A model generated the notes under the pieces. The model was not told where the DNA came from. It saw nothing but the letters and a program-made list of their open reading frames with translations, and ran no database searches. The translations under genes and the position numbers were made by a program. A stretch of 64,000 nt of DNA, from assembly GCA_029932915.1 (NCBI GenBank), contig JAOZPE010000004.1, positions 1 through 64,000 on the forward strand. The letters run 5' to 3'. Positions 1 to 64,000 of this stretch are shown here, piece after piece; position 1 is the stretch's first letter, and the number at the start of each line of letters is the position of its first letter. The stretch is from Candidatus Krumholzibacteriia bacterium (GTDB lineage Bacteria > Krumholzibacteriota > Krumholzibacteriia > JAJRXK01).

Positions 1-645
1 ATGTATCTTCTTTGACAAGGCGCGGAAGTGCCTCAATGGCCAACGCTTGGCGGGTCCGTACTGCGCCCCAGGCGCCACCACCGCGAACGCCTCACCGTGG
101 CTGAGCACGCCCCCCGCGTCTTCGAGCTGGATGCGCTTCCAACCCTGCCTGCCCCTCTTCCCCGGCACGAGACGAAACGACGCCTTTCCGTCCGTCGGCT
201 CCTCGCCGCTCACCATGGCCAGCCACACGTCACTCTGGTGGCGCGAACGAGCCGGCCGCGGCAAGGGCACGCGCTCGTTCAGCAGCAGAGCCCGCCCGTC
301 GGTGGGATGGCCGCGCCGGCGCCGGCAGCCGGCGAGAAAGGCCAGCAGGGCCGCTCTCAAGGATGGAGGGAAGACGGTGGCCCGGTAGGGCCGATGAACG
401 GCACAGCGCCGGGCCGCCCTCCACAGACCCCTCGGACCCGCGTCCGCGCCCCGGCGATCGTAGGACACGATGGCATCGGCCAGCCCCAGATCGTCGACGA
501 ACTCGACGAGCGCGGGCGCCCCCACCACGACCAGCTCCGACCGCTGCTTCATGAGAGCCAGCGCCGGCAGAGCCATCACCAGATCTCCCAGCCAGTTGGG
601 GAGAACCGCCAGCTCAGGCTGGTTTCCCCGCATACTGGAGTTCAT
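1..645 (-). CDS. waaF: Lipopolysaccharide heptosyltransferase II (partial, 3' end beyond window)
   Basis: The reading frame stays open from an ATG at 645 to the left edge, giving 215 residues with no stop. The N-terminus carries the family 9 glycosyltransferase motif NWLGDLVMALPAL (residues 17-29), and near residues 191-203 lies APGAQYGPAKRWP, which is characteristic of WaaF. The family adds a heptose from ADP-heptose to the LPS inner core on the cytoplasmic face. GGAGG sits five bases before the ATG. The gene overlaps the end of msbA by 32 bases and is probably translationally coupled to it. The C-terminal half cannot be seen. Confidence 0.88.
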   Translation of the reverse strand, partial: MNSSMRGNQPELAVLPNWLGDLVMALPALALMKQRSELVVVGAPALVEFVDDLGLADAIVSYDRRGADAGPRGLWRAARRCAVHRPYRATVFPPSLRAALLAFLAGCRRRRGHPTDGRALLLNERVPLPRPARSRHQSDVWLAMVSGEEPTDGKASFRLVPGKRGRQGWKRIQLEDAGGVLSHGEAFAVVAPGAQYGPAKRWPLRHFRALSKKIH

Positions 646-2572
646 AGAGCCTCCGATAGGCGCCGTGCCGCTCGAGAAGTTCCTGGTGAACGCCCTGCTC
701 GACGATCCGCCCCCGCTCGAGCACGACGATCCGGTCCACCCCGACGATGGTCGAAAGGCGATGGGCGATGACGATGGTGGTACGGCCCTGCATCAGCCTG
801 TGCATTGCCTCCTGCACCAGGCGCTCGCTCTCGGTGTCCAGCGCGCTCGTAGCCTCGTCGAAGATGAGGATGGGCGGATCCCGCAGGATGGCGCGAGCGA
901 TGGCGATGCGCTGACGTTGGCCGCCGGAGAGTTGGGTTCCCCTCTCGCCGACCGTCGTATCATAGCCTTCGGGAAGCGACACGATGAACTCGTGGGCGTT
1001 GGCCGCCTTCGCGGCGGCTTCGATCTGCTCACGGCTGGCCTGCGGTGATCCATAGGAGATGTTGTTGGCCACGGTATCGTGGAAGAGGATGACCTCCTGG
1101 GTGACCACGCCCACCAGGGAACGCAGGGTCTTCAGTTCGATCTCCTCGAGATCGATGCCGTCGAGCAGGATCCTTCCCTCGGTGGGATGGTAGAAGCGCG
1201 GCAACAGGTCGACCAGGGTCGACTTGCCCGCTCCCGAAGGACCCACCAGTGCCAATGAGCTGCCGGCCGGGATGGTGAGATTGATGTCCTCCAGGACGGT
1301 GCCGCCGGTCCGGTAGCGGAATCCCACGTGTTCATAGACGATGCCCTGGCGAAGCCCCGTGAGATCGCGCCGGCCGTCCTTTCGCGGCTCCTCGCGTTCA
1401 CCGTCGATCACCATGAACACCCGCCGCGCGGCGGCAAGGCTCTGTTGGAGGGTACTGTTGACCTTGATCAGGCTCTTCACCGGTCCGATCACCCAGAGCA
1501 TGATGCCCAGGAAGGTGATGAGGAGATCGGGCCGAAGCCTTCCCTGCAGCACCAGATGGCCTCCGAAGCCGAGCACGACCATCGCGGTGAACACACCGAG
1601 GATCTCGCTCACCGGTGAGGAGAGCGCCTCGAGGATCTTCATCTTTGTATAGGCCCGGTAGTAGCGCTTGTTGTGCCGGTCGTAGCGCTCCTCTTCGCTG
1701 TCCTCGGTGGTGAACGCCTTCACGATACGGATGCCGGCGATGGTCTCCTGCAGGACGGTTGCCAGGTCGCCCATCGATTCCTGGGTGCGGTGGCTCCCCT
1801 TCCGCAGTTTCTGGCTGAGATAATTCACCAGCAGGATGTTGGGCGGGACGATGATCAGCGTCGCCAGCGACAACTGCCAGCTCCACCAGATCACCAATAC
1901 GACCGCCAGAAGCACCATGATCGAATTGGAGAGCATCTGGGCGGCGCAACCCACCAGTGCGCCCCGCATCATGTCGACGTCGATGATCACCCGGCTCATG
2001 AGATAGCCGGTACGCTCCTCCGAGAAGAAGCCGAGCGGCTTCTGATGGATGGCCCGGAACAGTTCGGCCCGGATGTCGTAGATGATCTTCTGTTCGAGGG
2101 CGGCGGTCATCGCCCCCTGGGCGAAGGTGAAGAGGTTCTTGGCCAGGTACAGCAGGAAGAGCAGGATGGAGATGCGGGTGAGCATGGCGTGCCGATCGCC
2201 GCGGTACAGCCGGCTCTCGATCCAGTTCTGGATCTTGTCCCGTACCCGGCTGACTTCCCGGGGGATGGGCATCGTCGCCGACGGAGTCCCCGCATCATCC
2301 ACCGCCGGCCGCGAGACCGCGCTATCCTGGTCTGCGGTCTGCGGGCTGGACACCTCCCCACCCTCCGACGGCACCGCCGCGACCTCGCCGCCACCCTCGC
2401 TCAATTCGGCCACCGGCGAGGGGTTCTCCATGAACAGAACCCTCAACAAGGGCGAGATGAAGGTGATGCCGGCGGTGGACAGGATCGACGCGAAGATGAT
2501 GGCGACGACGAGCATCGCAGTGCGCTGCCGGTAACGGCCGAGCATTCCCAGCAATCGTAGCCAGTCACGCAT
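614..2572 (-). CDS. msbA: Lipid A export ABC transporter, MsbA-like (fused TM and ATPase domains)
   Basis: This 652-residue half-transporter has an N-terminal membrane domain (first TM near residues 19-45, next near 133-152) and a C-terminal ATPase. The ATPase shows Walker A GPSGAGKST (444-452), signature LSGGQ (548-552), Walker B ILIFDE (568-573) and an H-loop His near 604. The family flips lipid A-core across the inner membrane as a homodimer. Flanking heptosyltransferase genes support the MsbA role over a drug exporter. An acidic, Ser/Gly-rich insert of about 55 residues (50-105) lies in the first periplasmic loop, which is normally short. The Shine-Dalgarno before the ATG at 2572 is weak, so an internal start is possible. 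Confidence 0.85.
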   Translation of the reverse strand: MRDWLRLLGMLGRYRQRTAMLVVAIIFASILSTAGITFISPLLRVLFMENPSPVAELSEGGGEVAAVPSEGGEVSSPQTADQDSAVSRPAVDDAGTPSATMPIPREVSRVRDKIQNWIESRLYRGDRHAMLTRISILLFLLYLAKNLFTFAQGAMTAALEQKIIYDIRAELFRAIHQKPLGFFSEERTGYLMSRVIIDVDMMRGALVGCAAQMLSNSIMVLLAVVLVIWWSWQLSLATLIIVPPNILLVNYLSQKLRKGSHRTQESMGDLATVLQETIAGIRIVKAFTTEDSEEERYDRHNKRYYRAYTKMKILEALSSPVSEILGVFTAMVVLGFGGHLVLQGRLRPDLLITFLGIMLWVIGPVKSLIKVNSTLQQSLAAARRVFMVIDGEREEPRKDGRRDLTGLRQGIVYEHVGFRYRTGGTVLEDINLTIPAGSSLALVGPSGAGKSTLVDLLPRFYHPTEGRILLDGIDLEEIELKTLRSLVGVVTQEVILFHDTVANNISYGSPQASREQIEAAAKAANAHEFIVSLPEGYDTTVGERGTQLSGGQRQRIAIARAILRDPPILIFDEATSALDTESERLVQEAMHRLMQGRTTIVIAHRLSTIVGVDRIVVLERGRIVEQGVHQELLERHGAYRRLYELQYAGKPA

Positions 2573-2626
2573 GAGCGATTCGACTCTTTCCTCTGAAGGT
2601 ATCCGCCGGTGGCACCTGAACCCGTT

Positions 2627-3685
2627 CTATTCCAGGAGCGCGTCCACCCTCGACATCACCGTGGCGAGTTCGAGTTCCACGCCGTCCTCGAGTTCGAGGA
2701 TCTCCACACTCTCCCCCTCATCGGGTCTCCACCTGCGGCCGTCCCGTGAAGTGAACAGACCCAGGGCGGGTACACCCAGTGCCACCGCGTAATGGAAGAG
2801 ATCGGTGTTCCCCGAGATGAACAGGTCACACTGACTGAGCAGGAGCACCACCTCCATCAGGGTGGGACGCGGCAGCCGTAGCAGATCGACCGTCAAGAGC
2901 GACTCGAAGGCGGCCGGCCTCTCCTCGTCTTCGTCCGCGGTCAGGACGATGCTCTTCGACGAGATGCGCTTCCCCAGATGGTTGACCAGGAAGGCCAGGT
3001 TCTCCAGACCCAATCGCGTGCCCATCTTCCCCACACCCGGGTCGACGCCCACGAGCAACTGGTCCTTGCGGGGCTTGTTGAAATGAACCAGTTGCGCCAC
3101 CTGCCGCAGTTTCGACTCCGGAAGAGGCCAATTCAATGGTACGTGCTCGAGCGGCAGGCCGAAGAGCTTGCCCCAGGTGGCCGTGCGGCGGTAGGGGTAG
3201 TGCTCCTCAGCGCTGGACCGGACCGCGCAGTTCACGCGCGGATAGGCCCTCTCGTGCGCCGGCCCGACCCGCAACCGGGCCCCACTGACCAGGGCCAGTT
3301 CCTCCCGCGGCGGATCCTGGTGGCGGCCGAGCAGGATGGCCACGTCCCACGCCTCGGCCCCGACCGCGTCGGCGAGCAGGGAAAAGCCCTTCGAGTTCAA
3401 CTTCAACTGTTCTGGGGAAAACACGATGACTTCGTGAAATGCACCGCTTGAAAGCGCCAGATAATGCAGGCGTTCGTCACTCACCAGGCCCACGTGCGCA
3501 TGGGGGAAGCGATCGTGGATCTCCTCGACCAGGGGCATGGAGAAGAGCAGGTCGGTGGGATCGCCCGAATCGATGAGCAGGACCTTGACCCCGTCGAACA
3601 ACGCGCCGGGAAGCTGGAAGGGCTCCGTCTCCACCCGGTCACCGGCGGATCCCTTGAAGACCTTCTGGAGAAAGGACGGGCTCAC
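2627..3685 (-). CDS. Glycosyltransferase family 9-like protein (divergent heptosyltransferase)
   Basis: This 352-residue protein has the two-lobed layout of ADP-heptose transferases. The first lobe opens at about residue 34 with VLLIDSGDPTDLLFSMPLVEE. The second begins LLVGVDPGVGKMGTRLG and ends with a DLFHYAVALGVPALGLF segment, matching the usual D-T-G-x-x-H-x-A sugar-nucleotide site. The conserved Thr-Gly of that site is replaced, so the donor may differ or activity may be lost. The GTG start at 3685 follows AAGGAGG and overlaps the lon stop as GTGA. Its place between lon and msbA suggests work on the LPS core. Exact acceptor unknown. Confidence 0.7.
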   Translation of the reverse strand: MSPSFLQKVFKGSAGDRVETEPFQLPGALFDGVKVLLIDSGDPTDLLFSMPLVEEIHDRFPHAHVGLVSDERLHYLALSSGAFHEVIVFSPEQLKLNSKGFSLLADAVGAEAWDVAILLGRHQDPPREELALVSGARLRVGPAHERAYPRVNCAVRSSAEEHYPYRRTATWGKLFGLPLEHVPLNWPLPESKLRQVAQLVHFNKPRKDQLLVGVDPGVGKMGTRLGLENLAFLVNHLGKRISSKSIVLTADEDEERPAAFESLLTVDLLRLPRPTLMEVVLLLSQCDLFISGNTDLFHYAVALGVPALGLFTSRDGRRWRPDEGESVEILELEDGVELELATVMSRVDALLE

Positions 3686-6063
3686 CGTTCCTCCTTGAAG
3701 TCCCGGATCAATGCCACTTCCCAGGCATCCTCCACCTTCTCCACCAGGTGGAAATCGATGGCGTCGGTGACCTCCTCGGGAAGCTCCTCCAGATCCCTTT
3801 CATTGGCCGCGGGGATGATGACGTCGGTCATCCCCACCCGGTGGGCGGCCAGGACCTTCTGGGTCAGGCCGCCGATGGGAAGGACCTCGCCGGTGAGGGA
3901 GATCTCCCCGGTCATGGCCACCCGGTTGTTCACCGGGATGCGCCGGTAGAGACTCATCAGGGAAGTACAAAGGGCGACCCCCGCGCTGGGCCCGTCCTTG
4001 GGAACCGCACCGGCCGGCAGGTGGACGTGGATGTCATGCACCTTGAACCACTGGGCGTCCCTCTCGTCATAGGTGTAGCGCGAGCGGATGTAGCTGAGAG
4101 CAGCCTGGGCCGACTCCTGCATGACGTTGCCCAACTGTCCGGTCAGACGCAGCATGCCCGATCCGGGCATGGCGACCGCCTCGACGAAGAGGATCCGCCC
4201 TCCCACCGTGGTCCAGGCCAGACCCGCCGTCACGCCGATCATCGGATGCCGCTTGCGCTCGTCCCCGCTGTACTGCGGCGGTCCCAGGAAATCCTCGAGG
4301 TTCTTCACCGAGACGTTCACCCGTTTGCGCTTGCCGGCGGCGAAACCGCGTGCCACCTTGCGGCACACCGTTCCGATGGTCCTCTCCAGAGTGCGCACTC
4401 CCGCCTCGGCGGTGTAGTCGGTGATGATGTGGGTGATCGCCGCATCGGTGAACCCGATTCGCTTGCGATCGAGACCGTTCTCCTGAATCTGGCGCGGCAC
4501 CAGGTAGCGCTTGGCGATCTCCAGTTTCTCAAGGCGCGTATAGCCGGCGAGGTGGATGATCTCCATCCGGTCCAGCAGGGGCCGGGGTACGGTATCGAGG
4601 ATGTTCGCGGTGGTGATGAAGAGCACGTTGGACAGGTCGAAGGGAATGTTCAGGTAGTGATCGGTGAAGGAGTTGTTCTGCGCCGGATCGAGCACCTCCA
4701 GCAGGGCGCTGCTCGGATCGCCGCGGAAATCGCGGCCCAGCTTGTCGATCTCGTCGAGCATGATCAAAGGATTGTTCGAACCGGCGATCTTGATGCCGTA
4801 GAGGATGCGCCCGGGCATCGCTCCCACATAGGTGCGCCGATGACCGCGGATCTCGGCCTCGTCACGCATCCCCCCCAGGCTCAGACGGTAGAACTTGCGC
4901 CCCATCGCCTCGGCGATCGACTTGCCCAGGCTGGTCTTGCCCACGCCCGGCGGACCCACCAGGCAGAGAATGGGACCGCGCATGTCCTTCTTCAGCTTCT
5001 TCACCGCCAGGTACTCGAGGATCCGCTCCTTGACGTCCTGCAAACCGTAATGATCGCGGTCGAGGATCTCCTCGGCGCGCTTGAGGTTGAGGTTGTCCTC
5101 GGTGGAGACCTTCCAGGGAAGATCGAGGATCCAGTCGATGTAGGTCTTCGATACCGTGTACTCACTCGCCCCGGGGTTCATCCGCGACAAGCGGTCGTAC
5201 TCCTTCGACGCGATCTCCCGCACGTTGTCGGGCAGATCGGCCTTCTCGATGGCCTCCTTCAGTTCCTCCAGTTCGACGGTGCTCTGGTCGACATCGCCCA
5301 GCTCCCTCTGGATGGCCTTGAGCTGTTGCCGCAGGTAGTACTCCCGCTGATCCTTGTCCATCTCCTTGCGGACCCGGCTCTGGATCTTCTCCCCGAGTTC
5401 GACCACTTCGAGTTCGTGCAGCACGATCCGGCTGAGCTGTTCGAGACGCTTGCGGGGATTGAGCGTCTCCAGCGCGGCCTGCTTCTCCTCCACCGACAGA
5501 TCGAGATTGGTGGCCACCATGTCGGCGAGCCGGCCGGGCTCGTCGATGTTCATGGCCACGACCTTCAGCTCGTCGCTGAGATTCTCACTGGATTCGACGA
5601 TCTTGATGAAATTGTTCGCCACCCCGCGCATGAGGGCGATGGTCCGGGCATCCGTCTGTGGTGATTCCTCCAGGACCTCGATATCCGCCACCAGATAGGG
5701 CTCGGTCCGCACGTACTTCTTGCGCCGGATGCGCGCCACACCCTGCCCCAACAGCCGCATGGTCCCGTCGGGAAAGCGCAACATCTTCTGGATGACCACC
5801 GCGGTGCCGATCTCGTAGATGTCCTCTCCCAGGGGAAGCTCACGGTCGTCGTCATCCTCGCGCGGGAACTGGGCGAAGGTCCCCAGGAACTTGCTGTCGG
5901 CCAGGACATCATCGGCCAGCCGGATGAGGTTGGGGTCGCTCAACACCAGCGGCACCATCATGTACGGAAAGATCACCGCCTCACTGATGGGCAGGATCGC
6001 CAGACTACTGGGAATGCGGCCCACTTCCGTCGTGGCGGGGATTTCTCGTTGCTCGGTGGACAC
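3682..6063 (-). CDS. lon: ATP-dependent protease Lon
   Basis: This 793-residue cytoplasmic protease has the full Lon layout: an N-terminal substrate domain (about 1-200), a coiled-coil linker rich in Glu/Lys, an AAA+ domain with GPPGVGKTS, and a C-terminal protease domain. The catalytic dyad is visible as Ser693 in PKDGPSAG and Lys736 in GGLTQKV. Lon degrades misfolded and regulatory proteins. The start is a GTG at 6063 behind AAGGAG. The gene lies 26 bases after hsp20 and overlaps the following glycosyltransferase, so it probably shares the hsp20 promoter. Confidence 0.97.
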   Translation of the reverse strand: MSTEQREIPATTEVGRIPSSLAILPISEAVIFPYMMVPLVLSDPNLIRLADDVLADSKFLGTFAQFPREDDDDRELPLGEDIYEIGTAVVIQKMLRFPDGTMRLLGQGVARIRRKKYVRTEPYLVADIEVLEESPQTDARTIALMRGVANNFIKIVESSENLSDELKVVAMNIDEPGRLADMVATNLDLSVEEKQAALETLNPRKRLEQLSRIVLHELEVVELGEKIQSRVRKEMDKDQREYYLRQQLKAIQRELGDVDQSTVELEELKEAIEKADLPDNVREIASKEYDRLSRMNPGASEYTVSKTYIDWILDLPWKVSTEDNLNLKRAEEILDRDHYGLQDVKERILEYLAVKKLKKDMRGPILCLVGPPGVGKTSLGKSIAEAMGRKFYRLSLGGMRDEAEIRGHRRTYVGAMPGRILYGIKIAGSNNPLIMLDEIDKLGRDFRGDPSSALLEVLDPAQNNSFTDHYLNIPFDLSNVLFITTANILDTVPRPLLDRMEIIHLAGYTRLEKLEIAKRYLVPRQIQENGLDRKRIGFTDAAITHIITDYTAEAGVRTLERTIGTVCRKVARGFAAGKRKRVNVSVKNLEDFLGPPQYSGDERKRHPMIGVTAGLAWTTVGGRILFVEAVAMPGSGMLRLTGQLGNVMQESAQAALSYIRSRYTYDERDAQWFKVHDIHVHLPAGAVPKDGPSAGVALCTSLMSLYRRIPVNNRVAMTGEISLTGEVLPIGGLTQKVLAAHRVGMTDVIIPAANERDLEELPEEVTDAIDFHLVEKVEDAWEVALIRDFKEER

Positions 6064-6089
6064 CGTGGCTCCTTCGCGGGGAAACGAGG

Positions 6090-6539
6090 TCAGTCCTGGA
6101 TGGTGATGCTGCGCCGGGGCGTCGGATGTGATTTTCCTTTTCGCAGGCGGATGAAGAGGAAACCGGAGCGGTAGGACGCCTTGGCGGTCGAGATGTCCAC
6201 CGATTCAGGTACCCGGATGTGCCGCTCGAAAGGACCGATCTGGATCTCCATCTTGTGGAAATGCTTCTTTCCCGGAGGAGCGATATTCGCCCTCTCCCCC
6301 TTGACCGATATGAGATCGTCTTCGGCGTAGACCTCGATACGCTCACGCTCCATTCCGGCCAGATCCATCTGGATCACCAGTTCGTCTTCGGTCTCGTACA
6401 CATCGGTGGCCGGCCGCCACCCGAGATCCGATTGCATCCCGAAGGCATGCGAGGAGCTGCGGCTGCTGCCGAAAAAGAGTTCGAATGGGTCGTCCAAGGG
6501 ACCGCGTCGTCGGCCCTGGAGATCTTCGGCCTGGAGCAT
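6090..6539 (-). CDS. Hsp20/alpha-crystallin family small heat-shock protein
   Basis: This 149-residue protein carries an alpha-crystallin domain (about residues 40-135) with the typical VYETEDELVIQMDLAGMERE start and a GFLFIRLRKG-type end. Such chaperones hold unfolded proteins for later refolding or degradation, which fits its place directly upstream of lon. The start is the ATG at 6539, six bases after AGGAGG. The open frame extends upstream to 6785, but that extension covers the promoter and has no chaperone similarity. A short tail ending SITIQD takes the place of the usual I-x-I/V motif. Confidence 0.92.
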   Translation of the reverse strand: MLQAEDLQGRRRGPLDDPFELFFGSSRSSSHAFGMQSDLGWRPATDVYETEDELVIQMDLAGMERERIEVYAEDDLISVKGERANIAPPGKKHFHKMEIQIGPFERHIRVPESVDISTAKASYRSGFLFIRLRKGKSHPTPRRSITIQD

Positions 6540-6602
6540 GGAACCTCCTGAATACCCGGCCGGGCGTAAAGGAGTGGGAAGTCTTGCATACGATCTGCCA
6601 GG

Positions 6603-6631
6603 ATGGTAGAAGCGACGTGCGGGATCGTCAA
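6603..6631 (-). promoter_or_regulatory. Sigma-70-type promoter of hsp20-lon-GT9-msbA-waaF
   Basis: On the minus strand TTGACG (6626-6631) and TACCAT (6603-6608) are separated by exactly 17 bases, about 65 bases before the hsp20 ATG. A 10-base palindrome CCCGGCCGGG at 6555-6564 lies in the leader and could be an operator. No CIRCE element (TTAGCACTC inverted repeat) is present. A weaker plus-strand pair TTGCAT (6584-6589) and TAGAAG (6607-6612), also 17 bases apart, could serve the divergent DUF72 gene. Confidence 0.6.
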
Positions 6632-6676
6632 TCTCCGAGGCTGCTCCCAGGACCCCCGAAGCCCACGATCGTTCCC

Positions 6677-7702
6677 ATGACCCAAGCTGCTCAGCCCCTT
6701 CGGCCCCCGTGCCACCGACCCGATCTCTGGATCGGCCCCGCCGGGTGGAGCTATGCGGACTGGAAGGGGCGCGTCTACCCCCCATCCACTCCCTCCTCCT
6801 TCGACTCCCTGCAGTGGATCGCCCGCTTCTTCGACCTCGTCGAGGTCAACGCCAGCTTCTACCACATCCCTCCGGCGCGGCTGGCGGAGAAGTGGGTCAC
6901 CCGGCTCGAAGAGGACCCTCGTTTCCGTTTCTCGGTCAAACTCCACCGCTCCTTCACCCACGACTCCCCTGGAATCGACCCGGCCCGGTCCAGGAGATTC
7001 CTCGACTTCCTCGAGCCGCTTCGGACCGCCGGACGTCTCGGACCCATCCTGGCCCAGTTCCCCTGGTCGTTCCGCCCCACCCGCGAACACCGTGACCACC
7101 TCGCCCGTCTCGCCGAGCTCTTCTTCCCCTTGACCCTGGTGGTGGAGCTTCGCCACGGAGCCTGGGCCCCTGATCGCAGTGGCATCGACTGGAACCAGCT
7201 TGGCATCCACCCGGTGAGCATCGACCAACCACAGGTCGGCGATTCCATCGGGCCGGTTCTCCAGGCCGACGATCGCGTCCAGTACCTACGGCTTCACGGA
7301 CGCAACGAGGCATCGTGGTTCGATCGCAACGCCGGGCGCGACCAGCGTTACGACTACCGTTATCGGGTGGACGAATTGCGCCCGTGGGTGGAGGCGTTGA
7401 AATCCCAGAAGGGAAAGTCTCGTGAGACCTACGTGATCACCAACAACCATTTCCAGGGCAAGGCAGTGGTCAACGCCCTGCAGATGAGAGCCCTGCTCGG
7501 TGAAGAGGTCCCGCACTTCCCCCGATGGTTGGAAGAGGAGTTCCCCGAATTGCGCTCCGAACTCCGCACTGCCGGAGCCACCGACCCGCAACCGCTTTCC
7601 CCTTCCGATACCACCACACCTTCCGATCCTGGAGCCCAGGAACACGAGGCGAAGCGCAGCAGGAAGGAGAAAGCCGACGGGCAGGCCGAGCTGTTCGAGT
7701 AG
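6677..7702 (+). CDS. DUF72 (YecE-like) family protein
   Basis: This 341-residue protein is recognised by the opening IGPAGWSYADWKG, then YPP, the FNRVEVNAS-like VEVNASFYHIP and the internal RFRFSVKLHRSFTH stretch, all typical of the TIM-barrel DUF72 family. The biochemical function of the family is not established. The start chosen is the ATG at 6677; the open frame reaches back to 6485 into the hsp20 promoter and coding region. The last 60 residues are a charged, low-complexity Pro/Lys/Glu tail beyond the usual domain. It is one of only two plus-strand genes, divergent from hsp20 and convergent with the imuB-like gene. Confidence 0.85.
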   Translation: MTQAAQPLRPPCHRPDLWIGPAGWSYADWKGRVYPPSTPSSFDSLQWIARFFDLVEVNASFYHIPPARLAEKWVTRLEEDPRFRFSVKLHRSFTHDSPGIDPARSRRFLDFLEPLRTAGRLGPILAQFPWSFRPTREHRDHLARLAELFFPLTLVVELRHGAWAPDRSGIDWNQLGIHPVSIDQPQVGDSIGPVLQADDRVQYLRLHGRNEASWFDRNAGRDQRYDYRYRVDELRPWVEALKSQKGKSRETYVITNNHFQGKAVVNALQMRALLGEEVPHFPRWLEEEFPELRSELRTAGATDPQPLSPSDTTTPSDPGAQEHEAKRSRKEKADGQAELFE

Positions 7703-7799
7703 ATCCGTCGGGACTCAGTGCAATCGTGCCCTTTCCGCGCCCGCGGTCTTCCTTGCCAGGGATGGGGTCTTCATCGAAGCTGTCGTCCTCCTCGATCGG

Positions 7800-8918
7800 T
7801 CACGACCCCTCCCGGTCGGCCATCCACAGTTCCGGCGACCACTGCACCGCTCCGTCTCCAAAACGCCTGCGGATCCGGGCGATGAACGGCGCCAGGTCGG
7901 TCTTCACCCGCGCGAAATCGAAGGACAGGGCCTCGGGCGCCGCCCGGCGCAAGCCCCCGACTTCCAGGACACAACGGCTCACCGCCCGCCGTGCCGTCGG
8001 CATCTCCCCCCAGAGCCCCCAGGTACATTCCCGCAACACGGTCAGTTCGGCCGAGGGGGGATCCAGGCGTCGGGACCGCTGTGTGGTCTCCCCTCCGTGC
8101 CGGCGGATCCTCAGCTCGACCCGCCCGGCCTGGAGACCCCTGTCCCTCAGACGCGCGGCCAGACGATCGGCCAGCACTCCCACCACCGAGCGCACCCAAC
8201 CCTCGTCGTCGTACACCGCGGGAAAGACATGATGCTCACGCAGGTACGGGGGGAGCTCGGCAGGCGGCAGGACACTCGAACCCTGACCCCGCGCCTCGCG
8301 CCAGACCTCGAGTGATTCCTCCCCCAGGGCCTCGCGCAGGAGCCGGGGAGGAAGGGCCGCCACTTCACCGAGGGTGTTCAAACCCAATTCCTCGAGCACC
8401 GGCACCCATCGGCTTCGGCTCTGCGGGAGACAGCGCAGGGGAAAGGGGGCCAGGAAGCGCTCGGCCCGGTCTCCTTCCACCTGCCACCACGAGCCCACCG
8501 GTGCCGTCGCCGCGGCCAGACGCGCCACCAGGCGGCTGGAGCCCTCTCCCGCCGCCAGGCTTCCCAGTTTCTCCTCCATCGCCCGTTCCCCGATCCTGCG
8601 GAGAAGGACCCGGCGATCGGGGTACAGGCGCTCACATCCACTCAGATCGAGCAGCGCCCCCCATCGGCCGAAGGTCTCCACCGACGGAGCCAGCGAGCGG
8701 AGGAAACGAACGAAGGCCGGAGGCAGCCCTCCGGAGAAGGCGTCCACCTCGTCGAAGAGAAGCGCCCGTTCCCGTGCTCCCGGCTGCGACGGAAGGCGGG
8801 GAGCCCAGGGACGCAGGACGACGAATGGAGGGGTCGAAGGTCCCGAAGCGGAAATCGGGTGGGAAGGCGGGGTGACATCTCCGCTGAAACGAAGAAAGAG
8901 CAGACGAGGCGTGGACAT
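7800..8918 (-). CDS. ImuB-like, catalytically degenerate Y-family DNA polymerase
   Basis: This 372-residue protein resembles Y-family polymerases. APSVETFGRWGALLDLSG (about residues 76-93) matches the palm motif S-P-x-V-E...D-E-x-x-L-D-L-[ST]-G, but the catalytic Asp-Glu pair is gone. The first N-terminal catalytic Asp (D-x-D-x-F-F) also has no counterpart. A thumb-like helix-hairpin stretch (VLEELGLNTLGEVAALPPRL) and a little-finger-like region follow. ImuB proteins are inactive Y-family members that bring the error-prone DnaE2 to the sliding clamp. It lies three bases after lexA and so is probably SOS-controlled. No ImuA or DnaE2 gene is nearby and no clear clamp-binding peptide ends the protein. 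Confidence 0.72.
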   Translation of the reverse strand: MSTPRLLFLRFSGDVTPPSHPISASGPSTPPFVVLRPWAPRLPSQPGARERALLFDEVDAFSGGLPPAFVRFLRSLAPSVETFGRWGALLDLSGCERLYPDRRVLLRRIGERAMEEKLGSLAAGEGSSRLVARLAAATAPVGSWWQVEGDRAERFLAPFPLRCLPQSRSRWVPVLEELGLNTLGEVAALPPRLLREALGEESLEVWREARGQGSSVLPPAELPPYLREHHVFPAVYDDEGWVRSVVGVLADRLAARLRDRGLQAGRVELRIRRHGGETTQRSRRLDPPSAELTVLRECTWGLWGEMPTARRAVSRCVLEVGGLRRAAPEALSFDFARVKTDLAPFIARIRRRFGDGAVQWSPELWMADREGS

Positions 8919-8921
8919 GTC

Positions 8922-9524
8922 CTAGATGAAACGCCGAAGGATCCCCACCACGATTCCCTGCACCCGCATGGAGTCGGCGGGCACGTGGATGGCTTCGTGG
9001 GCCCGGTTGGCCGGCTCGAGACGCACCATCTTGCCTTCACGGTAGAAGCGCTTGAGCGTGACTTCCTCTTCGTTCAACAGGGCGACGACGATCTCTCCGT
9101 TGCGAGGGTCTTCCCTCTGTTCGACGATCACATAGTCGCCGTCGCGAATGGCGTCTTCGATCATCGAGTCACCCTTCACCCGCAGGACATAGGCCGGGCC
9201 ACGGCCGATCATGTCCTCGGGAACCGCGATGCTCTCCGATCGGGGAACCGCCTCGATGGGCCGGCCCGCCGCGACGGTGCCCAGCAGGGGCAGGCGACGG
9301 GACTTCGAATCGTTCAGACCGACGATCTCGATGGCCCGGCTGCGGTTCCACTGCCGGCGGATGACTCCCTTCGCCTCGAGGGCCTTCAAGTGCTTGTGTA
9401 CGGTTCCCACCGACGAGAGTTGGAAGTGTTCGGCGATTTCTTCGAGACTGGGGGCATAGCCGTTGGCCGAGATGCTCGAGCGCAGGAAATCCAGCAGTTC
9501 AGACTGACGCTTGGTGAGATACAC
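8922..9524 (-). CDS. lexA: LexA repressor
   Basis: This is the SOS repressor, 200 residues from a GTG at 9524. AAGGAGG lies five bases before the start and a strong promoter ends just upstream. The N-terminal winged helix (1-65) is followed by the autocleavage site Ala86-Gly87 in GTVAAGRP, catalytic Ser120 in GDSMIED and catalytic Lys158 in EVTLKRF. RecA-stimulated self-cleavage would release SOS genes. An ATG at 9551 has been passed over because it lies inside the -10 element. The adjacent imuB-like gene follows after three bases and is probably cotranscribed. Confidence 0.96.
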   Translation of the reverse strand: MYLTKRQSELLDFLRSSISANGYAPSLEEIAEHFQLSSVGTVHKHLKALEAKGVIRRQWNRSRAIEIVGLNDSKSRRLPLLGTVAAGRPIEAVPRSESIAVPEDMIGRGPAYVLRVKGDSMIEDAIRDGDYVIVEQREDPRNGEIVVALLNEEEVTLKRFYREGKMVRLEPANRAHEAIHVPADSMRVQGIVVGILRRFI

Positions 9525-9546
9525 AGTTGCCTCCTTGACCCCAGCG

Positions 9547-9575
9547 AGCATAGGCGAAGAAAACAGGAAAGTCAA
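9547..9575 (-). promoter_or_regulatory. lexA: lexA promoter
   Basis: TTGACT (9570-9575) and TATGCT (9547-9552) are 17 bases apart on the minus strand, placing the transcript start about 15 bases before the GTG codon. This is the best-scoring core promoter in the area. Autoregulation is expected, but I see no CTGT-N8-ACAG or GAAC-N4-GTTC LexA box, so the operator of this lineage is not recognisable. Confidence 0.75.
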
Positions 9576-9613
9576 CCGCCCCCCCGGAAGCTCCACATGC
9601 CGGTGCCCGACAC

Positions 9614-9644
9614 GAAGAAGCCACCGACACGCGGCGGCTTCTTC
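9614..9644 (-). terminator. Terminator hairpin ending the tol-pal operon
   Basis: Arms 9614-9626 and 9632-9644 pair over 13 positions (GAAGAAGCC core), with one position pairing as G-U in minus-strand RNA, around a five-base loop. It lies between the cupin stop and the lexA -35. There is no strong T-run after the stem. Confidence 0.7.
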
Positions 9645-9705
9645 AGCGAAACCATCGACCATGGCCCGTATCTGCTGGAGATGCGGCCGGCCGCTCCCCG
9701 AACAC

Positions 9706-10041
9706 TCAGCCGCTGAGCACCTCGGTCGAACTCATCTGCAATCCACGGCGCTCCATCACCAATCCCAGGGTGCGACGGGCGGAACGCGGGCGATGAAGCA
9801 TTCCCGCCGGGACCAGGAAACCATCTCCCTGCCGCAACACGTGCTCCTCGCCCGAAACCTCGAGGATGAGTTCACCCTCGAGGATGAAGATGAATTCGTC
9901 GGCGGGATGATTGTGTTCGACGTACGAACCCGAATAGGCCACGACGAAGACATGGTAGTCCTTGTCGATCGAACACAGATCGTGGGGGCGAAAGGCCTTT
10001 TCCAAGCCACGGGCGACTTTCAAGGCGGGTATCTTGGGCAT
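9706..10041 (-). CDS. Cupin-domain protein
   Basis: This small single-domain protein (111 residues) contains the two cupin motifs. The first includes VEHNHPADEFIFILEGEL, with the His-x-His and Glu metal ligands; the second includes GDGFLVPAGMLHRP, with the last His. The substrate cannot be told from sequence; the metal-ligand set is intact, so it may be an enzyme or a sensor. It begins 11 bases after cpoB and is followed by the operon terminator, so it is probably the last gene of the tol-pal transcript. That placement is unusual and may point to an envelope-related role. Confidence 0.8.
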   Translation of the reverse strand: MPKIPALKVARGLEKAFRPHDLCSIDKDYHVFVVAYSGSYVEHNHPADEFIFILEGELILEVSGEEHVLRQGDGFLVPAGMLHRPRSARRTLGLVMERRGLQMSSTEVLSG

Positions 10042-10052
10042 GGCGTACTCTT

Positions 10053-10991
10053 TCAGGGTGCGCTGCCGATCTCGGCAAGTTTCTGACGGGCGATGAAGCT
10101 CTCGTCACTCTCCGGCCAATCCTTCACCAGACGACGATAGCCCTCCACCGCGCGGTCGGTCTCCCCCAGCTCCAGATGGCAATTGGACGCCTTGAGCAGG
10201 GCCGGCGCGAGTATATCACTTGCGGGATGGTTGCGCAAAACACGCTCGTACTCGACCACGGCTTCCCGGTAATTGCCCTGGGCATAGTAGCTCTCGGCGA
10301 TCCAATAGCGGGCGTTGTCCGCCAGGTCCGACTCGGGATAACGCGTGACGAACTCCTGGAAGCCCTCACGCGCCAGGGTATAGGAACCACGGGTGAAGTC
10401 ACGGAAGGCGGCGTCATAGACCTCCGCCCCGGGTGAGCCCCCTCCGATCAGGGAGGATCCCCCACCCGCCACCTCCTCGGCAGCCGCAGCACCGGCGACG
10501 CCGGCCGCGGCGGCCGACGTCCCCTCCTCCACCGCTCCCTGCGCCAACTCCCCTGTCTGCTCGCTTCCGCCGGAAGAGGCCGCTTGGGCGACACCGGCCT
10601 CTCCCCCTCCGGCCGCGCCGGACGCGCTGTCCGCCGCCGCCAGAGGCGTCGGAACCCCACCGGCACGAGTGAGCAGGTCGAGCCGCGATTGGATTCGCCG
10701 CAGCAGCTCGTCCTGCTCCTCCATCCGCGCCTGCATCTGCTGCATGGAACGCTCCATGTTCTTGAAACGCGACAGCAGCTCGGCCCGCTTCTCGTTGTCG
10801 GTGATCCCTTCGGCGTCGAGCGCCTTGTGCACCTCCTCCAAGCGCCCCTCGATGACCTTCTGGTTCTCCTGAAGGCCGTGGCTGGCGACGCTGATCTCAT
10901 CCACCTTGTCCTCGATGCGGGTGAGTTGACCGCATCCAGGGGCGAGCACGATCAGCACAAGGGCCGCGACGACGCCTGTTCTCCCCAACAT
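10053..10991 (-). CDS. cpoB: Cell division coordinator CpoB / YbgF-like TPR lipoprotein
   Basis: This 312-residue exported protein has a signal sequence ending in the lipobox LAPGC (Cys20). A coiled-coil segment follows (about 25-110), then an Ala/Gly-rich linker (about 120-190) and a C-terminal TPR domain (about 195-310) with FRDFTRGSYTLAREGFQEFV-type repeats. CpoB works with Tol-Pal to coordinate outer-membrane constriction with septal peptidoglycan synthesis. E. coli CpoB is periplasmic, whereas this one is predicted to be lipidated. GGAGG lies six bases before the ATG. It is next after pal in the operon. Confidence 0.88.
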   Translation of the reverse strand: MLGRTGVVAALVLIVLAPGCGQLTRIEDKVDEISVASHGLQENQKVIEGRLEEVHKALDAEGITDNEKRAELLSRFKNMERSMQQMQARMEEQDELLRRIQSRLDLLTRAGGVPTPLAAADSASGAAGGGEAGVAQAASSGGSEQTGELAQGAVEEGTSAAAAGVAGAAAAEEVAGGGSSLIGGGSPGAEVYDAAFRDFTRGSYTLAREGFQEFVTRYPESDLADNARYWIAESYYAQGNYREAVVEYERVLRNHPASDILAPALLKASNCHLELGETDRAVEGYRRLVKDWPESDESFIARQKLAEIGSAP

Positions 10992-11006
10992 GGTTTCCTC
11001 CGATGG

Positions 11007-11597
11007 TCAACGCACGACGAAGTGCGCACGACGGTTCTGGGCCCATGCCTCTTCGTCATGACCCAGAGCGAAGGGACGCTCCTTGCCATAGCTGACGATA
11101 TCGATCCTCGACGGGTCGATCCCGAGCGAGACGAGGTAGTCCTTCGCTTCACGGGCTCGTTTCTCTCCCAGTGCCAGGTTGTACTGCACGGTTCCCCGCT
11201 CGTCGCAATGGCCCTCGATGACGATGCGCAGGTCCTTGTGTTCGCGCAGGAGACGGCCATCCTGATTCAACCGTTCACGGGCCTCGTCGCTGAGATCGTA
11301 CTTGTCGTAGTCGAAGAAGACGTCCAACAATTCGACGGCAGGGGTCTCCGCCTCCTCGCCCGAGATCTCCTCTCCCTCGAGCTCTTCACCGCCCACCTGT
11401 TCTCCCTCGAAACTGCCCTCCTGGAGATCGACGTTCTCGACGCCTTCCGTCGTTCCCGGAGCGTTCTCCTCCGGATTCGTCTCCACTGCTTCGTTCTTCT
11501 TCCCGCACCCACCCACACTAAGGGCGAGCACCAGAAGACCGATGAGAGGCAGGATGAAGGACCCCGCCGGGAAACGATGATGTCCTCGCTGGATCAT
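11007..11597 (-). CDS. pal: Peptidoglycan-associated lipoprotein Pal
   Basis: This 196-residue lipoprotein starts at the ATG at 11597, behind GAGGAGG. Its signal ends in the lipobox SVGGC (Cys31), an acidic Glu-rich linker runs to about 90, and an OmpA-like peptidoglycan-binding domain fills the C-terminal half. That domain shows VFFDYDKYDLSDEA and IEGHCDERGTVQYN...RA, including the Asp and Arg that grip diaminopimelate. Pal anchors the outer membrane to the wall and binds TolB. The longer open frame (to 11678) lacks a ribosome site. Confidence 0.95.
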   Translation of the reverse strand: MIQRGHHRFPAGSFILPLIGLLVLALSVGGCGKKNEAVETNPEENAPGTTEGVENVDLQEGSFEGEQVGGEELEGEEISGEEAETPAVELLDVFFDYDKYDLSDEARERLNQDGRLLREHKDLRIVIEGHCDERGTVQYNLALGEKRAREAKDYLVSLGIDPSRIDIVSYGKERPFALGHDEEAWAQNRRAHFVVR

Positions 11598-11610
11598 GGA
11601 ATCGTCCTCC

Positions 11611-12957
11611 TCACGATTGGGGTTCGCCGCTGGTGGCGGACCCTCGTTTGACCCCGCTCCAGTCGGGGTTGGTGTCACTCGCCCCGCCGGAAGTCAGGCG
11701 CCGGGCGACCAGGCTCTCCACATCGATGACCCACAGTTGCGACTGTCCGGAACGGTCACTGCTCACCACCAGGTGCCGGCCGTCCGGAGCCCATGACGGG
11801 TCCTCGTTGTTGCCGTCCTTGGCGAAGGTGATCTGTCGGAGATTGCTCCCGTCCGGTTCGATGATGAACACCTGGAAGCGGCCGTCGACACGGCTGACAT
11901 AGGCGATGCGGTCACCTTTGGGCGACCACGCCGCACTCTCGTTGTAGCGCCCCTCGTAGGTGAGCCGGCGCCGATTGCTCCCCTCGCGGTCCATCACGTA
12001 GAGCTGGGGAAGGCCGGTGCGGTCACTGGTGAAGACGATCTGATGCCCGGTGGGGTCGAAATCGGGCGAGCATTCGATGGACGGCGCGTGCGTCAGCCGC
12101 TGGACGATGCTTCCATCGCGCCGCAAGCGGTAGATCTCCGCGTTTCCGTCCTTGCTCAGGGTCGTCACCAGTTCGCTTCCATCCGGAGACCAGTTCGCTC
12201 CGACATTGAGTCCTTCGTACTGCGCGATGCGCTTGCTGCGGCCGGTCTTCCCGTCGAGCAGGAGAAGGCGCTGGCGCCCGCGGAAGTACGAGGTGTAACA
12301 CACGGTCTGCTGATCGGGCGACCACCGGGGTGCCAGATTGATGCTTCCGTTGCGGGTGATGCGTTTGAGATTCTCGCCGTCGTAGTCGACGATATGGATC
12401 TCACGGCGGCGCTCGTTTCCCCGGCTGAAGAGAATACGGGTGCGGGCGATCCCTTCGTCCCCGGTGAGCTGCCGGACGACCGTGTCGCAGAAATGATGGA
12501 CTGCCGGGCCCGGCTGCTCCACATCCACCACATAGCGCTTTCCCAGGATCAGATTCTGCTGGCCGGGAGCGAGCAGCCGCGCGGTCAATGACATGTGCCC
12601 GGGATCCTCGCCACTGAGGCTGAGGGCCACCACGGCGTCGGGCCGGTGGTCGTCCCCTTCAACCTCGTTGGGCACGTCCCGCGGCAGCACCACGCCCTGG
12701 GGCAGGTCGCCCACCACCGCGATGACTCCGCTGTACACGAAGTCGCGGACGAGACGCGAGGCCAGGCTCCGGGAGCGGGCCTCCATGAGACTGTCGCTGC
12801 TCTGGACCGACAGCGGGGCCATGGACACACGCACCTTGCGCGCTCCGCTGCGATGCAGATCGATGAGGATTCCCTCGTCCTTGCCCGCCTGCGCCGGCGT
12901 CAGCGCCCAGGAGCCGACGATCGCCAGTGCCAGCAGGATGCAACTCAGTCGGCGCAC
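11611..12957 (-). CDS. tolB: Tol-Pal system beta-propeller protein TolB
   Basis: This periplasmic protein of 448 residues has a signal peptide (LSCILLALAIVGSWA...), an N-terminal domain ending near 165, and a six-bladed propeller built of WSPDG repeats such as RWSPDQQ, NWSPDGSEL, AWSPKGDRI and SWAPDGRHL. It links Pal to TolA. The start is the GTG at 12957, behind AGGAGA; an upstream extension to 13203 overlaps tolA and carries no signal. It lies between tolA and pal, as in other tol operons. Confidence 0.95.
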   Translation of the reverse strand: MRRLSCILLALAIVGSWALTPAQAGKDEGILIDLHRSGARKVRVSMAPLSVQSSDSLMEARSRSLASRLVRDFVYSGVIAVVGDLPQGVVLPRDVPNEVEGDDHRPDAVVALSLSGEDPGHMSLTARLLAPGQQNLILGKRYVVDVEQPGPAVHHFCDTVVRQLTGDEGIARTRILFSRGNERRREIHIVDYDGENLKRITRNGSINLAPRWSPDQQTVCYTSYFRGRQRLLLLDGKTGRSKRIAQYEGLNVGANWSPDGSELVTTLSKDGNAEIYRLRRDGSIVQRLTHAPSIECSPDFDPTGHQIVFTSDRTGLPQLYVMDREGSNRRRLTYEGRYNESAAWSPKGDRIAYVSRVDGRFQVFIIEPDGSNLRQITFAKDGNNEDPSWAPDGRHLVVSSDRSGQSQLWVIDVESLVARRLTSGGASDTNPDWSGVKRGSATSGEPQS

Positions 12958-12965
12958 GGCTTCTC

Positions 12966-13778
12966 CTAACGTTCCAGGTGGAAACGCACGTTGATGGGTA
13001 GCTCCATCACCTTCGATCCCGCCGGCGGGGGCGGCAACGGTGAAGCCGAGATCACGGCACGCAGGGCTTCCCGGTCGAAGACGGAGAACCCACTTCCCTC
13101 GACTACCCGCGGATTCTCGATCACCCCGCTGGCCGCGATACGGAAGCGGATGAGACAGGAGACCGACGGCCCCCCCCGGACCCCGGCCGCCGATGGTTCC
13201 CACCTGCGATCGATCTTCCGTTGCACCAGCGCCACGTAGTAGTCGGGAAGCCCGGAGTGCTTCTCCACCTGCACTGCCGCCGGGGCCGCCGGTTCATCGG
13301 CCGGCGCGGGGGTATCGGAACCCTCCGCCGCCTGCACCTCGGGCTCGACCTCCTCGGGTTCGAGGAAATCGAGATCGTCCGCCGCCTCGGCCGACGGTCT
13401 TGCCGGTGGAGGCACCACCCGCGGCTCTTCCCGCGGCGGAGTCGGCAAGGGCTCGGCCGAGGGCAGTTTCTCGACCGGCGTCGCCGGTTCCGGCTGCGGT
13501 GGAGGAGCCATTTCCGGCTCGGGATGCGCACGCTCGACCGGCTTGGGCGCTGGCGGTACCGGAGGCGTCTTCTTCTCCTGCTTCTTCACCGGCGCCACCG
13601 GCTTGGAGGGCGGTGGTGTGACCTTCTTCTTCGGCCGTGGCGGGGACGGCAGGGTGGCCAGGTCGACACGGATCACCTCCACCGGCTGCAGGGGTTGATG
13701 CAGGAATGCCCCCACCGCCCCGATCACCAGAGCACCGGCGAGATGAGCCGCCAGGGAGATCAACAGATAGTTTCGCAT
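12966..13778 (-). CDS. tolA: TolA/TonB-type energy-transducing protein
   Basis: This 270-residue protein has one N-terminal membrane helix (about 5-25), a long Pro/Lys/Glu-rich periplasmic linker (about 45-180) and a C-terminal TonB-like domain with PDYYVALVQRKIDRRW and an FRIAASGVIENPRVVEGSG repeat. It is expected to carry inner-membrane energy from TolQR to TolB-Pal. The C-domain looks like TonB while the operon position says TolA; such hybrids are normal outside Proteobacteria, and the symbol follows the context. Confidence 0.85.
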   Translation of the reverse strand: MRNYLLISLAAHLAGALVIGAVGAFLHQPLQPVEVIRVDLATLPSPPRPKKKVTPPPSKPVAPVKKQEKKTPPVPPAPKPVERAHPEPEMAPPPQPEPATPVEKLPSAEPLPTPPREEPRVVPPPARPSAEAADDLDFLEPEEVEPEVQAAEGSDTPAPADEPAAPAAVQVEKHSGLPDYYVALVQRKIDRRWEPSAAGVRGGPSVSCLIRFRIAASGVIENPRVVEGSGFSVFDREALRAVISASPLPPPPAGSKVMELPINVRFHLER

Positions 13779-13786
13779 CGCTGGAG

Positions 13787-14212
13787 TCAGTCCTTGCCTT
13801 CCGGCTGGACCACCAGGCTGAGAGTCTCCACGCCGGCGGACTTGATCTCTCCCATCACCTTGATCACGAAACCGTAGGGGACCTCCTGGTCACTCCGAAG
13901 ATAGACCGCTTGTTCCTTCCCCGTGGGCAGGGTCGATCGGAGGACCTCGGCGAGCTGACCGAAGGGCACCGGATCGTCATCGATGTACACCCTTCGCCCC
14001 TTGTCCAGACTGATCACCAGGCCCTCCTGAGCCACCTGCTTCACCGCATGGGTGGTCGGCAGATCGACCTCGATTCCTCCCTGGATGAAGGGAGCGGTCA
14101 GCATGAAGACGATCAGCAGCACCATGGTCACGTCCACCAGGGAGGTGACGTTGATCTCCGCCAACTGGGAGATCCGCGACCGGCCGGCCAGACCCTCTCC
14201 CGCCGCTCTCAC
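13787..14212 (-). CDS. tolR: Biopolymer transporter TolR/ExbD
   Basis: This 141-residue protein has a cytoplasmic start, one membrane helix (about 22-42) containing the essential Asp of the family in VDVTMVLLIVFMLTAP, and a periplasmic domain. With TolQ it forms the proton-driven motor that energises TolA. The GTG start at 14212 overlaps the tolQ stop as GTGA, so the two are translationally coupled in a roughly fixed ratio. Confidence 0.93.
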   Translation of the reverse strand: MRAAGEGLAGRSRISQLAEINVTSLVDVTMVLLIVFMLTAPFIQGGIEVDLPTTHAVKQVAQEGLVISLDKGRRVYIDDDPVPFGQLAEVLRSTLPTGKEQAVYLRSDQEVPYGFVIKVMGEIKSAGVETLSLVVQPEGKD

Positions 14213-14964
14213 GACAGTTCCCCCACGGACGCGCTGCGGTGCTGCCGCCGTTCCTCGACGGTGAAGGTCTCCAGAGCGAAGTGATCCTCGAGCAGACCCA
14301 TCAGCCGGAGCATCTCACTCTCCTCGTGGCGAACGCTGCGCACCAGCCAGTTGTACCCGACCACTGCGGGAATGGCGACGAAGAGACCACAGACGGTCGT
14401 CACCAGGGCCTCGGCGATTCCCGGCCCCACTGCATCCAGGGTGGCGGTTCCCTGCCGGCCGATCTGCAGGAAGGAACCCATGATGCCCCACACCGTACCC
14501 AACAGACCCAGGAAGGGGGCCACCGAACTGAGCGTGGCCAGCCAGCTCACTCCCTTCTCGAGATCCTCCACCTGCCGGGTGGCCTCCCGGTCGAGGGCCC
14601 GTCGAAGCAGACCGCGGGCGAGCTCTTCGTCCGCACCGGCCAGACGCGACCGCCAGGTGGGACGGAAACGGCGATAGTACTCGAGGAAGACCTCCGTCAA
14701 TGGAGATCGCGTGTCTTCCTCACACCACTGGGCGAGTCCCTCCAATCCTCCGTCTCCATCCATCCGTTCGTCGAAGAACGACCAGAACTCCTGGTCGGCC
14801 TTCCGGGCCGCGGTCAGACGGCGATAGCGTTCGACCATGACCGCCCAGGACACGACCGAGAGGATGAACAGGACGAGGATGATGAACTTCGCGAAGGGCG
14901 AGGATCCGGCGATGATCTCCCCGAAATCGCCCATGATGTTCGCAAGAGGAAGCGTGGACAACAT
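14209..14964 (-). CDS. tolQ: Biopolymer transporter TolQ/ExbB
   Basis: This 251-residue inner-membrane protein has the TolQ/ExbB pattern: a first helix at about 22-42, a large cytoplasmic loop, then two helices in the C-terminal half (around WLATLSSVAPFLGLLGTVWGIMGSF and ALVTTVCGLFVAIPAVVGYN). It forms the pentameric proton channel around the TolR dimer. The start chosen is the ATG at 14964, four bases after CAGGAG; the open frame to 15012 lacks a ribosome site. It is the first gene of the tol operon. Confidence 0.94.
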   Translation of the reverse strand: MLSTLPLANIMGDFGEIIAGSSPFAKFIILVLFILSVVSWAVMVERYRRLTAARKADQEFWSFFDERMDGDGGLEGLAQWCEEDTRSPLTEVFLEYYRRFRPTWRSRLAGADEELARGLLRRALDREATRQVEDLEKGVSWLATLSSVAPFLGLLGTVWGIMGSFLQIGRQGTATLDAVGPGIAEALVTTVCGLFVAIPAVVGYNWLVRSVRHEESEMLRLMGLLEDHFALETFTVEERRQHRSASVGELS

Positions 14965-15127
14965 GTCGCTCCTGTAGGCCGTCGTCTCACGGACGCCCGG
15001 AATGTGGTACAAGACGATCCGGAGAGTTCGACCCCGGATCGGGCCGGATGGTGGGAATCCCAGCCCACGATGGACGATGACAGGTATACGTTTCCGGGGT
15101 CGGCCCGGTTCCTCCGTCTTCGATCAG

Positions 15128-15157
15128 GGTATAGGCGGGCGCTGTGGAGAGGGTCAA
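15128..15157 (-). promoter_or_regulatory. Promoter of the tol-pal operon
   Basis: TTGACC (15152-15157) and TATACC (15128-15133) lie 18 bases apart on the minus strand, about 165 bases before the tolQ ATG. The -35 contains the TGA stop codon of moaC (15154-15156). The leader between this promoter and tolQ has no recognised element. Confidence 0.6.
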
Positions 15158-15678
15158 GGGAAATCGATGTGGGGCGGATCCTCGTAGCGATGGGCGCCGC
15201 TGCGGCCGCCTTCCTTCGCGTGCAACCACACCGGCCCAAGCACCATGGCCCGATCGGCCGCCTTGAGCATGTCGTACACCGTCAACAGGGCCGCGCTCAC
15301 GGCGGTCAACGCCTCCATCTCGACGCCGGTGCGGGCGAAGGTTCTCACCTCGACTTCCGCTTCGAGCACCCTGCGTCCCTCGTCGCGTTTCCAACGGACC
15401 TCCACCGCCCCCAGGGGCAGTGGATGGGCCAGGGGAATCCACTCGCCGGTACGCTTGGCCGCCTGCACCGCCGCCACCTGGGCCACCGCGATGGCGTCTC
15501 CCTTCCCCTCCTGCGTGGAGCGCCCGAGAGCGCGCCATCCCTCCGCCGAGAGATGGAGGCGTCCCCGTGCGACCGCCCGCCGGTGGCTCTCCGCCTTGCC
15601 GGTGACGTCGACCATGCGGGCTCTTCCATCCTCGTCGAAGTGGTTCAAGGTCCCCTCGTCGGATGCGTTCACGCTCAC
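15154..15678 (-). CDS. moaC: Cyclic pyranopterin monophosphate synthase MoaC
   Basis: This 174-residue protein has the MoaC opening LNHFDEDGRARMVDVTGKAES, the A-K-R-T-x-x-W-I-P-L-A-H-P segment with the active-site His, and VEMEALTAVSAALLTVYDMLKA near the end. It acts in molybdenum cofactor synthesis, converting the MoaA product to cyclic pyranopterin monophosphate. The start is a GTG at 15678 behind GAGGA. The mogA-like gene lies far away at 60638-61183 and no moaA is in the window. Its last codon is CCT, followed by a TGA that doubles as part of the tol -35. Confidence 0.95.
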   Translation of the reverse strand: MSVNASDEGTLNHFDEDGRARMVDVTGKAESHRRAVARGRLHLSAEGWRALGRSTQEGKGDAIAVAQVAAVQAAKRTGEWIPLAHPLPLGAVEVRWKRDEGRRVLEAEVEVRTFARTGVEMEALTAVSAALLTVYDMLKAADRAMVLGPVWLHAKEGGRSGAHRYEDPPHIDFP

Positions 15679-15733
15679 TCCTCATTCCTGGAGAGCCGCG
15701 GCGGCGACGGAGGGAAGGATGGGTCCGGCGTCC

Positions 15734-16132
15734 TCAGGAGTGGTTGATCGGATGATCCTTGTAGTAGTTGCGCTCGAAGACCTCGTCGAAATCGAAACGA
15801 TCGGCGAAGTCCTCGGGGGAATCGTCCTGTGTCTTGCGCAGAACCCCCTGCTCGACCAGTTCGAAGACGATGGCTCCGAAGTCGTCGGTGCGGGTGATGC
15901 CCCAGGCGTTCAGCACGTGCTTGGCCATGGGACCGAACTCGGACTTGGCGTAGGTCTCGATGCCCTCGACGAGTTCCTGACCGCTCACGTGACGCAGTTC
16001 AGGCAGCGAACGAAGGGTATGATCGAGCCCCCTCAGGACGAAATCATACGCGGCCAGGGCATAATGCCCTTCCCGTGCCCGCCGTTCGAGGCGAGCCAAT
16101 ACCATGTCGATATCCAGGGATGGACGGCTCAA
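15734..16132 (-). CDS. Uncharacterized Minf_1886-family protein
   Basis: This 132-residue protein matches a small conserved family of unknown function known mainly from Planctomycetes and Verrucomicrobia. Its marks are YDFVLRGLDHT, the RHVSGQELVEGIETYA stretch, FGPMAKHVLNAWGI and DFGAIVFELVEQGVL. The start proposed is the TTG at 16132, seven bases after GAGGA and just downstream of a strong promoter; the ATG at 16105 has no ribosome site. No membrane segment or known active site is visible. moaC follows 55 bases later. Confidence 0.75.
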   Translation of the reverse strand: MSRPSLDIDMVLARLERRAREGHYALAAYDFVLRGLDHTLRSLPELRHVSGQELVEGIETYAKSEFGPMAKHVLNAWGITRTDDFGAIVFELVEQGVLRKTQDDSPEDFADRFDFDEVFERNYYKDHPINHS

Positions 16133-16170
16133 GTCTGCTTCCTCACGAATCAGGGTCCTGCTGGGTCCAA

Positions 16171-16198
16171 AGTGTAATGCGCCCGGCAGCGATGTCAA
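16171..16198 (-). promoter_or_regulatory. Promoter of the Minf_1886-moaC unit
   Basis: A perfect TTGACA (16193-16198) and TACACT (16171-16176) are 16 bases apart on the minus strand. The TGA stop of the MEMO-family gene (16195-16197) lies inside the -35. The transcript would start about 30 bases before the proposed TTG codon. Confidence 0.7.
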
Positions 16199-17007
16199 CC
16201 GGGTGCCTTCACCGAGAGAGCCGACAGATAGCCCACCACCTGGCTCTCATCCCCGCTGGCCTCGCTGCTGTCGGTCTGGGCCACCACGTGGAAGCTTCCC
16301 TGAAGCTCGCGGGTCATCTCCATCAGGCTCAGGACCGGGCCCGCCCCGCACGCCTGGGCCACTCCCGACCCGAGGGCGACGGCCATCTCCTCCGGATCGC
16401 CCCGTACCAGGAGGTCCCGGAAGTGCCCGTCCAGTATCTTCGCCTGTTCACGCGGGTAGTAATGGGAGAGATCGGAGCTGGCCACGACCACCACCCGATG
16501 CCGGCGCCAGAGCTCGGCCAACACGGCGCCCACCCGGCGATGGACCACCGCCTCGGGAGGACCGAAGACCAGTTCCACCACCGAGGCCGACGGGCACGCA
16601 CGCTTCAACAGGGGCAACTGCACCTCGACCGAATGCTCCGGAAAGGGCGGGCCCTGCGACGCCGGACCGAGAGCCTCGATCAGCTCGTCCGCGAGCTCTG
16701 CATCGGAGGCGACCGGGCCCAGCGGCGTCTCGAAGCCATCGAGCTCGAAGACCCGAACCCCATCGACCGCGTAGCGATGACTCGGTCCCATCAGGACGAC
16801 CCGATCGACCTGGCGGCCCCGCAACACTCCGATCGCCTTGCCCGCGGTGGCGCCGGAGTAAACGTATCCGGCGTGGGGAACGATCATCCCCATCACCTCG
16901 CCATCCGGAGCAGGGGGCGCGCCGGCGAGGAAATCGTCGACCCAGGTCTGCAGGACCTTCGGTTCGTCCGGGTAGAAACTGCCGTCGAACGCACTTTGAA
17001 GACGCAT
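16195..17007 (-). CDS. AmmeMemoRadiSam system protein B (MEMO1 family)
   Basis: This 270-residue MEMO-like protein has GMIVPHAGYVYSGATAG, VVLMGPSHR, EHSVEVQLPLL and VVVASSDLSHYYPREQA, which supply the His/Asp residues of a dioxygenase-like metal pocket. The bacterial partners usually found with it, an AMMECR1-domain protein and a radical SAM enzyme, are absent from this window. Its molecular function is unresolved. The ATG at 17007 follows GGAGG by eight bases; the GTG at 17016 sits on top of that ribosome site and is less likely. It lies directly after nadB. Confidence 0.88.
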   Translation of the reverse strand: MRLQSAFDGSFYPDEPKVLQTWVDDFLAGAPPAPDGEVMGMIVPHAGYVYSGATAGKAIGVLRGRQVDRVVLMGPSHRYAVDGVRVFELDGFETPLGPVASDAELADELIEALGPASQGPPFPEHSVEVQLPLLKRACPSASVVELVFGPPEAVVHRRVGAVLAELWRRHRVVVVASSDLSHYYPREQAKILDGHFRDLLVRGDPEEMAVALGSGVAQACGAGPVLSLMEMTRELQGSFHVVAQTDSSEASGDESQVVGYLSALSVKAPG

Positions 17008-17012
17008 GGTTC

Positions 17013-18620
17013 TCACCTCCCCTCCAGAGGGTTCAACCAGGGCTTCTTTCCCTTGCGGATAAAGGTATCACCCAGGAAGTTCGCATCGTCCGTCTCCGGG
17101 TACTGCACCAGACTGTGCAGACCACGGCTCTCCTTGCGGAAGGTGGCGCAGCGCACGACCAGACTGCCCAGGAGGGTCACGTTGCGCAACTCGTGCACGT
17201 CCACGCTGGGGCGCTGCTGCCGGCAGATGTTCCGGGCCTGCTCGGCCATCTCGTCCATGCGGCGGCGGGCCACCTCCAACCACTGCAGATCGCGTTGGAT
17301 TCCCACGTAGTCCCACATCGTCCGGCGCGCGATCTCCCAGTCGTGCTGAAGCGGAGTCCGGGCCTCCTCCCCCGATCCGACGTCGGGGAACTCCGCCACT
17401 TCGCCTCCACCTCCGGCTCCGTCACCGTGCAGCTGCAGGATCTCCCTGGCCGCCGCCTCGCCGTAATGCAGGGCTTCGAGCAGGCTGTTCGAGGCCAGAC
17501 GATTCGCTCCGTGGATGCCGGTCATCGCCGATTCACCCACCACGAAGAGATTCTCCAGATCGGTCACGCCGTTCTCATCGGTCACCACGCCACCGCACGC
17601 GTAGTGTGCCGCCGGAACCACCGGCAAGGGTTCCCGGGTCAGATCGAAGCCATAGTCGAGACAACGCCGATAGATGTTCGGGAAGCGCTCGATCGCCTGT
17701 TGTGCGGGGATGACGGTGGCATCCAGCAGCACGTGGTCGTCCCCTCTTGACTTCATCTCCGCATCGATGGCTCGGGCCACGACGTCCCGCGGCGCCAGAT
17801 CAGCGAGTTCGTGATAGCGGAGCATGAAGGCTTCGCCGTCGAGATTCCGCAATACCGCTCCCTCTCCCCGCACCGCTTCACTGATGAGGAAGCTCTTCGC
17901 CTCGGGATGATACAGGCAGGTGGGATGGAACTGTTCGAACTCGAGATTGGACAGGGTGGCCCCGGCCCGCCACGCCATGGCCACGCCGTCACCGGTGGCG
18001 ATGTCCGGATTGCTGGTATAGCGATAGACCTTCCCCGTCCCTCCGGTGGCCAGCACCGTGAAGCGGGCCCGGTGCACACCGATCTCGCCGCGCCTCTCGT
18101 CGAGGACCAGGGCGCCGACCACCCGCTCGTCGGCATCCTTCAACAGATCGATCGCGAAGTGGTCCTCGAGCACCTGGATGGAACGGTGGGCCCGGACCGC
18201 GGCGACCATCGCCCGCTCCACCTCCCGTCCGGTGAAGTCGCCGGAATGCAGGACCCGGCGCCGGCTGTGTCCACCTTCCCGCCCCATCTCATAGCTGCCG
18301 TCCTCACGCGTGGCGAACTTGAGACCCACCTGAAGCAGGCCCTCGATGAGATGGGGAGCGTTCTCCACCATCGCCCGCACCCGATCCTCGTGACACAGGC
18401 CTGCGCCGGCGCGCAGGGTATCGCGCACGTGCAGTTCGAATGCGTCGTCCTTGCCCAGGACGGCGGCGATCCCGCCCTGTGCCCGGTCGGTGTTCGAGTG
18501 GTGGTCGCGCGACTTGGTCACGATCCGCACCCGCAGGCGATCGGACAGGCTCAACGCCACCCGCAAGCCGGCCAGACCGCTGCCGATCACCAGGACATCG
18601 ACCTCAGGGTAGTCCCTCAC
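17013..18620 (-). CDS. nadB: L-aspartate oxidase NadB
   Basis: This 535-residue flavoprotein oxidises L-aspartate to iminoaspartate, the first step of NAD synthesis. It has an N-terminal FAD-binding GSGLAGL, an RAQGGIAAVL segment, the substrate-site region HSRRRVLHSGDFTGREVERAM, FHPTCLY and a C-terminal helical domain. The GTG start at 18620 follows AAGGAGG. NadA and NadC are not in the window; nadD lies at 41086-41712. An inverted repeat at 18642-18658, just upstream, may be an operator. Confidence 0.96.
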   Translation of the reverse strand: MRDYPEVDVLVIGSGLAGLRVALSLSDRLRVRIVTKSRDHHSNTDRAQGGIAAVLGKDDAFELHVRDTLRAGAGLCHEDRVRAMVENAPHLIEGLLQVGLKFATREDGSYEMGREGGHSRRRVLHSGDFTGREVERAMVAAVRAHRSIQVLEDHFAIDLLKDADERVVGALVLDERRGEIGVHRARFTVLATGGTGKVYRYTSNPDIATGDGVAMAWRAGATLSNLEFEQFHPTCLYHPEAKSFLISEAVRGEGAVLRNLDGEAFMLRYHELADLAPRDVVARAIDAEMKSRGDDHVLLDATVIPAQQAIERFPNIYRRCLDYGFDLTREPLPVVPAAHYACGGVVTDENGVTDLENLFVVGESAMTGIHGANRLASNSLLEALHYGEAAAREILQLHGDGAGGGGEVAEFPDVGSGEEARTPLQHDWEIARRTMWDYVGIQRDLQWLEVARRRMDEMAEQARNICRQQRPSVDVHELRNVTLLGSLVVRCATFRKESRGLHSLVQYPETDDANFLGDTFIRKGKKPWLNPLEGR

Positions 18621-18641
18621 CGTATGCCTCCTTCACCCTCC

Positions 18642-18658
18642 GTGGGATTCCCTCCCAC
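18642..18658. repeat. Inverted repeat upstream of nadB
   Basis: GTGGGA (18642-18647) and TCCCAC (18653-18658) flank five bases, 22 bases before the nadB start codon. The position suits an operator for a NAD-responsive repressor, but it matches no motif I can name and six-base arms can occur by chance. Confidence 0.3.
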
Positions 18659-18719
18659 TGTAGACCATGGACCCGGAGATGGCGAAGAGGGACTCTTCCC
18701 CCCTTCAGAACCCCTCCTT

Positions 18720-18759
18720 GCAGCTTGCAGCCTGCGCCGGCCCCCTCTGGGCAAGCTGC
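18720..18759. repeat. Inverted repeat, possible activator site
   Basis: GCAGCTTGC and its exact reverse complement GCAAGCTGC are separated by 22 bases. The right arm ends 76 bases before the -24 element of the candidate sigma-54 promoter, a usual distance for an enhancer-binding protein site. It could equally be a simple hairpin. Confidence 0.35.
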
Positions 18760-18834
18760 CACCCTCGGCGGGGGAAATGCCCCACGGGCGCCCCTAAGCC
18801 CCCGTCCCACAAGCCATTGGCCTGGACCGGTGGG

Positions 18835-18850
18835 TGGCATACCCCTTGCT
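18835..18850 (+). promoter_or_regulatory. Candidate sigma-54 (-24/-12) promoter
   Basis: TGGCATACCCCTTGCT fits the RpoN consensus TGGCAYR-N4-TTGCW at every fixed position, with GG and GC the required distance apart. The predicted transcript start is near 18861, about 84 bases before the lipoprotein GTG codon. No sigma-54 or activator gene is in the window. Confidence 0.5.
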
Positions 18851-18944
18851 GCAAGGGACACGGCGCCCGCGGCTACGGCTGCCGGGTTCTGCCTATGGTG
18901 AGTTCCAGCGTCGCGGCCCGCGCGCCGTGCAAGGGAGGATTTCC

Positions 18945-19535
18945 GTGCGTACCTACATCGCTCTTCTGCTCGCCGCCGGTCTGGCGGTCTTCGCCCTCGC
19001 CGCATGTTCCAACGACGACATCGGCCACAGCGTGCTCGAGGTGGTCTCGATCAACGAAGGCGCCCCGGTCATCGACGCACAGCTCGATCCCGGAGCCGAC
19101 AAGATCGCCGGAACCGAGGACGACTTCGTCCCCAACGGTCACGTCAAGGTCGCCGTGCAGAACCGTGCCTACGACGAGTATACCACGACCACCAGTGCGA
19201 CCGATCCCCTGGCCTCCTTCGTCATCGACCGGGTCTCGGTGGAATGGCAGCCTCTGGTGTCGGGAACCGCGGCGGACAATCTTCCCGCCTTCAACCGGAC
19301 CTATGACTTCGGTCAGGTGGTTCCCCGCGGAGAGATCGTCGAGTTCGATGTGATGCTCGTGACCTTCGAGATGAAGACCCAGCCCTTCCTGCAGGGACTC
19401 ATCACCGGTGATCCGCCCTTCGTCGCCCAGGCCCGCGTCACCTTCACCGGTCACGACTCCGGCGCGACCAACACCTTCTACAGCTTCACCACCACGATTC
19501 CCGTCGAGTTCATCGGGGTCATCGTTCACGAATAG
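18945..19535 (+). CDS. Putative lipoprotein of unknown function
   Basis: This 196-residue protein has a signal sequence ending in the lipobox ALAAC (Cys21) and no later membrane segment. The mature part begins with a short region containing INEGAPVIDAQLDPGADKIAGT, then reads like a beta-sandwich rich in Thr, Val and Phe. I recognise no family. The GTG at 18945 follows GGGAGG; the open frame extends to 18834, across the candidate sigma-54 promoter. It is a single-gene unit on the plus strand with a hairpin terminator shared with lpxK. Confidence 0.75.
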   Translation: MRTYIALLLAAGLAVFALAACSNDDIGHSVLEVVSINEGAPVIDAQLDPGADKIAGTEDDFVPNGHVKVAVQNRAYDEYTTTTSATDPLASFVIDRVSVEWQPLVSGTAADNLPAFNRTYDFGQVVPRGEIVEFDVMLVTFEMKTQPFLQGLITGDPPFVAQARVTFTGHDSGATNTFYSFTTTIPVEFIGVIVHE

Positions 19536-19565
19536 ACGACCGTCGAGGAGCACGGAAGACCAGGG

Positions 19566-19593
19566 CGCGGCGGGTTCGATGGAGCCCGCCGCG
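19566..19593. terminator. Bidirectional terminator between the lipoprotein gene and lpxK
   Basis: Arms 19566-19577 and 19582-19593 pair over 12 positions (CGCGGCGGG core, one G-U pair) around a four-base loop, between two convergent genes. Neither side has a long T-run. Confidence 0.6.
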
Positions 19594-19598
19594 TCCGT

Positions 19599-20627
19599 CT
19601 ACCCTCCGCTCAAACTTTCCCGCACCATTTCCAGCGGATCGTCCCCCCCCTCCCACACGACCTTCGACTCCAGGGCCACCACATCCGCGTCGGGGATGGC
19701 CGCCGCCAGACGATCGAGGTTCTTCTGCGGACAGAGGATCCAGTCCACCCCGAGTTCTTCGGCCAGGCGCGCGATCTCCATCGACTCGCGCTCACCGAAG
19801 GATGCGTGATCGGCGTAACGCAGCGCCCCGACCGCCCGTGCTCCCGCCTCGAGGGCATCGCGTTCGAAGGAAACCGGCCGCGCCAGACCGCTCACCAGCA
19901 GACAGGGGCCACGCCTGCTGAGTTCCTCCAGTGAAAACGACTCGCCCGCAGTGTTCACCAGACGAACCGGGACGAGCCGGAAGACTCCCACCCTGCTGCA
20001 CCACTGCCGTCCCCTCCGGAGCAGCTCTCCAGCCCCCGGGTCGTCGCCTTCCCGCCGCACCAGCACCATGTCCACCTTCGAGAGCGCCTCCATCGGCTCC
20101 CGCAGCGGTCCCTCGGGCAACAGAGCGGGCGGGCGGAGGAGATCCCGGCCCAGGACCACGGCGATCCGCAGACGTGCCCGATCACGGGCCTGCAGGCCGT
20201 CGTCGAGCAGAACCACCTCGGCCCCGCTCGCCGCCGCCCCATCGAATGCCTTCCGGCGATCCACATCGAGGAGAACCCGGGCACCGGTGGCCTGCTCCAG
20301 CCAGGCCGGTTCGTCCCCACCCCCCTGGGCACGGTACCCCCGACTGACCACGGCCACCTCGAATCCGGCCGCGGACAGGGAGCTGGCCAGGGCGGCCGTC
20401 ACCGGGGTCTTCCCCGTTCCGCCCACCCGCAGGTTCCCCACCACCACGCTCAAGGGTCGGGCTGGCAGGAGTCGTCCGGGACGCAATCGCTCGTGCAGGA
20501 GGAAACCCACGCGGTACAGGCAGCGGAGCGGGCGCAGGAGAAGCGCACGCCGGGGCCGCTCCCGATCGAAGCGATCGAGCAGCCGGGCTCCCAGGGGTCT
20601 GCGGTCGACGATGCGCATGGAACTCAC
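19599..20627 (-). CDS. lpxK: Tetraacyldisaccharide 4'-kinase LpxK
   Basis: This 342-residue membrane-associated kinase phosphorylates the 4' position of the lipid A disaccharide. It shows SVVVGNLRVGGTGKTPVTAAL, the family's P-loop, then VVSRGYRAQGGGDEPAW and VVLLDDGLQARD, with the paired Asp residues expected after the kinase core. The start is drawn at a GTG (20627) that overlaps the previous stop; an ATG at 20618 is an equal alternative and neither has a good ribosome site. It is the last gene of the lipid A cluster. Confidence 0.94.
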   Translation of the reverse strand: MSSMRIVDRRPLGARLLDRFDRERPRRALLLRPLRCLYRVGFLLHERLRPGRLLPARPLSVVVGNLRVGGTGKTPVTAALASSLSAAGFEVAVVSRGYRAQGGGDEPAWLEQATGARVLLDVDRRKAFDGAAASGAEVVLLDDGLQARDRARLRIAVVLGRDLLRPPALLPEGPLREPMEALSKVDMVLVRREGDDPGAGELLRRGRQWCSRVGVFRLVPVRLVNTAGESFSLEELSRRGPCLLVSGLARPVSFERDALEAGARAVGALRYADHASFGERESMEIARLAEELGVDWILCPQKNLDRLAAAIPDADVVALESKVVWEGGDDPLEMVRESLSGG

Positions 20628-21295
20628 AATGGGCCCGCCGGGGCCAGATCCTCCTTCGGACCGGCAAGCGTGCTCTCGCCGGGGAAACGAGCATCCAGGC
20701 TCTCGGCCAGCCGGGACCCCGCCTCCTGCAGTCCGGCCGGCGAATCGGCGACCTCGATCGGACCCTTCACCTCGATCACCACCGACGATCCGGGCCAGGG
20801 CAGCTCGAAGTGGTCCCAGCTTCCGTGGAGCACCACCGATCTGCCGCAGGAGGCGACCAGGGGCACGATGGGGACGGAGGACCGCCGCGCCAGCCGCAGG
20901 ATCCCATCCTGGACGAGGCCCCGGGGTCCACGCGGCCCATCCACGGCCATCCCCAGGCGTCCACCGTCGCTCAGGATCCTCAACGCCTCCCGTGCCGCGA
21001 GACGGCCCTGGGCCGAACTGCTTCCCCTCACCATCGAGAAACCGAAGGGCCGCAGCAGGGAGGCGAGCAGATCCCCGTCACGGCTCCGGCTGACCATGAT
21101 CGTCAGCCCCAACCCCTCGACCCCGAAGAGGAGCGGCAGGAGCTGGCCATGCCGGGAGGCGAAGATGAATGCCTCGCCACGCTGCGCCCGTTCGAAGAGA
21201 TCGGTCCTGCCCTCCACGCGCACCTTGACGGTGGCGCGCAGCAGACGGTAGGCGGCCTGGACGAAGGGAACACGTGGATCGATGTGTGGACTCAT
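20624..21295 (-). CDS. DUF374 lysophospholipid acyltransferase-like protein
   Basis: This 223-residue protein has the ASRHGQLLPLLFG segment (an HxxxxD-type acyltransferase block altered to HGQ), SRSRDGDLLASLLRPFGF and MAVDGPRGPRGLVQDGIL, which together mark the DUF374 branch of the LPLAT superfamily. In lipid A clusters it is a candidate late acyltransferase or Kdo-region enzyme; direct proof for this branch is thin. The start chosen is the ATG at 21295; the frame is open to 21421 inside lpxB. It overlaps the lpxK start. Confidence 0.82.
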   Translation of the reverse strand: MSPHIDPRVPFVQAAYRLLRATVKVRVEGRTDLFERAQRGEAFIFASRHGQLLPLLFGVEGLGLTIMVSRSRDGDLLASLLRPFGFSMVRGSSSAQGRLAAREALRILSDGGRLGMAVDGPRGPRGLVQDGILRLARRSSVPIVPLVASCGRSVVLHGSWDHFELPWPGSSVVIEVKGPIEVADSPAGLQEAGSRLAESLDARFPGESTLAGPKEDLAPAGPL

Positions 21296-21320
21296 GCGAC
21301 ACCGGAATGGGGCGGCGTCA

Positions 21321-22463
21321 CTATACGACGAGTCCGGCTCGGCGGTCGAGCATCTCCACCGCCATGTGGGCCACATTCTCGGCCGCTCCCCGGGCCGTTC
21401 CGAGCCTCGCGGCCAACTCATCGAAGCCCTTCTCCTGCTCGCTCCGCTCCCTCGAATGGGGGTCGAGCAGCTTCACCATGCTCGAGACCAGCGCGTCCTC
21501 CCGCAATCCACCCTGGACGAATTCGGGGAACACCCGCCGGCCGAGGACGATATTGGCCATTCCGATGGACTCGACGGTGGCCAGGGCCCGGGCCAGCAGG
21601 TAGGTCACCGGGGAGGTCCGATAGACGATGAGATGGGGAGTACGGGAAAGGGCCGTCTCCACCGACGCGGTTCCACTGCAGACCATGGCGGCCTCCGAGC
21701 GGCGGAGTTCCTCGAAGAGCGGCCCCTCCACCACCTCGACCTCGCCCAGGGGCGCCAGGCAGCTCCGCAACAGAGCGGGATCGATGGAGGCAGCCCGGCT
21801 CACCCTCACCGTCTCGACCCGACCCATCGAGCGAAGCGCGGCCGCCGAGCGGGCCATCACCGGTCCGATGCGCCGGAGCTCCTGTGGACGGCTGCCCGGC
21901 GCCAGGAGCAGACCTTCCCTCCGCTCCTCCCCTGCCGCCAATGCCGCGGCATGACGATCGGCCAGGGGATGCCCGACGAAACGCGCGGGAATGCCCCGGC
22001 TCCGGTAGTACTCCTCCTCGAAGGGGAAGATGACCGCACACTGATCGATATTTCGGCGGATGGAACGGTTCCTCCACGCCCCCCACGACCAGGTCTTCGG
22101 CGGGATGTAGTGCAGCACCTGCACGGATCGTCCGCGCAGGGCCCCGGCCAGGCTCAGATGGAATCCGGGGTAGTCGACCGCCAGAAGGAGATCGACACCC
22201 TCGCTGGCGATGCGCCGGACCAGGCGGCTGCGCAGACGCTGCAGACGCGGCAGGTGACGGATGACCTCGGCGAAACCCATCACCGACAGCTCGTCGATCG
22301 TGGCCCACCGATCGGACACCTCGGCCCCGAGGGCCTCACCACCCACACCGAACAGGGTCCAATCGGGCTGGAGACGATGGAGCCAGCGGGCCACTTCCAC
22401 GGCGTAGCCCTCACCACTGATTTCGCCGCTGGAGATGAGGATCTTCCGAGGGATGGAAGCCAT
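21321..22463 (-). CDS. lpxB: Lipid-A-disaccharide synthase LpxB
   Basis: This 380-residue family 19 glycosyltransferase condenses UDP-2,3-diacylglucosamine with lipid X. It opens ILISSGEISGEGYAVEV and has VDYPGFHLSLA, HYIPPKTWSWG, FPFEEEYYRSRG, FVGHPLAD, LLAPGSRPQE and CSGTASVETAL, all standard LpxB blocks. The ATG at 22463 lies 10 bases after lpxA; the longer frame to 22532 runs into lpxA. No separate UDP-diacylglucosamine hydrolase (LpxH or LpxI) is present in this cluster. Confidence 0.95.
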   Translation of the reverse strand: MASIPRKILISSGEISGEGYAVEVARWLHRLQPDWTLFGVGGEALGAEVSDRWATIDELSVMGFAEVIRHLPRLQRLRSRLVRRIASEGVDLLLAVDYPGFHLSLAGALRGRSVQVLHYIPPKTWSWGAWRNRSIRRNIDQCAVIFPFEEEYYRSRGIPARFVGHPLADRHAAALAAGEERREGLLLAPGSRPQELRRIGPVMARSAAALRSMGRVETVRVSRAASIDPALLRSCLAPLGEVEVVEGPLFEELRRSEAAMVCSGTASVETALSRTPHLIVYRTSPVTYLLARALATVESIGMANIVLGRRVFPEFVQGGLREDALVSSMVKLLDPHSRERSEQEKGFDELAARLGTARGAAENVAHMAVEMLDRRAGLVV

Positions 22464-22473
22464 CACGGCCGAC

Positions 22474-23274
22474 TCACCGGACGATACCCCGCTGACTGAG
22501 CTCGAAGAAACTGCGGAAGGCCTGCGCCACATCGTCCTCGCCTTCCTCGGCGATCCTCGCCATGGCCTCCTCCACCTTCAAACCCCTGCGGTAGAGGTAG
22601 CGATAGGCGCGCTTGATCCGGGCGATGGTCTCCGGCGAGTAACCCCTTCGTTGCAGTCCGATGGAATTGATCCCGGCCAGGCGCATGGGCGATCCACCCA
22701 CCTTGACGAAGGGAGGAACATCCTGGGACACCCGGGTCGCCCCACCCACGAAGGCATGCAGCCCGATCACCGAGAACTGGTGGACCGCCGACAGCCCGCC
22801 GATCGAGGCCCAGTCGGAGAGCACCACATGGCCCGCCATCATGGCGCCGTTGGCCATGATCACGTGATCGCCGACATTGCAGTCATGTGCAACATGGGTG
22901 CAGGCCATGAACAGACAGTGGCTTCCGATACGGGTGGCCCCCTCGGGCGTCGTGGATGGATTGATGGTGATGAACTCGCGGAAGATGTTGTCGTCGCCGA
23001 TCCTCAGCCAGCACTCGCCGCCCTTGTACTTCAGGTCCTGCGGCGGTGAACCCAGCACGGTATGGCTGAAGACGCGATTCCGTTTCCCGAGACTGAGATA
23101 TCCATCGAGTACCACATGCGAGCCGATCTCACACCCGTCGCCGATCCGTACATGGGGACCGATGATCGTGAACGGACCGACCCGTACGCCTTCCCCGAGT
23201 TCCGCCGAAGGATCGACGACCGCGGTCGGATGGATCTCCCGTCTCTCTCTTCCTTCGTTCTCGATGTCTTCCAT
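22474..23274 (-). CDS. lpxA: UDP-N-acetylglucosamine acyltransferase LpxA
   Basis: This 266-residue left-handed beta-helix enzyme starts lipid A synthesis by acylating UDP-GlcNAc at the 3 position. Hexapeptide repeats begin IHPTAVVDPSAELGEGVRVG, with catalytic His in CTHVAHDCNVGDH and the C-terminal helical part SPETIARIKRAYRYLYR. The ATG at 23274 follows GAGGGG; the frame continues to 23343 within the fusion gene upstream. Gaps of ten bases on each side indicate one operon. Confidence 0.96.
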   Translation of the reverse strand: MEDIENEGRERREIHPTAVVDPSAELGEGVRVGPFTIIGPHVRIGDGCEIGSHVVLDGYLSLGKRNRVFSHTVLGSPPQDLKYKGGECWLRIGDDNIFREFITINPSTTPEGATRIGSHCLFMACTHVAHDCNVGDHVIMANGAMMAGHVVLSDWASIGGLSAVHQFSVIGLHAFVGGATRVSQDVPPFVKVGGSPMRLAGINSIGLQRRGYSPETIARIKRAYRYLYRRGLKVEEAMARIAEEGEDDVAQAFRSFFELSQRGIVR

Positions 23275-23284
23275 GGGCGCCCCT

Positions 23285-24598
23285 CTATCGATTGACGATC
23301 GCGGCCAACATCTCCGCTTCGGCGGCAACACTACCGTCCACACTGGCCGTCGCCTTCATTCTGCACGTGTTCCGCCGGAATCGCAGCAATTCGATGTCGA
23401 TGATCAACTGATCGCCGGGCAGGACCGGTTTGCGGAAACGCGCTTTGTCGATGGCCGAGAAGTATACGAGTTTGGTCTCCGGCTGTTCGATCATGCTGAG
23501 CAGCAGGACGCCGCCCAGTTGGGCCATTGCCTCGACGATGAGCACACCGGGCATGATGGGATGGCCTGGGAAATGTCCCTGGAAGAACGGCTCGTTGATG
23601 GTGACGTTCTTCAGCCCTCGAGCCGATTTCTCCGGTTCGACCTCCAGGATACGGTCGATCAGCAGGAAGGGATAGCGATGAGGGAGCAGATCCATCACCG
23701 CCGAGATGTCCCAGTACGTGGGCTTCTTGGTGGGATAGATCCTCATCTGCCGTTTCTCCAGCGCCATCAGACGGCGCACGAACTTCACATTGGTCTCGTG
23801 CCCGCTCTTGAGGCTGATGATGTGTCCCTTGATGGGCATCCCCAGAAGCGCCAGGTCGCCCATCAGATCGAGGATCTTGTGCCGCACGAACTCGTCGGGG
23901 AATCGAAGGCCCTCCTCGTTGAGGATCCGCTCGTCATCGACCACCAAGGCGTTCTTGAGCGTCCCCCCCTTGATCAATCCCATCGCCTGCAGGTGGTTGA
24001 TGTCCTTCTTGAGGGCGAAAGTACGGCTCGGCGCGATCTCCCGGGTGAAGGAATCGGGATCGATCTCGTAGCTGGCGTATTGGGTGCCGATGACCGGGTT
24101 GTCGTACTGGATGGTGAAGCTCACCCGGAAACCGTCGTAGGGAATGGCGGTGATCCCCACCTGACCCCGGCTCCACTGGATGGGACGCTTGACGTCGTAG
24201 AACACCACCGGCACACCCTGGTCGCGCATCCCGGCATCGAGCAGACGCTCGACGAAGGCCCGGCACGATCCGTCCTCGGGCTCGGGGGGCTCGCTTGCCG
24301 AGACCTCGATCACGCAGTTGTCGATGTTCAGACCGTACAGAGCGGCAAGGATGTGTTCGACGGTGTGGATCTCCACCCCCTCACGGCGCAGGGTGGTGTT
24401 CCGCAGGAAGGGCTGGTTCTCCGGGATGAAGTCGACCAGAGCCGGGATCTCGACCCATTCCTCACCCTTCTTCACCTTGAAGACCAGACCGCTGTTGGCG
24501 GGAGCGGGCAGGAAACGGACCGTGACCTCCTCGCCGGTGTGCAGTCCGATTCCCTTGTACTCGACGGGCTTCTTAAGGGTTCTCTGTTGGCGTAGCAC
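23285..24598 (-). CDS. lpxC-fabZ: Bifunctional LpxC deacetylase / FabZ 3-hydroxyacyl-ACP dehydratase
   Basis: This 437-residue fusion joins LpxC (about 1-285) and FabZ (about 290-437). The LpxC half has zinc-site His82 in VEHILAAL and the HKILDLMGD block (His and Asp ligands). The FabZ half has catalytic His342 in HFPGHP and Glu356 in VEAMAQ. LpxC makes the committed lipid A step; FabZ dehydrates hydroxyacyl-ACP for fatty acid synthesis. Both compete for the hydroxyacyl pool, so fusion sets their ratio. Such fusions are known from Bacteroidetes and relatives. The GTG start at 24598 follows GAGAGGA and overlaps lpxD by 26 bases. Confidence 0.96.
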   Translation of the reverse strand: MLRQQRTLKKPVEYKGIGLHTGEEVTVRFLPAPANSGLVFKVKKGEEWVEIPALVDFIPENQPFLRNTTLRREGVEIHTVEHILAALYGLNIDNCVIEVSASEPPEPEDGSCRAFVERLLDAGMRDQGVPVVFYDVKRPIQWSRGQVGITAIPYDGFRVSFTIQYDNPVIGTQYASYEIDPDSFTREIAPSRTFALKKDINHLQAMGLIKGGTLKNALVVDDERILNEEGLRFPDEFVRHKILDLMGDLALLGMPIKGHIISLKSGHETNVKFVRRLMALEKRQMRIYPTKKPTYWDISAVMDLLPHRYPFLLIDRILEVEPEKSARGLKNVTINEPFFQGHFPGHPIMPGVLIVEAMAQLGGVLLLSMIEQPETKLVYFSAIDKARFRKPVLPGDQLIIDIELLRFRRNTCRMKATASVDGSVAAEAEMLAAIVNR

Positions 24599-25628
24599 CG
24601 TACGTCCTCTCCAATGCTTCCAATCGGCTCTTCAACTCCGCGATCTCGGCCGCATAGCGCTCGAGTCGCCCGTAGTGAACGATGAGGCGCTTGGCCTCCA
24701 GGGAGTTGCGCGCGGGATATCCGAACCAGGCCTCCCCGGCCGGAACGTTCTTGGAAATCCCGCTCTGAGCCCCGATCTGGGCTCCGTCGCCGATCCGGAT
24801 ATGCCCCACGACTCCCACCTGGCCCGCCATCATGACGTCGTCACCCACCTCAGTCGAACCCGAGATCCCCGTCTGTGCGGAAATGACGGTATGTTCGCCG
24901 ATGCGGACGTTGTGTGCGATCTGTACGAGGTTGTCCAGCTTGGTCCCATGAGCGATCAGGGTGAGCCCGGTCGTGGCCCGGTCGATACAGGTGTTGGCAC
25001 CGATCTCGACGTCGCTTCCGATGACCACTCGCCCGATCTGGGGAATCTTGTGGTAATGGCCCTCTTTCTTGGCGAAACCGAAGCCATCACTTCCGATCAC
25101 CGCTCCGGCGTGGAGGATCACCCGGTCTCCGATCTCGCACTCCTCACGAACCACCACATTGGGATAGAGAATGCAATCGCGCCCCACCTTCACCCGGGGC
25201 ATGAGCACGACGCCCGCCGCGATGACCGAAGCATCGCCCACGACACAATCCGGGCCGATCACACTGCCCGGCCCCACCCGGACATCCTTTCCCAGACGCG
25301 CGGTGGGATCGACGTGGGCCGCCTCGGAGATTCCCTCCGGAAAGAAATGCTGGGGAGGCTGGGAGAAGATCTCGATGGCCCTCAGGAAGGCCAGATGCGG
25401 ATCCGCCACCCGGATCGCCGGCAGGCTCGTCTCCAGATCGTCCCGGCAGATGATGGCCGAGGCACGGGTGGTCTCCAGATAGGGCAGGTAACGCTTGTCG
25501 GCGAGGAAGGTGAGATCCCCCTCTTCGGCTTCACGGATCCCTGCCACACCCCGGATGTCGAGATCGGCGGCCCCGTCGAGCCGACCCCCCATCTCTCCGG
25601 CCAATTCCGCCAGTTTCCAGGCTCTCAC
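24573..25628 (-). CDS. lpxD: UDP-3-O-acylglucosamine N-acyltransferase LpxD
   Basis: This 351-residue enzyme adds the second acyl chain, on the glucosamine N. An N-terminal uridine-binding domain (about 1-100, with DLTFLADKRYLPYL) precedes a left-handed beta-helix of hexapeptide repeats with HAGAVIGSDGFGFA, and a C-terminal helix ends the protein. The GTG at 25628 follows GGGAGG by seven bases; extending the frame to 25676 loses the ribosome site. It is the first gene after the promoter at 25713-25741. Confidence 0.95.
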   Translation of the reverse strand: MRAWKLAELAGEMGGRLDGAADLDIRGVAGIREAEEGDLTFLADKRYLPYLETTRASAIICRDDLETSLPAIRVADPHLAFLRAIEIFSQPPQHFFPEGISEAAHVDPTARLGKDVRVGPGSVIGPDCVVGDASVIAAGVVLMPRVKVGRDCILYPNVVVREECEIGDRVILHAGAVIGSDGFGFAKKEGHYHKIPQIGRVVIGSDVEIGANTCIDRATTGLTLIAHGTKLDNLVQIAHNVRIGEHTVISAQTGISGSTEVGDDVMMAGQVGVVGHIRIGDGAQIGAQSGISKNVPAGEAWFGYPARNSLEAKRLIVHYGRLERYAAEIAELKSRLEALERTYGATPTENP

Positions 25629-25712
25629 CCCAGAACCTCCCCCCACGGGCACCCCGGCTTCCTTCCGGGCGGACAACCCTGATGAAGCCTCTTTCGTGTA
25701 CCGTGGTCATCC

Positions 25713-25741
25713 ATGCTGGCAGCCGCCGGGATGCTTGTCAA
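25713..25741 (-). promoter_or_regulatory. Candidate promoter of lpxD-lpxK
   Basis: A perfect TTGACA (25736-25741) and a weak CAGCAT (25713-25718) are 17 bases apart on the minus strand, between skp and lpxD. It would let lipid A genes be expressed apart from bamA-skp. Confidence 0.45.
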
Positions 25742-25758
25742 ATGGCAACGAGCAGGGC

Positions 25759-26319
25759 TCACTGTCCGCCCTTCTGCAACTCGGCGAGAACCTGGTCCGT
25801 CAAGTCAACCTTCGAACTTTGATACACCACATTGACGGTGGCCGTATCGAGAATGAGGTCGTAGCCCCCCTCGGCGCCCAGACGCTCCACCACGGTGGTG
25901 ATCTGGTCGTTGATGGGCTGACTCAGCTCCTGGTTCCGTTTCACCGCCAGGCCCGAGTTGGGATCGAGGATCTCCGCCCGGCGGCGGTCGTATTCCTGAC
26001 TCTTCTGCTCGAGCTGCTTCTGCAGTTCATCGAGCTTCTCCTGCGAGAGCAGAAGCTGCTGCGAGCGGATCTTCTCGCGCATCGACAGGATCTCGCGCTC
26101 CATCCCCTGCAACTCGTCCTGCCACTGCTTCATCTCCTCCTGGAAGACCGCCTCGGCGTCCTTCGCTTCCTGGTACTCGCGGAAGATCCTCTGGCTGTCG
26201 ATGATCCCCAGCTTCACACCCTTGTCCGCCGCGTGCGCGGGGGCGGCGAAGGGGCCGGCCAACAGCAGCAACGCCGCTGCGAGAACGACGATGCCCGCGG
26301 TCCTGAACGTACGATTCAT
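25759..26319 (-). CDS. skp: OmpH/Skp-family periplasmic chaperone
   Basis: This 186-residue secreted protein has a clear signal peptide ending PAHAA, then KLGIIDSQRIFREYQEAKDAE and a long Gln/Glu/Lys coiled coil (about 45-130) forming the arms of the trimer, and a C-terminal strand region. Skp chaperones unfolded outer-membrane proteins to the BAM machine, in keeping with its place 21 bases after bamA. GAGGAG precedes the ATG. Confidence 0.9.
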   Translation of the reverse strand: MNRTFRTAGIVVLAAALLLLAGPFAAPAHAADKGVKLGIIDSQRIFREYQEAKDAEAVFQEEMKQWQDELQGMEREILSMREKIRSQQLLLSQEKLDELQKQLEQKSQEYDRRRAEILDPNSGLAVKRNQELSQPINDQITTVVERLGAEGGYDLILDTATVNVVYQSSKVDLTDQVLAELQKGGQ

Positions 26320-26340
26320 GCTCTCTCTCCTCGTGTAGGC

Positions 26341-28653
26341 CTAGAAGAAGGCTCCGAAGTTGAAGTGGGTCTCCCAGCCGGGATTGAACTTGTTGAATCC
26401 ATAACCGTAATCGAGACCGACCCTCCCCACCAGGGGCACCTGCAGACGGATCCCGAAACCGGCTCCCTTCCGCAAGTTCGTCAGGTCGGCCTCGGCGAAG
26501 GAATTCCAGGTGTCTCCCTGGTCGACGAAGGCGAGCAGATGGACCGCCCGGGTGACCGGATACAGCACCTCGGTGGTCAGGGTGGTGAAGAACTCACCTC
26601 CGACGAAGGTGAGGTTGCCACGGGGCACCACCGACAGATCGCGGTATCCACGCAGCCCGTAGATGCGATTGCCCCCCAGCCGGAACTTCTCGTAGTCAGG
26701 CACCTGCAGGGTCTTGCCGAAGGAGGTGATCCAGCCCACTGAGGTCTCCATGTGGAACACGAACTTGGCGGGCAGGGCCTGATACCAATCGTAGTTGGCC
26801 AGGACCTTGTGGAAGTCGAGATCGCCGCCCAGGGGTCCCCCGTTGAGTTCGTACCGGAAGAGCGAGCTGCTGCCATCGGTCGGGAAGAAGGGGTTGTCCG
26901 TGCTGTTGCGCGAAAGAGAGAGGGTGATCGTGCTGCGGGCCTGCGGCCAGTCCTCCTTGTCCAGCCGCTGTACACCGATGTCCCCACGCTGGCGCTCGAG
27001 CTCGTCGAGGGTACGCACGTATGCCGGATCGAAATTGCTGAGGCTGGTGAGACTGTACCCGTAACGGATGCTCACCCGGCTGAAACGGGTGAAGGGGATC
27101 GGCCGGCCCAGGCGGATGGCTCCTCCCTTCACCCGCGTGTCGTAGTAGTCGTTCACCTGGTTGCTGAAACGGTTGAAGACGTCGATGCCCAGGAGGGTCG
27201 GCGTACCCCGGAACCACGGCATGGTATAGGACAGGTTGAGGAAGTTGGCGCGCGAACCGAACTGCCAGGAGAACTGGAGCGCGTTGCCCCGGCCGAAGAG
27301 ATTCGTCTCGCCGATCTGCAGGAAACCGGTGGCACGGCTCTGTTGGGAGAAGCCCATGCCCATGCTGAACTGACCCGTCTGCTTCTCCTTCACCTTCAGG
27401 GTCAGATCGATGTCACCCTCGTTGTTGGCGGGTTTGAAGTCGACCTGGACATCCTCGAAGAAGCCCAACTGGAAGATACGGCGTTGGCTGTCCTGCAAGC
27501 GGCTGCTCACGAAGAGATCACCCGGCTTGATCCTCAGCTCGCGCCGGACCACTTCCTCGTGGGTCTTCGTGTTCCCGGTGATGTACAGATCGTGGATCCG
27601 GGCCGGCTTGCCCTCACGGAAGGTGAAGTGGACATCGACGATGTGATCGTGGATGTCGCGGGTGGGCTCGACCGTGATGTAGATATAGCCCGATTCCCAG
27701 TACAGGCTGTTGAGCGACTGGACCGTCTCCTGGAAGACCGACTCACTGAAGACCCTGCCCGTCTGCAGGGCGATGACCGAAGCGATCCGTTCGTCATTGA
27801 AGACCGTGTTCCCATCCCAGGTGATCTTGCCCACCTCGAAACGGGGGCCCTCCTTCACCTTGATGAACAGGTCGAGCTTCTTCTTCCCCTCCACGAACAC
27901 CTTTCGCACTTCGACGACCTGGGCATCGAGATAGCCACGGTCCTTGTAGTTGTCGATGAGCTTCTGCAGATCTTCCTCGAACTCGGCCTTCTTGAAGGTT
28001 CCGCCACGGATCCAGTTGTCGGTCTTCGTCTTCCAACCGTGGCGCAGATCGGAAGCGTTGACGTGCTCGTTTCCCTCGATGTGGATGGCGTGGACCTTGA
28101 CCTTCTCGCCCTCGACCACCCGCACCACCAGGGTCTGCCGGCCTCCGACCGCGTAGATCGTCGAATCGGTGCTCACCTGGGCGTTGTAGTAGCCCTCGGA
28201 CTGGTACTTCTGCTCGACCTTGAACAGGGCCCGGGTCACCTTCCCCGGGCTGATGATGTCTCCCACCTTGAGGTCGATCTCCTCCTTGAGATCCTTGACC
28301 TTCAGTTTCTTCACCCCGGTGAACTCCACGCCGGCCAGCCGTGGGTACTCGGCCAGATTGAAGATGACCTCCACGCCGTCGGCCACCTTGTTCTGGTAGG
28401 CGTAGATCTCACGGAACTTCCCCAGTGAGGCGAGCTTGCGCACCGCGGTGGAGATGCTCTCGCGGGTCACCTCCTTGCCGATCTTCAGACCGCTCCAGGA
28501 GACCACCTGGTCGGCCGAGATGGTGGTGACCCCCACCACCCGTACCCGCACGAGCTTGCCCGCCACCGCTTCCGAGGCGAGCAAGAGAAGCAGCAGCGAC
28601 ACAGCCGCAATGACTGCCCGTTGACGGGGGCCGTGAACCAGCATCGCGGTCAT
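26341..28653 (-). CDS. bamA: Outer membrane protein assembly factor BamA
   Basis: This protein of 770 residues has a signal peptide, five POTRA domains (about 40-420; typical phrases are VRVVGVTTISADQV, VEGNEHVNASDLRHGW and ITGNTKTHEEVVRREL) and a C-terminal beta-barrel with the conserved RIYGLRGY (VRGF-like) loop and a final aromatic residue (FGAFF). It folds beta-barrels into the outer membrane. The ATG at 28653 is preferred; another ATG lies three codons in and neither has a strong ribosome site. bamD is at 41709-42527. Confidence 0.95.
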   Translation of the reverse strand: MTAMLVHGPRQRAVIAAVSLLLLLLASEAVAGKLVRVRVVGVTTISADQVVSWSGLKIGKEVTRESISTAVRKLASLGKFREIYAYQNKVADGVEVIFNLAEYPRLAGVEFTGVKKLKVKDLKEEIDLKVGDIISPGKVTRALFKVEQKYQSEGYYNAQVSTDSTIYAVGGRQTLVVRVVEGEKVKVHAIHIEGNEHVNASDLRHGWKTKTDNWIRGGTFKKAEFEEDLQKLIDNYKDRGYLDAQVVEVRKVFVEGKKKLDLFIKVKEGPRFEVGKITWDGNTVFNDERIASVIALQTGRVFSESVFQETVQSLNSLYWESGYIYITVEPTRDIHDHIVDVHFTFREGKPARIHDLYITGNTKTHEEVVRRELRIKPGDLFVSSRLQDSQRRIFQLGFFEDVQVDFKPANNEGDIDLTLKVKEKQTGQFSMGMGFSQQSRATGFLQIGETNLFGRGNALQFSWQFGSRANFLNLSYTMPWFRGTPTLLGIDVFNRFSNQVNDYYDTRVKGGAIRLGRPIPFTRFSRVSIRYGYSLTSLSNFDPAYVRTLDELERQRGDIGVQRLDKEDWPQARSTITLSLSRNSTDNPFFPTDGSSSLFRYELNGGPLGGDLDFHKVLANYDWYQALPAKFVFHMETSVGWITSFGKTLQVPDYEKFRLGGNRIYGLRGYRDLSVVPRGNLTFVGGEFFTTLTTEVLYPVTRAVHLLAFVDQGDTWNSFAEADLTNLRKGAGFGIRLQVPLVGRVGLDYGYGFNKFNPGWETHFNFGAFF

Positions 28654-28765
28654 GCGATCTTTCGAAGGGGTCGGTGGCACTTCAGCACGTGGGGCGTGCG
28701 TTCGGATTGTCTACGCCCAGGAGAGCACAGGGGTTCCCGCCGCGGGCGAAGATGTGAGCCCGGGG

Positions 28766-28794
28766 AAAGTAAACTCACCGCCACCGTGGGTCAA
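28766..28794 (-). promoter_or_regulatory. bamA: bamA promoter
   Basis: TTGACC (28789-28794) and TACTTT (28766-28771) are 17 bases apart on the minus strand, just past the clpC terminator and about 113 bases before the bamA ATG. I see no ECF-type GGAAC element here. Confidence 0.65.
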
Positions 28795-28812
28795 CCTAGA
28801 GGAGCAAACGGA

Positions 28813-28836
28813 GGGGGAAGGCCCTGGCCTTCCCCC
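28813..28836 (-). terminator. clpC operon terminator
   Basis: GGGGGAAGGCC (28813-28823) and GGCCTTCCCCC (28826-28836) form a perfect 11-base inverted repeat separated by two bases, eight bases past the clpC stop. A short CCGTTTGC follows on the transcript side. Confidence 0.75.
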
Positions 28837-28843
28837 GGTGTGC

Positions 28844-31327
28844 TCAGGAGGGGTGGGGAGCCTCCTTGGGGCTCGAACGGCCGGCCTTTTCGCCTTCCTC
28901 CCGGCGATGGACCACCTCGAAGTGGAGGAAATCGCCGCCGGAGGTGATCCGTACCGTGTCGCCGCTGCGGATCTCCCCTCGCAGCAGCTTCTCGCTGAGG
29001 GGATCCTCCACGTGCCTCTGCAGCGCCCGGCGCAGCGGGCGGGCTCCATGCTCGGGATCGAAGCCCACCGAGACCAGCAGTTCCTTGGCCTCGTCGGTGT
29101 ACTCGAAGTCGATGTCCAGCCCCACCAGCCGCTCGTCCATCTCCTTGAGGAGGATCTCGAGGATCTGGGTCATGTCGTTGCGGTCGAGCGGGTGGAAGAC
29201 GATGATCTCGTCGATGCGATTGAGGAACTCGGGACTGAAGGTCTTCTTGAGGTCTTCGGTGACGTTCGAGCGCATCCGCTTCTCGTCCATGCCCTCCTCG
29301 TCGACCCCGAAGCCCACGTTCTTGCGCAGGGCCTCCTTCCGGCTGCCCACGTTGCTGGTCATGATGAGGACGGTGTTCTTGAAGTCGACGTTCCGGCCGA
29401 AGGAATCGGTGAGAACACCGTCCTCGAGCACCTGCAGCAGCAGATTGAAGACATCGGGATGGGCCTTCTCGATCTCGTCGAGCAGGACCACCGAGTACGG
29501 CTGCCGGCGCACCTTCTCGGTGAGGATGCCGCCCTCGTCGTAACCCACGTAGCCCGGAGGAGCGCCCACCAGGCGCGACATGGAGAACTTCTCCATGTAC
29601 TCGGACATGTCGATGCGGATCATGTTCTTCAAGTCGTCGAAGAGGAACTTGGTGAGCTGGCGGGCCACCTCGGTCTTGCCCACCCCGGTGGGCCCGAGGA
29701 AGATGAACGAACCGATGGGACGGCGGGGATCGCGCAGGCCCGCCCGGTTGCGCCGGATGGCCTTGCTCACCGCCTCGATCGCCTCCTGCTGACCGACGAT
29801 CTTCTCCTTCAGGCGTTCCTCCATCCGCAGCAGCTTCTCGGTCTCCTCCTCTTCGACCTCGGTCACCGGGATACCGGTCATGTCCGCGATCACCCGGCTG
29901 ATGTCCTTCACATCGACCTCGGTCTCGATCTCGTTGCGCCGCTCGGTCCAGGCTTTCCGTTCCTCCACCAGCTTCTTGCGCAGTTCCTTCTCCTCGTCGC
30001 GGAAGTGGGCGGCCTTCTCGAATTCCTGTTCGAGGATCGCGGCCTCCTTCTGCGAGGCCAGGGTCTCGATCTTCTTCTCGATCTCCCGCAACTCGGCCGG
30101 CACCGCCGACGCCGCCAGGCGCGCGCGGCTTCCCGCCTCGTCGATGACGTCGATGGCCTTGTCCGGCAGACTGCGGTTGGAGATGTAGCGCACGCTCAGG
30201 TACACCGCAGCGCGGATCGCCTCGTCGGTGAAATGGACTTTATGGTGCTGTTCGTACTTGTCACGCAGACCGAAGATGATCGCGACAGTCTCCTCCTCGC
30301 TGGGAGGATTGACCATGATCGACTGGAAACGCCGCTCGAGCGCCCCGTCCTTCTCGATGAACTTGCGGTACTCATCGAGGGTCGTCGCCCCGATGCACTG
30401 GATCTCACCCCGGGCCAGGGCTGGTTTGAACATGTTGGAGGCGTCGATGGCTCCCTCCGCCCCTCCGGCCCCGACGATGGTGTGCAACTCGTCGATGAAC
30501 AGGATGATCTGCTCGCTCTCGCGGATCTCGTTCATGATGGCCTTCAGCCGTTCCTCGAACTGCCCGCGATACTTGGTACCGGCCACCACACTGGCCAGAT
30601 CGAGGGTGATGATCTCCTTGCCCTTCAGCAGCTCCGGCGCGCGGCCGTCGACGATGGCCTGGGCCAGCCCCTCGGCGATGGCGGTCTTCCCCACTCCGGG
30701 TTCACCGATGAGTACCGGGTTGTTCTTCTTGCGCCTCGAGAGGATCTGGATGACGCGCTCGATCTCCTTGTCCCGGCCGATGGTCGGGTCGAGCTTGCCG
30801 TCGCGCGCGTGCTGGGTGAGGTTGCGTCCGAACTGGTCGAGGACCGGGGTCTCCTTCTTCTGTTCGGCCGAGCCGGGCAGACCCTTGCCTCCCCCGCCCA
30901 GCAGCTTGATGGCTTCCTTCTTCACCCGATCGTAATCGGCCCCGAGCTCCTTCAGGACGCGCGCAGCCACCCCGTCGCCTTCCTGGATCAGGGCCAACAG
31001 AAGGTGCTCGGTGCCCACGTAGTTGTGATTCTGCTTGCGGGCCTCGTCGATCGAGCGCTCGAGCACCCGCTTGGCCCGCGGCGTGAACGGGATCTCACCG
31101 ATGGTGAGCGTCCCACTCTGCGACGATACGAGATCCTCGACCGCTTGCTGGATCTGGTCGAACTCGATGCCCAGACGCTGCAACACCTGAGCCGCGATCC
31201 CCTCTCCTTCGCGGACGATCCCCAACAACAGGTGCTCCGTCCCGATGTACTCGTGCTGCATCCGGCCGGCTTCCTCGCGCGCCAGGAAGAGCACTTTGCG
31301 AACCCTGTCCGTGAAACGGTCGTTCAT
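28844..31327 (-). CDS. clpC: ATP-dependent Clp protease ATP-binding subunit ClpC
   Basis: This 827-residue AAA+ unfoldase has two N-terminal Clp repeats (about 1-150, EHLLLGIV and EHLLLALI), a first ATPase with GEPGVGKTA, a middle segment with a UVR-like coiled coil (about 415-460) as in ClpC, a second ATPase with GPTGVGKTE, and a ClpP-docking VGF at 671-673. It would feed substrates, including phospho-arginine-tagged proteins, to ClpP. The ATG overlaps the mcsB stop. ClpP itself is not in the window. Confidence 0.95.
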
Positions 31328-32415
31328 TCCTCATCCTTCCTTGGGCGGGTCGAGAAGGGTCCCGCCTTCCCGGTCAGGACCTCTCGTACCCGCCGGGCCC
31401 GGATTTCGTCTCGCCGGCGCGCATCCAACTCACGGCCTTCCGCCAGTTGGAGATGCGCCGCCTGGGTGATCACAAGAAGCGATCGAAGCGCGGTTTCGTC
31501 CACCCCCGGCAGCAAATCGAGACTGGTCCCCAAGCGTACCTCACCCAGCAGCTCGAAGGCCTCCCGCGTGTTCAGCCGGCGTGCGTTCGTCAGGATGCCC
31601 CAGGCCCTCCACACCCGATCGTTCAAGGCCACCGCCTGCTGCCGCAGAAGCACGCTGCGTGCCTCCTTCTCCACCGAGATGACCTTTCGCACGTGGTGGA
31701 GCAGATCGTCGAGGATCTGCGTCTCCGACAGGCCCATGGTCACCGCGTTGGAGACCTGGAAGAGGGCCCCTGGAGCCGGCGTCCCCTCACCCCAGAAGCC
31801 CCGCACGGTGACGTGCAGGACCCGCAGACTGGTCAGGACCTTCTCGAGATCCCCGGTGAGCATCAGACCGGGCAGATGCAGGAGCACCGAGGCCCTCAGG
31901 CCGGTCCCCAGATTGCTGGGGCACGCAGTGATCCAGCCCAGCCGGGGAGAGCGCGCGAACTTCAGGCTCTCTCCCAACTCATCACTTGAACGCTTTGCCA
32001 TTTCATAAGTTTCACGAATCTTCAGGCCGGCCCCAAAGGCCTGGATCCGCAGGTGGTCCTCTTCGTGGACCATGACCCCGTGCGCCTCGTCCCGCACCAG
32101 CAGCAGACCGCGTCCCATCGCGCCCTCGACCAGCTCGTGGGAGATGAGGTGACGTTCCAGCAGGAAGCGCCGCTGCAGCTCCTCGAGCTCCTCCAGAGGC
32201 CACCAGCGGGCCTGTTGCAGCGAAGGGCAGAGCAGGGAGGCGTCGTGGATCTCCTCGCGCAGACGGCGAAGCTCGTCCTCTCCGAGGCGATGGGGAAAGC
32301 GGCGGCCATGGAGATTGCGGGCCAGGCGCACCCGGCTGCTCAGGACCACGTCGCCGTAGGGCGCATCCTCCTCCCACCAGGGAGCCGCCCTCCGGGCCCA
32401 CTCGCCCCAGTTCAC
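31324..32415 (-). CDS. mcsB: Protein arginine kinase McsB
   Basis: This 363-residue phosphagen-kinase-fold enzyme phosphorylates arginine residues in proteins. Seen: [14 protein letters not shown] near the N-terminus, the [14 protein letters not shown] block with the catalytic acidic pair, [21 protein letters not shown], and a C-terminal RDEIRA (335-340) that fits the RDxxRA phospho-arginine sensor motif specific to McsB. The guanidino kinase core therefore looks active. The GTG at 32415 overlaps mcsA. Phospho-arginine marks damaged proteins for ClpCP. Confidence 0.95.
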
Positions 32416-33017
32416 GACCTTCCCTCCTGCGAGCCCCGCCCCCCGGCGCCGTCCTCACGCTCCCGTCTGCGTGCAGCGTCCACGTCGGCGGGGGAAGCGT
32501 CACCGGTGTCGGTCGTACCGCCTTCGCCGGTCGCCCGCTCCAGAGCCTCGGCCTCCTCCTGGTAGCGCCGGATCTCGTCGCGCAGACGCGCCGCCAGTTC
32601 GAACTCCTCCTGCCGCACCGCGTCGTCCAGTTCGCGGCGCAGCCCCCGCAGGACCCTCCGCAGACGCGCCTGGGCATCCATCTCCTCGCGCGGGGGCTTG
32701 TGCTCGCTGGTGCGATGCAGTCGGCGCAGGATGGGATCGAGTTCGTCGCCGAAGACCTCGTAGCAGTGGGGACACCCCAGCTTTCCCACACGCTGGAAGG
32801 TGGCCAGGTCCATTCCACACTCGGGACAGCGCAGTCCGGCGCCCGATGCCGGCCGGGCCTTCTCCTGCGGAAGGACGTTCTCCGCGGAGATGGCCGTGAC
32901 CACGATGCCGCGTCGGGCCGCGCAGGCCCGGCACAGCCACAGCGTGTGCTTCTCGCCGCCGACCACCTCGGTGTAGTGGATCTCGGCCGGATTCTCGCCG
33001 CAACTCTGGCAGAGCAT
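32412..33017 (-). CDS. mcsA: McsA, zinc-binding activator of McsB
   Basis: This 201-residue protein carries four CxxC pairs (LCQSC, LCRAC, RCPEC, GCPHC) in the first 100 residues and a UVR coiled-coil motif (about 135-170, with FELAARLRDEIRRYQEEAE). McsA binds zinc and stimulates McsB. A Glu/Arg-rich tail follows. It stands between lolD and mcsB with a good ribosome site (GCAGGAGG). The usual Firmicutes partner CtsR is missing from this operon. Confidence 0.9.
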   Translation of the reverse strand: MLCQSCGENPAEIHYTEVVGGEKHTLWLCRACAARRGIVVTAISAENVLPQEKARPASGAGLRCPECGMDLATFQRVGKLGCPHCYEVFGDELDPILRRLHRTSEHKPPREEMDAQARLRRVLRGLRRELDDAVRQEEFELAARLRDEIRRYQEEAEALERATGEGGTTDTGDASPADVDAARRREREDGAGGRGSQEGRS

Positions 33018-33034
33018 CGTTCCTCCTGCGCTTC

Positions 33035-33721
33035 TCAGCGCCGCCGCTCGAGCCGACCCTCGTGCAGGTGCAACCAGCGATCGGCCTTGGCCGCCGAGCG
33101 CTCGTCATGGGTGACCACGACCACCGCCAGATGCTCTTCGTCCCGGCTGGCCAGCAACAGGTCGGTGAGTTCGGCCGCCCGTTCGGCGTCGAGATTGCCA
33201 GCCGGTTCGTCCGCCAGCAACAGACGCGGATGATTCATCAGGGCCCGGGCCACGGCGACCCTCTGCTGCTCGCCGCCCGACAGTTCGCCCGGCCGATGAT
33301 CGGCACGATCGTGCAGTCCCACCCGCTGCAGAAGTTCCATCGCCCGCTGCTGGGCCTCCCCCAGGGCGGTGCCGGCGATCCGGGCGGGCATCATCACGTT
33401 CTCCAGTGCGCTGAAATCGGAGAGCAGATGATGGAATTGGAACACGAAACCCACCGACTGGTTCCGCAGACGGCTCAGCCCTCCCGAGGACATCTCCAGC
33501 AGGTCCTTTCCCCCCCACCACACCTTTCCTCCCGTCGGGCGGTCGAGGGAGCCCAGGAGGTTCAACAGGGTGGTCTTGCCCGATCCGCTCGAGCCCGTCA
33601 CCGCCACCACCTCCCCCTCCTCGGCATGCAGATCGGCGCCTCGCAGCACCTCCACCCGTCGTTTCAGGGTGTTGTACGACATCTCCAGCCCCTCGGCCTT
33701 CAACCAGGGTCCGCTACTCAT
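33035..33721 (-). CDS. lolD: Lipoprotein-releasing ABC transporter ATPase LolD
   Basis: This 228-residue ATPase has Walker A GSSGSGKTT, Q-loop region, LSGGEQQRVAVARAL and LLLADEPAGNLD, plus the ABC-release family motif SVGFVFQFHHLL at the coupling helix. It powers extraction of lipoproteins from the inner membrane for transport to the outer membrane. It overlaps the permease gene by eight bases. A MacB-type transporter is the alternative; the short ATPase with an adjacent LolC/E-like permease favours LolD. Confidence 0.88.
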   Translation of the reverse strand: MSSGPWLKAEGLEMSYNTLKRRVEVLRGADLHAEEGEVVAVTGSSGSGKTTLLNLLGSLDRPTGGKVWWGGKDLLEMSSGGLSRLRNQSVGFVFQFHHLLSDFSALENVMMPARIAGTALGEAQQRAMELLQRVGLHDRADHRPGELSGGEQQRVAVARALMNHPRLLLADEPAGNLDAERAAELTDLLLASRDEEHLAVVVVTHDERSAAKADRWLHLHEGRLERRR

Positions 33722-34991
33722 AGCGCAACACCTCCACCGGAGTGTAACGCGAAGCGAACCAGGCGGGCAGGATGGTGGCCACCAGGCACATCGCCAGGGT
33801 CACGCCGCCCACGAGAAGGAAATCGCCGCTCTTCATGTGGACCGGGAGCGTGTCGACGAAGTAGACGTCGCCCGGCGAGGGCAGGCCCAGTTTCCGCACC
33901 AGGACCCACAGTCCCTGGCTGTCCAGGAAGCGGCTCAATCCGTAGCCCAGGGCGGTTCCCAGGAGCACGCCGCCGCCGCCGATCATCATTCCCAACTGGA
34001 CGAAGACACCCACGAGCTGGGCCTTGCGCACACCCAGGGAGAGAAAGACGCCGATGTCCCGCTGCCGGTCCCGAACCATCATCAACAGGATCGCCACCAC
34101 CATGAAGGTGGCCACCATGGTGATCATCGACAGCAGGACGAACATCAGCACCTTCTCGATGCGGATCCACCGGAAGAGGGTGCTGTTCAGCGAGATCCAG
34201 TCGTTGGTGAAGTAGGGCAAACCGAGAAGGTGCGCGATGCTGTCGGCATAGGCCGGAGCCGACATCATGTCGTCCACCTTGATCCCGATGCCGTCGGCCT
34301 CGCCCACCACCACGAAGATCTGCCGAACGTCGTCGATGTCCATGTAGGCGAAGACATCGTCGAACTGGTACATGCCGCTCTTGAAGATCCCGACCACCGC
34401 CACATCCACGCTGTGTCCCTCGTATTCGCGGGGACCGCCGCTCTTGCGAACGGTGGTGAGCGTCAGCCGGTCGCCCACTCCGGCCCGCAGACTCCGGGCG
34501 AGCATGTCGCCCAGGATGATGCCCGGAGTCCCGGACTCCACCCCGACGAAACCTGCGGTGGAGAAGCCCGTGAAGGGAGGCTGGACCGAGTCGAGCGCCT
34601 TGGTCACCGAACCCTGACGCTGGGGATCGATGCCCCAGATCACACACGGCCGGTTCTTCGTGCGCCCGCCGAAGCGCTCATAGGTGAGCAGGGCCTCCTT
34701 GCGAATGTACGGCGCAGCTCCCTCGACGAAGGACAGCCGGTCCACGCGCTCGATCACTCCCTCGGCGTCGGTCATGCCCAGGGGCGATTGGCTCATCACC
34801 GTCACCATGGGCATGTTCTCCACGAAGGTGAACTGTACCTGGTCCTGGAAGCCGTTCATCACCGCAAGCGTGGTGTCGAGCACCATCACCCCCAGGGTGA
34901 TCCCGAGCACGGCGATGATGGTGATGACGCTGATGAAGCGCGAGCGCTGCGTCCGCAGGTAGCGCAAGGCGATGAAACTGGAGAACTGCAT
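33714..34991 (-). CDS. lolC: Lipoprotein-releasing system permease LolC/LolE
   Basis: This 425-residue permease has the LolC/E/FtsX layout: one TM helix near the N-terminus (SVITIIAVLGITLGVMVLDTTLAVMNGF), a large periplasmic domain (about 45-270), then three TM helices. The FQDQ-like FMNGF/AVMNGFQDQ start of the periplasmic domain is typical. One permease gene only, so the complex may use a homodimer. The ATG at 34991 follows GAGG; the frame extension to 35030 overlaps lysS. Confidence 0.9.
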   Translation of the reverse strand: MQFSSFIALRYLRTQRSRFISVITIIAVLGITLGVMVLDTTLAVMNGFQDQVQFTFVENMPMVTVMSQSPLGMTDAEGVIERVDRLSFVEGAAPYIRKEALLTYERFGGRTKNRPCVIWGIDPQRQGSVTKALDSVQPPFTGFSTAGFVGVESGTPGIILGDMLARSLRAGVGDRLTLTTVRKSGGPREYEGHSVDVAVVGIFKSGMYQFDDVFAYMDIDDVRQIFVVVGEADGIGIKVDDMMSAPAYADSIAHLLGLPYFTNDWISLNSTLFRWIRIEKVLMFVLLSMITMVATFMVVAILLMMVRDRQRDIGVFLSLGVRKAQLVGVFVQLGMMIGGGGVLLGTALGYGLSRFLDSQGLWVLVRKLGLPSPGDVYFVDTLPVHMKSGDFLLVGGVTLAMCLVATILPAWFASRYTPVEVLRYE

Positions 34992-35026
34992 GGATACCTC
35001 GGCCGACGCCTCGATCCGTCCGCCTC

Positions 35027-36496
35027 TCAATCCCCTTCCGGTCTCATCTGGGGGAAGAAGAGCACGTCACGAATGCTGTGACGGTTCGTGAACAACATGA
35101 CGATGCGGTCGATCCCCAGACCCAGGCCCCCGGTCGGCGGCATCCCGTACTCGAGGGCCCGCAGGAAGTCCTCGTCGAGCCGCTGCGCCTCGGTATCGCC
35201 CTTCTCACGCAGGCGAAGCTGGTCCTCGAAGCGGGCCCGCTGGTCGCGGGGGTCGTTCAACTCGCTGAAGGCGTTGCCCACCTCGAAACCGGCCACGAAG
35301 GGCTCGAATCGCTCGACCAGATCGGGGTCGCTGCGATGCCGCTTGGCCAGGGGGCTGAGTTCCCTGGGATGGTCGCACACGAAGGTGGGCTGGATCAGCG
35401 TGGGCTCGACCTTCTCGCTGAAGATCTCGTCGAGCAGCTTCCCCCAACCCATGCTCTCGTCCACCTCCACCCCCAGATCCCGGGCCACCGCCGCCACTTC
35501 GTCGCGGCTGAGCTTCCTCAGATCCTGGCCCACCGCCTCCTCCAGCAGATCGAAGAAACGGGCCCGCCGGAACCCCTTGGTGAAGTCGATGCGATGCTCG
35601 CCGTACTGGAGGATCCCCTCTTCCGTGAAGCGCTCGGCCAGACGGGCGAAGACCCGCTCGACCAGTCCCATGACGTCCTCGTAGTCCCAGTAGGCCGCGT
35701 AGCACTCCATCATGGTGAATTCCGGATTGTGCGTGCGGTCCATTCCCTCGTTGCGGAAATCCTTGGCGAACTCGAAGACCCGATCGTAACCGCCGACGAT
35801 CAGGCGCTTCAGGTAGAGTTCGTCGGCGATGCGCAGGTACACCTTCAGGTCGCCCAGGGCGTGATAGACGGTGGTGAAGGGGCGAGCGGTCGCTCCGCCG
35901 TACATCGGTTGCAGGATGGGGGTCTCCACCTCGAGGAAAGCGTCCTCGATGAGCACGTCGCGGATGGTCTGGATGATCTCGGTCCGGCGCCGGAAGTCAC
36001 GGCGCACCTCCGCGTTCATCAGCAGATCGAGGTAGCGCTGGCGGTAGCGGATCTCCTTGTCGGTGAGTCCGTGCCACTTCTCCGGCAAGGGGCGCAGGGT
36101 CTTGCCCAGCAGGTGCACCCGGGCGGCCTTCACCGTCAGCTCGCCGGTGCGGGTGAACATCATCGAGCCCTCGACCCCGACGTGATCGCCCACCTCCAGC
36201 AACTTGAACAGCTCGTAGTTCTCGTCTCCCACCTCATCGCGCCGCACGTAGATCTGCAGGCGGGCGTCCTCGTCCTCGATATGGGCGAAGGCGGTCTTCC
36301 CGTGCCGGCGCTTGGACATCATGCGGCCGGCCACCATCACCTTCGTCTCGGCCGCCGCCAGTTTCTCCCCCTCGGCCACGACCTCCGCGAGGCGATGGCT
36401 GCGCGCGTAACGATGGGGGTAGGCGTCGATGCCCCGCTGCTCGAGTTCCTCGAGATGCTGCCGGCGGACCTGTACGAGATGGTGCTGTTCTTCCAT
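35027..36496 (-). CDS. lysS: Lysyl-tRNA synthetase, class II
   Basis: This protein of 489 residues has an N-terminal OB-fold anticodon-binding domain (about 55-140, VAGRMMSKRRHGKTAFAHI), class II motif 2 (FRNEGMDRTHNPEFTMMECY) and motif 3 (GLGLGIDRIVMLF). It charges tRNA-Lys. The ATG at 36496 has GGAAGG upstream and is preferred; the ATG at 36514 has none. It heads the operon leading to lolC, lolD, mcsA, mcsB and clpC. Confidence 0.95.
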   Translation of the reverse strand: MEEQHHLVQVRRQHLEELEQRGIDAYPHRYARSHRLAEVVAEGEKLAAAETKVMVAGRMMSKRRHGKTAFAHIEDEDARLQIYVRRDEVGDENYELFKLLEVGDHVGVEGSMMFTRTGELTVKAARVHLLGKTLRPLPEKWHGLTDKEIRYRQRYLDLLMNAEVRRDFRRRTEIIQTIRDVLIEDAFLEVETPILQPMYGGATARPFTTVYHALGDLKVYLRIADELYLKRLIVGGYDRVFEFAKDFRNEGMDRTHNPEFTMMECYAAYWDYEDVMGLVERVFARLAERFTEEGILQYGEHRIDFTKGFRRARFFDLLEEAVGQDLRKLSRDEVAAVARDLGVEVDESMGWGKLLDEIFSEKVEPTLIQPTFVCDHPRELSPLAKRHRSDPDLVERFEPFVAGFEVGNAFSELNDPRDQRARFEDQLRLREKGDTEAQRLDEDFLRALEYGMPPTGGLGLGIDRIVMLFTNRHSIRDVLFFPQMRPEGD

Positions 36497-36560
36497 GGGC
36501 CTTCCCGGGCTCATCGAGCCAAGTTCTTGTCACACAAGCGGATCTTGGGACATCGGCGGC

Positions 36561-36589
36561 AGTATCCCGGCGGGCGCGGCCGCTGTCAA
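36561..36589 (-). promoter_or_regulatory. Promoter of the lysS-clpC operon
   Basis: A perfect TTGACA (36584-36589) and GATACT (36561-36566) are 17 bases apart on the minus strand. The -35 contains the TGA stop codon of prfB (36586-36588). The leader to the lysS ATG is about 58 bases. Confidence 0.75.
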
Positions 36590-37687
36590 GTCGCCTGCCC
36601 CGCCATCCGCAGGTAGGCGTCGAGAAAGAGGCGCAGGTCACCGTCGAGCACCCGCCGGGCATCGCCGGTCTCCGCCTCGGTCCGGTGGTCCTTCACCTTC
36701 GTGTAGGGCTGGAGGGTGTAGGAGCGGATCTGGCTGCCGAAGTCGATCTTCATCTTCGAACTCTCCAGTTCCTGCTGCTTGGCCCTCTCCTCCTCCATGC
36801 GCCGGTGATACAGCTTGGTGCGCAACATCTGCATGGCCGCCTCGCGATTGCGGTGCTGGCTGCGCTCGTTCTGGCACTGCACGACGATGCCGGTCGGCAG
36901 GTGGGTGATGCGGATGGCACTGTCGGTCTTGTTGACGTGCTGACCCCCGGCTCCGCTCGCCCGGTAGGTGTCCACCCGCAGATCCTTGTCCTCGATCTCG
37001 ATCTCCAGATCCTGATCCTCGACCAGCGGGTACACGAAGACCGAGGCGAAGGAGGTGTGCCGGCGGCTCTGGGCGTCGAAGGGGCTGATCCTCACCAGGC
37101 GATGGACCCCACTCTCCCCCTTGAGGTATCCGTACGCGTAGTCCACCGGGATCTCGATGGTGGCACTCTTGATACCGGCCTCGTCTCCCGGGGCCACTTC
37201 CATGAGCTTGTACTTCCAGCCCTCCGATTCGAAGAAACGGGTGTACATGCGCAGGAGCATCTCGGCCCAGTCCTGGCTCTCGGTGCCGCCCGCCCCGGGA
37301 TGGATCTCCATCATCGCACCCTTGGCGTCATCCGGGCCGCCCAGCATGTACTGGCTCTCCAGGCGCTCGATGCCACGGGAGGCCTTCTCCAGGAGGCTGT
37401 CCGCCTCACGCGCCGCTTCCGGGTCGTCTCCGCCCATCTCACGGTACAGCTCGATGTCGTCGAGCCAGCCCTCGAGCTCGGACATGGGCACGGTCCAGCG
37501 CTTGATCGCATTGGCCGAATCGATCACCTCGCGGGCCTTGTCCTGGTCGTTCCAGAAATCGGATGCGCCCATGACCTTCTCCAGCTCGGCCAGACGGGAG
37601 CTCATGCTGGAGAAGTCAAAGACCCTCCTTCAGGTGGGCGACACGCTCGCGGATCTCTTCCAACGAAAGGGTGGGTCCTTCACTCAT
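36586..37687 (-). CDS. prfB: Peptide chain release factor 2, with programmed +1 frameshift
   Basis: Translation starts at the ATG at 37687 and reads 23 codons to CTT followed by an in-frame TGA (37616-37618). Shifting forward one base at CTT-TGA-C continues through 37617-36586 and gives 366 residues, the normal RF2 length. A Shine-Dalgarno-like AAGGAGG lies just before the slip codon, as in the known autoregulatory site. The body has SPF (RF2 stop-codon recognition) and GGQ (residues 247-249) for peptide release at UGA and UAA. A start at 37605 would remove the regulatory N-terminus. The ATG overlaps coaE by eight bases. Confidence 0.95.
37615..37630 (-). promoter_or_regulatory. prfB: prfB programmed +1 frameshift site
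   Basis: On the minus strand the order is AAGGAGG (37624-37630), two bases, then CTTTGAC (37615-37621). This is the standard RF2 feedback signal: low RF2 lets the ribosome pause at TGA and slip forward on CTT. Confidence 0.93.
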
Positions 37688-38360
37688 GGTCCTCGGCCCT
37701 CCGCTTCAGCTCTTCCGGGGGGAACTCGCTCTCGGCCAGACTCAGGCCCAGGGTGGCATCCACTCTAAGTAGCATCTCACGGCGCACTCGGCCAGGGGAA
37801 GCCGTGGTGTCCAGGACGATATCGGCCTCCCCCCGATGCCGGTCGAGGCGGGCCTGGCGGTCGAGGCGGGCCCGGGCCGCTTCCCGGTCGATGCCATCGC
37901 GCTGGATGATCCGCCGGAGCTGCTCCTCCGGATCGGTGACGGTCATCAGCACCGCATCGGCGGCGATGCGGGGCTGGAACTCGAAGTGCAGGGCCGCATC
38001 GACCACGATCAACTCGACCGCCCGGCTCCGCTTCAATTCCTCGATCCTCTCCTCCAGGCGGGCGAGCAGAGGCGGATGGACGATGCCATTGAGCGTGGAC
38101 AGGGCCTGCTCGTCGCTGAAGACGCGCTTTCCCAGGATCTTCCGGTCGATCTGGCCGTCCTCGCCCAGGATCGCGGTGGAGAACGCCTCCACCACTTCCG
38201 AACGCACCTCCTCGAGGGTGAGGACCTCGTGACCGATGCGATCGGCGTCGAGCACGAAGCCCCCTCGCTCGGCCAGCCAGCGGCAGACCGTACTCTTGCC
38301 CGTTCCACTCTGGCCCGTCACCACCAGGATCCTCGCATCCGGTCCGCCCACGCCGCTCAC
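37680..38360 (-). CDS. coaE: Dephospho-CoA kinase CoaE
   Basis: This 226-residue P-loop kinase performs the last step of coenzyme A synthesis. It has VVTGQSGTGKSTVCRWLAERGG, the DADRIGHEVL block, VHPPL and IVVDAALHFE matching the family's lid and substrate regions. The GTG at 38360 overlaps the polA stop and follows GGAGG. The end runs into the prfB start. Confidence 0.93.
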   Translation of the reverse strand: MSGVGGPDARILVVTGQSGTGKSTVCRWLAERGGFVLDADRIGHEVLTLEEVRSEVVEAFSTAILGEDGQIDRKILGKRVFSDEQALSTLNGIVHPPLLARLEERIEELKRSRAVELIVVDAALHFEFQPRIAADAVLMTVTDPEEQLRRIIQRDGIDREAARARLDRQARLDRHRGEADIVLDTTASPGRVRREMLLRVDATLGLSLAESEFPPEELKRRAEDHE

Positions 38361-41089
38361 GACTTGGCCTCCGCCCAGTTCTCTCCGAAGGAGAGATCGA
38401 CCACCAGGGGTACGAGCAGATCGAAGACCCCTTCCATCTCCTCCTTCACCACCCGGCCCACCTCCTGGCGATCCTCGTCGGGCAGCTCCAGCACCAGTTC
38501 GTCATGCACCTGCAGAAGCATCCGCGCCGGGATCCCCTCGCGTTCGATGCGCGCGTCGAGGCGAATCATCGCCACCTTGATGAGGTCGGCCGCTGAGCCC
38601 TGGATCACCGTGTTCACCGCGGCCCGCTCACCGAAGGCCCGCTGCTGGGGACTCTTCGAATCGAGTTCGGGAAGAGGACGCCGGCGGCCCAGGATGGTCC
38701 GCACCTCCAGTTCTTCGCGCGCCCGCTCGATGGTCGAGTCGATGAACGCGCGGACCTTCGGGAAACGCGCGAAATACTCCTCGATGAATTTCTGCGCCTC
38801 CTTCGTGGAGACGGAGATCTGCTGGGCCAGGGCCCGGGCGCCCATCCCGTAGAGAATGCCGAAATTGATGGCCTTCGCCCGCGACCTCATCTCTCCGTCG
38901 ACTTCCTCCAACGGGACGGACGCCACCGCGGCCGCGGTCCGGGCGTGGATGTCCTCGCCCCGGCGGAAGGCCTCGATCATCGCCTCGTCCCGGGCGAAAT
39001 GCGCCATCAGCCGCAGTTCGACCTGTGAATAGTCGGCCGCAAGAAGGATCCAACCCTCCTCCCTTGGAACGAAGGCCTCCCGGATCCGGCGGCCCACCGT
39101 GCTGCGGACGGGGATGTTCTGCAGGTTCGGATCGGTGCTGCTCAAACGCCCCGTCGCCGCCACCGCCTGGTTGTAGGAGGTGTGCACACAACCGGTCTCG
39201 GGATCGACCAGGCGGGGCAGGGCCTCCGTGTAGGTGGACAGGAGCTTGGAGAGCTGGCGGTACTCCAGCAGGACCGAGGGAAGCGGGTGCTCGTCAGCGA
39301 GCTTCTTCAGGACCTCCATGTCCGTGGAATAGCCGGTGGCGGTCTTGCGGACGGGCTTCAGTCCGAGCTTGGTGAACAGGATGGTCTGCAGTTGCCGGGG
39401 GCTGTTCAGATTGAAGGGCTCGCCGGCCAGTTCGTGGCACCGGGCCTCCAGTTCGGCCAGACGCTTGCGCAGCTCCTCGCTGAGTTCGTCGAGCCGTGCC
39501 ACGTCCAGACGGATGCCCCTGCGCTCCATCTTCAACAACACCTGCGACAGCGGGATCTCCACTTCGTGCAGGAGACGATCGAGCCCGCTCTCGCGCAGGC
39601 GCTCTTCGAAGACACGGCTGAGCCGCAGGGCGATGTCCGCGTCCTCGGCGGCGTATTCCCCCAGCTTCTCCAGGGGAACCGCGCGGATGTCGTTGCCACC
39701 GATGCCGTCGAAGAGCTCCTTGTAGGAGATCGTCGTCTCCTGGAGGACCTCGCGCGCCAGGACGTCGAGATTGTGCTGCCGGCGGCTGGGGTCGAGCAGG
39801 TAGCTCGCGATCATGGTGTCGAAGACCACGTGCTCCAGCGGGGCGCCATGGTGGTCGAGCACGAGCTGGTCGTACTTGAGGTTCTGGCCGACGAAACCGG
39901 CCTCGTGTCCCTTGAAGAAGGCCCCCAAGCGGGAACGCACCTCCTCCCACGGGACACCCACCGGCGCTTCCTGCTCGAACAGCCCGCCCGTCTCTTCCCC
40001 CTCCGACACCGACACCGGCAGATAGAAGGCCCGGCCCGGCTCGACGCAGAAGGACAGGCCCACCAGTTCGGCCTGCAGGGGTCTCAGGGAAGTGGTCTCG
40101 GTGTCGACGCTGACCGGCCGGCCCGGTGCCTCCAGTTCGTTGAGCACCTCCTCCAGACGGCGCCGATCACGGACGATCTCGTAATCGCGTCCCTTCTGCC
40201 CGCCCCCGCTGCCGCTCTTCGCGGCCGGTCCTTCGAGTTGCTCGACCAGGCTGGTGAATTCCAGTTCGCGGCACAGACGCAGGAAGTCCTCCGGATAGGG
40301 CCGCACCCGGCTGGCCTGCCAGTCGATCTCCACCGGCGCGTCCTGATCGATGGTGACCAGACGGCGGCTCAACTCGAGCAGATCGCGGTTCTTCTCGATC
40401 TTCTCCCGCAGCGAGGGGCGGATCCGCGGATCGTCCAGGTGGGCCAACAGCTCGTCGAGACCGCCGAATTGCTGGATCAGCTTCAGAGCAGTCTTCTCTC
40501 CGACGCCGGGAACACCGGGAATGTTGTCGGCCTTGTCCCCCATCAGGGCGAGGACGTCGAGGAAGCGTTCGGGCGGAATCCCGTAGCGTTCCTGAATGGC
40601 CTGCGCATCGATGTGCTCGTCCGACCCTCCGCGGACGGAGGGCTTCAACAGGGCCACCCCCGGCCGCACGAGAGGAATGAAGTCCTTGTCCCCCGAATAG
40701 ATCCACACTTCGTCGCCGCGCTCACGCGCCTGACGCGCCAGGGTGGCGATGGTGTCGTCCGCCTCGTAGCCCTCCACCTCCACCAGCGGAGTGCCCATGG
40801 CCTCGATGAGCTGCCGCACGCGCGGGATCTGTTCGATCAACTCCGGAGGGGTCGGTGGACGGTGGGCCTTGTACTGCGGATACATCCGGTGACGGAAGGT
40901 CGGTCCCCTGGCGTCGAAGGCCACCACGATGGCGTCGGCCCCTTCGTCCTCCCGAAGATGCTGAAGAGCCTTGACCACGCCGAACGCGGCCGAGGTCACC
41001 TCGCCGTGGCTGGTCACCAGCGGCTTGCCCTTGAAGGCGAAATGGCTGCGGTACAGCAGCGCCGAACCATCCACGAGGATGATCTTCAC
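38357..41089 (-). CDS. polA: DNA polymerase I
   Basis: This protein of 910 residues has all three Pol I domains. The 5'-3' flap nuclease occupies 1-290 (LVDGSALLYRSHFAFKG, EADDTIATLA). The 3'-5' exonuclease (about 310-500) has an intact D-x-E in VDTETTSL. The polymerase (about 520-910) has DPNLQNIPVR, LLAADYSQVELRLMAH and QVHDELVLELP. Proofreading therefore appears active, unlike in many Pol I relatives where the acidic residues are lost. GTG start overlapping nadD. Confidence 0.97.
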   Translation of the reverse strand: MKIILVDGSALLYRSHFAFKGKPLVTSHGEVTSAAFGVVKALQHLREDEGADAIVVAFDARGPTFRHRMYPQYKAHRPPTPPELIEQIPRVRQLIEAMGTPLVEVEGYEADDTIATLARQARERGDEVWIYSGDKDFIPLVRPGVALLKPSVRGGSDEHIDAQAIQERYGIPPERFLDVLALMGDKADNIPGVPGVGEKTALKLIQQFGGLDELLAHLDDPRIRPSLREKIEKNRDLLELSRRLVTIDQDAPVEIDWQASRVRPYPEDFLRLCRELEFTSLVEQLEGPAAKSGSGGGQKGRDYEIVRDRRRLEEVLNELEAPGRPVSVDTETTSLRPLQAELVGLSFCVEPGRAFYLPVSVSEGEETGGLFEQEAPVGVPWEEVRSRLGAFFKGHEAGFVGQNLKYDQLVLDHHGAPLEHVVFDTMIASYLLDPSRRQHNLDVLAREVLQETTISYKELFDGIGGNDIRAVPLEKLGEYAAEDADIALRLSRVFEERLRESGLDRLLHEVEIPLSQVLLKMERRGIRLDVARLDELSEELRKRLAELEARCHELAGEPFNLNSPRQLQTILFTKLGLKPVRKTATGYSTDMEVLKKLADEHPLPSVLLEYRQLSKLLSTYTEALPRLVDPETGCVHTSYNQAVAATGRLSSTDPNLQNIPVRSTVGRRIREAFVPREEGWILLAADYSQVELRLMAHFARDEAMIEAFRRGEDIHARTAAAVASVPLEEVDGEMRSRAKAINFGILYGMGARALAQQISVSTKEAQKFIEEYFARFPKVRAFIDSTIERAREELEVRTILGRRRPLPELDSKSPQQRAFGERAAVNTVIQGSAADLIKVAMIRLDARIEREGIPARMLLQVHDELVLELPDEDRQEVGRVVKEEMEGVFDLLVPLVVDLSFGENWAEAKS

Positions 41090-41712
41090 TCTGTCTTCGG
41101 CTCCCGATAGAGACCATGCTCGACGATGTACGCATACACCGCGTCATCGAGGCCCTTGGGCCGACGTCCCTGGGCCAGGGCCTCACGAATGCGGGTGGAG
41201 GACAGATCGAGCGGTTCTCCCTTGAGCCAGATGATGGGAACCCCCATCACCGCGTTCTCCCTTCGCCCGCCGGCTCCGTACGAGCCGCTGCGGTTCAGGT
41301 CGACCGCCCGGGGCATCACCACCGGGGTGGCCATCTCCAGCAGGCGGGTGGGTTCGCGCCAACGCGGCAGATCGCGCAGATTGTCCTCTCCGAGCAACAG
41401 ATAGAAGCGCTCGCCCAGGTGGGTGTGGATGAGGGCGTCCACCGTCTGCACGGTGTAGGCCACTTCCTCCTGGTCGATCTCGATGGTGCAGATGGCCAGC
41501 TTCTTCTTGCCCCGGATGGCCAGCTCGAGCATCGCCAGACGGTGCTCGCTCGAGGTGAGCGGATGATCGACCTTGTTGGGTGGTCTCCAGGCCGGGATGA
41601 ACCAGACCTCCCGCAGTCCCACCTGGGCGAGGGCCCGACGCGCCAGCTCGATGTGGGCCAGATGAGGAGGATCGAAGGTTCCTCCGAGCAGGCCGATTCC
41701 CCTGCGACTCAA
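41086..41712 (-). CDS. nadD: Nicotinate-nucleotide adenylyltransferase NadD
   Basis: This 208-residue nucleotidyltransferase has GLLGGTFDPPHLAHIELA with the H-x-G-H-like site, WFIPAWRPPNK, and the C-terminal ISSTxIR-like LSSTRIREALAQG. It converts nicotinate mononucleotide to deamido-NAD. The TTG start at 41712 overlaps the bamD stop, with GGAGG eight bases before it. nadB is elsewhere in the window. Confidence 0.94.
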   Translation of the reverse strand: MSRRGIGLLGGTFDPPHLAHIELARRALAQVGLREVWFIPAWRPPNKVDHPLTSSEHRLAMLELAIRGKKKLAICTIEIDQEEVAYTVQTVDALIHTHLGERFYLLLGEDNLRDLPRWREPTRLLEMATPVVMPRAVDLNRSGSYGAGGRRENAVMGVPIIWLKGEPLDLSSTRIREALAQGRRPKGLDDAVYAYIVEHGLYREPKTE

Positions 41713-42527
41713 GGCTGCGCCTCCTCACTCTCCAGCTCCGCTCTCTTCTTCTCGATCTTCTTGAGCAGTTTCTCCGCCTGTCTTCTCTCCGAACTCTCCG
41801 GCCAGCGCTGGATGATCTCCTGCAGGTGACGCTGGGCCTCGTCGAAATTCTCCAGCTTGAAGTCGATCTCAGCGAGATTCAGCAGGATACGAGGACGCCG
41901 TTCGGTGGAAGGATTCTCGCTGAGGATGTTCTCGAACACCTGGTGGGCAGCATCGAGATATCCACGCCGCTTGTAGAAGGCCGCCTCCTCGAAGTGCTTC
42001 CTCTCCAACTGGTCCTGCAACTTGGCCAGCTCCTGCCGGGCTTCCTCGACGTGTTCGCCCGACGGATGCTGCCGCAGATAGTTCTGCAGCTTCTCCACTG
42101 CCTTGTAGGTGACGGTCTGGTCGAGGCGATAGTCGGGCACCTGCTTCGCATAGCACATGGCCTCGAGGAAGGCGGCGGCGTCGGTGAACGAGCTGGTCGG
42201 ATAATCGACCTGCAGGATCTCGAACTCGACCGCAGCCACCGGATAGTCGTCCATGTCCATGTAGGCCTTGGCCACGAGGAACTGTGCCTCGGCGGCCCGC
42301 GGATCCTGGGGATTCCTCCGGATGAAGAGCTTCAGGTCGTCGATCGCCTGTTGCAGCGCGCCTCCTTCGACCTCGCTGCGCCCACGCTCGTAGCTGCCTT
42401 CTTCCAGCTTGCTCCAGGGACGGCTGCAACCGCCGAGCAGGAGAGCGCCGGACAGTCCGGCCAACAGCACGAACTCAACGAATCCCCTCGGCCTCCAGGG
42501 CCGCCACGCGTTCCCGCGCTTTCTCAC
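41709..42527 (-). CDS. bamD: Outer membrane assembly lipoprotein BamD
   Basis: This protein of 272 residues has a lipobox LLGGC (Cys34) and TPR repeats (ALQQAIDDLKLFIRRNPQDP, AAVEFEILQVDYPTSSF and so on) in the BamD arrangement; it binds BamA. The start is placed at a GTG (42527), five bases after GGAGG; a GTG two codons upstream is the other choice. It overlaps the TPR lipoprotein before it by 53 bases. The long basic N-region before the signal helix is unusual. Confidence 0.88.
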   Translation of the reverse strand: MRKRGNAWRPWRPRGFVEFVLLAGLSGALLLGGCSRPWSKLEEGSYERGRSEVEGGALQQAIDDLKLFIRRNPQDPRAAEAQFLVAKAYMDMDDYPVAAVEFEILQVDYPTSSFTDAAAFLEAMCYAKQVPDYRLDQTVTYKAVEKLQNYLRQHPSGEHVEEARQELAKLQDQLERKHFEEAAFYKRRGYLDAAHQVFENILSENPSTERRPRILLNLAEIDFKLENFDEAQRHLQEIIQRWPESSERRQAEKLLKKIEKKRAELESEEAQP

Positions 42528-43410
42528 GTTCACCTCCCGGGCCCGGGACGTCGAATTTCAGCACTTCCTTGTAGGCCTGCAATGCCTTCTCCGGCCGGCC
42601 CAGCTCTTCCTGACACCGGCCCGCCAGATAGTAGGTCTGGATCCGCAGCAGCGCACGCGGGGGAAGCGAGAGCAGCTCGTTGAGATGGTCGAGAGCCCCC
42701 TGGTAGTCGCCGTCCTCCATCCTCGAACGGGCCAGATCGAGGAGGATCACTCCCTGTCTCCAGGTCACGCCACCGTCGAAGCGAGTGTCCTGTTCGGGAG
42801 GGAATTCCTTCCAGTAGTCGCGATACGCCTGCAGACCCGCCTCCACCGAACCACTCTGCTCCAGGGAGAGTGCGAGATGGAAGAGCCAGAGCTGGCGCTG
42901 CTCCGGGTCGCCACCCTTCACCAGGAGGTGACGGTAGATCGGGATCGCTTCCTTCAGCTTCTTCTCATCGAAGAGCGCCTCGGCCACCGAGGATCCCAAC
43001 TCCCCCATCTCCACCACTCCATCGAGTTCGTAGGCTCTCTTCATCCGTGAGGTGGCCCGACCCTTCCAGCCCTCCTCCCAATCGGCTTGGGCAGCCTTGC
43101 GGTACAGATCGGCCACCGCGGGGGCCAGGCTGGAATCGGCCCCCACCGCCTTCTCGAAGGACCGTGCGGCGGGAACGTCTTCGTCCTGGGCAAGCAGGGC
43201 GAGGCCTTCGTAGTAGTCCAGTTGGGACGACGACTCCCCCTTGCCGTGATAGAGCTGTACCCGCGCCTCGATCTCCTTGTAGTCGCCCGCGTCGGCCAAG
43301 GCCTGCAATTCCGATCCATGATCGGCCTCATGGCCCGCGCATCCCACAATCACGCTCGACATCACGAAGAGGCCAACCACCATCATCCGCGTCTTCCCCT
43401 GTCGCCACAT
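42475..43410 (-). CDS. TPR-repeat lipoprotein
   Basis: This 311-residue protein has a signal ending in the lipobox VIVGC (Cys24) and mostly TPR-like helices (for example LDYYEGLALLAQDEDVPAARS and DHLNELLSLPPRALLRIQTYYLAG). The role is unknown; the position between a secreted protein and bamD suggests outer-membrane assembly. Two identical ribosome sites with ATG-TGG-CGA starts lie 27 bases apart; the inner start (43410) gives an ideal signal peptide and the outer (43437) adds nine residues. Confidence 0.75.
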   Translation of the reverse strand: MWRQGKTRMMVVGLFVMSSVIVGCAGHEADHGSELQALADAGDYKEIEARVQLYHGKGESSSQLDYYEGLALLAQDEDVPAARSFEKAVGADSSLAPAVADLYRKAAQADWEEGWKGRATSRMKRAYELDGVVEMGELGSSVAEALFDEKKLKEAIPIYRHLLVKGGDPEQRQLWLFHLALSLEQSGSVEAGLQAYRDYWKEFPPEQDTRFDGGVTWRQGVILLDLARSRMEDGDYQGALDHLNELLSLPPRALLRIQTYYLAGRCQEELGRPEKALQAYKEVLKFDVPGPGGEREKARERVAALEAEGIR

Positions 43411-43455
43411 GAGACTGGTACTCCTGAATCGCCACATGAGGTAGGTACTCCTGAA
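43402..43455 (-). repeat. Tandem 27-base duplication of a translation start module
   Basis: Units 43402-43428 and 43429-43455 match at 24 of 27 positions; the three differences are adjacent (ACT versus GTA on the plus strand). Each unit carries AGGAG, ten bases, then ATG-TGG-CGA on the minus strand, and both ATGs are in the same frame. Confidence 0.92.
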
Positions 43456-43459
43456 CCGT

Positions 43460-44116
43460 CTACTGTGCTCCGGATACATAGAGGGCGATCACCGAACCGA
43501 CCAGGGCCGCGATGACCACCTTCTCCACCAGACCCGACTTGCTCTTGGCCGAATCGTCCAAGAGGGGTTTGCCGATCCACTCCGGCTGGCCGCTCTCGAC
43601 CATGGACAGCGCCGACGCGTCGAAAACGTCCTGCAGGGTGGAATCGAATTCCCTCTGCCAGAAGAGCCGCCCGCTCGCCGGATCCATCACGCGCGCCTTC
43701 ACGGCGAGGGCGATCTCCCGCTCGATCTTCGGGGTCCCCAGACCCAGGAAGCCGTGCCGCTCGGCCGGGTAGCTCAGATCCGATCGGGAGACCTCGTACT
43801 TCAACAGCAGTGAACCCTCGGCCGGCTCCTGCTCGTCATCGAGGATCCACACCTTCCAGCCGGTGTCGATCAGCCGAGGCGCGAGCCGGTCCTCGAACCA
43901 CTGGTTGAACGCCGAAGGACTCTGGGCCTGCAGCGCGATCCCGCTGCTGTCGCCCTGAAGGGGCCGCAGGGCCTCCTCCACCCGGTCCACGAGGATCCGG
44001 GTCGCCCGAGCAGCCACTTCCTCGTTGGTCAGGATCTCTCCGGCCCAGGACGGCACGGCCGCGGCCAGGACCACGCCCGCTGCCATGAGCAACACGAGAG
44101 CCCGGATCGTTCTCAT
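43460..44116 (-). CDS. Exported protein of unknown function with C-terminal hydrophobic helix
   Basis: This 218-residue protein has a signal peptide (VLLMAAGVVLAAAVPSWAG), a mature domain with alternating strands and a hydrophobic end (VIAALVGSVIALYV). Phrases such as WILDDEQEPAEGSLLLKYEVSRSDLSYP and VKARVMDPASGRLFWQREF resemble periplasmic lipoprotein-like folds that assess ligand-free strands, but I know no family. The ATG at 44116 follows AAAGGAA and overlaps rimO as ATGA. Its neighbour genes suggest an envelope role. Confidence 0.65.
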   Translation of the reverse strand: MRTIRALVLLMAAGVVLAAAVPSWAGEILTNEEVAARATRILVDRVEEALRPLQGDSSGIALQAQSPSAFNQWFEDRLAPRLIDTGWKVWILDDEQEPAEGSLLLKYEVSRSDLSYPAERHGFLGLGTPKIEREIALAVKARVMDPASGRLFWQREFDSTLQDVFDASALSMVESGQPEWIGKPLLDDSAKSKSGLVEKVVIAALVGSVIALYVSGAQ

Positions 44117-45522
44117 TTCATTCCTTTCGACTGTGCCGCAGGCACCGCCCACAGGTCATAGGCGCCACAGGCAACGGGAGTGACCCGCGCGGAGTCGCCG
44201 GGCGCCAGGCCCTCTCCCTCCACCCAGATCCCCCCATCGATCTCCAGACTGAAGCCTTCGCTGCGGCCGAAGGCCACCGGCTTGCCGGTCCACCCCGAGC
44301 GGGGATCGTCGCCGCGTTCCAGGGGCAGGCTGTCCAGCTCGGCCTCCTCGGGATCGTCGAAGACCTCGTCGATGACGATGTCCATCGTTCTACCCAGCAG
44401 TGACGCCTTGCGTTCCAGGGCGATGTCCCACTGCAGATCCTCCACCCGGGCCTGCCGATCCTCCTTCTCCGCCTGGTCCACGGGATCGCCCCATGCATGG
44501 GCCGCGGTCTGCTCCTCCCTGGAGTAGACGAAGCTTCCCAGATGATCGAAACGCACCTCGGCCAGGAAATCGAGCAAGATCTCCAGATCCTCCTCCTCCT
44601 CCTGGGGAAAGCCGACGAGCACGGTGCTGCGCAGCATGATGTCCGGCCGGACCGTCCGCAGGCGCTCGATCCGGCGTCTCAGGGCGTCGGTATCGTAGGG
44701 ACGGCCCATGGCCTCCAGGACACGTGGACTGGCATGCTGGATGGGAATATCCAGATAGGACACGACCTTGTCCACCCCGTACACCTCGTCCATCAGACGA
44801 TCGGAGAACATCGACGGGTAGGCGTAGAGCACACGGATCCACTCGATCCCGTCGAGCTCGGCCAGGGCCCGGCAGAGCGCGCCGAGGCGGGAGTCGCCCC
44901 CCAGATCGATTCCGTAGGCCGAGGTATTCTGTGCGATGAGGATGAGTTCCCTCACTCCCCGCTCGCTCAGCCTCCGTGCCTCGTCCACGATGGAGGCGAT
45001 CGGCCGCGAACGCTGCCGGCCCCGGAGGATCGGGATCTTGCAGAACGAACACGTCTGGCTGCACCCCTCGGCGATCTTGACGTGCGCCACGTGCGATGGG
45101 GTGTCATCGAGGGTGCGCACCGCGTAACCGGAGTAGACCGCCTCGTCGGGATCGCCCAGGGGCGGCGCCTCCGCGCTCGGATCGAGCAGAGAGGCCAAGG
45201 TCTCGTACTGACCCACTCCCAGTACATGGTCGACGCCGGGAACCAGTCGTTGCACCGGGTGGGTGCCTCCCTGGATGAAGCACCCCATCACCACGAAGGT
45301 TGCGTCGCCCTTGGTCTCGGCCAGTTCCTCGATGCGCTCCATCGATTCCCGCCGGGCCGCCTCCAGGAAACCGCAGGTGTTCAGGACGATGAGCTGCGCA
45401 TCGGAAGGGGTCTGGACCGCCTCGAAACCCTGCCGCCGCAGCAGCCCCAACGCGGCCTGCGAGTCGACCAGGTTCTTGTCACAACCCAGGGTTTCCAGGT
45501 AGACCCGTGGTGCCCGGCTCAT
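44113..45522 (-). CDS. rimO: Ribosomal protein uS12 methylthiotransferase RimO
   Basis: This 469-residue radical SAM enzyme has an N-terminal MTTase domain with Cys14 in ETLGCDKNLVDSQ, the radical SAM CxxxCxxC in EGCSQTCSFCKIP, and a C-terminal TRAM domain. RimO thiomethylates an Asp of ribosomal protein S12. The N-terminal ETLGC-x-KN-x-VDS wording marks RimO rather than MiaB. It overlaps ftsK as ATGA. A long linker near 390-420 is acidic. Confidence 0.93.
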   Translation of the reverse strand: MSRAPRVYLETLGCDKNLVDSQAALGLLRRQGFEAVQTPSDAQLIVLNTCGFLEAARRESMERIEELAETKGDATFVVMGCFIQGGTHPVQRLVPGVDHVLGVGQYETLASLLDPSAEAPPLGDPDEAVYSGYAVRTLDDTPSHVAHVKIAEGCSQTCSFCKIPILRGRQRSRPIASIVDEARRLSERGVRELILIAQNTSAYGIDLGGDSRLGALCRALAELDGIEWIRVLYAYPSMFSDRLMDEVYGVDKVVSYLDIPIQHASPRVLEAMGRPYDTDALRRRIERLRTVRPDIMLRSTVLVGFPQEEEEDLEILLDFLAEVRFDHLGSFVYSREEQTAAHAWGDPVDQAEKEDRQARVEDLQWDIALERKASLLGRTMDIVIDEVFDDPEEAELDSLPLERGDDPRSGWTGKPVAFGRSEGFSLEIDGGIWVEGEGLAPGDSARVTPVACGAYDLWAVPAAQSKGMK

Positions 45523-47960
45523 CCCTCGGCCTCGAACTCATCGGGCTTGATGAGCACCTCGCGCGCCTTCGATCCCTCGAAGGGCCCCACCACGCCGATC
45601 TCCTCGAGCATGTCCATGAGCCTCGCCGCCCGGGTGTAGCCCACCCTGAGTTTGCGCTGCAGCATGCTGGTGGAGCCACTCTGGGCCAGGATGACGATAC
45701 GGCGTGCGTCCTCCAGCAGTTCGTCCTCGCCCAGATCCAGGGCCCCCCTTCCATCTCCAGGGCCGTCGAGTTCCAGCCGCTGTTCCTCCTCGGCCAGGGG
45801 GATCCAGTGCTGGGCGATCCGTTCGCACTCCTCGGTACTCAGATAGGCGCCGTGGATACGCTGCGGTTGGGTCATCCCGGCCATCAGGAAGAGACTGTCT
45901 CCCTTTCCCAGCAGGCTCTCCGCCCCCATGACATCGAGGATGGTTCGCGAATCGACCTTGGAGATCACCCGGAAACCGATACGCGAGGGGAAATTGGCCT
46001 TGATCACCCCGGTGATGACGTTCACCGAGGGCCGCTGGGTGGCCAGCACCAGATGGATGCCGACGGCGCGGGCCATCTGGGCCAGGCGGGCGATCGGAGT
46101 CTCCAGCTCGGCGCCGAGCAGCATCATCAGATCGGCCAGTTCGTCGACGATGATGACGATGTAGGGCATCGTCTCCTCGACGCGGCGGCCCTCGGCGTCC
46201 TTCACCTTTCCCTGACGCACCTTCGTGTTGTAGTCGACGATGTTGCGCACGCCCTGCCGGGCCAGCTTGTTGTAGCGGACGGTCATCTCCGACACCATGA
46301 TCTTCAGGGCCTTCAGCGCTTCCTTGGCGTCGGTGATGACCGGATGCAGGAGATGCGGAATGCCGTTGTACAGGGACAGCTCCAGCATCTTCGGATCGAT
46401 CATGAGAAAGCGGACCTGATCGGGATCGTTGCGCAAGAGCAGACTGCAGATGAGTGAGTTCAGACAGACGCTCTTGCCGCTGCCCGTCGCGCCGGCCACC
46501 AGCAGATGCGGCATGTCGGCCAGGTCGGCGGTCACCGGCGCCCCCTCGGGATCCTTCCCCAGACCCACGGTCAGGGGAGGGATGGCCTCCTGGTTCACCA
46601 GCGGGCCGAGGACCTCCTTGAGGGTCACGATCTGCGGATAGGAATTGGGGACTTCGATGCCCACCGCCGCCTTGCCGGGAATCGGAGCCACGATGCGGAT
46701 GCGGATGGCGCGCATGGCCAGGGCGAGATCGTCGGCCCGGCTGGTGATCTGGCTGACCTTCACGCCCCGGTCGGGTTCGAACTCGAAGGTGGTCACGACC
46801 GGCCCGGGACGGACCTGGTTGATCCGCCCCTCGATGCCGAAGCTCGACAGGGTCTCCAGCAACAGGCGGGCGTTCATCTGCAGGACTTCGCGGGAGAAAC
46901 CCCGGTTCTCCTTCACCACGTCGTCGAGCAGGTCGAGCGAGGGCAAGGGGTAGCCGCCCTTCCGGCGGCGTCTCCTCTTGACCGGAGTCACTTCCTCGTC
47001 CTTCAACAGTTCACTGGGGTCACGGCTGAGGTGGAACTCCTCGTCCGAGGCCACACGTCTTCCCGGCAGGGTCGGTCCGGGCCGCTCCGTTCCAGGCCCT
47101 TCGGAAAGCTCCTCACCTCCCCCTTCGATGGCGAAGTCCTCCTGCTCGCCTTCGCTCGACACGGGAGTCGCCGGCGCTTCCTCCAGCTCGGCCTCGTCCC
47201 ACGCCCGGCCGGCCTCCTTCCAGTCCTCATCGTCCTGTCCGACGATCCGCGGTGCGGCCGCTTCCTCCTCGGTGGCCCGCCGCGCGGCCTCCTCCCGCCA
47301 CCGTCTCCAGCGGAGCAGGGAAGCGCTCATCGCATCCCAGGCTCCCTGCAGGTATCCGCCGACGAAACGAACGGCACGAGCGAACGGCCCACCCAGGCGG
47401 CCCACCCGCTCGAGCAGGCCGTCGAGCCACGCCAGTTCCAGACGCAGGGGGGGGAGGACGCGGATGACGAGGAAGGCCACCAGACCCGCGGGCACGAGGA
47501 AGGCACCCAACTGACCGAGCACCGCGTTCATCCAGGAGTGCAGCTGCGAACCCACCACACCGCCGGCCATCGGGGGCATGCCCGCGCGGCGCAGCACCGG
47601 ATGGCCCAGCAGCGCCAGGCTCAACAGCAGCACACTGCTGAACCACAGACTCCGCCTCCATGCCTGGCCACGGCGTGAACGCAAACGAAAGGCCCCCAGG
47701 GGCGACCACGCCCAGGGCAACAGGACGAAGAGCCAGCGCAGCCAGGGACCGAGGAGCCAGGTGGCCACTCCGGCCACAGCCGCACCGACCGGACCCACCA
47801 GGGTCCGCTCCCCCATGCCTCCACCGCCCAGGGCCTCCTGGAACGACGCCGGCACCACCATGCCGGCCAGGAAGCACGAGACCGCCACGAAGAGGCTCAC
47901 GAGACTGGAGAGCAGGATCCTGCCCAGGGTGAGGTTGTTCTTCTTCACGTCAGACGACAC
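45519..47960 (-). CDS. ftsK: DNA translocase FtsK
   Basis: This 813-residue septal protein has four or five TM helices in the first 180 residues, an acidic linker (about 235-310), the RecA-like motor with VAGATGSGKSVCLNSL and VIIVDELADLMM, and a C-terminal winged-helix gamma domain (LRVGYTRAARLMDMLEEIGVVG) that reads KOPS-type sequences. It moves chromosome ends through the closing septum. The linker is short, more like SpoIIIE than E. coli FtsK. The GTG at 47960 has a poor ribosome site; a later GTG four codons in is possible. Confidence 0.95.
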   Translation of the reverse strand: MSSDVKKNNLTLGRILLSSLVSLFVAVSCFLAGMVVPASFQEALGGGGMGERTLVGPVGAAVAGVATWLLGPWLRWLFVLLPWAWSPLGAFRLRSRRGQAWRRSLWFSSVLLLSLALLGHPVLRRAGMPPMAGGVVGSQLHSWMNAVLGQLGAFLVPAGLVAFLVIRVLPPLRLELAWLDGLLERVGRLGGPFARAVRFVGGYLQGAWDAMSASLLRWRRWREEAARRATEEEAAAPRIVGQDDEDWKEAGRAWDEAELEEAPATPVSSEGEQEDFAIEGGGEELSEGPGTERPGPTLPGRRVASDEEFHLSRDPSELLKDEEVTPVKRRRRRKGGYPLPSLDLLDDVVKENRGFSREVLQMNARLLLETLSSFGIEGRINQVRPGPVVTTFEFEPDRGVKVSQITSRADDLALAMRAIRIRIVAPIPGKAAVGIEVPNSYPQIVTLKEVLGPLVNQEAIPPLTVGLGKDPEGAPVTADLADMPHLLVAGATGSGKSVCLNSLICSLLLRNDPDQVRFLMIDPKMLELSLYNGIPHLLHPVITDAKEALKALKIMVSEMTVRYNKLARQGVRNIVDYNTKVRQGKVKDAEGRRVEETMPYIVIIVDELADLMMLLGAELETPIARLAQMARAVGIHLVLATQRPSVNVITGVIKANFPSRIGFRVISKVDSRTILDVMGAESLLGKGDSLFLMAGMTQPQRIHGAYLSTEECERIAQHWIPLAEEEQRLELDGPGDGRGALDLGEDELLEDARRIVILAQSGSTSMLQRKLRVGYTRAARLMDMLEEIGVVGPFEGSKAREVLIKPDEFEAEG

Positions 47961-47993
47961 CCCGGTTCCGTTCCGTATACCGGCTGAGGAAGC

Positions 47994-48644
47994 TCAGCGC
48001 CATCGAGCGAGCGCCGCACGCAGATCGCGCACCGCACTCTCAACCGATGGGCCACCCAGGAGAGCCGAGGCCACGGCCACCCCGCTCAAACCCAGACCCC
48101 CCAGTTCGGCGATGTTCCCGGCGTTGAGGCCTCCGATGGCGAATATCGGCAGTCTAGTGGCCTCCCGGGCCCGGGTCAACGCCTCCCCCCCGATGACCCG
48201 GCTGTGCCGGCGGGTCCGGGTGGGATGGATCGCCCCCAGTCCGAGGTAATCGGCCTCGGAAGGCGCTTCCCGCACTTGCCGCAGACCGTGGGTCGACCAG
48301 CCCACGAGGACATCGGGACCCAGCAGACGCCGCGCGGCCGACGGCGGCAGATCGTCCTCTCCCAGATGGACGCCGTCGGCCCCGGCCACCAGGGCCACGT
48401 CCACCCGGTCGTTGACGATGAGGGGAACCTCCCGGGCCCGGCACACCGGCAGCATCGCACGCACCCACTGCAGCATCGTGCCCGAGCCGACCTTCTTGGC
48501 CCGCAGTTGGACCAGGTCGACCCCGGCTTCGACCAGGCGCTCCGACACCGCCACGATCTCCTCACCACCGACCAGCGAGGCGTCCACGATGGCGTAGAGC
48601 AGCGGTGTGCGGCTCTGCAGACGGGAGGTGAAACGATGCGCCAC
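47994..48644 (-). CDS. thiE: Thiamine phosphate synthase ThiE
   Basis: This 216-residue TIM barrel has LLYAIVDASLVGG, LVQLRAKK, VPLIVNDRVDVALVAGADGVHLGEDDLP, VGWSTHGLRQVREA and FAIGGLNAGNIAEL, the standard ThiE set. It joins the pyrimidine and thiazole halves of thiamine. The GTG at 48644 follows GGAGG and lies three bases past the accC stop. No other thiamine genes are near. Confidence 0.93.
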   Translation of the reverse strand: MAHRFTSRLQSRTPLLYAIVDASLVGGEEIVAVSERLVEAGVDLVQLRAKKVGSGTMLQWVRAMLPVCRAREVPLIVNDRVDVALVAGADGVHLGEDDLPPSAARRLLGPDVLVGWSTHGLRQVREAPSEADYLGLGAIHPTRTRRHSRVIGGEALTRAREATRLPIFAIGGLNAGNIAELGGLGLSGVAVASALLGGPSVESAVRDLRAALARWR

Positions 48645-48647
48645 GGC

Positions 48648-50021
<1,374 letters not shown>

Positions 50022-50097
50022 GCTGTACTCCCAGTGGTTGCCCGGCTAGAGGAGCCTGAGAAGGTTTGAAGATGCCTGATTTGCGGCAAAACGGCAA

Positions 50098-50124
50098 GTC
50101 CCGGAGCGCAAAGCGCCCCGGGAC
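50098..50124 (-). terminator. pilT terminator
   Basis: Arms 50098-50109 and 50113-50124 pair over 12 bases (one G-U on the minus strand) around a three-base loop, followed by a TTGCCGTTTTG stretch. It lies between the pilT stop and accC, so accC needs its own promoter or read-through. Confidence 0.72.
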
Positions 50125-50195
50125 TCATCCTCCGGGCCGGAACAGCCGCACGTCGACCCGCCGCGGCCGCACTCGAGTGTCCGAGCGTAGCTGTG

Positions 50196-51368
50196 CTACA
50201 GCTTCACGAAGTCCTCGGTCCCGCCGGTGACTTTGGGGTTGCCCTCGCCCTCGGCACCACCTTCGAAACGATCCCAGTTCGAATCGCTCGCACCGGTGAT
50301 CCCCTTCACCCGCAGACTGAACTCGTGCGGATTGCTCGACGCCCGCATGGCCTCGTCCAGGGTGATGATCCCCTGCTTGAACAGGGCCATCAACGACTGG
50401 TCGAAGGTCTGCATCTGATATGCCACGTAGCCCTCGGCGATCGCATCGGCGATCATGTGGGTCTTGGTCGGGTCGGAGATGTATTCCTGGATGGTGCTGG
50501 TGGTCACCATCACCTCCACCGCGGGAACCCGGCCGGTCCCGTCCGCGCGGCGGATCAGGCGCTGGCTGATGATCCCCTTGAGGGTATTGGCCAGCAGGAG
50601 CCGGATCTCCTGGTGCTGGTGCGGCGGGAAGAAGGAGATGATGCGCTGGATGGTCTGCGGCGCATCGATGGTGTGCAGGGTCGAGAACACCAGGTGCCCC
50701 GTGTCGGCCGCGGTCAAGGCGGTCTTCATGGTCTCGGCGTCACGGATCTCTCCGATGAGGATGACGTTGGGGTCCTGACGCAGGATGTGGCGCAGCGCCT
50801 CCATGAAGGTGGCGGTGTCGGTGCCCACCTCCCTCTGGTTCACGATGCTCTGCTTGTCGCGGTGCAGGAACTCGATGGGATCCTCGATGGTGATGATGTT
50901 CACCGGCAACTCGGAGTTGATGGTGTCGATCATCCCCGCCAGGGTGGTCGACTTTCCCGAACCGACCGTACCGGTGACGAGGATCAGTCCACGCGGTTTC
51001 AGCGCCAGATCGCGCACCACCGGCGGCAGACCCAGATCGTCGAGAGGCTGGATCTCGACCGGCACGTGCCGGAACACCATGGCCACGCTGCCGCGCTGAA
51101 CGTAGAAGTTCGCCCGGAAACGGGCCAAGCCGGGAACGCCGAAGGCGAAATCGACTTCGCGGGTCGTTTCGAACACCTCGAGCTGAACCGGGGTGAGAAC
51201 CTGTTCGACGATCTGCTGCATGTCGCGCGGAACCGGGGGCTCGAACGATTCGATCGCCTGGAGCCGTCCGTTCACGCGGACGGTGGGAGGCACCCCGACC
51301 TTCAGATGCAGATCGCTTGCTCCCAGGTCGATCATCCGTTGCAGAACGTCTTTGATGTTGATGGCCAT
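50196..51368 (-). CDS. pilT: Type IV pilus retraction ATPase PilT-like
   Basis: This 390-residue hexameric ATPase has an N-terminal PAS-like domain (about 1-100), Walker A GTVGSGKST, the Asp-box IITIEDPIEFLH, Walker B LIGEIRDAETM, the His-box STLHTIDAPQTIQRI and the AIRNLIRE-like segment GYVAYQMQTFDQSL. It would drive pilus retraction for twitching. A 45-residue Gly/Glu tail follows the core. The ATG at 51368 is set by GGAG. No other pilus gene is in the window. Confidence 0.92.
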   Translation of the reverse strand: MAINIKDVLQRMIDLGASDLHLKVGVPPTVRVNGRLQAIESFEPPVPRDMQQIVEQVLTPVQLEVFETTREVDFAFGVPGLARFRANFYVQRGSVAMVFRHVPVEIQPLDDLGLPPVVRDLALKPRGLILVTGTVGSGKSTTLAGMIDTINSELPVNIITIEDPIEFLHRDKQSIVNQREVGTDTATFMEALRHILRQDPNVILIGEIRDAETMKTALTAADTGHLVFSTLHTIDAPQTIQRIISFFPPHQHQEIRLLLANTLKGIISQRLIRRADGTGRVPAVEVMVTTSTIQEYISDPTKTHMIADAIAEGYVAYQMQTFDQSLMALFKQGIITLDEAMRASSNPHEFSLRVKGITGASDSNWDRFEGGAEGEGNPKVTGGTEDFVKL

Positions 51369-51403
51369 GATTACGACTCCACTTCCGGAAATGCCTCGTG
51401 CTT

Positions 51404-51434
51404 CCCCGTGATTCCCCGTCGTTCCTTCACGGGG
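51404..51434. repeat. Inverted repeat in the pilT leader
   Basis: CCCCGTGA (51404-51411) and TCACGGGG (51427-51434) form an eight-base inverted repeat with a 15-base loop, 36 bases before the pilT ATG. It may be a leader hairpin or protein site; nothing further can be said. Confidence 0.35.
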
Positions 51435-51476
51435 AGAATCCCGGCCCAACGGTGGGATCCGCTCCTCCATGAGCAA

Positions 51477-51500
51477 ACGGCGGTCCAAATGGACCGCCGT
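51477..51500 (-). terminator. accB terminator
   Basis: ACGGCGGTCC (51477-51486) and GGACCGCCGT (51491-51500) form a perfect ten-base stem with a four-base loop; on the minus strand TTTGCTC follows. It ends the DUF4837-accB run. Confidence 0.75.
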
Positions 51501-51548
51501 CGGCTCCGCCCCCGTCGGGGTCGGAGGAGAGGCCTTCCGGAGGTGGGA

Positions 51549-52025
<477 letters not shown>

Positions 52026-52050
52026 GGGTGCTCCTCGCTCGTGTCGGTTC

Positions 52051-52608
52051 TCAGACCCGTGAGAGATACTTGCCGGTGCGCGTATCGATGCGGATCGTCT
52101 CGCCCTCTTCGACGAAGAGGGGGACGGAAACCACAAGTCCGGTCTCCAGCGTGGCCGGTTTGCTCCCACCCTGGGCCGTGTCCCCCCGTACCCCCGGATC
52201 GGTCTTGACGATCTTCAGCTCGGCGAAGTTCGCAACTTCCACGGTGACGGGTTTCCCGTCGCGGGTGAGGACCTTCACCATGTCGTTCTCCTTGAGATAC
52301 GGCAGGGCATCGGTCAAGGCCTCCGCGGACATCTGGATCTGTTCGTAGGTGAGGGTGTTCATGAAGTGATAGAGATCACCGTCGTGATAGAGGTACTGGA
52401 ACTCCTGCGCCTCCAGGCGCACCTCCACCACCTTCTCCCCCGCCCGGAAGGTCTTGTCGATGACCTTCCCGTTCTCGACGTTCTTGAGCTTCGTCCGGAC
52501 GAAGGCGCCTCCCTTGCCCGGTTTCACATGCTGGAACTCCACGATCGTCCACATGCCCGAATCGAGTTCCAGCACGAAGCCGTTTCGAAAATCGCTGGTA
52601 TCCGCCAT
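52051..52608 (-). CDS. efp: Elongation factor P
   Basis: This 185-residue, three-domain OB protein relieves ribosome stalling at polyproline. The tip loop [12 protein letters not shown] carries Lys32, the residue modified by EpmA-type enzymes in other bacteria. The middle domain has [18 protein letters not shown]-type wording and the end has [17 protein letters not shown]. The ATG follows AGGACAGG. Proline-rich TolA and AccB in this window are natural clients. Confidence 0.97.
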
Positions 52609-52724
52609 GACCTGTCCTACCTCGACTCTTCTGGTCCGCCACCCCGGTTCGGCGCGTGATCGCCCTTCGATGCAGACGGGGTCATCCTACACCGGATCGG
52701 CCGGCCCGCAAGGGCGGCCTGCGT

Positions 52725-53168
52725 CTACGGTCGGGGACGACCGCGAAGGAAATCGACCAGAGCCCGCAAGCCCAGGGTATAGCTCTCGCCCCCGAAGCCC
52801 ATGATGATACCGACTGCGATGTCCGACAGCAAGGTGGTGCGCCGGAACGGCTCGCGGCCGAGGATGTTGCTGCAATGCACTTCCACGAAGGGGATCTCCA
52901 CCGCCAGGAGAGCGTCGCGGAGGGAGACGCTGCTGTGGCCCAGTCCCGCCGGATTCACCAGGAAACCGTCCGACCGGGTGCTGCGCTGGATACAGTCGAT
53001 CAACTCCCCCTCGTGATTCGATTGGAAGATGTCCAGCCCCACCGACAGTTCCCCGGCCAGCTCCTCCAACGAGCGGTCGATCTCGGCCAATCCGACCCGG
53101 CCATAGATGGATGGTTCCCGGCTGCCCAGCAGGTTGAGGTTGGGGCCGTGCAGGACCTGGATATGCAT
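52725..53168 (-). CDS. aroQ: 3-dehydroquinate dehydratase, type II
   Basis: This 147-residue dodecameric enzyme has HGPNLNLLGSREPSIYG with the catalytic Tyr, FQSNHEGELIDCI, LVNPAGLGHSSVSLRDAL and VEVHCSNILGREPFR with the catalytic His. It is the third shikimate-pathway step. The ATG at 53168 follows GGGAGG. It is separated from aroB by a TPR gene. Confidence 0.96.
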   Translation of the reverse strand: MHIQVLHGPNLNLLGSREPSIYGRVGLAEIDRSLEELAGELSVGLDIFQSNHEGELIDCIQRSTRSDGFLVNPAGLGHSSVSLRDALLAVEIPFVEVHCSNILGREPFRRTTLLSDIAVGIIMGFGGESYTLGLRALVDFLRGRPRP

Positions 53169-53197
53169 CGCCGATCCTCCCTTTCCCCCATCCACAC

Positions 53198-54247
53198 TCA
53201 AGACTTGTCCTTCCTGTGCCGGGCGATCCACGACTGGAAGCGCTCGCGTTCGTCCTCGCCCACATCCTCTTCGAGATCGTCCTGTGGCCGCGCGCCGCGG
53301 GAATCCCGGCCCTCGTCCTTCTCCCCCTCGAGCGGGGTTTCCAGATCCTCCACCTTCTCCTCGAGCACCTCAGCGCCACCGCCGTGTTCGAAACGATGCT
53401 GAAGACTGGACAGCTCCTCCTCGATCGCCGCCACCTTCGCCGCCACTCCCGGCGCATCGGGATGCCGACGGAGGACGGCCCGGTACATCTCCAGGGCCTT
53501 CGCCTTGAAGCCCTGCTCGTAGTACACGTCGGCCAGGGTCACGGTGACGATGGTCTGCCCCTCGAAGATCCCCTCCGGATCGAAGTCCTCCGGGTCGTTC
53601 TGGAGGGAATCGTTGCGGCTCATCGCGGTGAGCACTTCCGCATCCTCTTCGGCCTCTTCGGCCGAGTCGTCGACCGAACGGGCCACGAGCACCTCCGCCG
53701 CATCCTCCCGCTCCGCTGTCGACGGCGCGCGATCGTCCGCCTCGGGCGCGGGCCCGCCTGCGGTGGGATGGTCCTCGTCCGCCTCGGCGCTGCTCTCCTG
53801 TGCGGCAGGCTGCTCTTCGTCCGTCTCGGGCACGGTCGTCTCCGCGGCGCGCTCTCTTTGCTCTTCCCCGGACTTCCGGCGCGGATCGAGCTCGTCCAGC
53901 TGCCGCGCGTAGCGCCGGGCCGCCTCGATCTCGCCCTTCTCCTCGGCCAGCCGGGCCAGGCTCTCCAGGGCGATCAGATTCTCCGGGTCCAGCGAGAGCA
54001 CCGTCTCGAACGCGGTACGCGCCTCATCCAACTCGCCGCGGTCGAGATGGATCTTGCCGAGGATGACGAATCCGGTGCTGTAGTCGGGGTGGCGGGCGAG
54101 GCCGTCCACGCAGAGGCGATATGCCTCATCCTGACGCCCCAGTTTCCGGTAGCAGTCGGCGAGGGGAGCGAACAGGCGTCCCTCGGGATTCTCCTCGAAG
54201 CGCTCGAGAAGACGGTGCAGTTCGTCTTCCAGGGACCGGGTGGGCAC
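53198..54247 (-). CDS. TPR-repeat protein of unknown function
   Basis: This 349-residue soluble protein has three or more N-terminal TPR motifs (about 5-130; LADCYRKLGRQDEAYRLCVDGLA, ILGKIHLDRGELDEARTAFE), a Glu/Ala/Asp-rich unordered region (about 135-240), one more TPR near 250-285 (TLADVYYEQGFKAKALEMY) and a Glu/Arg tail. There is no signal peptide. Its role is unknown; it sits between aroB and aroQ. GTG start at 54247 with GGAGA upstream. Confidence 0.75.
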   Translation of the reverse strand: MPTRSLEDELHRLLERFEENPEGRLFAPLADCYRKLGRQDEAYRLCVDGLARHPDYSTGFVILGKIHLDRGELDEARTAFETVLSLDPENLIALESLARLAEEKGEIEAARRYARQLDELDPRRKSGEEQRERAAETTVPETDEEQPAAQESSAEADEDHPTAGGPAPEADDRAPSTAEREDAAEVLVARSVDDSAEEAEEDAEVLTAMSRNDSLQNDPEDFDPEGIFEGQTIVTVTLADVYYEQGFKAKALEMYRAVLRRHPDAPGVAAKVAAIEEELSSLQHRFEHGGGAEVLEEKVEDLETPLEGEKDEGRDSRGARPQDDLEEDVGEDERERFQSWIARHRKDKS

Positions 54248-54296
54248 GCTACCGTCTCCTCACCGGCACATTGCGCCGGACGCAAGGTCGAAGCGA

Positions 54297-55376
54297 TCAA
54301 CTCCGCAGACTCTGCAGAGCCTGGCTCAATTCCGACCACTCAATGGTGTGGCCGACCGTAGCCGAGCCGATTCCTTCCGTCAAGACCATCCTGACCTTGC
54401 GGTCCCACACCTTCTTGTCGTAACCCACTGTCACCAAAGCGGTTTCCGGATCCAGTGAGGGGATCGCCCGGGGCAATCCCAGACGCCCGAGGAGATCGAC
54501 CACCCGCGTTGTCGTCCCCGCCGGTGCCAGCCCGCGTTGCTGGGAGATCCGCAGCGCACCGATCATGCCCAATGCCACGGCCTCGCCGTGGTGCAGACGC
54601 GGGCGGACCGTGGCCTCCAGGGCGTGACCGAGGGTGTGGCCGAAATTCAGGATCTCCCGCCGGCCCTGCTCGAGAGGATCCTCCTGCACAACATCGCGCT
54701 TCACCTTCACCGCCCGCATCAGGACCTCCCCCCACAACTCACCGGCGCCGGGCAGGAGCAACTCGGCCCTTTCCTCGAGCATCTCGAAGAGTTCGGCATC
54801 GGCGATGACCGCGCACTTGACGACCTCGGCCAGCCCACCCGAGCGGTGACGCCGGCCCAGGGTATCCAGTGCCTCGAGCGCACCGTATACGCCGACCGGC
54901 TGGTGGAACGCCCCGATGAGATTCTTCAGCCCGTGACCATTCACTCCGGTCTTTCCCCCCACCGCCGAATCGGCCAGGGAGATCACCGTGGTCGCCACCG
55001 GGCACCAATCGACTCCACGCATGTAGCTGGCGGCGAAGTAGCCGACCAGGTCCCCCACCGTTCCACCTCCGAGGGCCACCACCAGGCTCCGGCGATCGAC
55101 CCTGGCCTGCAGAGCACGTCCCACCAGGGCGTCGAGGTGGCGGAGGTTCTTGATCCGTTCGCCTCCGTCGATCTCCACCACCGCCTTGCGCTCGGCCACC
55201 GTCAGGCCGACCAGGGCCTGGGGCTGATGGTGCAGGACCTTGCGGTCGGCGACGACGAAGAGCCGACGGTCGGGATGGTCCTCGCGCAAGGCATCCCATA
55301 CCTCCGGGAAGGTCGAGCGCAAGCGCACCGGATAGGGCGGATCGAGATGGACGATCGTATCTGCTGTCATCTTCAT
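54297..55376 (-). CDS. aroB: 3-dehydroquinate synthase AroB
   Basis: This 359-residue NAD- and metal-dependent enzyme performs the second shikimate step. It has ALGGGTVGDLVGYFAASYMRG, TTVISLADSAVGGKTGVN, KNLIGAFHQPVGVYGALE and NFGHTLGHALE with metal-binding His. The start at 55376 has weak ribosome pairing; an ATG two codons in is equally possible. It is 19 bases after the DUF4837 gene. Confidence 0.96.
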   Translation of the reverse strand: MKMTADTIVHLDPPYPVRLRSTFPEVWDALREDHPDRRLFVVADRKVLHHQPQALVGLTVAERKAVVEIDGGERIKNLRHLDALVGRALQARVDRRSLVVALGGGTVGDLVGYFAASYMRGVDWCPVATTVISLADSAVGGKTGVNGHGLKNLIGAFHQPVGVYGALEALDTLGRRHRSGGLAEVVKCAVIADAELFEMLEERAELLLPGAGELWGEVLMRAVKVKRDVVQEDPLEQGRREILNFGHTLGHALEATVRPRLHHGEAVALGMIGALRISQQRGLAPAGTTTRVVDLLGRLGLPRAIPSLDPETALVTVGYDKKVWDRKVRMVLTEGIGSATVGHTIEWSELSQALQSLRS

Positions 55377-55395
55377 TCACCGATCGTGGGAGGCC

Positions 55396-56427
55396 CTAGG
55401 GGCGCAGGGTTTCGGCCACCGCCATCGCTTCACGGATGTAGGGATGCTTGCGCATGCCTGGAGCATAGGTGAGCACGTTGATGCCGTAGAGGCGATGCTT
55501 CTCCGGCTGGTAGAGGAAGAAGGTCCGGAACGGTCCGCCGTAGTCCTTCTCCTTGGCCTCCCAGAAGCCCGACAGCGTCAAGAGCTTGCGGCCGGCGAAG
55601 TCCACCTTCGACCACTCGAATCCTCCTGCGTCCTGCAGCTTCTCGTTGAGATAGCGTTCGCCCCACGAGCGGCGCAGTTGCAGCAGCGCATCGTGGTCGT
55701 CGAGCATCGTGCTGTCGGCATGATCCAGATAGTAGACACTCGCCGCCCGGGTGGGCCGCACGGCCGCCACTTCGACCACACCCTCGCCATCGCCCACGTG
55801 GAAGACGGTCTCGCGATAACTGGCGGGAATCTCCCATTTGAAGTGCATCTCGCGCTGGATCTTGTTCTCCAATTCGATCTCATGTCCGTCGCTCATGAGA
55901 TAGCGAAGGATGCGCGCCCGGTTCTCCCGGGAGATCCGGTCGACCAGGATGCCCACGTTGCGCGCCAGGGAACTCTGCATGAGACCACGATCGCGCCCGG
56001 CGATGTAATAGACGAGCTGATTGCGGCTGTAGACATTCGACTCCACCGCGATGAACAGATCGCGGTGTCCCTTGTCACTGAGCACCGCTCCACCCAGGCG
56101 CCGGCGCAACTCCTTGCTCGCCGGATCGTCCCCCTTCAGAAGGCCCACGATGATGAGATTCTTGTACACCTGCGCGTTGCGACGGTCCGCCCAGTCGAAG
56201 ATGTCGACGTTGAACAAAGGCTCGGGCTTGATGGCATAGGTGACGTTGACCGACAGGCTCTTCTTCAACTGGTGCGCGACCGGACCCAGAATGGGCATCT
56301 CGGTGAGAATGGCCACGTCCGAATACGATCCCACCGCCGATCCGACGGGCTGACCGGTGTCGCAAGCGCCGAGACCCGCCAGCAGGACCAGGACCATCGA
56401 TACAGGAAACAGACGGCCGATACGCAT
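55396..56427 (-). CDS. DUF4837-like lipoprotein
   Basis: This 343-residue protein has a lipobox LAGLGAC (Cys22) and a large globular domain containing PEPLFNVDIFDWADRR, KNLIIVGLLKGD, WEIPASYRE and a C-terminal FFLYQPEKHRLYGINVLTYAPGMRKHPYIRE. The wording agrees with the DUF4837 family of FCB-group lipoproteins, function unknown; this naming is from memory of the pattern. The ATG at 56427 follows GAGGTGAGG. It leads the aroB operon. Confidence 0.68.
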   Translation of the reverse strand: MRIGRLFPVSMVLVLLAGLGACDTGQPVGSAVGSYSDVAILTEMPILGPVAHQLKKSLSVNVTYAIKPEPLFNVDIFDWADRRNAQVYKNLIIVGLLKGDDPASKELRRRLGGAVLSDKGHRDLFIAVESNVYSRNQLVYYIAGRDRGLMQSSLARNVGILVDRISRENRARILRYLMSDGHEIELENKIQREMHFKWEIPASYRETVFHVGDGEGVVEVAAVRPTRAASVYYLDHADSTMLDDHDALLQLRRSWGERYLNEKLQDAGGFEWSKVDFAGRKLLTLSGFWEAKEKDYGGPFRTFFLYQPEKHRLYGINVLTYAPGMRKHPYIREAMAVAETLRP

Positions 56428-56467
56428 GACCTCACCTCCGCGAGTCGCTTTGCTCGATCCCTGGATC

Positions 56468-56499
56468 AATATATGCGCGATGGAAGTGGATGCGGTCAA
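56468..56499 (-). promoter_or_regulatory. Promoter of the DUF4837-aroB-accB unit
   Basis: TTGACC (56494-56499) is followed on the minus strand by an AT-rich -10 zone: GCATAT (56471-56476) at 17 bases or TATATT (56468-56473) at 20 bases. It lies about 40 bases before the ATG. Confidence 0.6.
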
Positions 56500-56521
56500 T
56501 GCCGCAGGCAACGATTTCGCA

Positions 56522-56541
56522 GGGCCGCCTCCCGGCGGCCC
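56522..56541 (-). terminator. Terminator after the anti-sigma factor gene
   Basis: GGGCCGCC (56522-56529) and GGCGGCCC (56534-56541) form a perfect eight-base stem with a four-base loop, 17 bases past the anti-sigma stop. A GAAATCGTT stretch follows on the transcript. Confidence 0.65.
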
Positions 56542-56557
56542 CTTCGCGGCAGAGCGA

Positions 56558-57271
56558 TCAGCGCCGCAGCGATGCCCTGTGGACGAGGGAATCGGCCCTG
56601 GACGCCGCCCCTCGAGGCAGGCCGTAGGCGCGATAGCCGAAACGCGGATGCAGGTCGAGGGTCTCGGGGAAGCCCATCCTCAGGTCACTGACCACCGAGA
56701 CCTGACCCCGCAGCGAGGGCGGAGTCCGCCAGTCCGGACGAATCCCCGAGTTCCACACCGGAAGCGTGGAAGCCACCGGCAGGACCGGGGTGGCACTGTA
56801 GCCGTTCGAACGATTCATCCGCACCGCCGCCGGCCTCACGGCGGGATGGGAGAGCGTCGTGGTGGCCACGGTCGTGCTCACCGGCGATGCCCATCCCCCA
56901 TTGGCAGATCCGGGAACGGAAACCCTGCCGGCTCCGATGGGCAGCAACCACAGCCCCACCAGGACGACCACCGCGGCGCTGACCGCGGCGCTGATTCCCA
57001 GCGGCTTCCAGAAGCGGCCGGGTACCGTGCTGTCCTTCGCTGCCTCCCGGCGCAGGGCCTTCCGGATACCCAACTGCACCTTCCATTCGAACTGGGCCGA
57101 CGGAGCCAGCTCACTCTTCTGCAACAGAGAGCGGCAGGCGAGGAGGTCCTCCTGGTACTGACGGCAACGCGCACACGAATCGAGATGGGACGCCAGGGCG
57201 ACGCTCTCCGGAGCGGAGATCTCGCCGTCCATGGCGGTGGAGATCAGGAATTGAGCCTTCGAGCAACGCAT
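56558..57271 (-). CDS. Zinc-binding anti-sigma factor (ZAS) with membrane helix
   Basis: This 237-residue protein has the ZAS signature spaced exactly C3-x25-H29-x3-C33-x2-C36, one TM helix (about 93-112) and a C-terminal extracytoplasmic region rich in Val, Thr, Ser and Pro. ZAS proteins hold an ECF sigma factor inactive and release it on a redox or envelope signal. It directly follows the ECF sigma gene. The periplasmic part has no known sensor domain. Confidence 0.9.
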   Translation of the reverse strand: MRCSKAQFLISTAMDGEISAPESVALASHLDSCARCRQYQEDLLACRSLLQKSELAPSAQFEWKVQLGIRKALRREAAKDSTVPGRFWKPLGISAAVSAAVVVLVGLWLLPIGAGRVSVPGSANGGWASPVSTTVATTTLSHPAVRPAAVRMNRSNGYSATPVLPVASTLPVWNSGIRPDWRTPPSLRGQVSVVSDLRMGFPETLDLHPRFGYRAYGLPRGAASRADSLVHRASLRR

Positions 57272-57284
57272 GATGCAGTTTTCC

Positions 57285-57965
57285 TCATGACCGTTCGGTG
57301 GACGGAGCCTCTGGTGGGGAGAGTGATTCGTCCCGCAGCATCGGCTCGATGATACGGCGGAAGTGATGACGGGCCCGGTTGATGCGACTGCGCACCGTTC
57401 CCAGCTTCAGGCCGGTGACGGCGCAGATCTCCTCGTACGAGAGCTGATTCACCTCACGCAGGAGGAAGGGGATGCGATACCGCTCGGGAATCCGGGAACT
57501 GGCTTCGGCGATCACCCTCTCGAGATCCTCGCCCACGGCCAGCTCCTCGGGATTGGGCGCGGTGTCCTCGATCTCCCACATCCTCTCGTCCTCATCGTCG
57601 CCACCCTTGAAGAACATCGAAAGGATGATGGGGGTACGCTTCTTCTTGCGGAAGCGGTTCCGTACGAGGTTGGTCGCGATGGTGTACAACCAGGTGGAGA
57701 AGCGCGCGATCGTTCGATACTTGTCGGCGTGGATGTACGCGCGCACGAAAGCGTCCTGCGCGATCTCCTCGGCCACGTCGGGCCTTCCGACCATTCTCAG
57801 GATGTAGTTGAACAGGCGCAGCTTGTACCGGCGCACGAGGATGTCGTAGCTGGACTTGTCCCCGTCCTGCACCCTCAGCATGAGGTCTTCGTCGCTGAGT
57901 TCCTCGCGACGAATGCTCCTGGGCCTCGTTTCGTCCAGGGCGATCACCTTCTCCAAGCCACCCAT
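57285..57965 (-). CDS. ECF-family RNA polymerase sigma factor
   Basis: This 226-residue protein has sigma region 2 (about 25-95: YDILVRRYKLRLFNYILRMV, AEEIAQDAFVRAY, FSTWLYTIATNLVRNRFRKKK) and region 4 (about 150-205: IPERYRIPFLLREVNQLSYEEICAVTGLKLGTVRSRINRAR). The spacing and lack of region 3 mark the ECF type, RpoE-like. It probably directs envelope-stress genes under control of the next gene's product. A hybrid promoter lies just upstream. Confidence 0.95.
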   Translation of the reverse strand: MGGLEKVIALDETRPRSIRREELSDEDLMLRVQDGDKSSYDILVRRYKLRLFNYILRMVGRPDVAEEIAQDAFVRAYIHADKYRTIARFSTWLYTIATNLVRNRFRKKKRTPIILSMFFKGGDDEDERMWEIEDTAPNPEELAVGEDLERVIAEASSRIPERYRIPFLLREVNQLSYEEICAVTGLKLGTVRSRINRARHHFRRIIEPMLRDESLSPPEAPSTERS

Positions 57966-58051
57966 GGAATCAACCGCCTGCCGGAATGGGTCTGCGCCAT
58001 CGATCGCCCTCCAAGCGGCGAGCCCGGAGGCCGCCGGGACGATCCACGCAG

Positions 58052-58080
58052 CTTATACCCTCAGCCGGCCGGCGGGTTCC
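58052..58080 (-). promoter_or_regulatory. Candidate promoter of the ECF sigma operon
   Basis: GGAACC (58075-58080) and TATAAG (58052-58057) are 17 bases apart on the minus strand, overlapping the end of the LolB-like gene. The -35 resembles ECF (RpoE-type) GGAAC, pointing to autoregulation, while the -10 looks like sigma-70. Confidence 0.45.
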
Positions 58081-58822
58081 CGGCCTTCATGGGAACGAGC
58101 GGATCGAGGAAACCGTCGTCCAGGGCCGGGATCAGTTCCACCGTCCAGGAACCCCGTACCCCGGCGTCCAGCATCGTTCCCTCCAGTTGCATCTCACGGG
58201 GAATCGCTCCCCATCGGGTCGTCTTCCACTTCCCCAGGCGGGCGCTCAGACGCTCGCCTCTCCACACCAGCCCGGTCTGGACCGCCCGTCCGGCCTCGAT
58301 GTGCCCGCGCAGGCCGAAGCCGCCGTCCCGTGCGCTCCAGAGCTTCCCGTCCATGCGGCCCCAGGGCGCATCCTCCCCGAGCCACCGTCCCAGCAGGAGC
58401 CAGAGCACATGGCGAGCCCGAAAACTCCCCCCATGGAAATCGACACATCCGGGCTCATCCGCCAGTTCGACGAAGCGACCCTTCCGGCGATCGAAGAGAA
58501 TCGCCGAATCGGGTCCCCACACCAGCACCTCGTGGCCCGGCCGCCCATTCTCGTCCTCGAAGCGCAGATCCGCCCGCAGCCAGCGGTCGGCCCGGATCCA
58601 TGCCTCCACCTCGATCCAGGGCCCCAGACCCCATGCCGCCCCCTCCCATCGCCCCTTCAGGTGCAGCGACCACTGCTCCGCGGATTCTCCGACCAGGGTG
58701 GGCGCCTGGGTCCGCCCCTGAGGATCGCTCCGCAGGCCGGGGGCGGGGGAACAGGCGCTCCAGGCAGCCGCCAGGGCCAGCACGAAGCCGCCCAGCAACC
58801 GCCGGCGTCCTCTAGGGCGCAT
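58061..58822 (-). CDS. Putative lipoprotein, LolB-like
   Basis: This 253-residue exported protein has a lipobox-like LAAAWSAC (Cys24) and a mature part of strands rich in Trp, Gly, Arg and Leu (SLHLKGRWEGAAWGLGPWIEVEAWIRADRWLRADLRFE). This resembles the half-open barrel of LolB, LolA and DUF4292 proteins, but no signature residue fixes the family. It overlaps the TPR gene by 11 bases. A role in lipoprotein insertion is inference. Confidence 0.55.
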   Translation of the reverse strand: MRPRGRRRLLGGFVLALAAAWSACSPAPGLRSDPQGRTQAPTLVGESAEQWSLHLKGRWEGAAWGLGPWIEVEAWIRADRWLRADLRFEDENGRPGHEVLVWGPDSAILFDRRKGRFVELADEPGCVDFHGGSFRARHVLWLLLGRWLGEDAPWGRMDGKLWSARDGGFGLRGHIEAGRAVQTGLVWRGERLSARLGKWKTTRWGAIPREMQLEGTMLDAGVRGSWTVELIPALDDGFLDPLVPMKAGNPPAG

Positions 58823-60641
58823 GCTTCAGCGCCTCCTCGGCCGCGTCGATCTTCGGCTGCAGGACCTTGGCATCGCCCCCCAGACGCAGGGCCCTGCGAT
58901 AGATCTCCAACGCGGTGTCATGCCGTCCGAGCGCGCTCAGGACATCGCCGGTGTGCTCCAGGACGGTCAGGTCGTCCCCGATGCGGTTGGACGCATCGAT
59001 GAGGCGGTCGAGCGCCTCCTCGTAGTGGCCCTGCCGGTAGAGCACCCATCCCAGGCTGTCCAGATAGTAGGGGTTCTCCGGTTCCTGTTTCACCGCCTCC
59101 TCGATCATGGCCCGCGCGCGCGCGAGCTCGCGGTCGTGATCGGCGAGGAGATAGCCGTAGAAATTCAGCAGGACGGCGTCGTGCGGTTGCAGTTTCACCA
59201 GACGGTCGAGCGTGGCGCAGGCCTCGTCGATCTGACCGGTCTCCTGTTGGGCCCAGGCAAGATCCCACAGCGCCTGGGTGTTGTCCCCCCGCAGGTCGAC
59301 CGCCCGACTCAGGGGAATGATGGCCTCCTGCGAACGTCCCGCCCGTCGCAACAGCGCCCCCAGGATGAGATTCTGGCGGAAGCTGTCCTCCTCGACGGTT
59401 CCCTGGGCCAGGTTCAACAGACGCCGGTAGCGCTCACGAACGCGCTCGTCGGCCTTTTCCTCGCCCTTGGCCGCGTCCGCCTTCGACCCGGCGAGTTCGG
59501 GATAGCGTCGGCTCATGGCCAACAGCAGGCTCACCAGGATCTCCGGATCGTTCGGACGCAGCTTCAGCGCCCGGCTCAGCGCCGTCTCCGCACTCTCCAG
59601 TTCCCCCTGTTCCATCGCGATCTCGCCGACCATCTGCAGGACCACCCCGTCGCTCTCGCCCTTCTGCAGGAAGGAGCGGCCCAGTTCCCATGCCTCGTCG
59701 TAGCGCTCCTGGCGGACGAGCAGATCGGTGAGGACGATGAGTCCGTGGCGGTCGAGGAGGCCCTCGCGGGCCAGGGGCAACAAGAGGTCACAGGCCTCCG
59801 ATTCACGACCCTGGGCCAGATAGAGGTCGGCCAGCAGACGCGCCTGTTCCTCATTCACCGGGGTCCGTTCGACCAGACCCTCCAGCACGGCGATCGCCTC
59901 TTCGTTGCGGCCCTCCTCTCTCAGACCCTTCACCAGGATCTCGGCCGATACCGCGTCGGTGGGATCTTCGTCGAGCAGGCGGCGGAGGATCGCCTCGCCC
60001 TGGCTCTTCTGCTCGGGCGAAGAGGAACGCAGGAGCAAGGTGGCGTAGGCCCGGCTGATCTGGGGATCGTGGGGATCCTCCTTCCAGCGTTCGCTCTGGA
60101 GGCGGAGGGCCTCGTCGAGGCGACCCTGCCGCTCGAGGATCTCCACCCGCAGGGAGAGCACCTCGAAGTCGTCGGGGAAGTCCTCGAGCAGGGAACGACT
60201 GAGTTCATCCGCGTCGTCCACCCTCCCCCCCAACAGAAGCAGGCGCACCTTCTGCAGACTCAGGTCGCGATCGCCGGGATGGTGTTCGAGAAGGGTGTTC
60301 AACCCGGCCAGGGCGTCCCCCAGACGCCCCGTCCTCAGGGCCAGACCCACGAATTTCTGTCCGATCTCCAGATCGCCCGGGGCGTGTTGCAGCGCGTAGC
60401 GGTAGTAGCGCAGCGCCCCATCGTAATCGCCCCCCTCGCTCATCGCCCCGGCGATGATCAGGGCGGTGGGAACCGAGGGCGGCAACTCGCCGGCCCATTG
60501 CGAATCGGCCGCCGCCGGAGAGGAGACGGTGTCCACCGCGGCCCACGCCGATCCGGCCGCGACCAGAACCAGTATCATCAGGGCCGCCGCCACCCGGTCC
60601 GCCATCGACGAAGCCTCCATGATCCCGCGGTATACCATCAT
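58812..60641 (-). CDS. Exported TPR-repeat protein
   Basis: This 609-residue protein has a signal peptide (AAALMILVLVAAGSAWA) and at least ten TPR motifs covering the rest (for example DYDGALRYYRYALQHAPGDL, GQIDEACATLDRLVKLQPHDA and GHYEEALDRLIDASNRIG). It should act as a periplasmic scaffold. AGGAG lies ten bases before the ATG pair at 60641/60638. It overlaps mogA at one end and the LolB-like gene at the other. Confidence 0.85.
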   Translation of the reverse strand: MMVYRGIMEASSMADRVAAALMILVLVAAGSAWAAVDTVSSPAAADSQWAGELPPSVPTALIIAGAMSEGGDYDGALRYYRYALQHAPGDLEIGQKFVGLALRTGRLGDALAGLNTLLEHHPGDRDLSLQKVRLLLLGGRVDDADELSRSLLEDFPDDFEVLSLRVEILERQGRLDEALRLQSERWKEDPHDPQISRAYATLLLRSSSPEQKSQGEAILRRLLDEDPTDAVSAEILVKGLREEGRNEEAIAVLEGLVERTPVNEEQARLLADLYLAQGRESEACDLLLPLAREGLLDRHGLIVLTDLLVRQERYDEAWELGRSFLQKGESDGVVLQMVGEIAMEQGELESAETALSRALKLRPNDPEILVSLLLAMSRRYPELAGSKADAAKGEEKADERVRERYRRLLNLAQGTVEEDSFRQNLILGALLRRAGRSQEAIIPLSRAVDLRGDNTQALWDLAWAQQETGQIDEACATLDRLVKLQPHDAVLLNFYGYLLADHDRELARARAMIEEAVKQEPENPYYLDSLGWVLYRQGHYEEALDRLIDASNRIGDDLTVLEHTGDVLSALGRHDTALEIYRRALRLGGDAKVLQPKIDAAEEALKHAP

Positions 60642-61183
60642 CGCTCTTCTCCTGCTTCCCTCTTTCCGCGTCCTGTCTCCTCACAGTCTCCGTCCACATC
60701 GAGGAGCATCCGCAGGGCATGCGGCAGGACATCGGCCATGGCGTCGAGGGTCTCCACCGCCGAGCGCGGATGGCCCGGCAGGTTCACGATGAGAGTGCGG
60801 CCCCGGACCGCTGCGATCCCTCGGCCCAGGGCGGCCAGGGGAGTGATCTCGGCCACGCAGCGCGAACGCGCCAATTCCATCAAGCCGGGAACGAACCTCT
60901 CGGCCACCTTCGTGGTGGCCTCAGGAGTGAGATCGCGGGGAGAGAGCCCGCTTCCCCCGGTGGTGACGACCAGATCCGTGTTCCCTTCCGCGCACCAGCG
61001 CAACAACACCTCGGCGACCTCCTCGACCCCGTCGGGAACGAGTTCTCCAGGAAGGATCCCATAGCCGAGTTCCTCGAGCCGCTTCTCCACCGCTGGACCG
61101 CTGGCGTCCGGCCGCAGTCCCTTCGAGCTGCGGTCGCTCACCGTCAGCACCCGGGCCACATATCTGGAATCGCTCGCGTTCAA
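60638..61183 (-). CDS. mogA: Molybdopterin adenylyltransferase MogA/MoaB-like
   Basis: This 181-residue protein has VLTVSDRSSKGLRPDASGP, DLVVTTGGSGLSPRDLTPEAT, and GRTLIVNLPGHPRSAVETLDAM, the MogA/MoaB fold with the TTGGTG-like nucleotide site. It adenylylates molybdopterin before metal insertion. The TTG at 61183 has no clear ribosome site and the start is uncertain. A charged tail (about 165-181) is unusual. Confidence 0.88.
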   Translation of the reverse strand: MNASDSRYVARVLTVSDRSSKGLRPDASGPAVEKRLEELGYGILPGELVPDGVEEVAEVLLRWCAEGNTDLVVTTGGSGLSPRDLTPEATTKVAERFVPGLMELARSRCVAEITPLAALGRGIAAVRGRTLIVNLPGHPRSAVETLDAMADVLPHALRMLLDVDGDCEETGRGKREAGEER

Positions 61184-61185
61184 GT

Positions 61186-61674
61186 TCAGGGTTTGCGCTT
61201 GCCGCCGCTCATGAGGGACTCGTAGGCACGATCGAGATGACCGAGCTCTTCTTCGCTGGCGCTGCCGCCGCTCTGGAGGGCCAGCTCATACTTCTCCTCC
61301 AGATACCTGCACAGGAATACGTTCTTGAGCTCGATCTGTTCCTCAAGATAGCGGATCGCCTGCTCGCGCGCCTTGTGGAAGCTCTCGTCCTGTTCTCGCT
61401 GGTCCACGTTGTAGATGTAGTCACGCAGGAGACCCAGCCAGTAGCTCTCGGTCTTGCCGCCGTTGTCGAAGGCGCAGCCGTCGACATCGACAAGGAAGCA
61501 GTAGCCCCGGAAGAAGTACGAGCAGTGCAGGGCGCCCTGCAGGAAGTGCCGCCGATGACAGAGCTCCCCGCAGGCGGTGAACCCACAGGGGAGCGAACAC
61601 ACCTCGCAGAGCGACTCGTAGGACGCGCCGTGCGTGAAATGGGTGTTGATGGGCGGTTCGGTGGGTTTATGCAT
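61186..61674 (-). CDS. Cys/His-rich protein of unknown function
   Basis: This 162-residue cytoplasmic protein has eight Cys in its first 67 residues (23, 26, 30, 35, 39, 51, 59, 67) and His at 12, 15, 40, 43 and 50, then a helical half rich in Glu and Leu (RDYIYNVDQREQDESFHKA, RYLEEQIELKNVF). The cysteine spacing suggests a zinc or Fe-S site, but I recognise no family. It sits between rnc and mogA, 12 bases from each-side neighbour or less. The ATG has no strong ribosome site. Confidence 0.7.
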   Translation of the reverse strand: MHKPTEPPINTHFTHGASYESLCEVCSLPCGFTACGELCHRRHFLQGALHCSYFFRGYCFLVDVDGCAFDNGGKTESYWLGLLRDYIYNVDQREQDESFHKAREQAIRYLEEQIELKNVFLCRYLEEKYELALQSGGSASEEELGHLDRAYESLMSGGKRKP

Positions 61675-61686
61675 GGATGGTGGTCT

Positions 61687-62616
61687 TCAGGACGCCGGCG
61701 CATCCTCTTTCCAGGACGAATCGCCCTTGTCAGGTGGCATGTCCGGTGTCTTCGGCGCACGCGGCGTGGATGCCGAGCGCTCCGATTCCGTCCGCTCTTC
61801 CTCATCCGAGCCCGGGAACACGCCGCCCATGTTGGCCACATTCTCCTCCAGATGCACCAGAGCCGTCTCCGCCGCTCTCTGTTCGGCCTGTTTCTTCGAA
61901 TTTCCCGAGCCCACGCCCAACACCATCCCCTTGAGCATCACCTTCACCGTGAAATGCCGCGCGTGGTCGGGGCCGCTGGTGGTGGAGATCTTGTAGCGAG
62001 GCGGGATCTTGAAACGCGCCTGGAGTTCCTCCTGCAAGAGGCTCTTGTAATTGCGGCGGCTGCGCTCCTGGATGGAATCGTTGACGTTCACCAGGATCTG
62101 TTCCCGCACGACCTTCTCGACCGGTTCCAGCCCTCCATCGAGATAGACCGCACCCAGGACCGCCTCCATGGCGTCGGCGAGGATCGACTCGCGGTGGCGT
62201 CCTCCACTTCCTTCCTCACTGCGCGAGAGGAGCAGATGCTCTCCCAGGGAGAGCTGCTCGGCGACCCGGGCCAGCGTCGACCCACACACCAGCAACGACT
62301 TGATCTTGGTCAAGTCGCCTTCTTCCTTGTCGAGGAATCGATCGTAGAGGAAGCGATTGACCACCAGCCCGAGAACCGCGTCGCCCAGGAACTCCAGGCG
62401 TTCATTGCTCTCGATGCGTTGCATGCCCGTCACGTGGACATGGCTGCGGTGGGTGAGAGCCTGACGCAGGACGCCGGGGTCGTGGAAATGGTAACCCAGC
62501 TTCGACTCGAGCTCGCGTTGCCCGGGAGCACGCTCCCCGGGTCCGGGCCCCCGCCCCACGATCGCGGCCAGGCGGTCGGCCATTCGACGCAGCCACGATC
62601 CAACTCTGCTGACCAT
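61687..62616 (-). CDS. rnc: Ribonuclease III
   Basis: This 309-residue double-strand RNase has the NERLEFLGDAVLG signature motif with the catalytic acidic residues, LADAMEAVLGAVYLDGG with the second Glu, and a dsRNA-binding domain (about 190-260, NYKSLLQEELQARFK, SKKQAEQRAAETAL). An acidic, unordered tail of about 50 residues follows, longer than in E. coli. It matures rRNA. ATG at 62616 with GGCGGAG. Confidence 0.95.
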   Translation of the reverse strand: MVSRVGSWLRRMADRLAAIVGRGPGPGERAPGQRELESKLGYHFHDPGVLRQALTHRSHVHVTGMQRIESNERLEFLGDAVLGLVVNRFLYDRFLDKEEGDLTKIKSLLVCGSTLARVAEQLSLGEHLLLSRSEEGSGGRHRESILADAMEAVLGAVYLDGGLEPVEKVVREQILVNVNDSIQERSRRNYKSLLQEELQARFKIPPRYKISTTSGPDHARHFTVKVMLKGMVLGVGSGNSKKQAEQRAAETALVHLEENVANMGGVFPGSDEEERTESERSASTPRAPKTPDMPPDKGDSSWKEDAPAS

Positions 62617-62645
62617 CTCCGCCCTACCTTCCCGCTCGACCGGAC

Positions 62646-63884
62646 CTAGGGTTCGAAGCGGCGGAATGCCAACGCGACGTTATGCCCTCCAAAGCCGAAG
62701 CTGTTGCTGATCACATTGTTGATTTCCATCTCCACCATCCCGTCCTTCACGTGATCGAGATCACAATCGGGATCGGGATCGGTCAGATTGATCGTGGGGG
62801 GGATCTTTCCGTCCTGGATGGCCTGGGTGGAGACGACCGCCTCGAAACTGCCGGTGGCTCCCAGCAGATGGCCGGTCATGGATTTCGTCGACCCCATCTT
62901 CAGCTTGTAGGCATGCTCACCAAAGACCCTCTTGACCGCCGCCACCTCGATCTTGTCGTTCAGTGGGGTCGACGTGCCATGGGCATTGATGTACTCCACA
63001 TCCTCCGGTGCCATCTCCGCCGTCTCCAGGGCGAGGCGCATGGCTCGCGCCGCCCCCTCGCCGTCAGCGGCCGGAGCCGTCATGTGATAGGCATCGGCCG
63101 TCAGCCCCCAGCCCACCACCTCGGCCAGGATCTTCGCTCCCCGGTCCATGGCGTGCTGCGCTTCCTCGAGCACGAGGATCCCCGCGCCCTCACCGATGAC
63201 GAAACCGTCCCGGTTGAGATCGAAGGGACGCGACGCACGCGCGGGATCGTCGTTGCGCGTGGACAGCGCCTTCATGCTGGAGAATCCGGCCACCGCCATG
63301 TGGGTGATGGTCGCCTCGGCCCCTCCGCTGACCATGACGTCGGCGCTGCCGTTGGCGATCATCATCGCCGCATCGACCACTGCGTTCGCCCCGGACGCGC
63401 AGGCCGAAACGGTGCAGTAGTTGGGCCCCTTGAAACCATGGCGGATGGAGACGAGCCCGGCCACCATGTCCCCGATCATCATCGGGATGAAGAACGGGGA
63501 GACCCTGCGCGGACCGCCCTTGAGCAGGGCCTGATGCTGATTCTCGTAGACGATCATCCCGCCGATGCCGCTGCCGATGATCACCCCGGTCCGCTCGGGA
63601 TCCTTCACCTTCAACGCGGCGTGTCGGATGGCCTCGTCCGCGGCCACCACGCCGAATTGGGTGAAGCGATCCATCCTGCGCGCTTCCTTCGGATCGAGGT
63701 ACTCGCTGGGGTCCCAGTCCTTGACCTCGCCCGCAACCTGACTGCGGTACTCAGAAGCGTCGAAGAGAGTGATGGGGCCGCACCCCGGCACGCCGGCCAG
63801 GAGGTTCTTCCAATTCTCCTCCAGGCCGATCCCCACCGGAGAGATGGCACCCAGCCCCGTGACTACGATCCGTCGTCCCTTCAA
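62646..63884 (-). CDS. fabF: 3-oxoacyl-ACP synthase II (FabF)
   Basis: This 412-residue condensing enzyme has the Cys-His-His triad: Cys162 in VSACASGANAV, His302 in INAHGTSTPLND and His339 in KSMTGHLLGATG. It elongates fatty acids for phospholipid and lipid A. The TTG start at 63884 follows AAAGGA. acpP lies 33 bases upstream, the usual acpP-fabF-rnc order. Confidence 0.97.
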   Translation of the reverse strand: MKGRRIVVTGLGAISPVGIGLEENWKNLLAGVPGCGPITLFDASEYRSQVAGEVKDWDPSEYLDPKEARRMDRFTQFGVVAADEAIRHAALKVKDPERTGVIIGSGIGGMIVYENQHQALLKGGPRRVSPFFIPMMIGDMVAGLVSIRHGFKGPNYCTVSACASGANAVVDAAMMIANGSADVMVSGGAEATITHMAVAGFSSMKALSTRNDDPARASRPFDLNRDGFVIGEGAGILVLEEAQHAMDRGAKILAEVVGWGLTADAYHMTAPAADGEGAARAMRLALETAEMAPEDVEYINAHGTSTPLNDKIEVAAVKRVFGEHAYKLKMGSTKSMTGHLLGATGSFEAVVSTQAIQDGKIPPTINLTDPDPDCDLDHVKDGMVEMEINNVISNSFGFGGHNVALAFRRFEP

Positions 63885-63917
63885 AACGTTTCCTTTCCCG
63901 CCGGGATCTCCGCTCCC

Positions 63918-64000
63918 CTAGGCGTTCAGACGCTCCTTGAGGTAGTTGATCGCTTCGCCGACCGTCCGCATCTTCTCAGCGTCCTCGTCGGGAATGTCGA
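63918..64000 (-). CDS. acpP: Acyl carrier protein (partial, C-terminal 26 residues)
   Basis: The frame running off the right edge encodes a stretch including IPDEDAEKMRTVGEAINYL and ends LNA before a TAG stop. This matches the last helix of acyl carrier protein after the phosphopantetheine site. The next gene is fabF, as usual. The start and the modified Ser lie outside the window. Confidence 0.9.
   Translation of the reverse strand, partial: DIPDEDAEKMRTVGEAINYLKERLNA

Follow-up and report, generated by a model that had tools for sequence, protein, structure and literature searches.

What does a Y-family protein do when it has lost its active site and its gene lies directly behind lexA? The window, a 64,000-nucleotide stretch of DNA from a Candidatus Krumholzibacteriia genome (G000, 98% complete), contains such a gene. 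The first-pass annotation suggested that the product may belong to an SOS mutasome, as a reduced or alternative factor with its partner encoded elsewhere. Based on its predicted fold, its conserved link to lexA, and a divergent DnaE on another contig, we reach much the same view, inferring the role from these features: the protein is probably a scaffold for that DnaE.

The lexA locus

The lexA gene (8922..9524, minus strand) encodes a 200-aa SOS repressor, which scored 209.5 bits against TIGR00498 (cut-off 110.95) and exceeded the cut-offs of both Peptidase_S24 and LexA_DNA_bind. The short gene (7800..8918, minus strand; 372 aa) starts with an ATG at 8918, leaving exactly three bases between it and lexA. 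Upstream of the pair is a sigma-70-type promoter-like site, TTGACT-17 nt-TATGCT (9547..9575, minus strand), with 9 of 12 matches; one such site was found vs. 0.2 expected in shuffles. The first-pass annotation had described this arrangement of a promoter, lexA, and, three bases on, a Y-family relative of 372 residues, and all of it holds.

In the window, a DUF72 gene (6485-7702, opposite strand) separates the short gene from hsp20-like and lon genes. In both the window and a related genome, G032, lon is further downstream with an Hsp20-like ORF (read by eye) in between; the window lon was identified by Pfam. The hsp20-like and lon genes of G032 directly follow the short gene, without the intervening DUF72 gene. 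Another LexA-like protein is encoded in G000 (contig C29, about 46033-46629; locus L203, 1444-2394, minus strand), on the same contig as recA; it shares about 42% identity with the window LexA. A defense gene was ruled out, as PADLOC returned no match.

Loss of the active site and of the fingers domain

The short protein matches the Pfam model of the Y-family C-terminal domain, IMS_C (44.1 bits, cut-off 20.7). Its match to the IMS palm/fingers model is weak (13.6 bits, cut-off 23.2) and begins at profile position 79 of 148, so that the first half of this model is unmatched. Alignment with intact DinB places an Arg at the first metal-binding Asp and Trp-Gly at the Asp-Glu pair, while the D-L-S-G block is present, as the first-pass annotation had read from the translation. 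Among eight aligned members of the short family, the Arg and the Gly (at the position of the catalytic Glu) are invariant, which suggests that the active site was lost long ago and that the protein has been kept. The middle catalytic position varies (W, R, H, D, G, T, D, D), and invariant residues are distributed over the whole protein.

An active Y-family polymerase has three catalytic acids and a fingers domain; with the catalytic positions and the fingers lost, we ruled out this reading. Could the protein still polymerize or bind nucleotides via other acids? One Asp is kept in the D-L-S-G block, but the Arg and Gly replacements in 8/8 members and the absence of fingers make the chance of this practically negligible.

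The part of the gene at the fingers position (8733..8876, minus strand; residues 15-62) is predicted to be disordered (AlphaFold2 pLDDT under 50), and the linker there is shorter in the seven aligned relatives than in the window protein. The AlphaFold2 model of the window protein, built from 17 aligned rows, has a mean pLDDT of 79.4 and a pTM of 0.61. Its better-confidence parts are a palm remnant, a thumb (about 149-209), a little finger (about 225-321), and a C-terminal helix, with domain names assigned by comparison with Y-family polymerases. The best structural matches are solved Y-family polymerases, including MsDpo4 (E 4e-17, TM about 0.5; Z 19.6, rmsd 5.2, 289 residues aligned). A relative from another genome (L118) is predicted to have a similar fold, with a mean pLDDT of 81.3 and a match to Pol IV at Z 18.1 (rmsd 7.2, 266 residues). 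DinB rows in the underlying alignments guide both models, so the independent evidence for the fold is the short-family profile alone, which, without DinB rows, matches solved Pol IV (E 8e-17) from chain residue 82 on, past the fingers. Altogether, the palm, thumb, and little-finger domains of the short protein relate it to DinB, and the prediction comes without the catalytic acids or the fingers.

One family member, in genome G024 (L093, 7356-8297), lacks the thumb through an in-frame deletion of about 60 residues, which is either real or an assembly artifact. Due to this deletion, it was excluded from the protein alignments and the interaction-motif test.

The short family across Candidatus Krumholzibacteriia

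We searched 80 genomes of the class Candidatus Krumholzibacteriia with a six-member profile of the short family. Nine genomes scored above 150 bits: G000, G024 (in two stretches), G032, G036, G046, G067, G073, G077, and G078. The next match scored 99.8 bits, and the lower rows, when translated, were DinB- or ImuB-like. Among the loci retrieved with one peptide pattern, no ORF apart from the seven short-family ones scored above 109.8 bits to the profile. In all nine carriers, the short gene is directly downstream of lexA, and thus the lexA link reported for the window is conserved throughout the family as found in these 80 genomes. The reading frame is open in 9/9, although the ORFs listed for G073 and G024 begin inside lexA and their true starts are unsure. 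The carriers belong to two taxonomic families of the class.

In our phylogenetic tree, the short proteins group in a single clade (support 99/95) with long branches, apart from DinB, from five ImuB rows, and from a group of Y-family proteins whose first catalytic Asp is Asn (the D-to-N group, discussed below). Four genomes that we examined, G021, G056, G069, and G076, have no short gene between lexA and the next gene. At their lexA loci (L198, L199, L200, and L201), an hsp20-like ORF (by eye) directly follows lexA.

These long branches and absences, together with the G024 thumb deletion and the variability of both interaction motifs (below), are what one would expect of a functionless remnant of a lexA-linked Y-family gene that is decaying and heading for loss. 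A decaying gene would not be expected to keep an open frame in 9/9 genomes, invariant residues throughout the protein (including two of the three replaced catalytic positions themselves), or a clamp motif in 7/7 relatives, nor to be present in two families of the class. We therefore regard decay as unlikely.

A divergent DnaE and the absence of ImuA

If the short protein does not polymerize, which polymerase could it serve? Searches of G000 with IMS_C and IMS found no Y-family gene besides the short gene. Two DnaE genes match PF07733. One is DnaE1-like and cut by a contig end; a third DnaE match was counted, perhaps the other end of this cut gene. The second DnaE (1112 aa; contig C21, L036 6534-9872), encoded on a different contig than lexA, is divergent: it scored 837 bits to the DnaE1 model (cut-off 1002) and 667.6 bits to the DnaE2 model NF004225 (cut-off 939), and in the tree it is apart from both the DnaE1 and DnaE2 rows. 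It keeps PDIDLDF and KIDLL, which we take to be the motifs holding the polymerase acids. It clusters with its counterparts in the other short-family genomes, at identities of 47-59% in one comparison and 54-62% in another.

The first-pass annotation noted that neither ImuA nor DnaE2 is adjacent to the short gene, and the genome-wide search bears this out: it recovered the divergent DnaE and one RecA gene, with neither ImuA nor a DnaE2 over the cut-off. NF033429, the ImuA model, matched only the RecA gene (44.8 bits, cut-off 150), and a class-specific ImuA profile also found the RecA gene alone (30 bits). With no ImuA, and with the second DnaE below the NF004225 cut-off, a canonical ImuB cassette was ruled out.

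This combination recurs across the class. The divergent DnaE clade is present in 12/80 genomes, including all nine with the short protein; in each of these nine, dnaE is on a contig other than that of the lexA-short gene pair. ImuA (100 bits or more) was found in 23/80 genomes, none of which belongs to the nine or the twelve, and DnaE2 over the NF004225 cut-off was found in 19/80, again with none of the nine. A hypergeometric test, which ignores kinship, gives P of about 1e-9 for 9/9 falling within the twelve and P of 0.04 for 0/9 falling within the 23. The alternation of systems among close relatives is stronger evidence than these P values. One genus contains both G018, in which ImuA and an above-cut-off DnaE2 were found, and G036, which encodes the short protein and the divergent DnaE. 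Likewise, within one family, G001-G003 have ImuA and DnaE2 over the cut-off, and G000 has the short protein and the divergent DnaE. Related genomes thus hold one system or the other, which amounts to a natural replacement experiment. The DnaE and short-protein trees have nearly equal branching orders, an agreement that species kinship alone could produce.

The association has exceptions. G021 and G056 encode the divergent DnaE, but in both the next gene comes directly after lexA, and the searches recovered no short protein. In G065, which also carries the divergent DnaE, no lexA was found. G069 and G076, with lexA but no short gene, yielded no divergent DnaE either. Outside the class, genome G091 (L060, 7526-12486) has a Y-family gene with Asp-Asp for Asp-Glu and, immediately downstream of it, a divergent dnaE.

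A direct-repeat LexA-type box

The lexA promoters of the class share a direct repeat with an 11-base period, TTTCG N6 TTTCG, which overlaps the promoter. It is similar in type to the direct-repeat LexA box of Alphaproteobacteria, GTTC N7 GTTC. We built a box matrix from ten lexA promoters, leaving out that of the window; G077, whose contig begins inside lexA, and G078 were not among the ten. In the window, the matrix identified a candidate LexA-type operator, TTTCCTGTTTTCTTCGCCTA (9551..9570, minus strand), which has the same direct repeat and period and overlaps the promoter (17.5 bits; 0/300 shuffles as high). The G078 lexA promoter scored 5.5 within 200 bases of the start (73/300 shuffles), with a 16.1 site further upstream.

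When applied to the divergent dnaE promoters, the lexA-trained matrix gave scores of 16.4 to 25.4 in 8/8 genomes other than G000 (0/300 shuffles each), with the qualification that promoters of both lexA and dnaE had been inspected before the consensus for the training sites was fixed. These eight are six short-family genomes, G056, in which the short gene is absent, and G065; with G000 they make up the set tested, and G067, G077, and G021 were left out. Before the upstream regions were extracted, the likely start codon was set manually for several dnaE genes, for recA, and for some lexA genes. The G000 dnaE promoter lacks a forward box (141/300 shuffles as high) but has one weak reversed site 38 bases upstream (7/500 shuffles), and the G000 recA promoter scored 4.2 (21/300 shuffles). 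All shuffles for box scores and for this reversed site resample first-order base steps.

In the G000 genome, TTTCCTGTTTTCTTCGCCTA is the only exact match of a box pattern that had been designed to cover it. The same pattern with at most one mismatch gives 11 sites vs. 8 for a reversed control and therefore defines no regulon. One box-like site (contig C58, 4288-4307) has no plausible gene facing it (read by eye).

Clamp and RecA motifs

The first-pass annotation saw no terminal clamp-binding peptide. This is right for the window protein, which has EALSFDF at the usual place, but it does not extend to the family: Q-x-x-[L/I]-F is present there in 7/7 relatives examined, and G024 has QMNLF at the same place (read by eye). 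The window protein has a RecA-NT-like stretch, IARIRRRFGDGAVQWS, matched as well by 7/1000 shuffles, as one of 42 rows tested. It is close to MDRIRDRFGEGAIKWA of a lexA-linked DinB from Zixibacteria (31/1000 shuffles). No such stretch was detected in the seven relatives (281 to 901 of 1000 shuffles) by this insensitive test, in which the Zixibacterial DinB L166, with a plainly similar stretch, still gave 233/1000 shuffles; non-detection is thus weak evidence of loss. Altogether, the clamp and RecA links may be unequally kept among lineages.

The tails differ as well. The short genes of L114-L120 end in a common tail of about APASExLLxxWGAxW, unlike the window member, and 4/8 aligned short-family rows have a VDG stretch near the end, also unlike the window member. 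The window protein ends 11 residues past the RecA-NT-like stretch, which leaves no possibility of a fused ImuB-C domain. A Pfam scan for ImuB-C was uninformative, as two canonical ImuBs of the class likewise gave no match.

A RecA-NT-like stretch in a protein presumably made with LexA also raises the prospect of a regulator of the SOS switch, which would bind RecA (or LexA) and tune cleavage outside any polymerase complex. That the gene is tied to lexA in 9/9 genomes, and never shares a contig with dnaE, suits such a role, as does the retention of the divergent DnaE without the short protein in G021 and G056. A regulator of this kind would leave unexplained why the divergent DnaE accompanies all nine short proteins, yet occurs in only 12/80 genomes, and why the clamp motif is kept in 7/7 relatives. 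In addition, a lexA-Y-family-dnaE cluster exists within the same class. We consider a regulatory role rather unlikely, though the least so of the alternatives to a mutasome function.

A proposed role in error-prone synthesis

Our preferred explanation, to which we assign a probability of roughly 0.6, is that the short protein, an inactive Y-family member without fingers, is under LexA control and serves as a scaffold for the divergent DnaE, in a system resembling the DnaE2B-iPolY-RecA modules. In this scheme, lexA and the short gene (the iPolY) would form one LexA-repressed unit, and LexA cleavage upon DNA damage would raise the short protein and the DnaE2B-like DnaE from the other contig together. 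The short protein itself would perform no synthesis and would act as a scaffold, its retained thumb and little finger sitting on DNA and contacting DnaE, and its C-terminal region connecting to the sliding clamp (in the relatives) or to RecA (in the window member). The scaffold-DnaE complex would then substitute for ImuA-ImuB-DnaE2 in error-prone translesion synthesis. We infer the operon transcription, LexA binding, physical contacts, and mutagenic role from the genomic features described above; a role in mutagenesis is suggested by gene linkage, shared boxes, and co-occurrence.

Several observations run against the scaffold explanation. The divergent DnaE persists in two genomes in which no short protein was found, G021 and G056, and in G056 its box persists as well. 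The G000 dnaE has no forward box and only the weak reversed site. The motif test detected no RecA-NT-like stretch in the seven relatives, and the window protein lacks QxxLF. Finally, the thumb is missing in G024, though it is a modeled ImuB-DnaE2 contact according to passages of PMC12926913. These counter-examples hold our confidence at the level given.

If the scaffold explanation is true, a very small part of a Y-family polymerase would suffice to organize error-prone synthesis by a C-family polymerase, and the mutasome types published so far would gain a natural minimal scaffold. The system would also give a first picture of SOS control, by a direct-repeat LexA-type box, in an uncultured phylum.

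Comparison with known systems

Like the ImuB of ImuA-ImuB-DnaE2, the short protein has a Y-family fold without an active site and is LexA-linked, and it is reduced, as are some ImuBs: passages of PMC12926913 describe drastic reductions in which the thumb, little finger, and ImuB-C are nonetheless kept. The first-pass annotation's comparison with ImuB is thus apt for an inactive Y-family member, but not for canonical ImuB. Unlike the latter, the short protein has no ImuA in its genome, no room for a fused C-terminal ImuB-C, and no canonical DnaE2 partner over the cut-off, and it forms a separate branch in the tree. One could still argue for a strict ImuB, with an ImuA that was lost or is too divergent to see, from the active-site loss, the lexA link, and the clamp motif of the relatives. 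However, neither NF033429 nor the class-specific profile recovered ImuA, only 11 residues follow the RecA-NT-like stretch, the tree separates the short protein from the five ImuB rows, and the partner DnaE scores too low for the DnaE2 model and does not group with the DnaE2 rows. We find this very unlikely.

Within the class, four genomes of another family encode lexA, a Y-family protein (first Asp to Asn), and dnaE as one cluster (L105, 4369-9571; L106, 3646-9289; L107, 3075-8393; L109, 1074-6623). As at our locus, lexA comes first, an altered Y-family protein is next, and the DnaE is about 38-43% identical to that of G000. Unlike the short protein, these D-to-N proteins keep the fingers and the Asp-Glu pair, with the first Asp alone changed to Asn, and their dnaE is in the cluster. 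Despite the intact Asp-Glu pair, they may be inactive too, to judge from this substitution. Their existence suggests, without proving it, that the now separate short gene and dnaE were once parts of such a cluster. In the lexA-dinB neighbors of Zixibacteria (L131, L137, and L166) and Acidobacteriota (L130), a Y-family gene likewise follows lexA at a distance of no more than about 500 bases; unlike in the short protein, the catalytic residues are intact and the fingers are present.

Passages of PMC6511836 and PMC12926913 describe putative ImuA-less mutasomes that pair an active or inactive Y-family protein with DnaE2, often with lexA, and the short protein with its divergent DnaE fits this published kind. 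The closest likeness is to the DnaE2B-iPolY-RecA modules, exemplified by Streptomyces DinB2 and Geobacter bemidjiensis DinB2 in passages of PMC12926913, which have an inactive Y-family protein, a second divergent DnaE, a genome without ImuA or ImuB, and a proposed RecA contact; G000 also has neither ImuA nor ImuB. Its divergent DnaE may be DnaE2B-like, although the tree that places it had no reference DnaE2B. Unlike these modules, as those passages present them, the Krumholzibacteriia protein is fingerless and coupled to lexA, its dnaE is unlinked, and a RecA-NT-like stretch was detected in the window member only, among eight tested.

The main text of PMC12926913 does not contain "Krumholz," a literature search for Krumholzibacteri with the SOS response gave no match, and matches for Y-family or ImuB proteins lacking a fingers domain concern other polymerases, going by their titles and abstracts. 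As far as the literature searched shows, what is new is the combination, in Krumholzibacteriia, of an iPolY that lacks fingers and is fixed to lexA with a DnaE that is unlinked. Whether it amounts to a separate mutasome architecture of Krumholzibacteriia, in which a lexA-linked fingerless pseudo-polymerase (palm remnant, thumb, little finger, short tail) replaces ImuA-ImuB for an unlinked divergent DnaE and the clamp and RecA contacts are split differently among lineages, is a more tentative proposition, to which we give somewhat less than an even chance. The parts themselves are ordinary, a Y-family protein, LexA, and DnaE, and their arrangement is unusual, conserved, and reduced.
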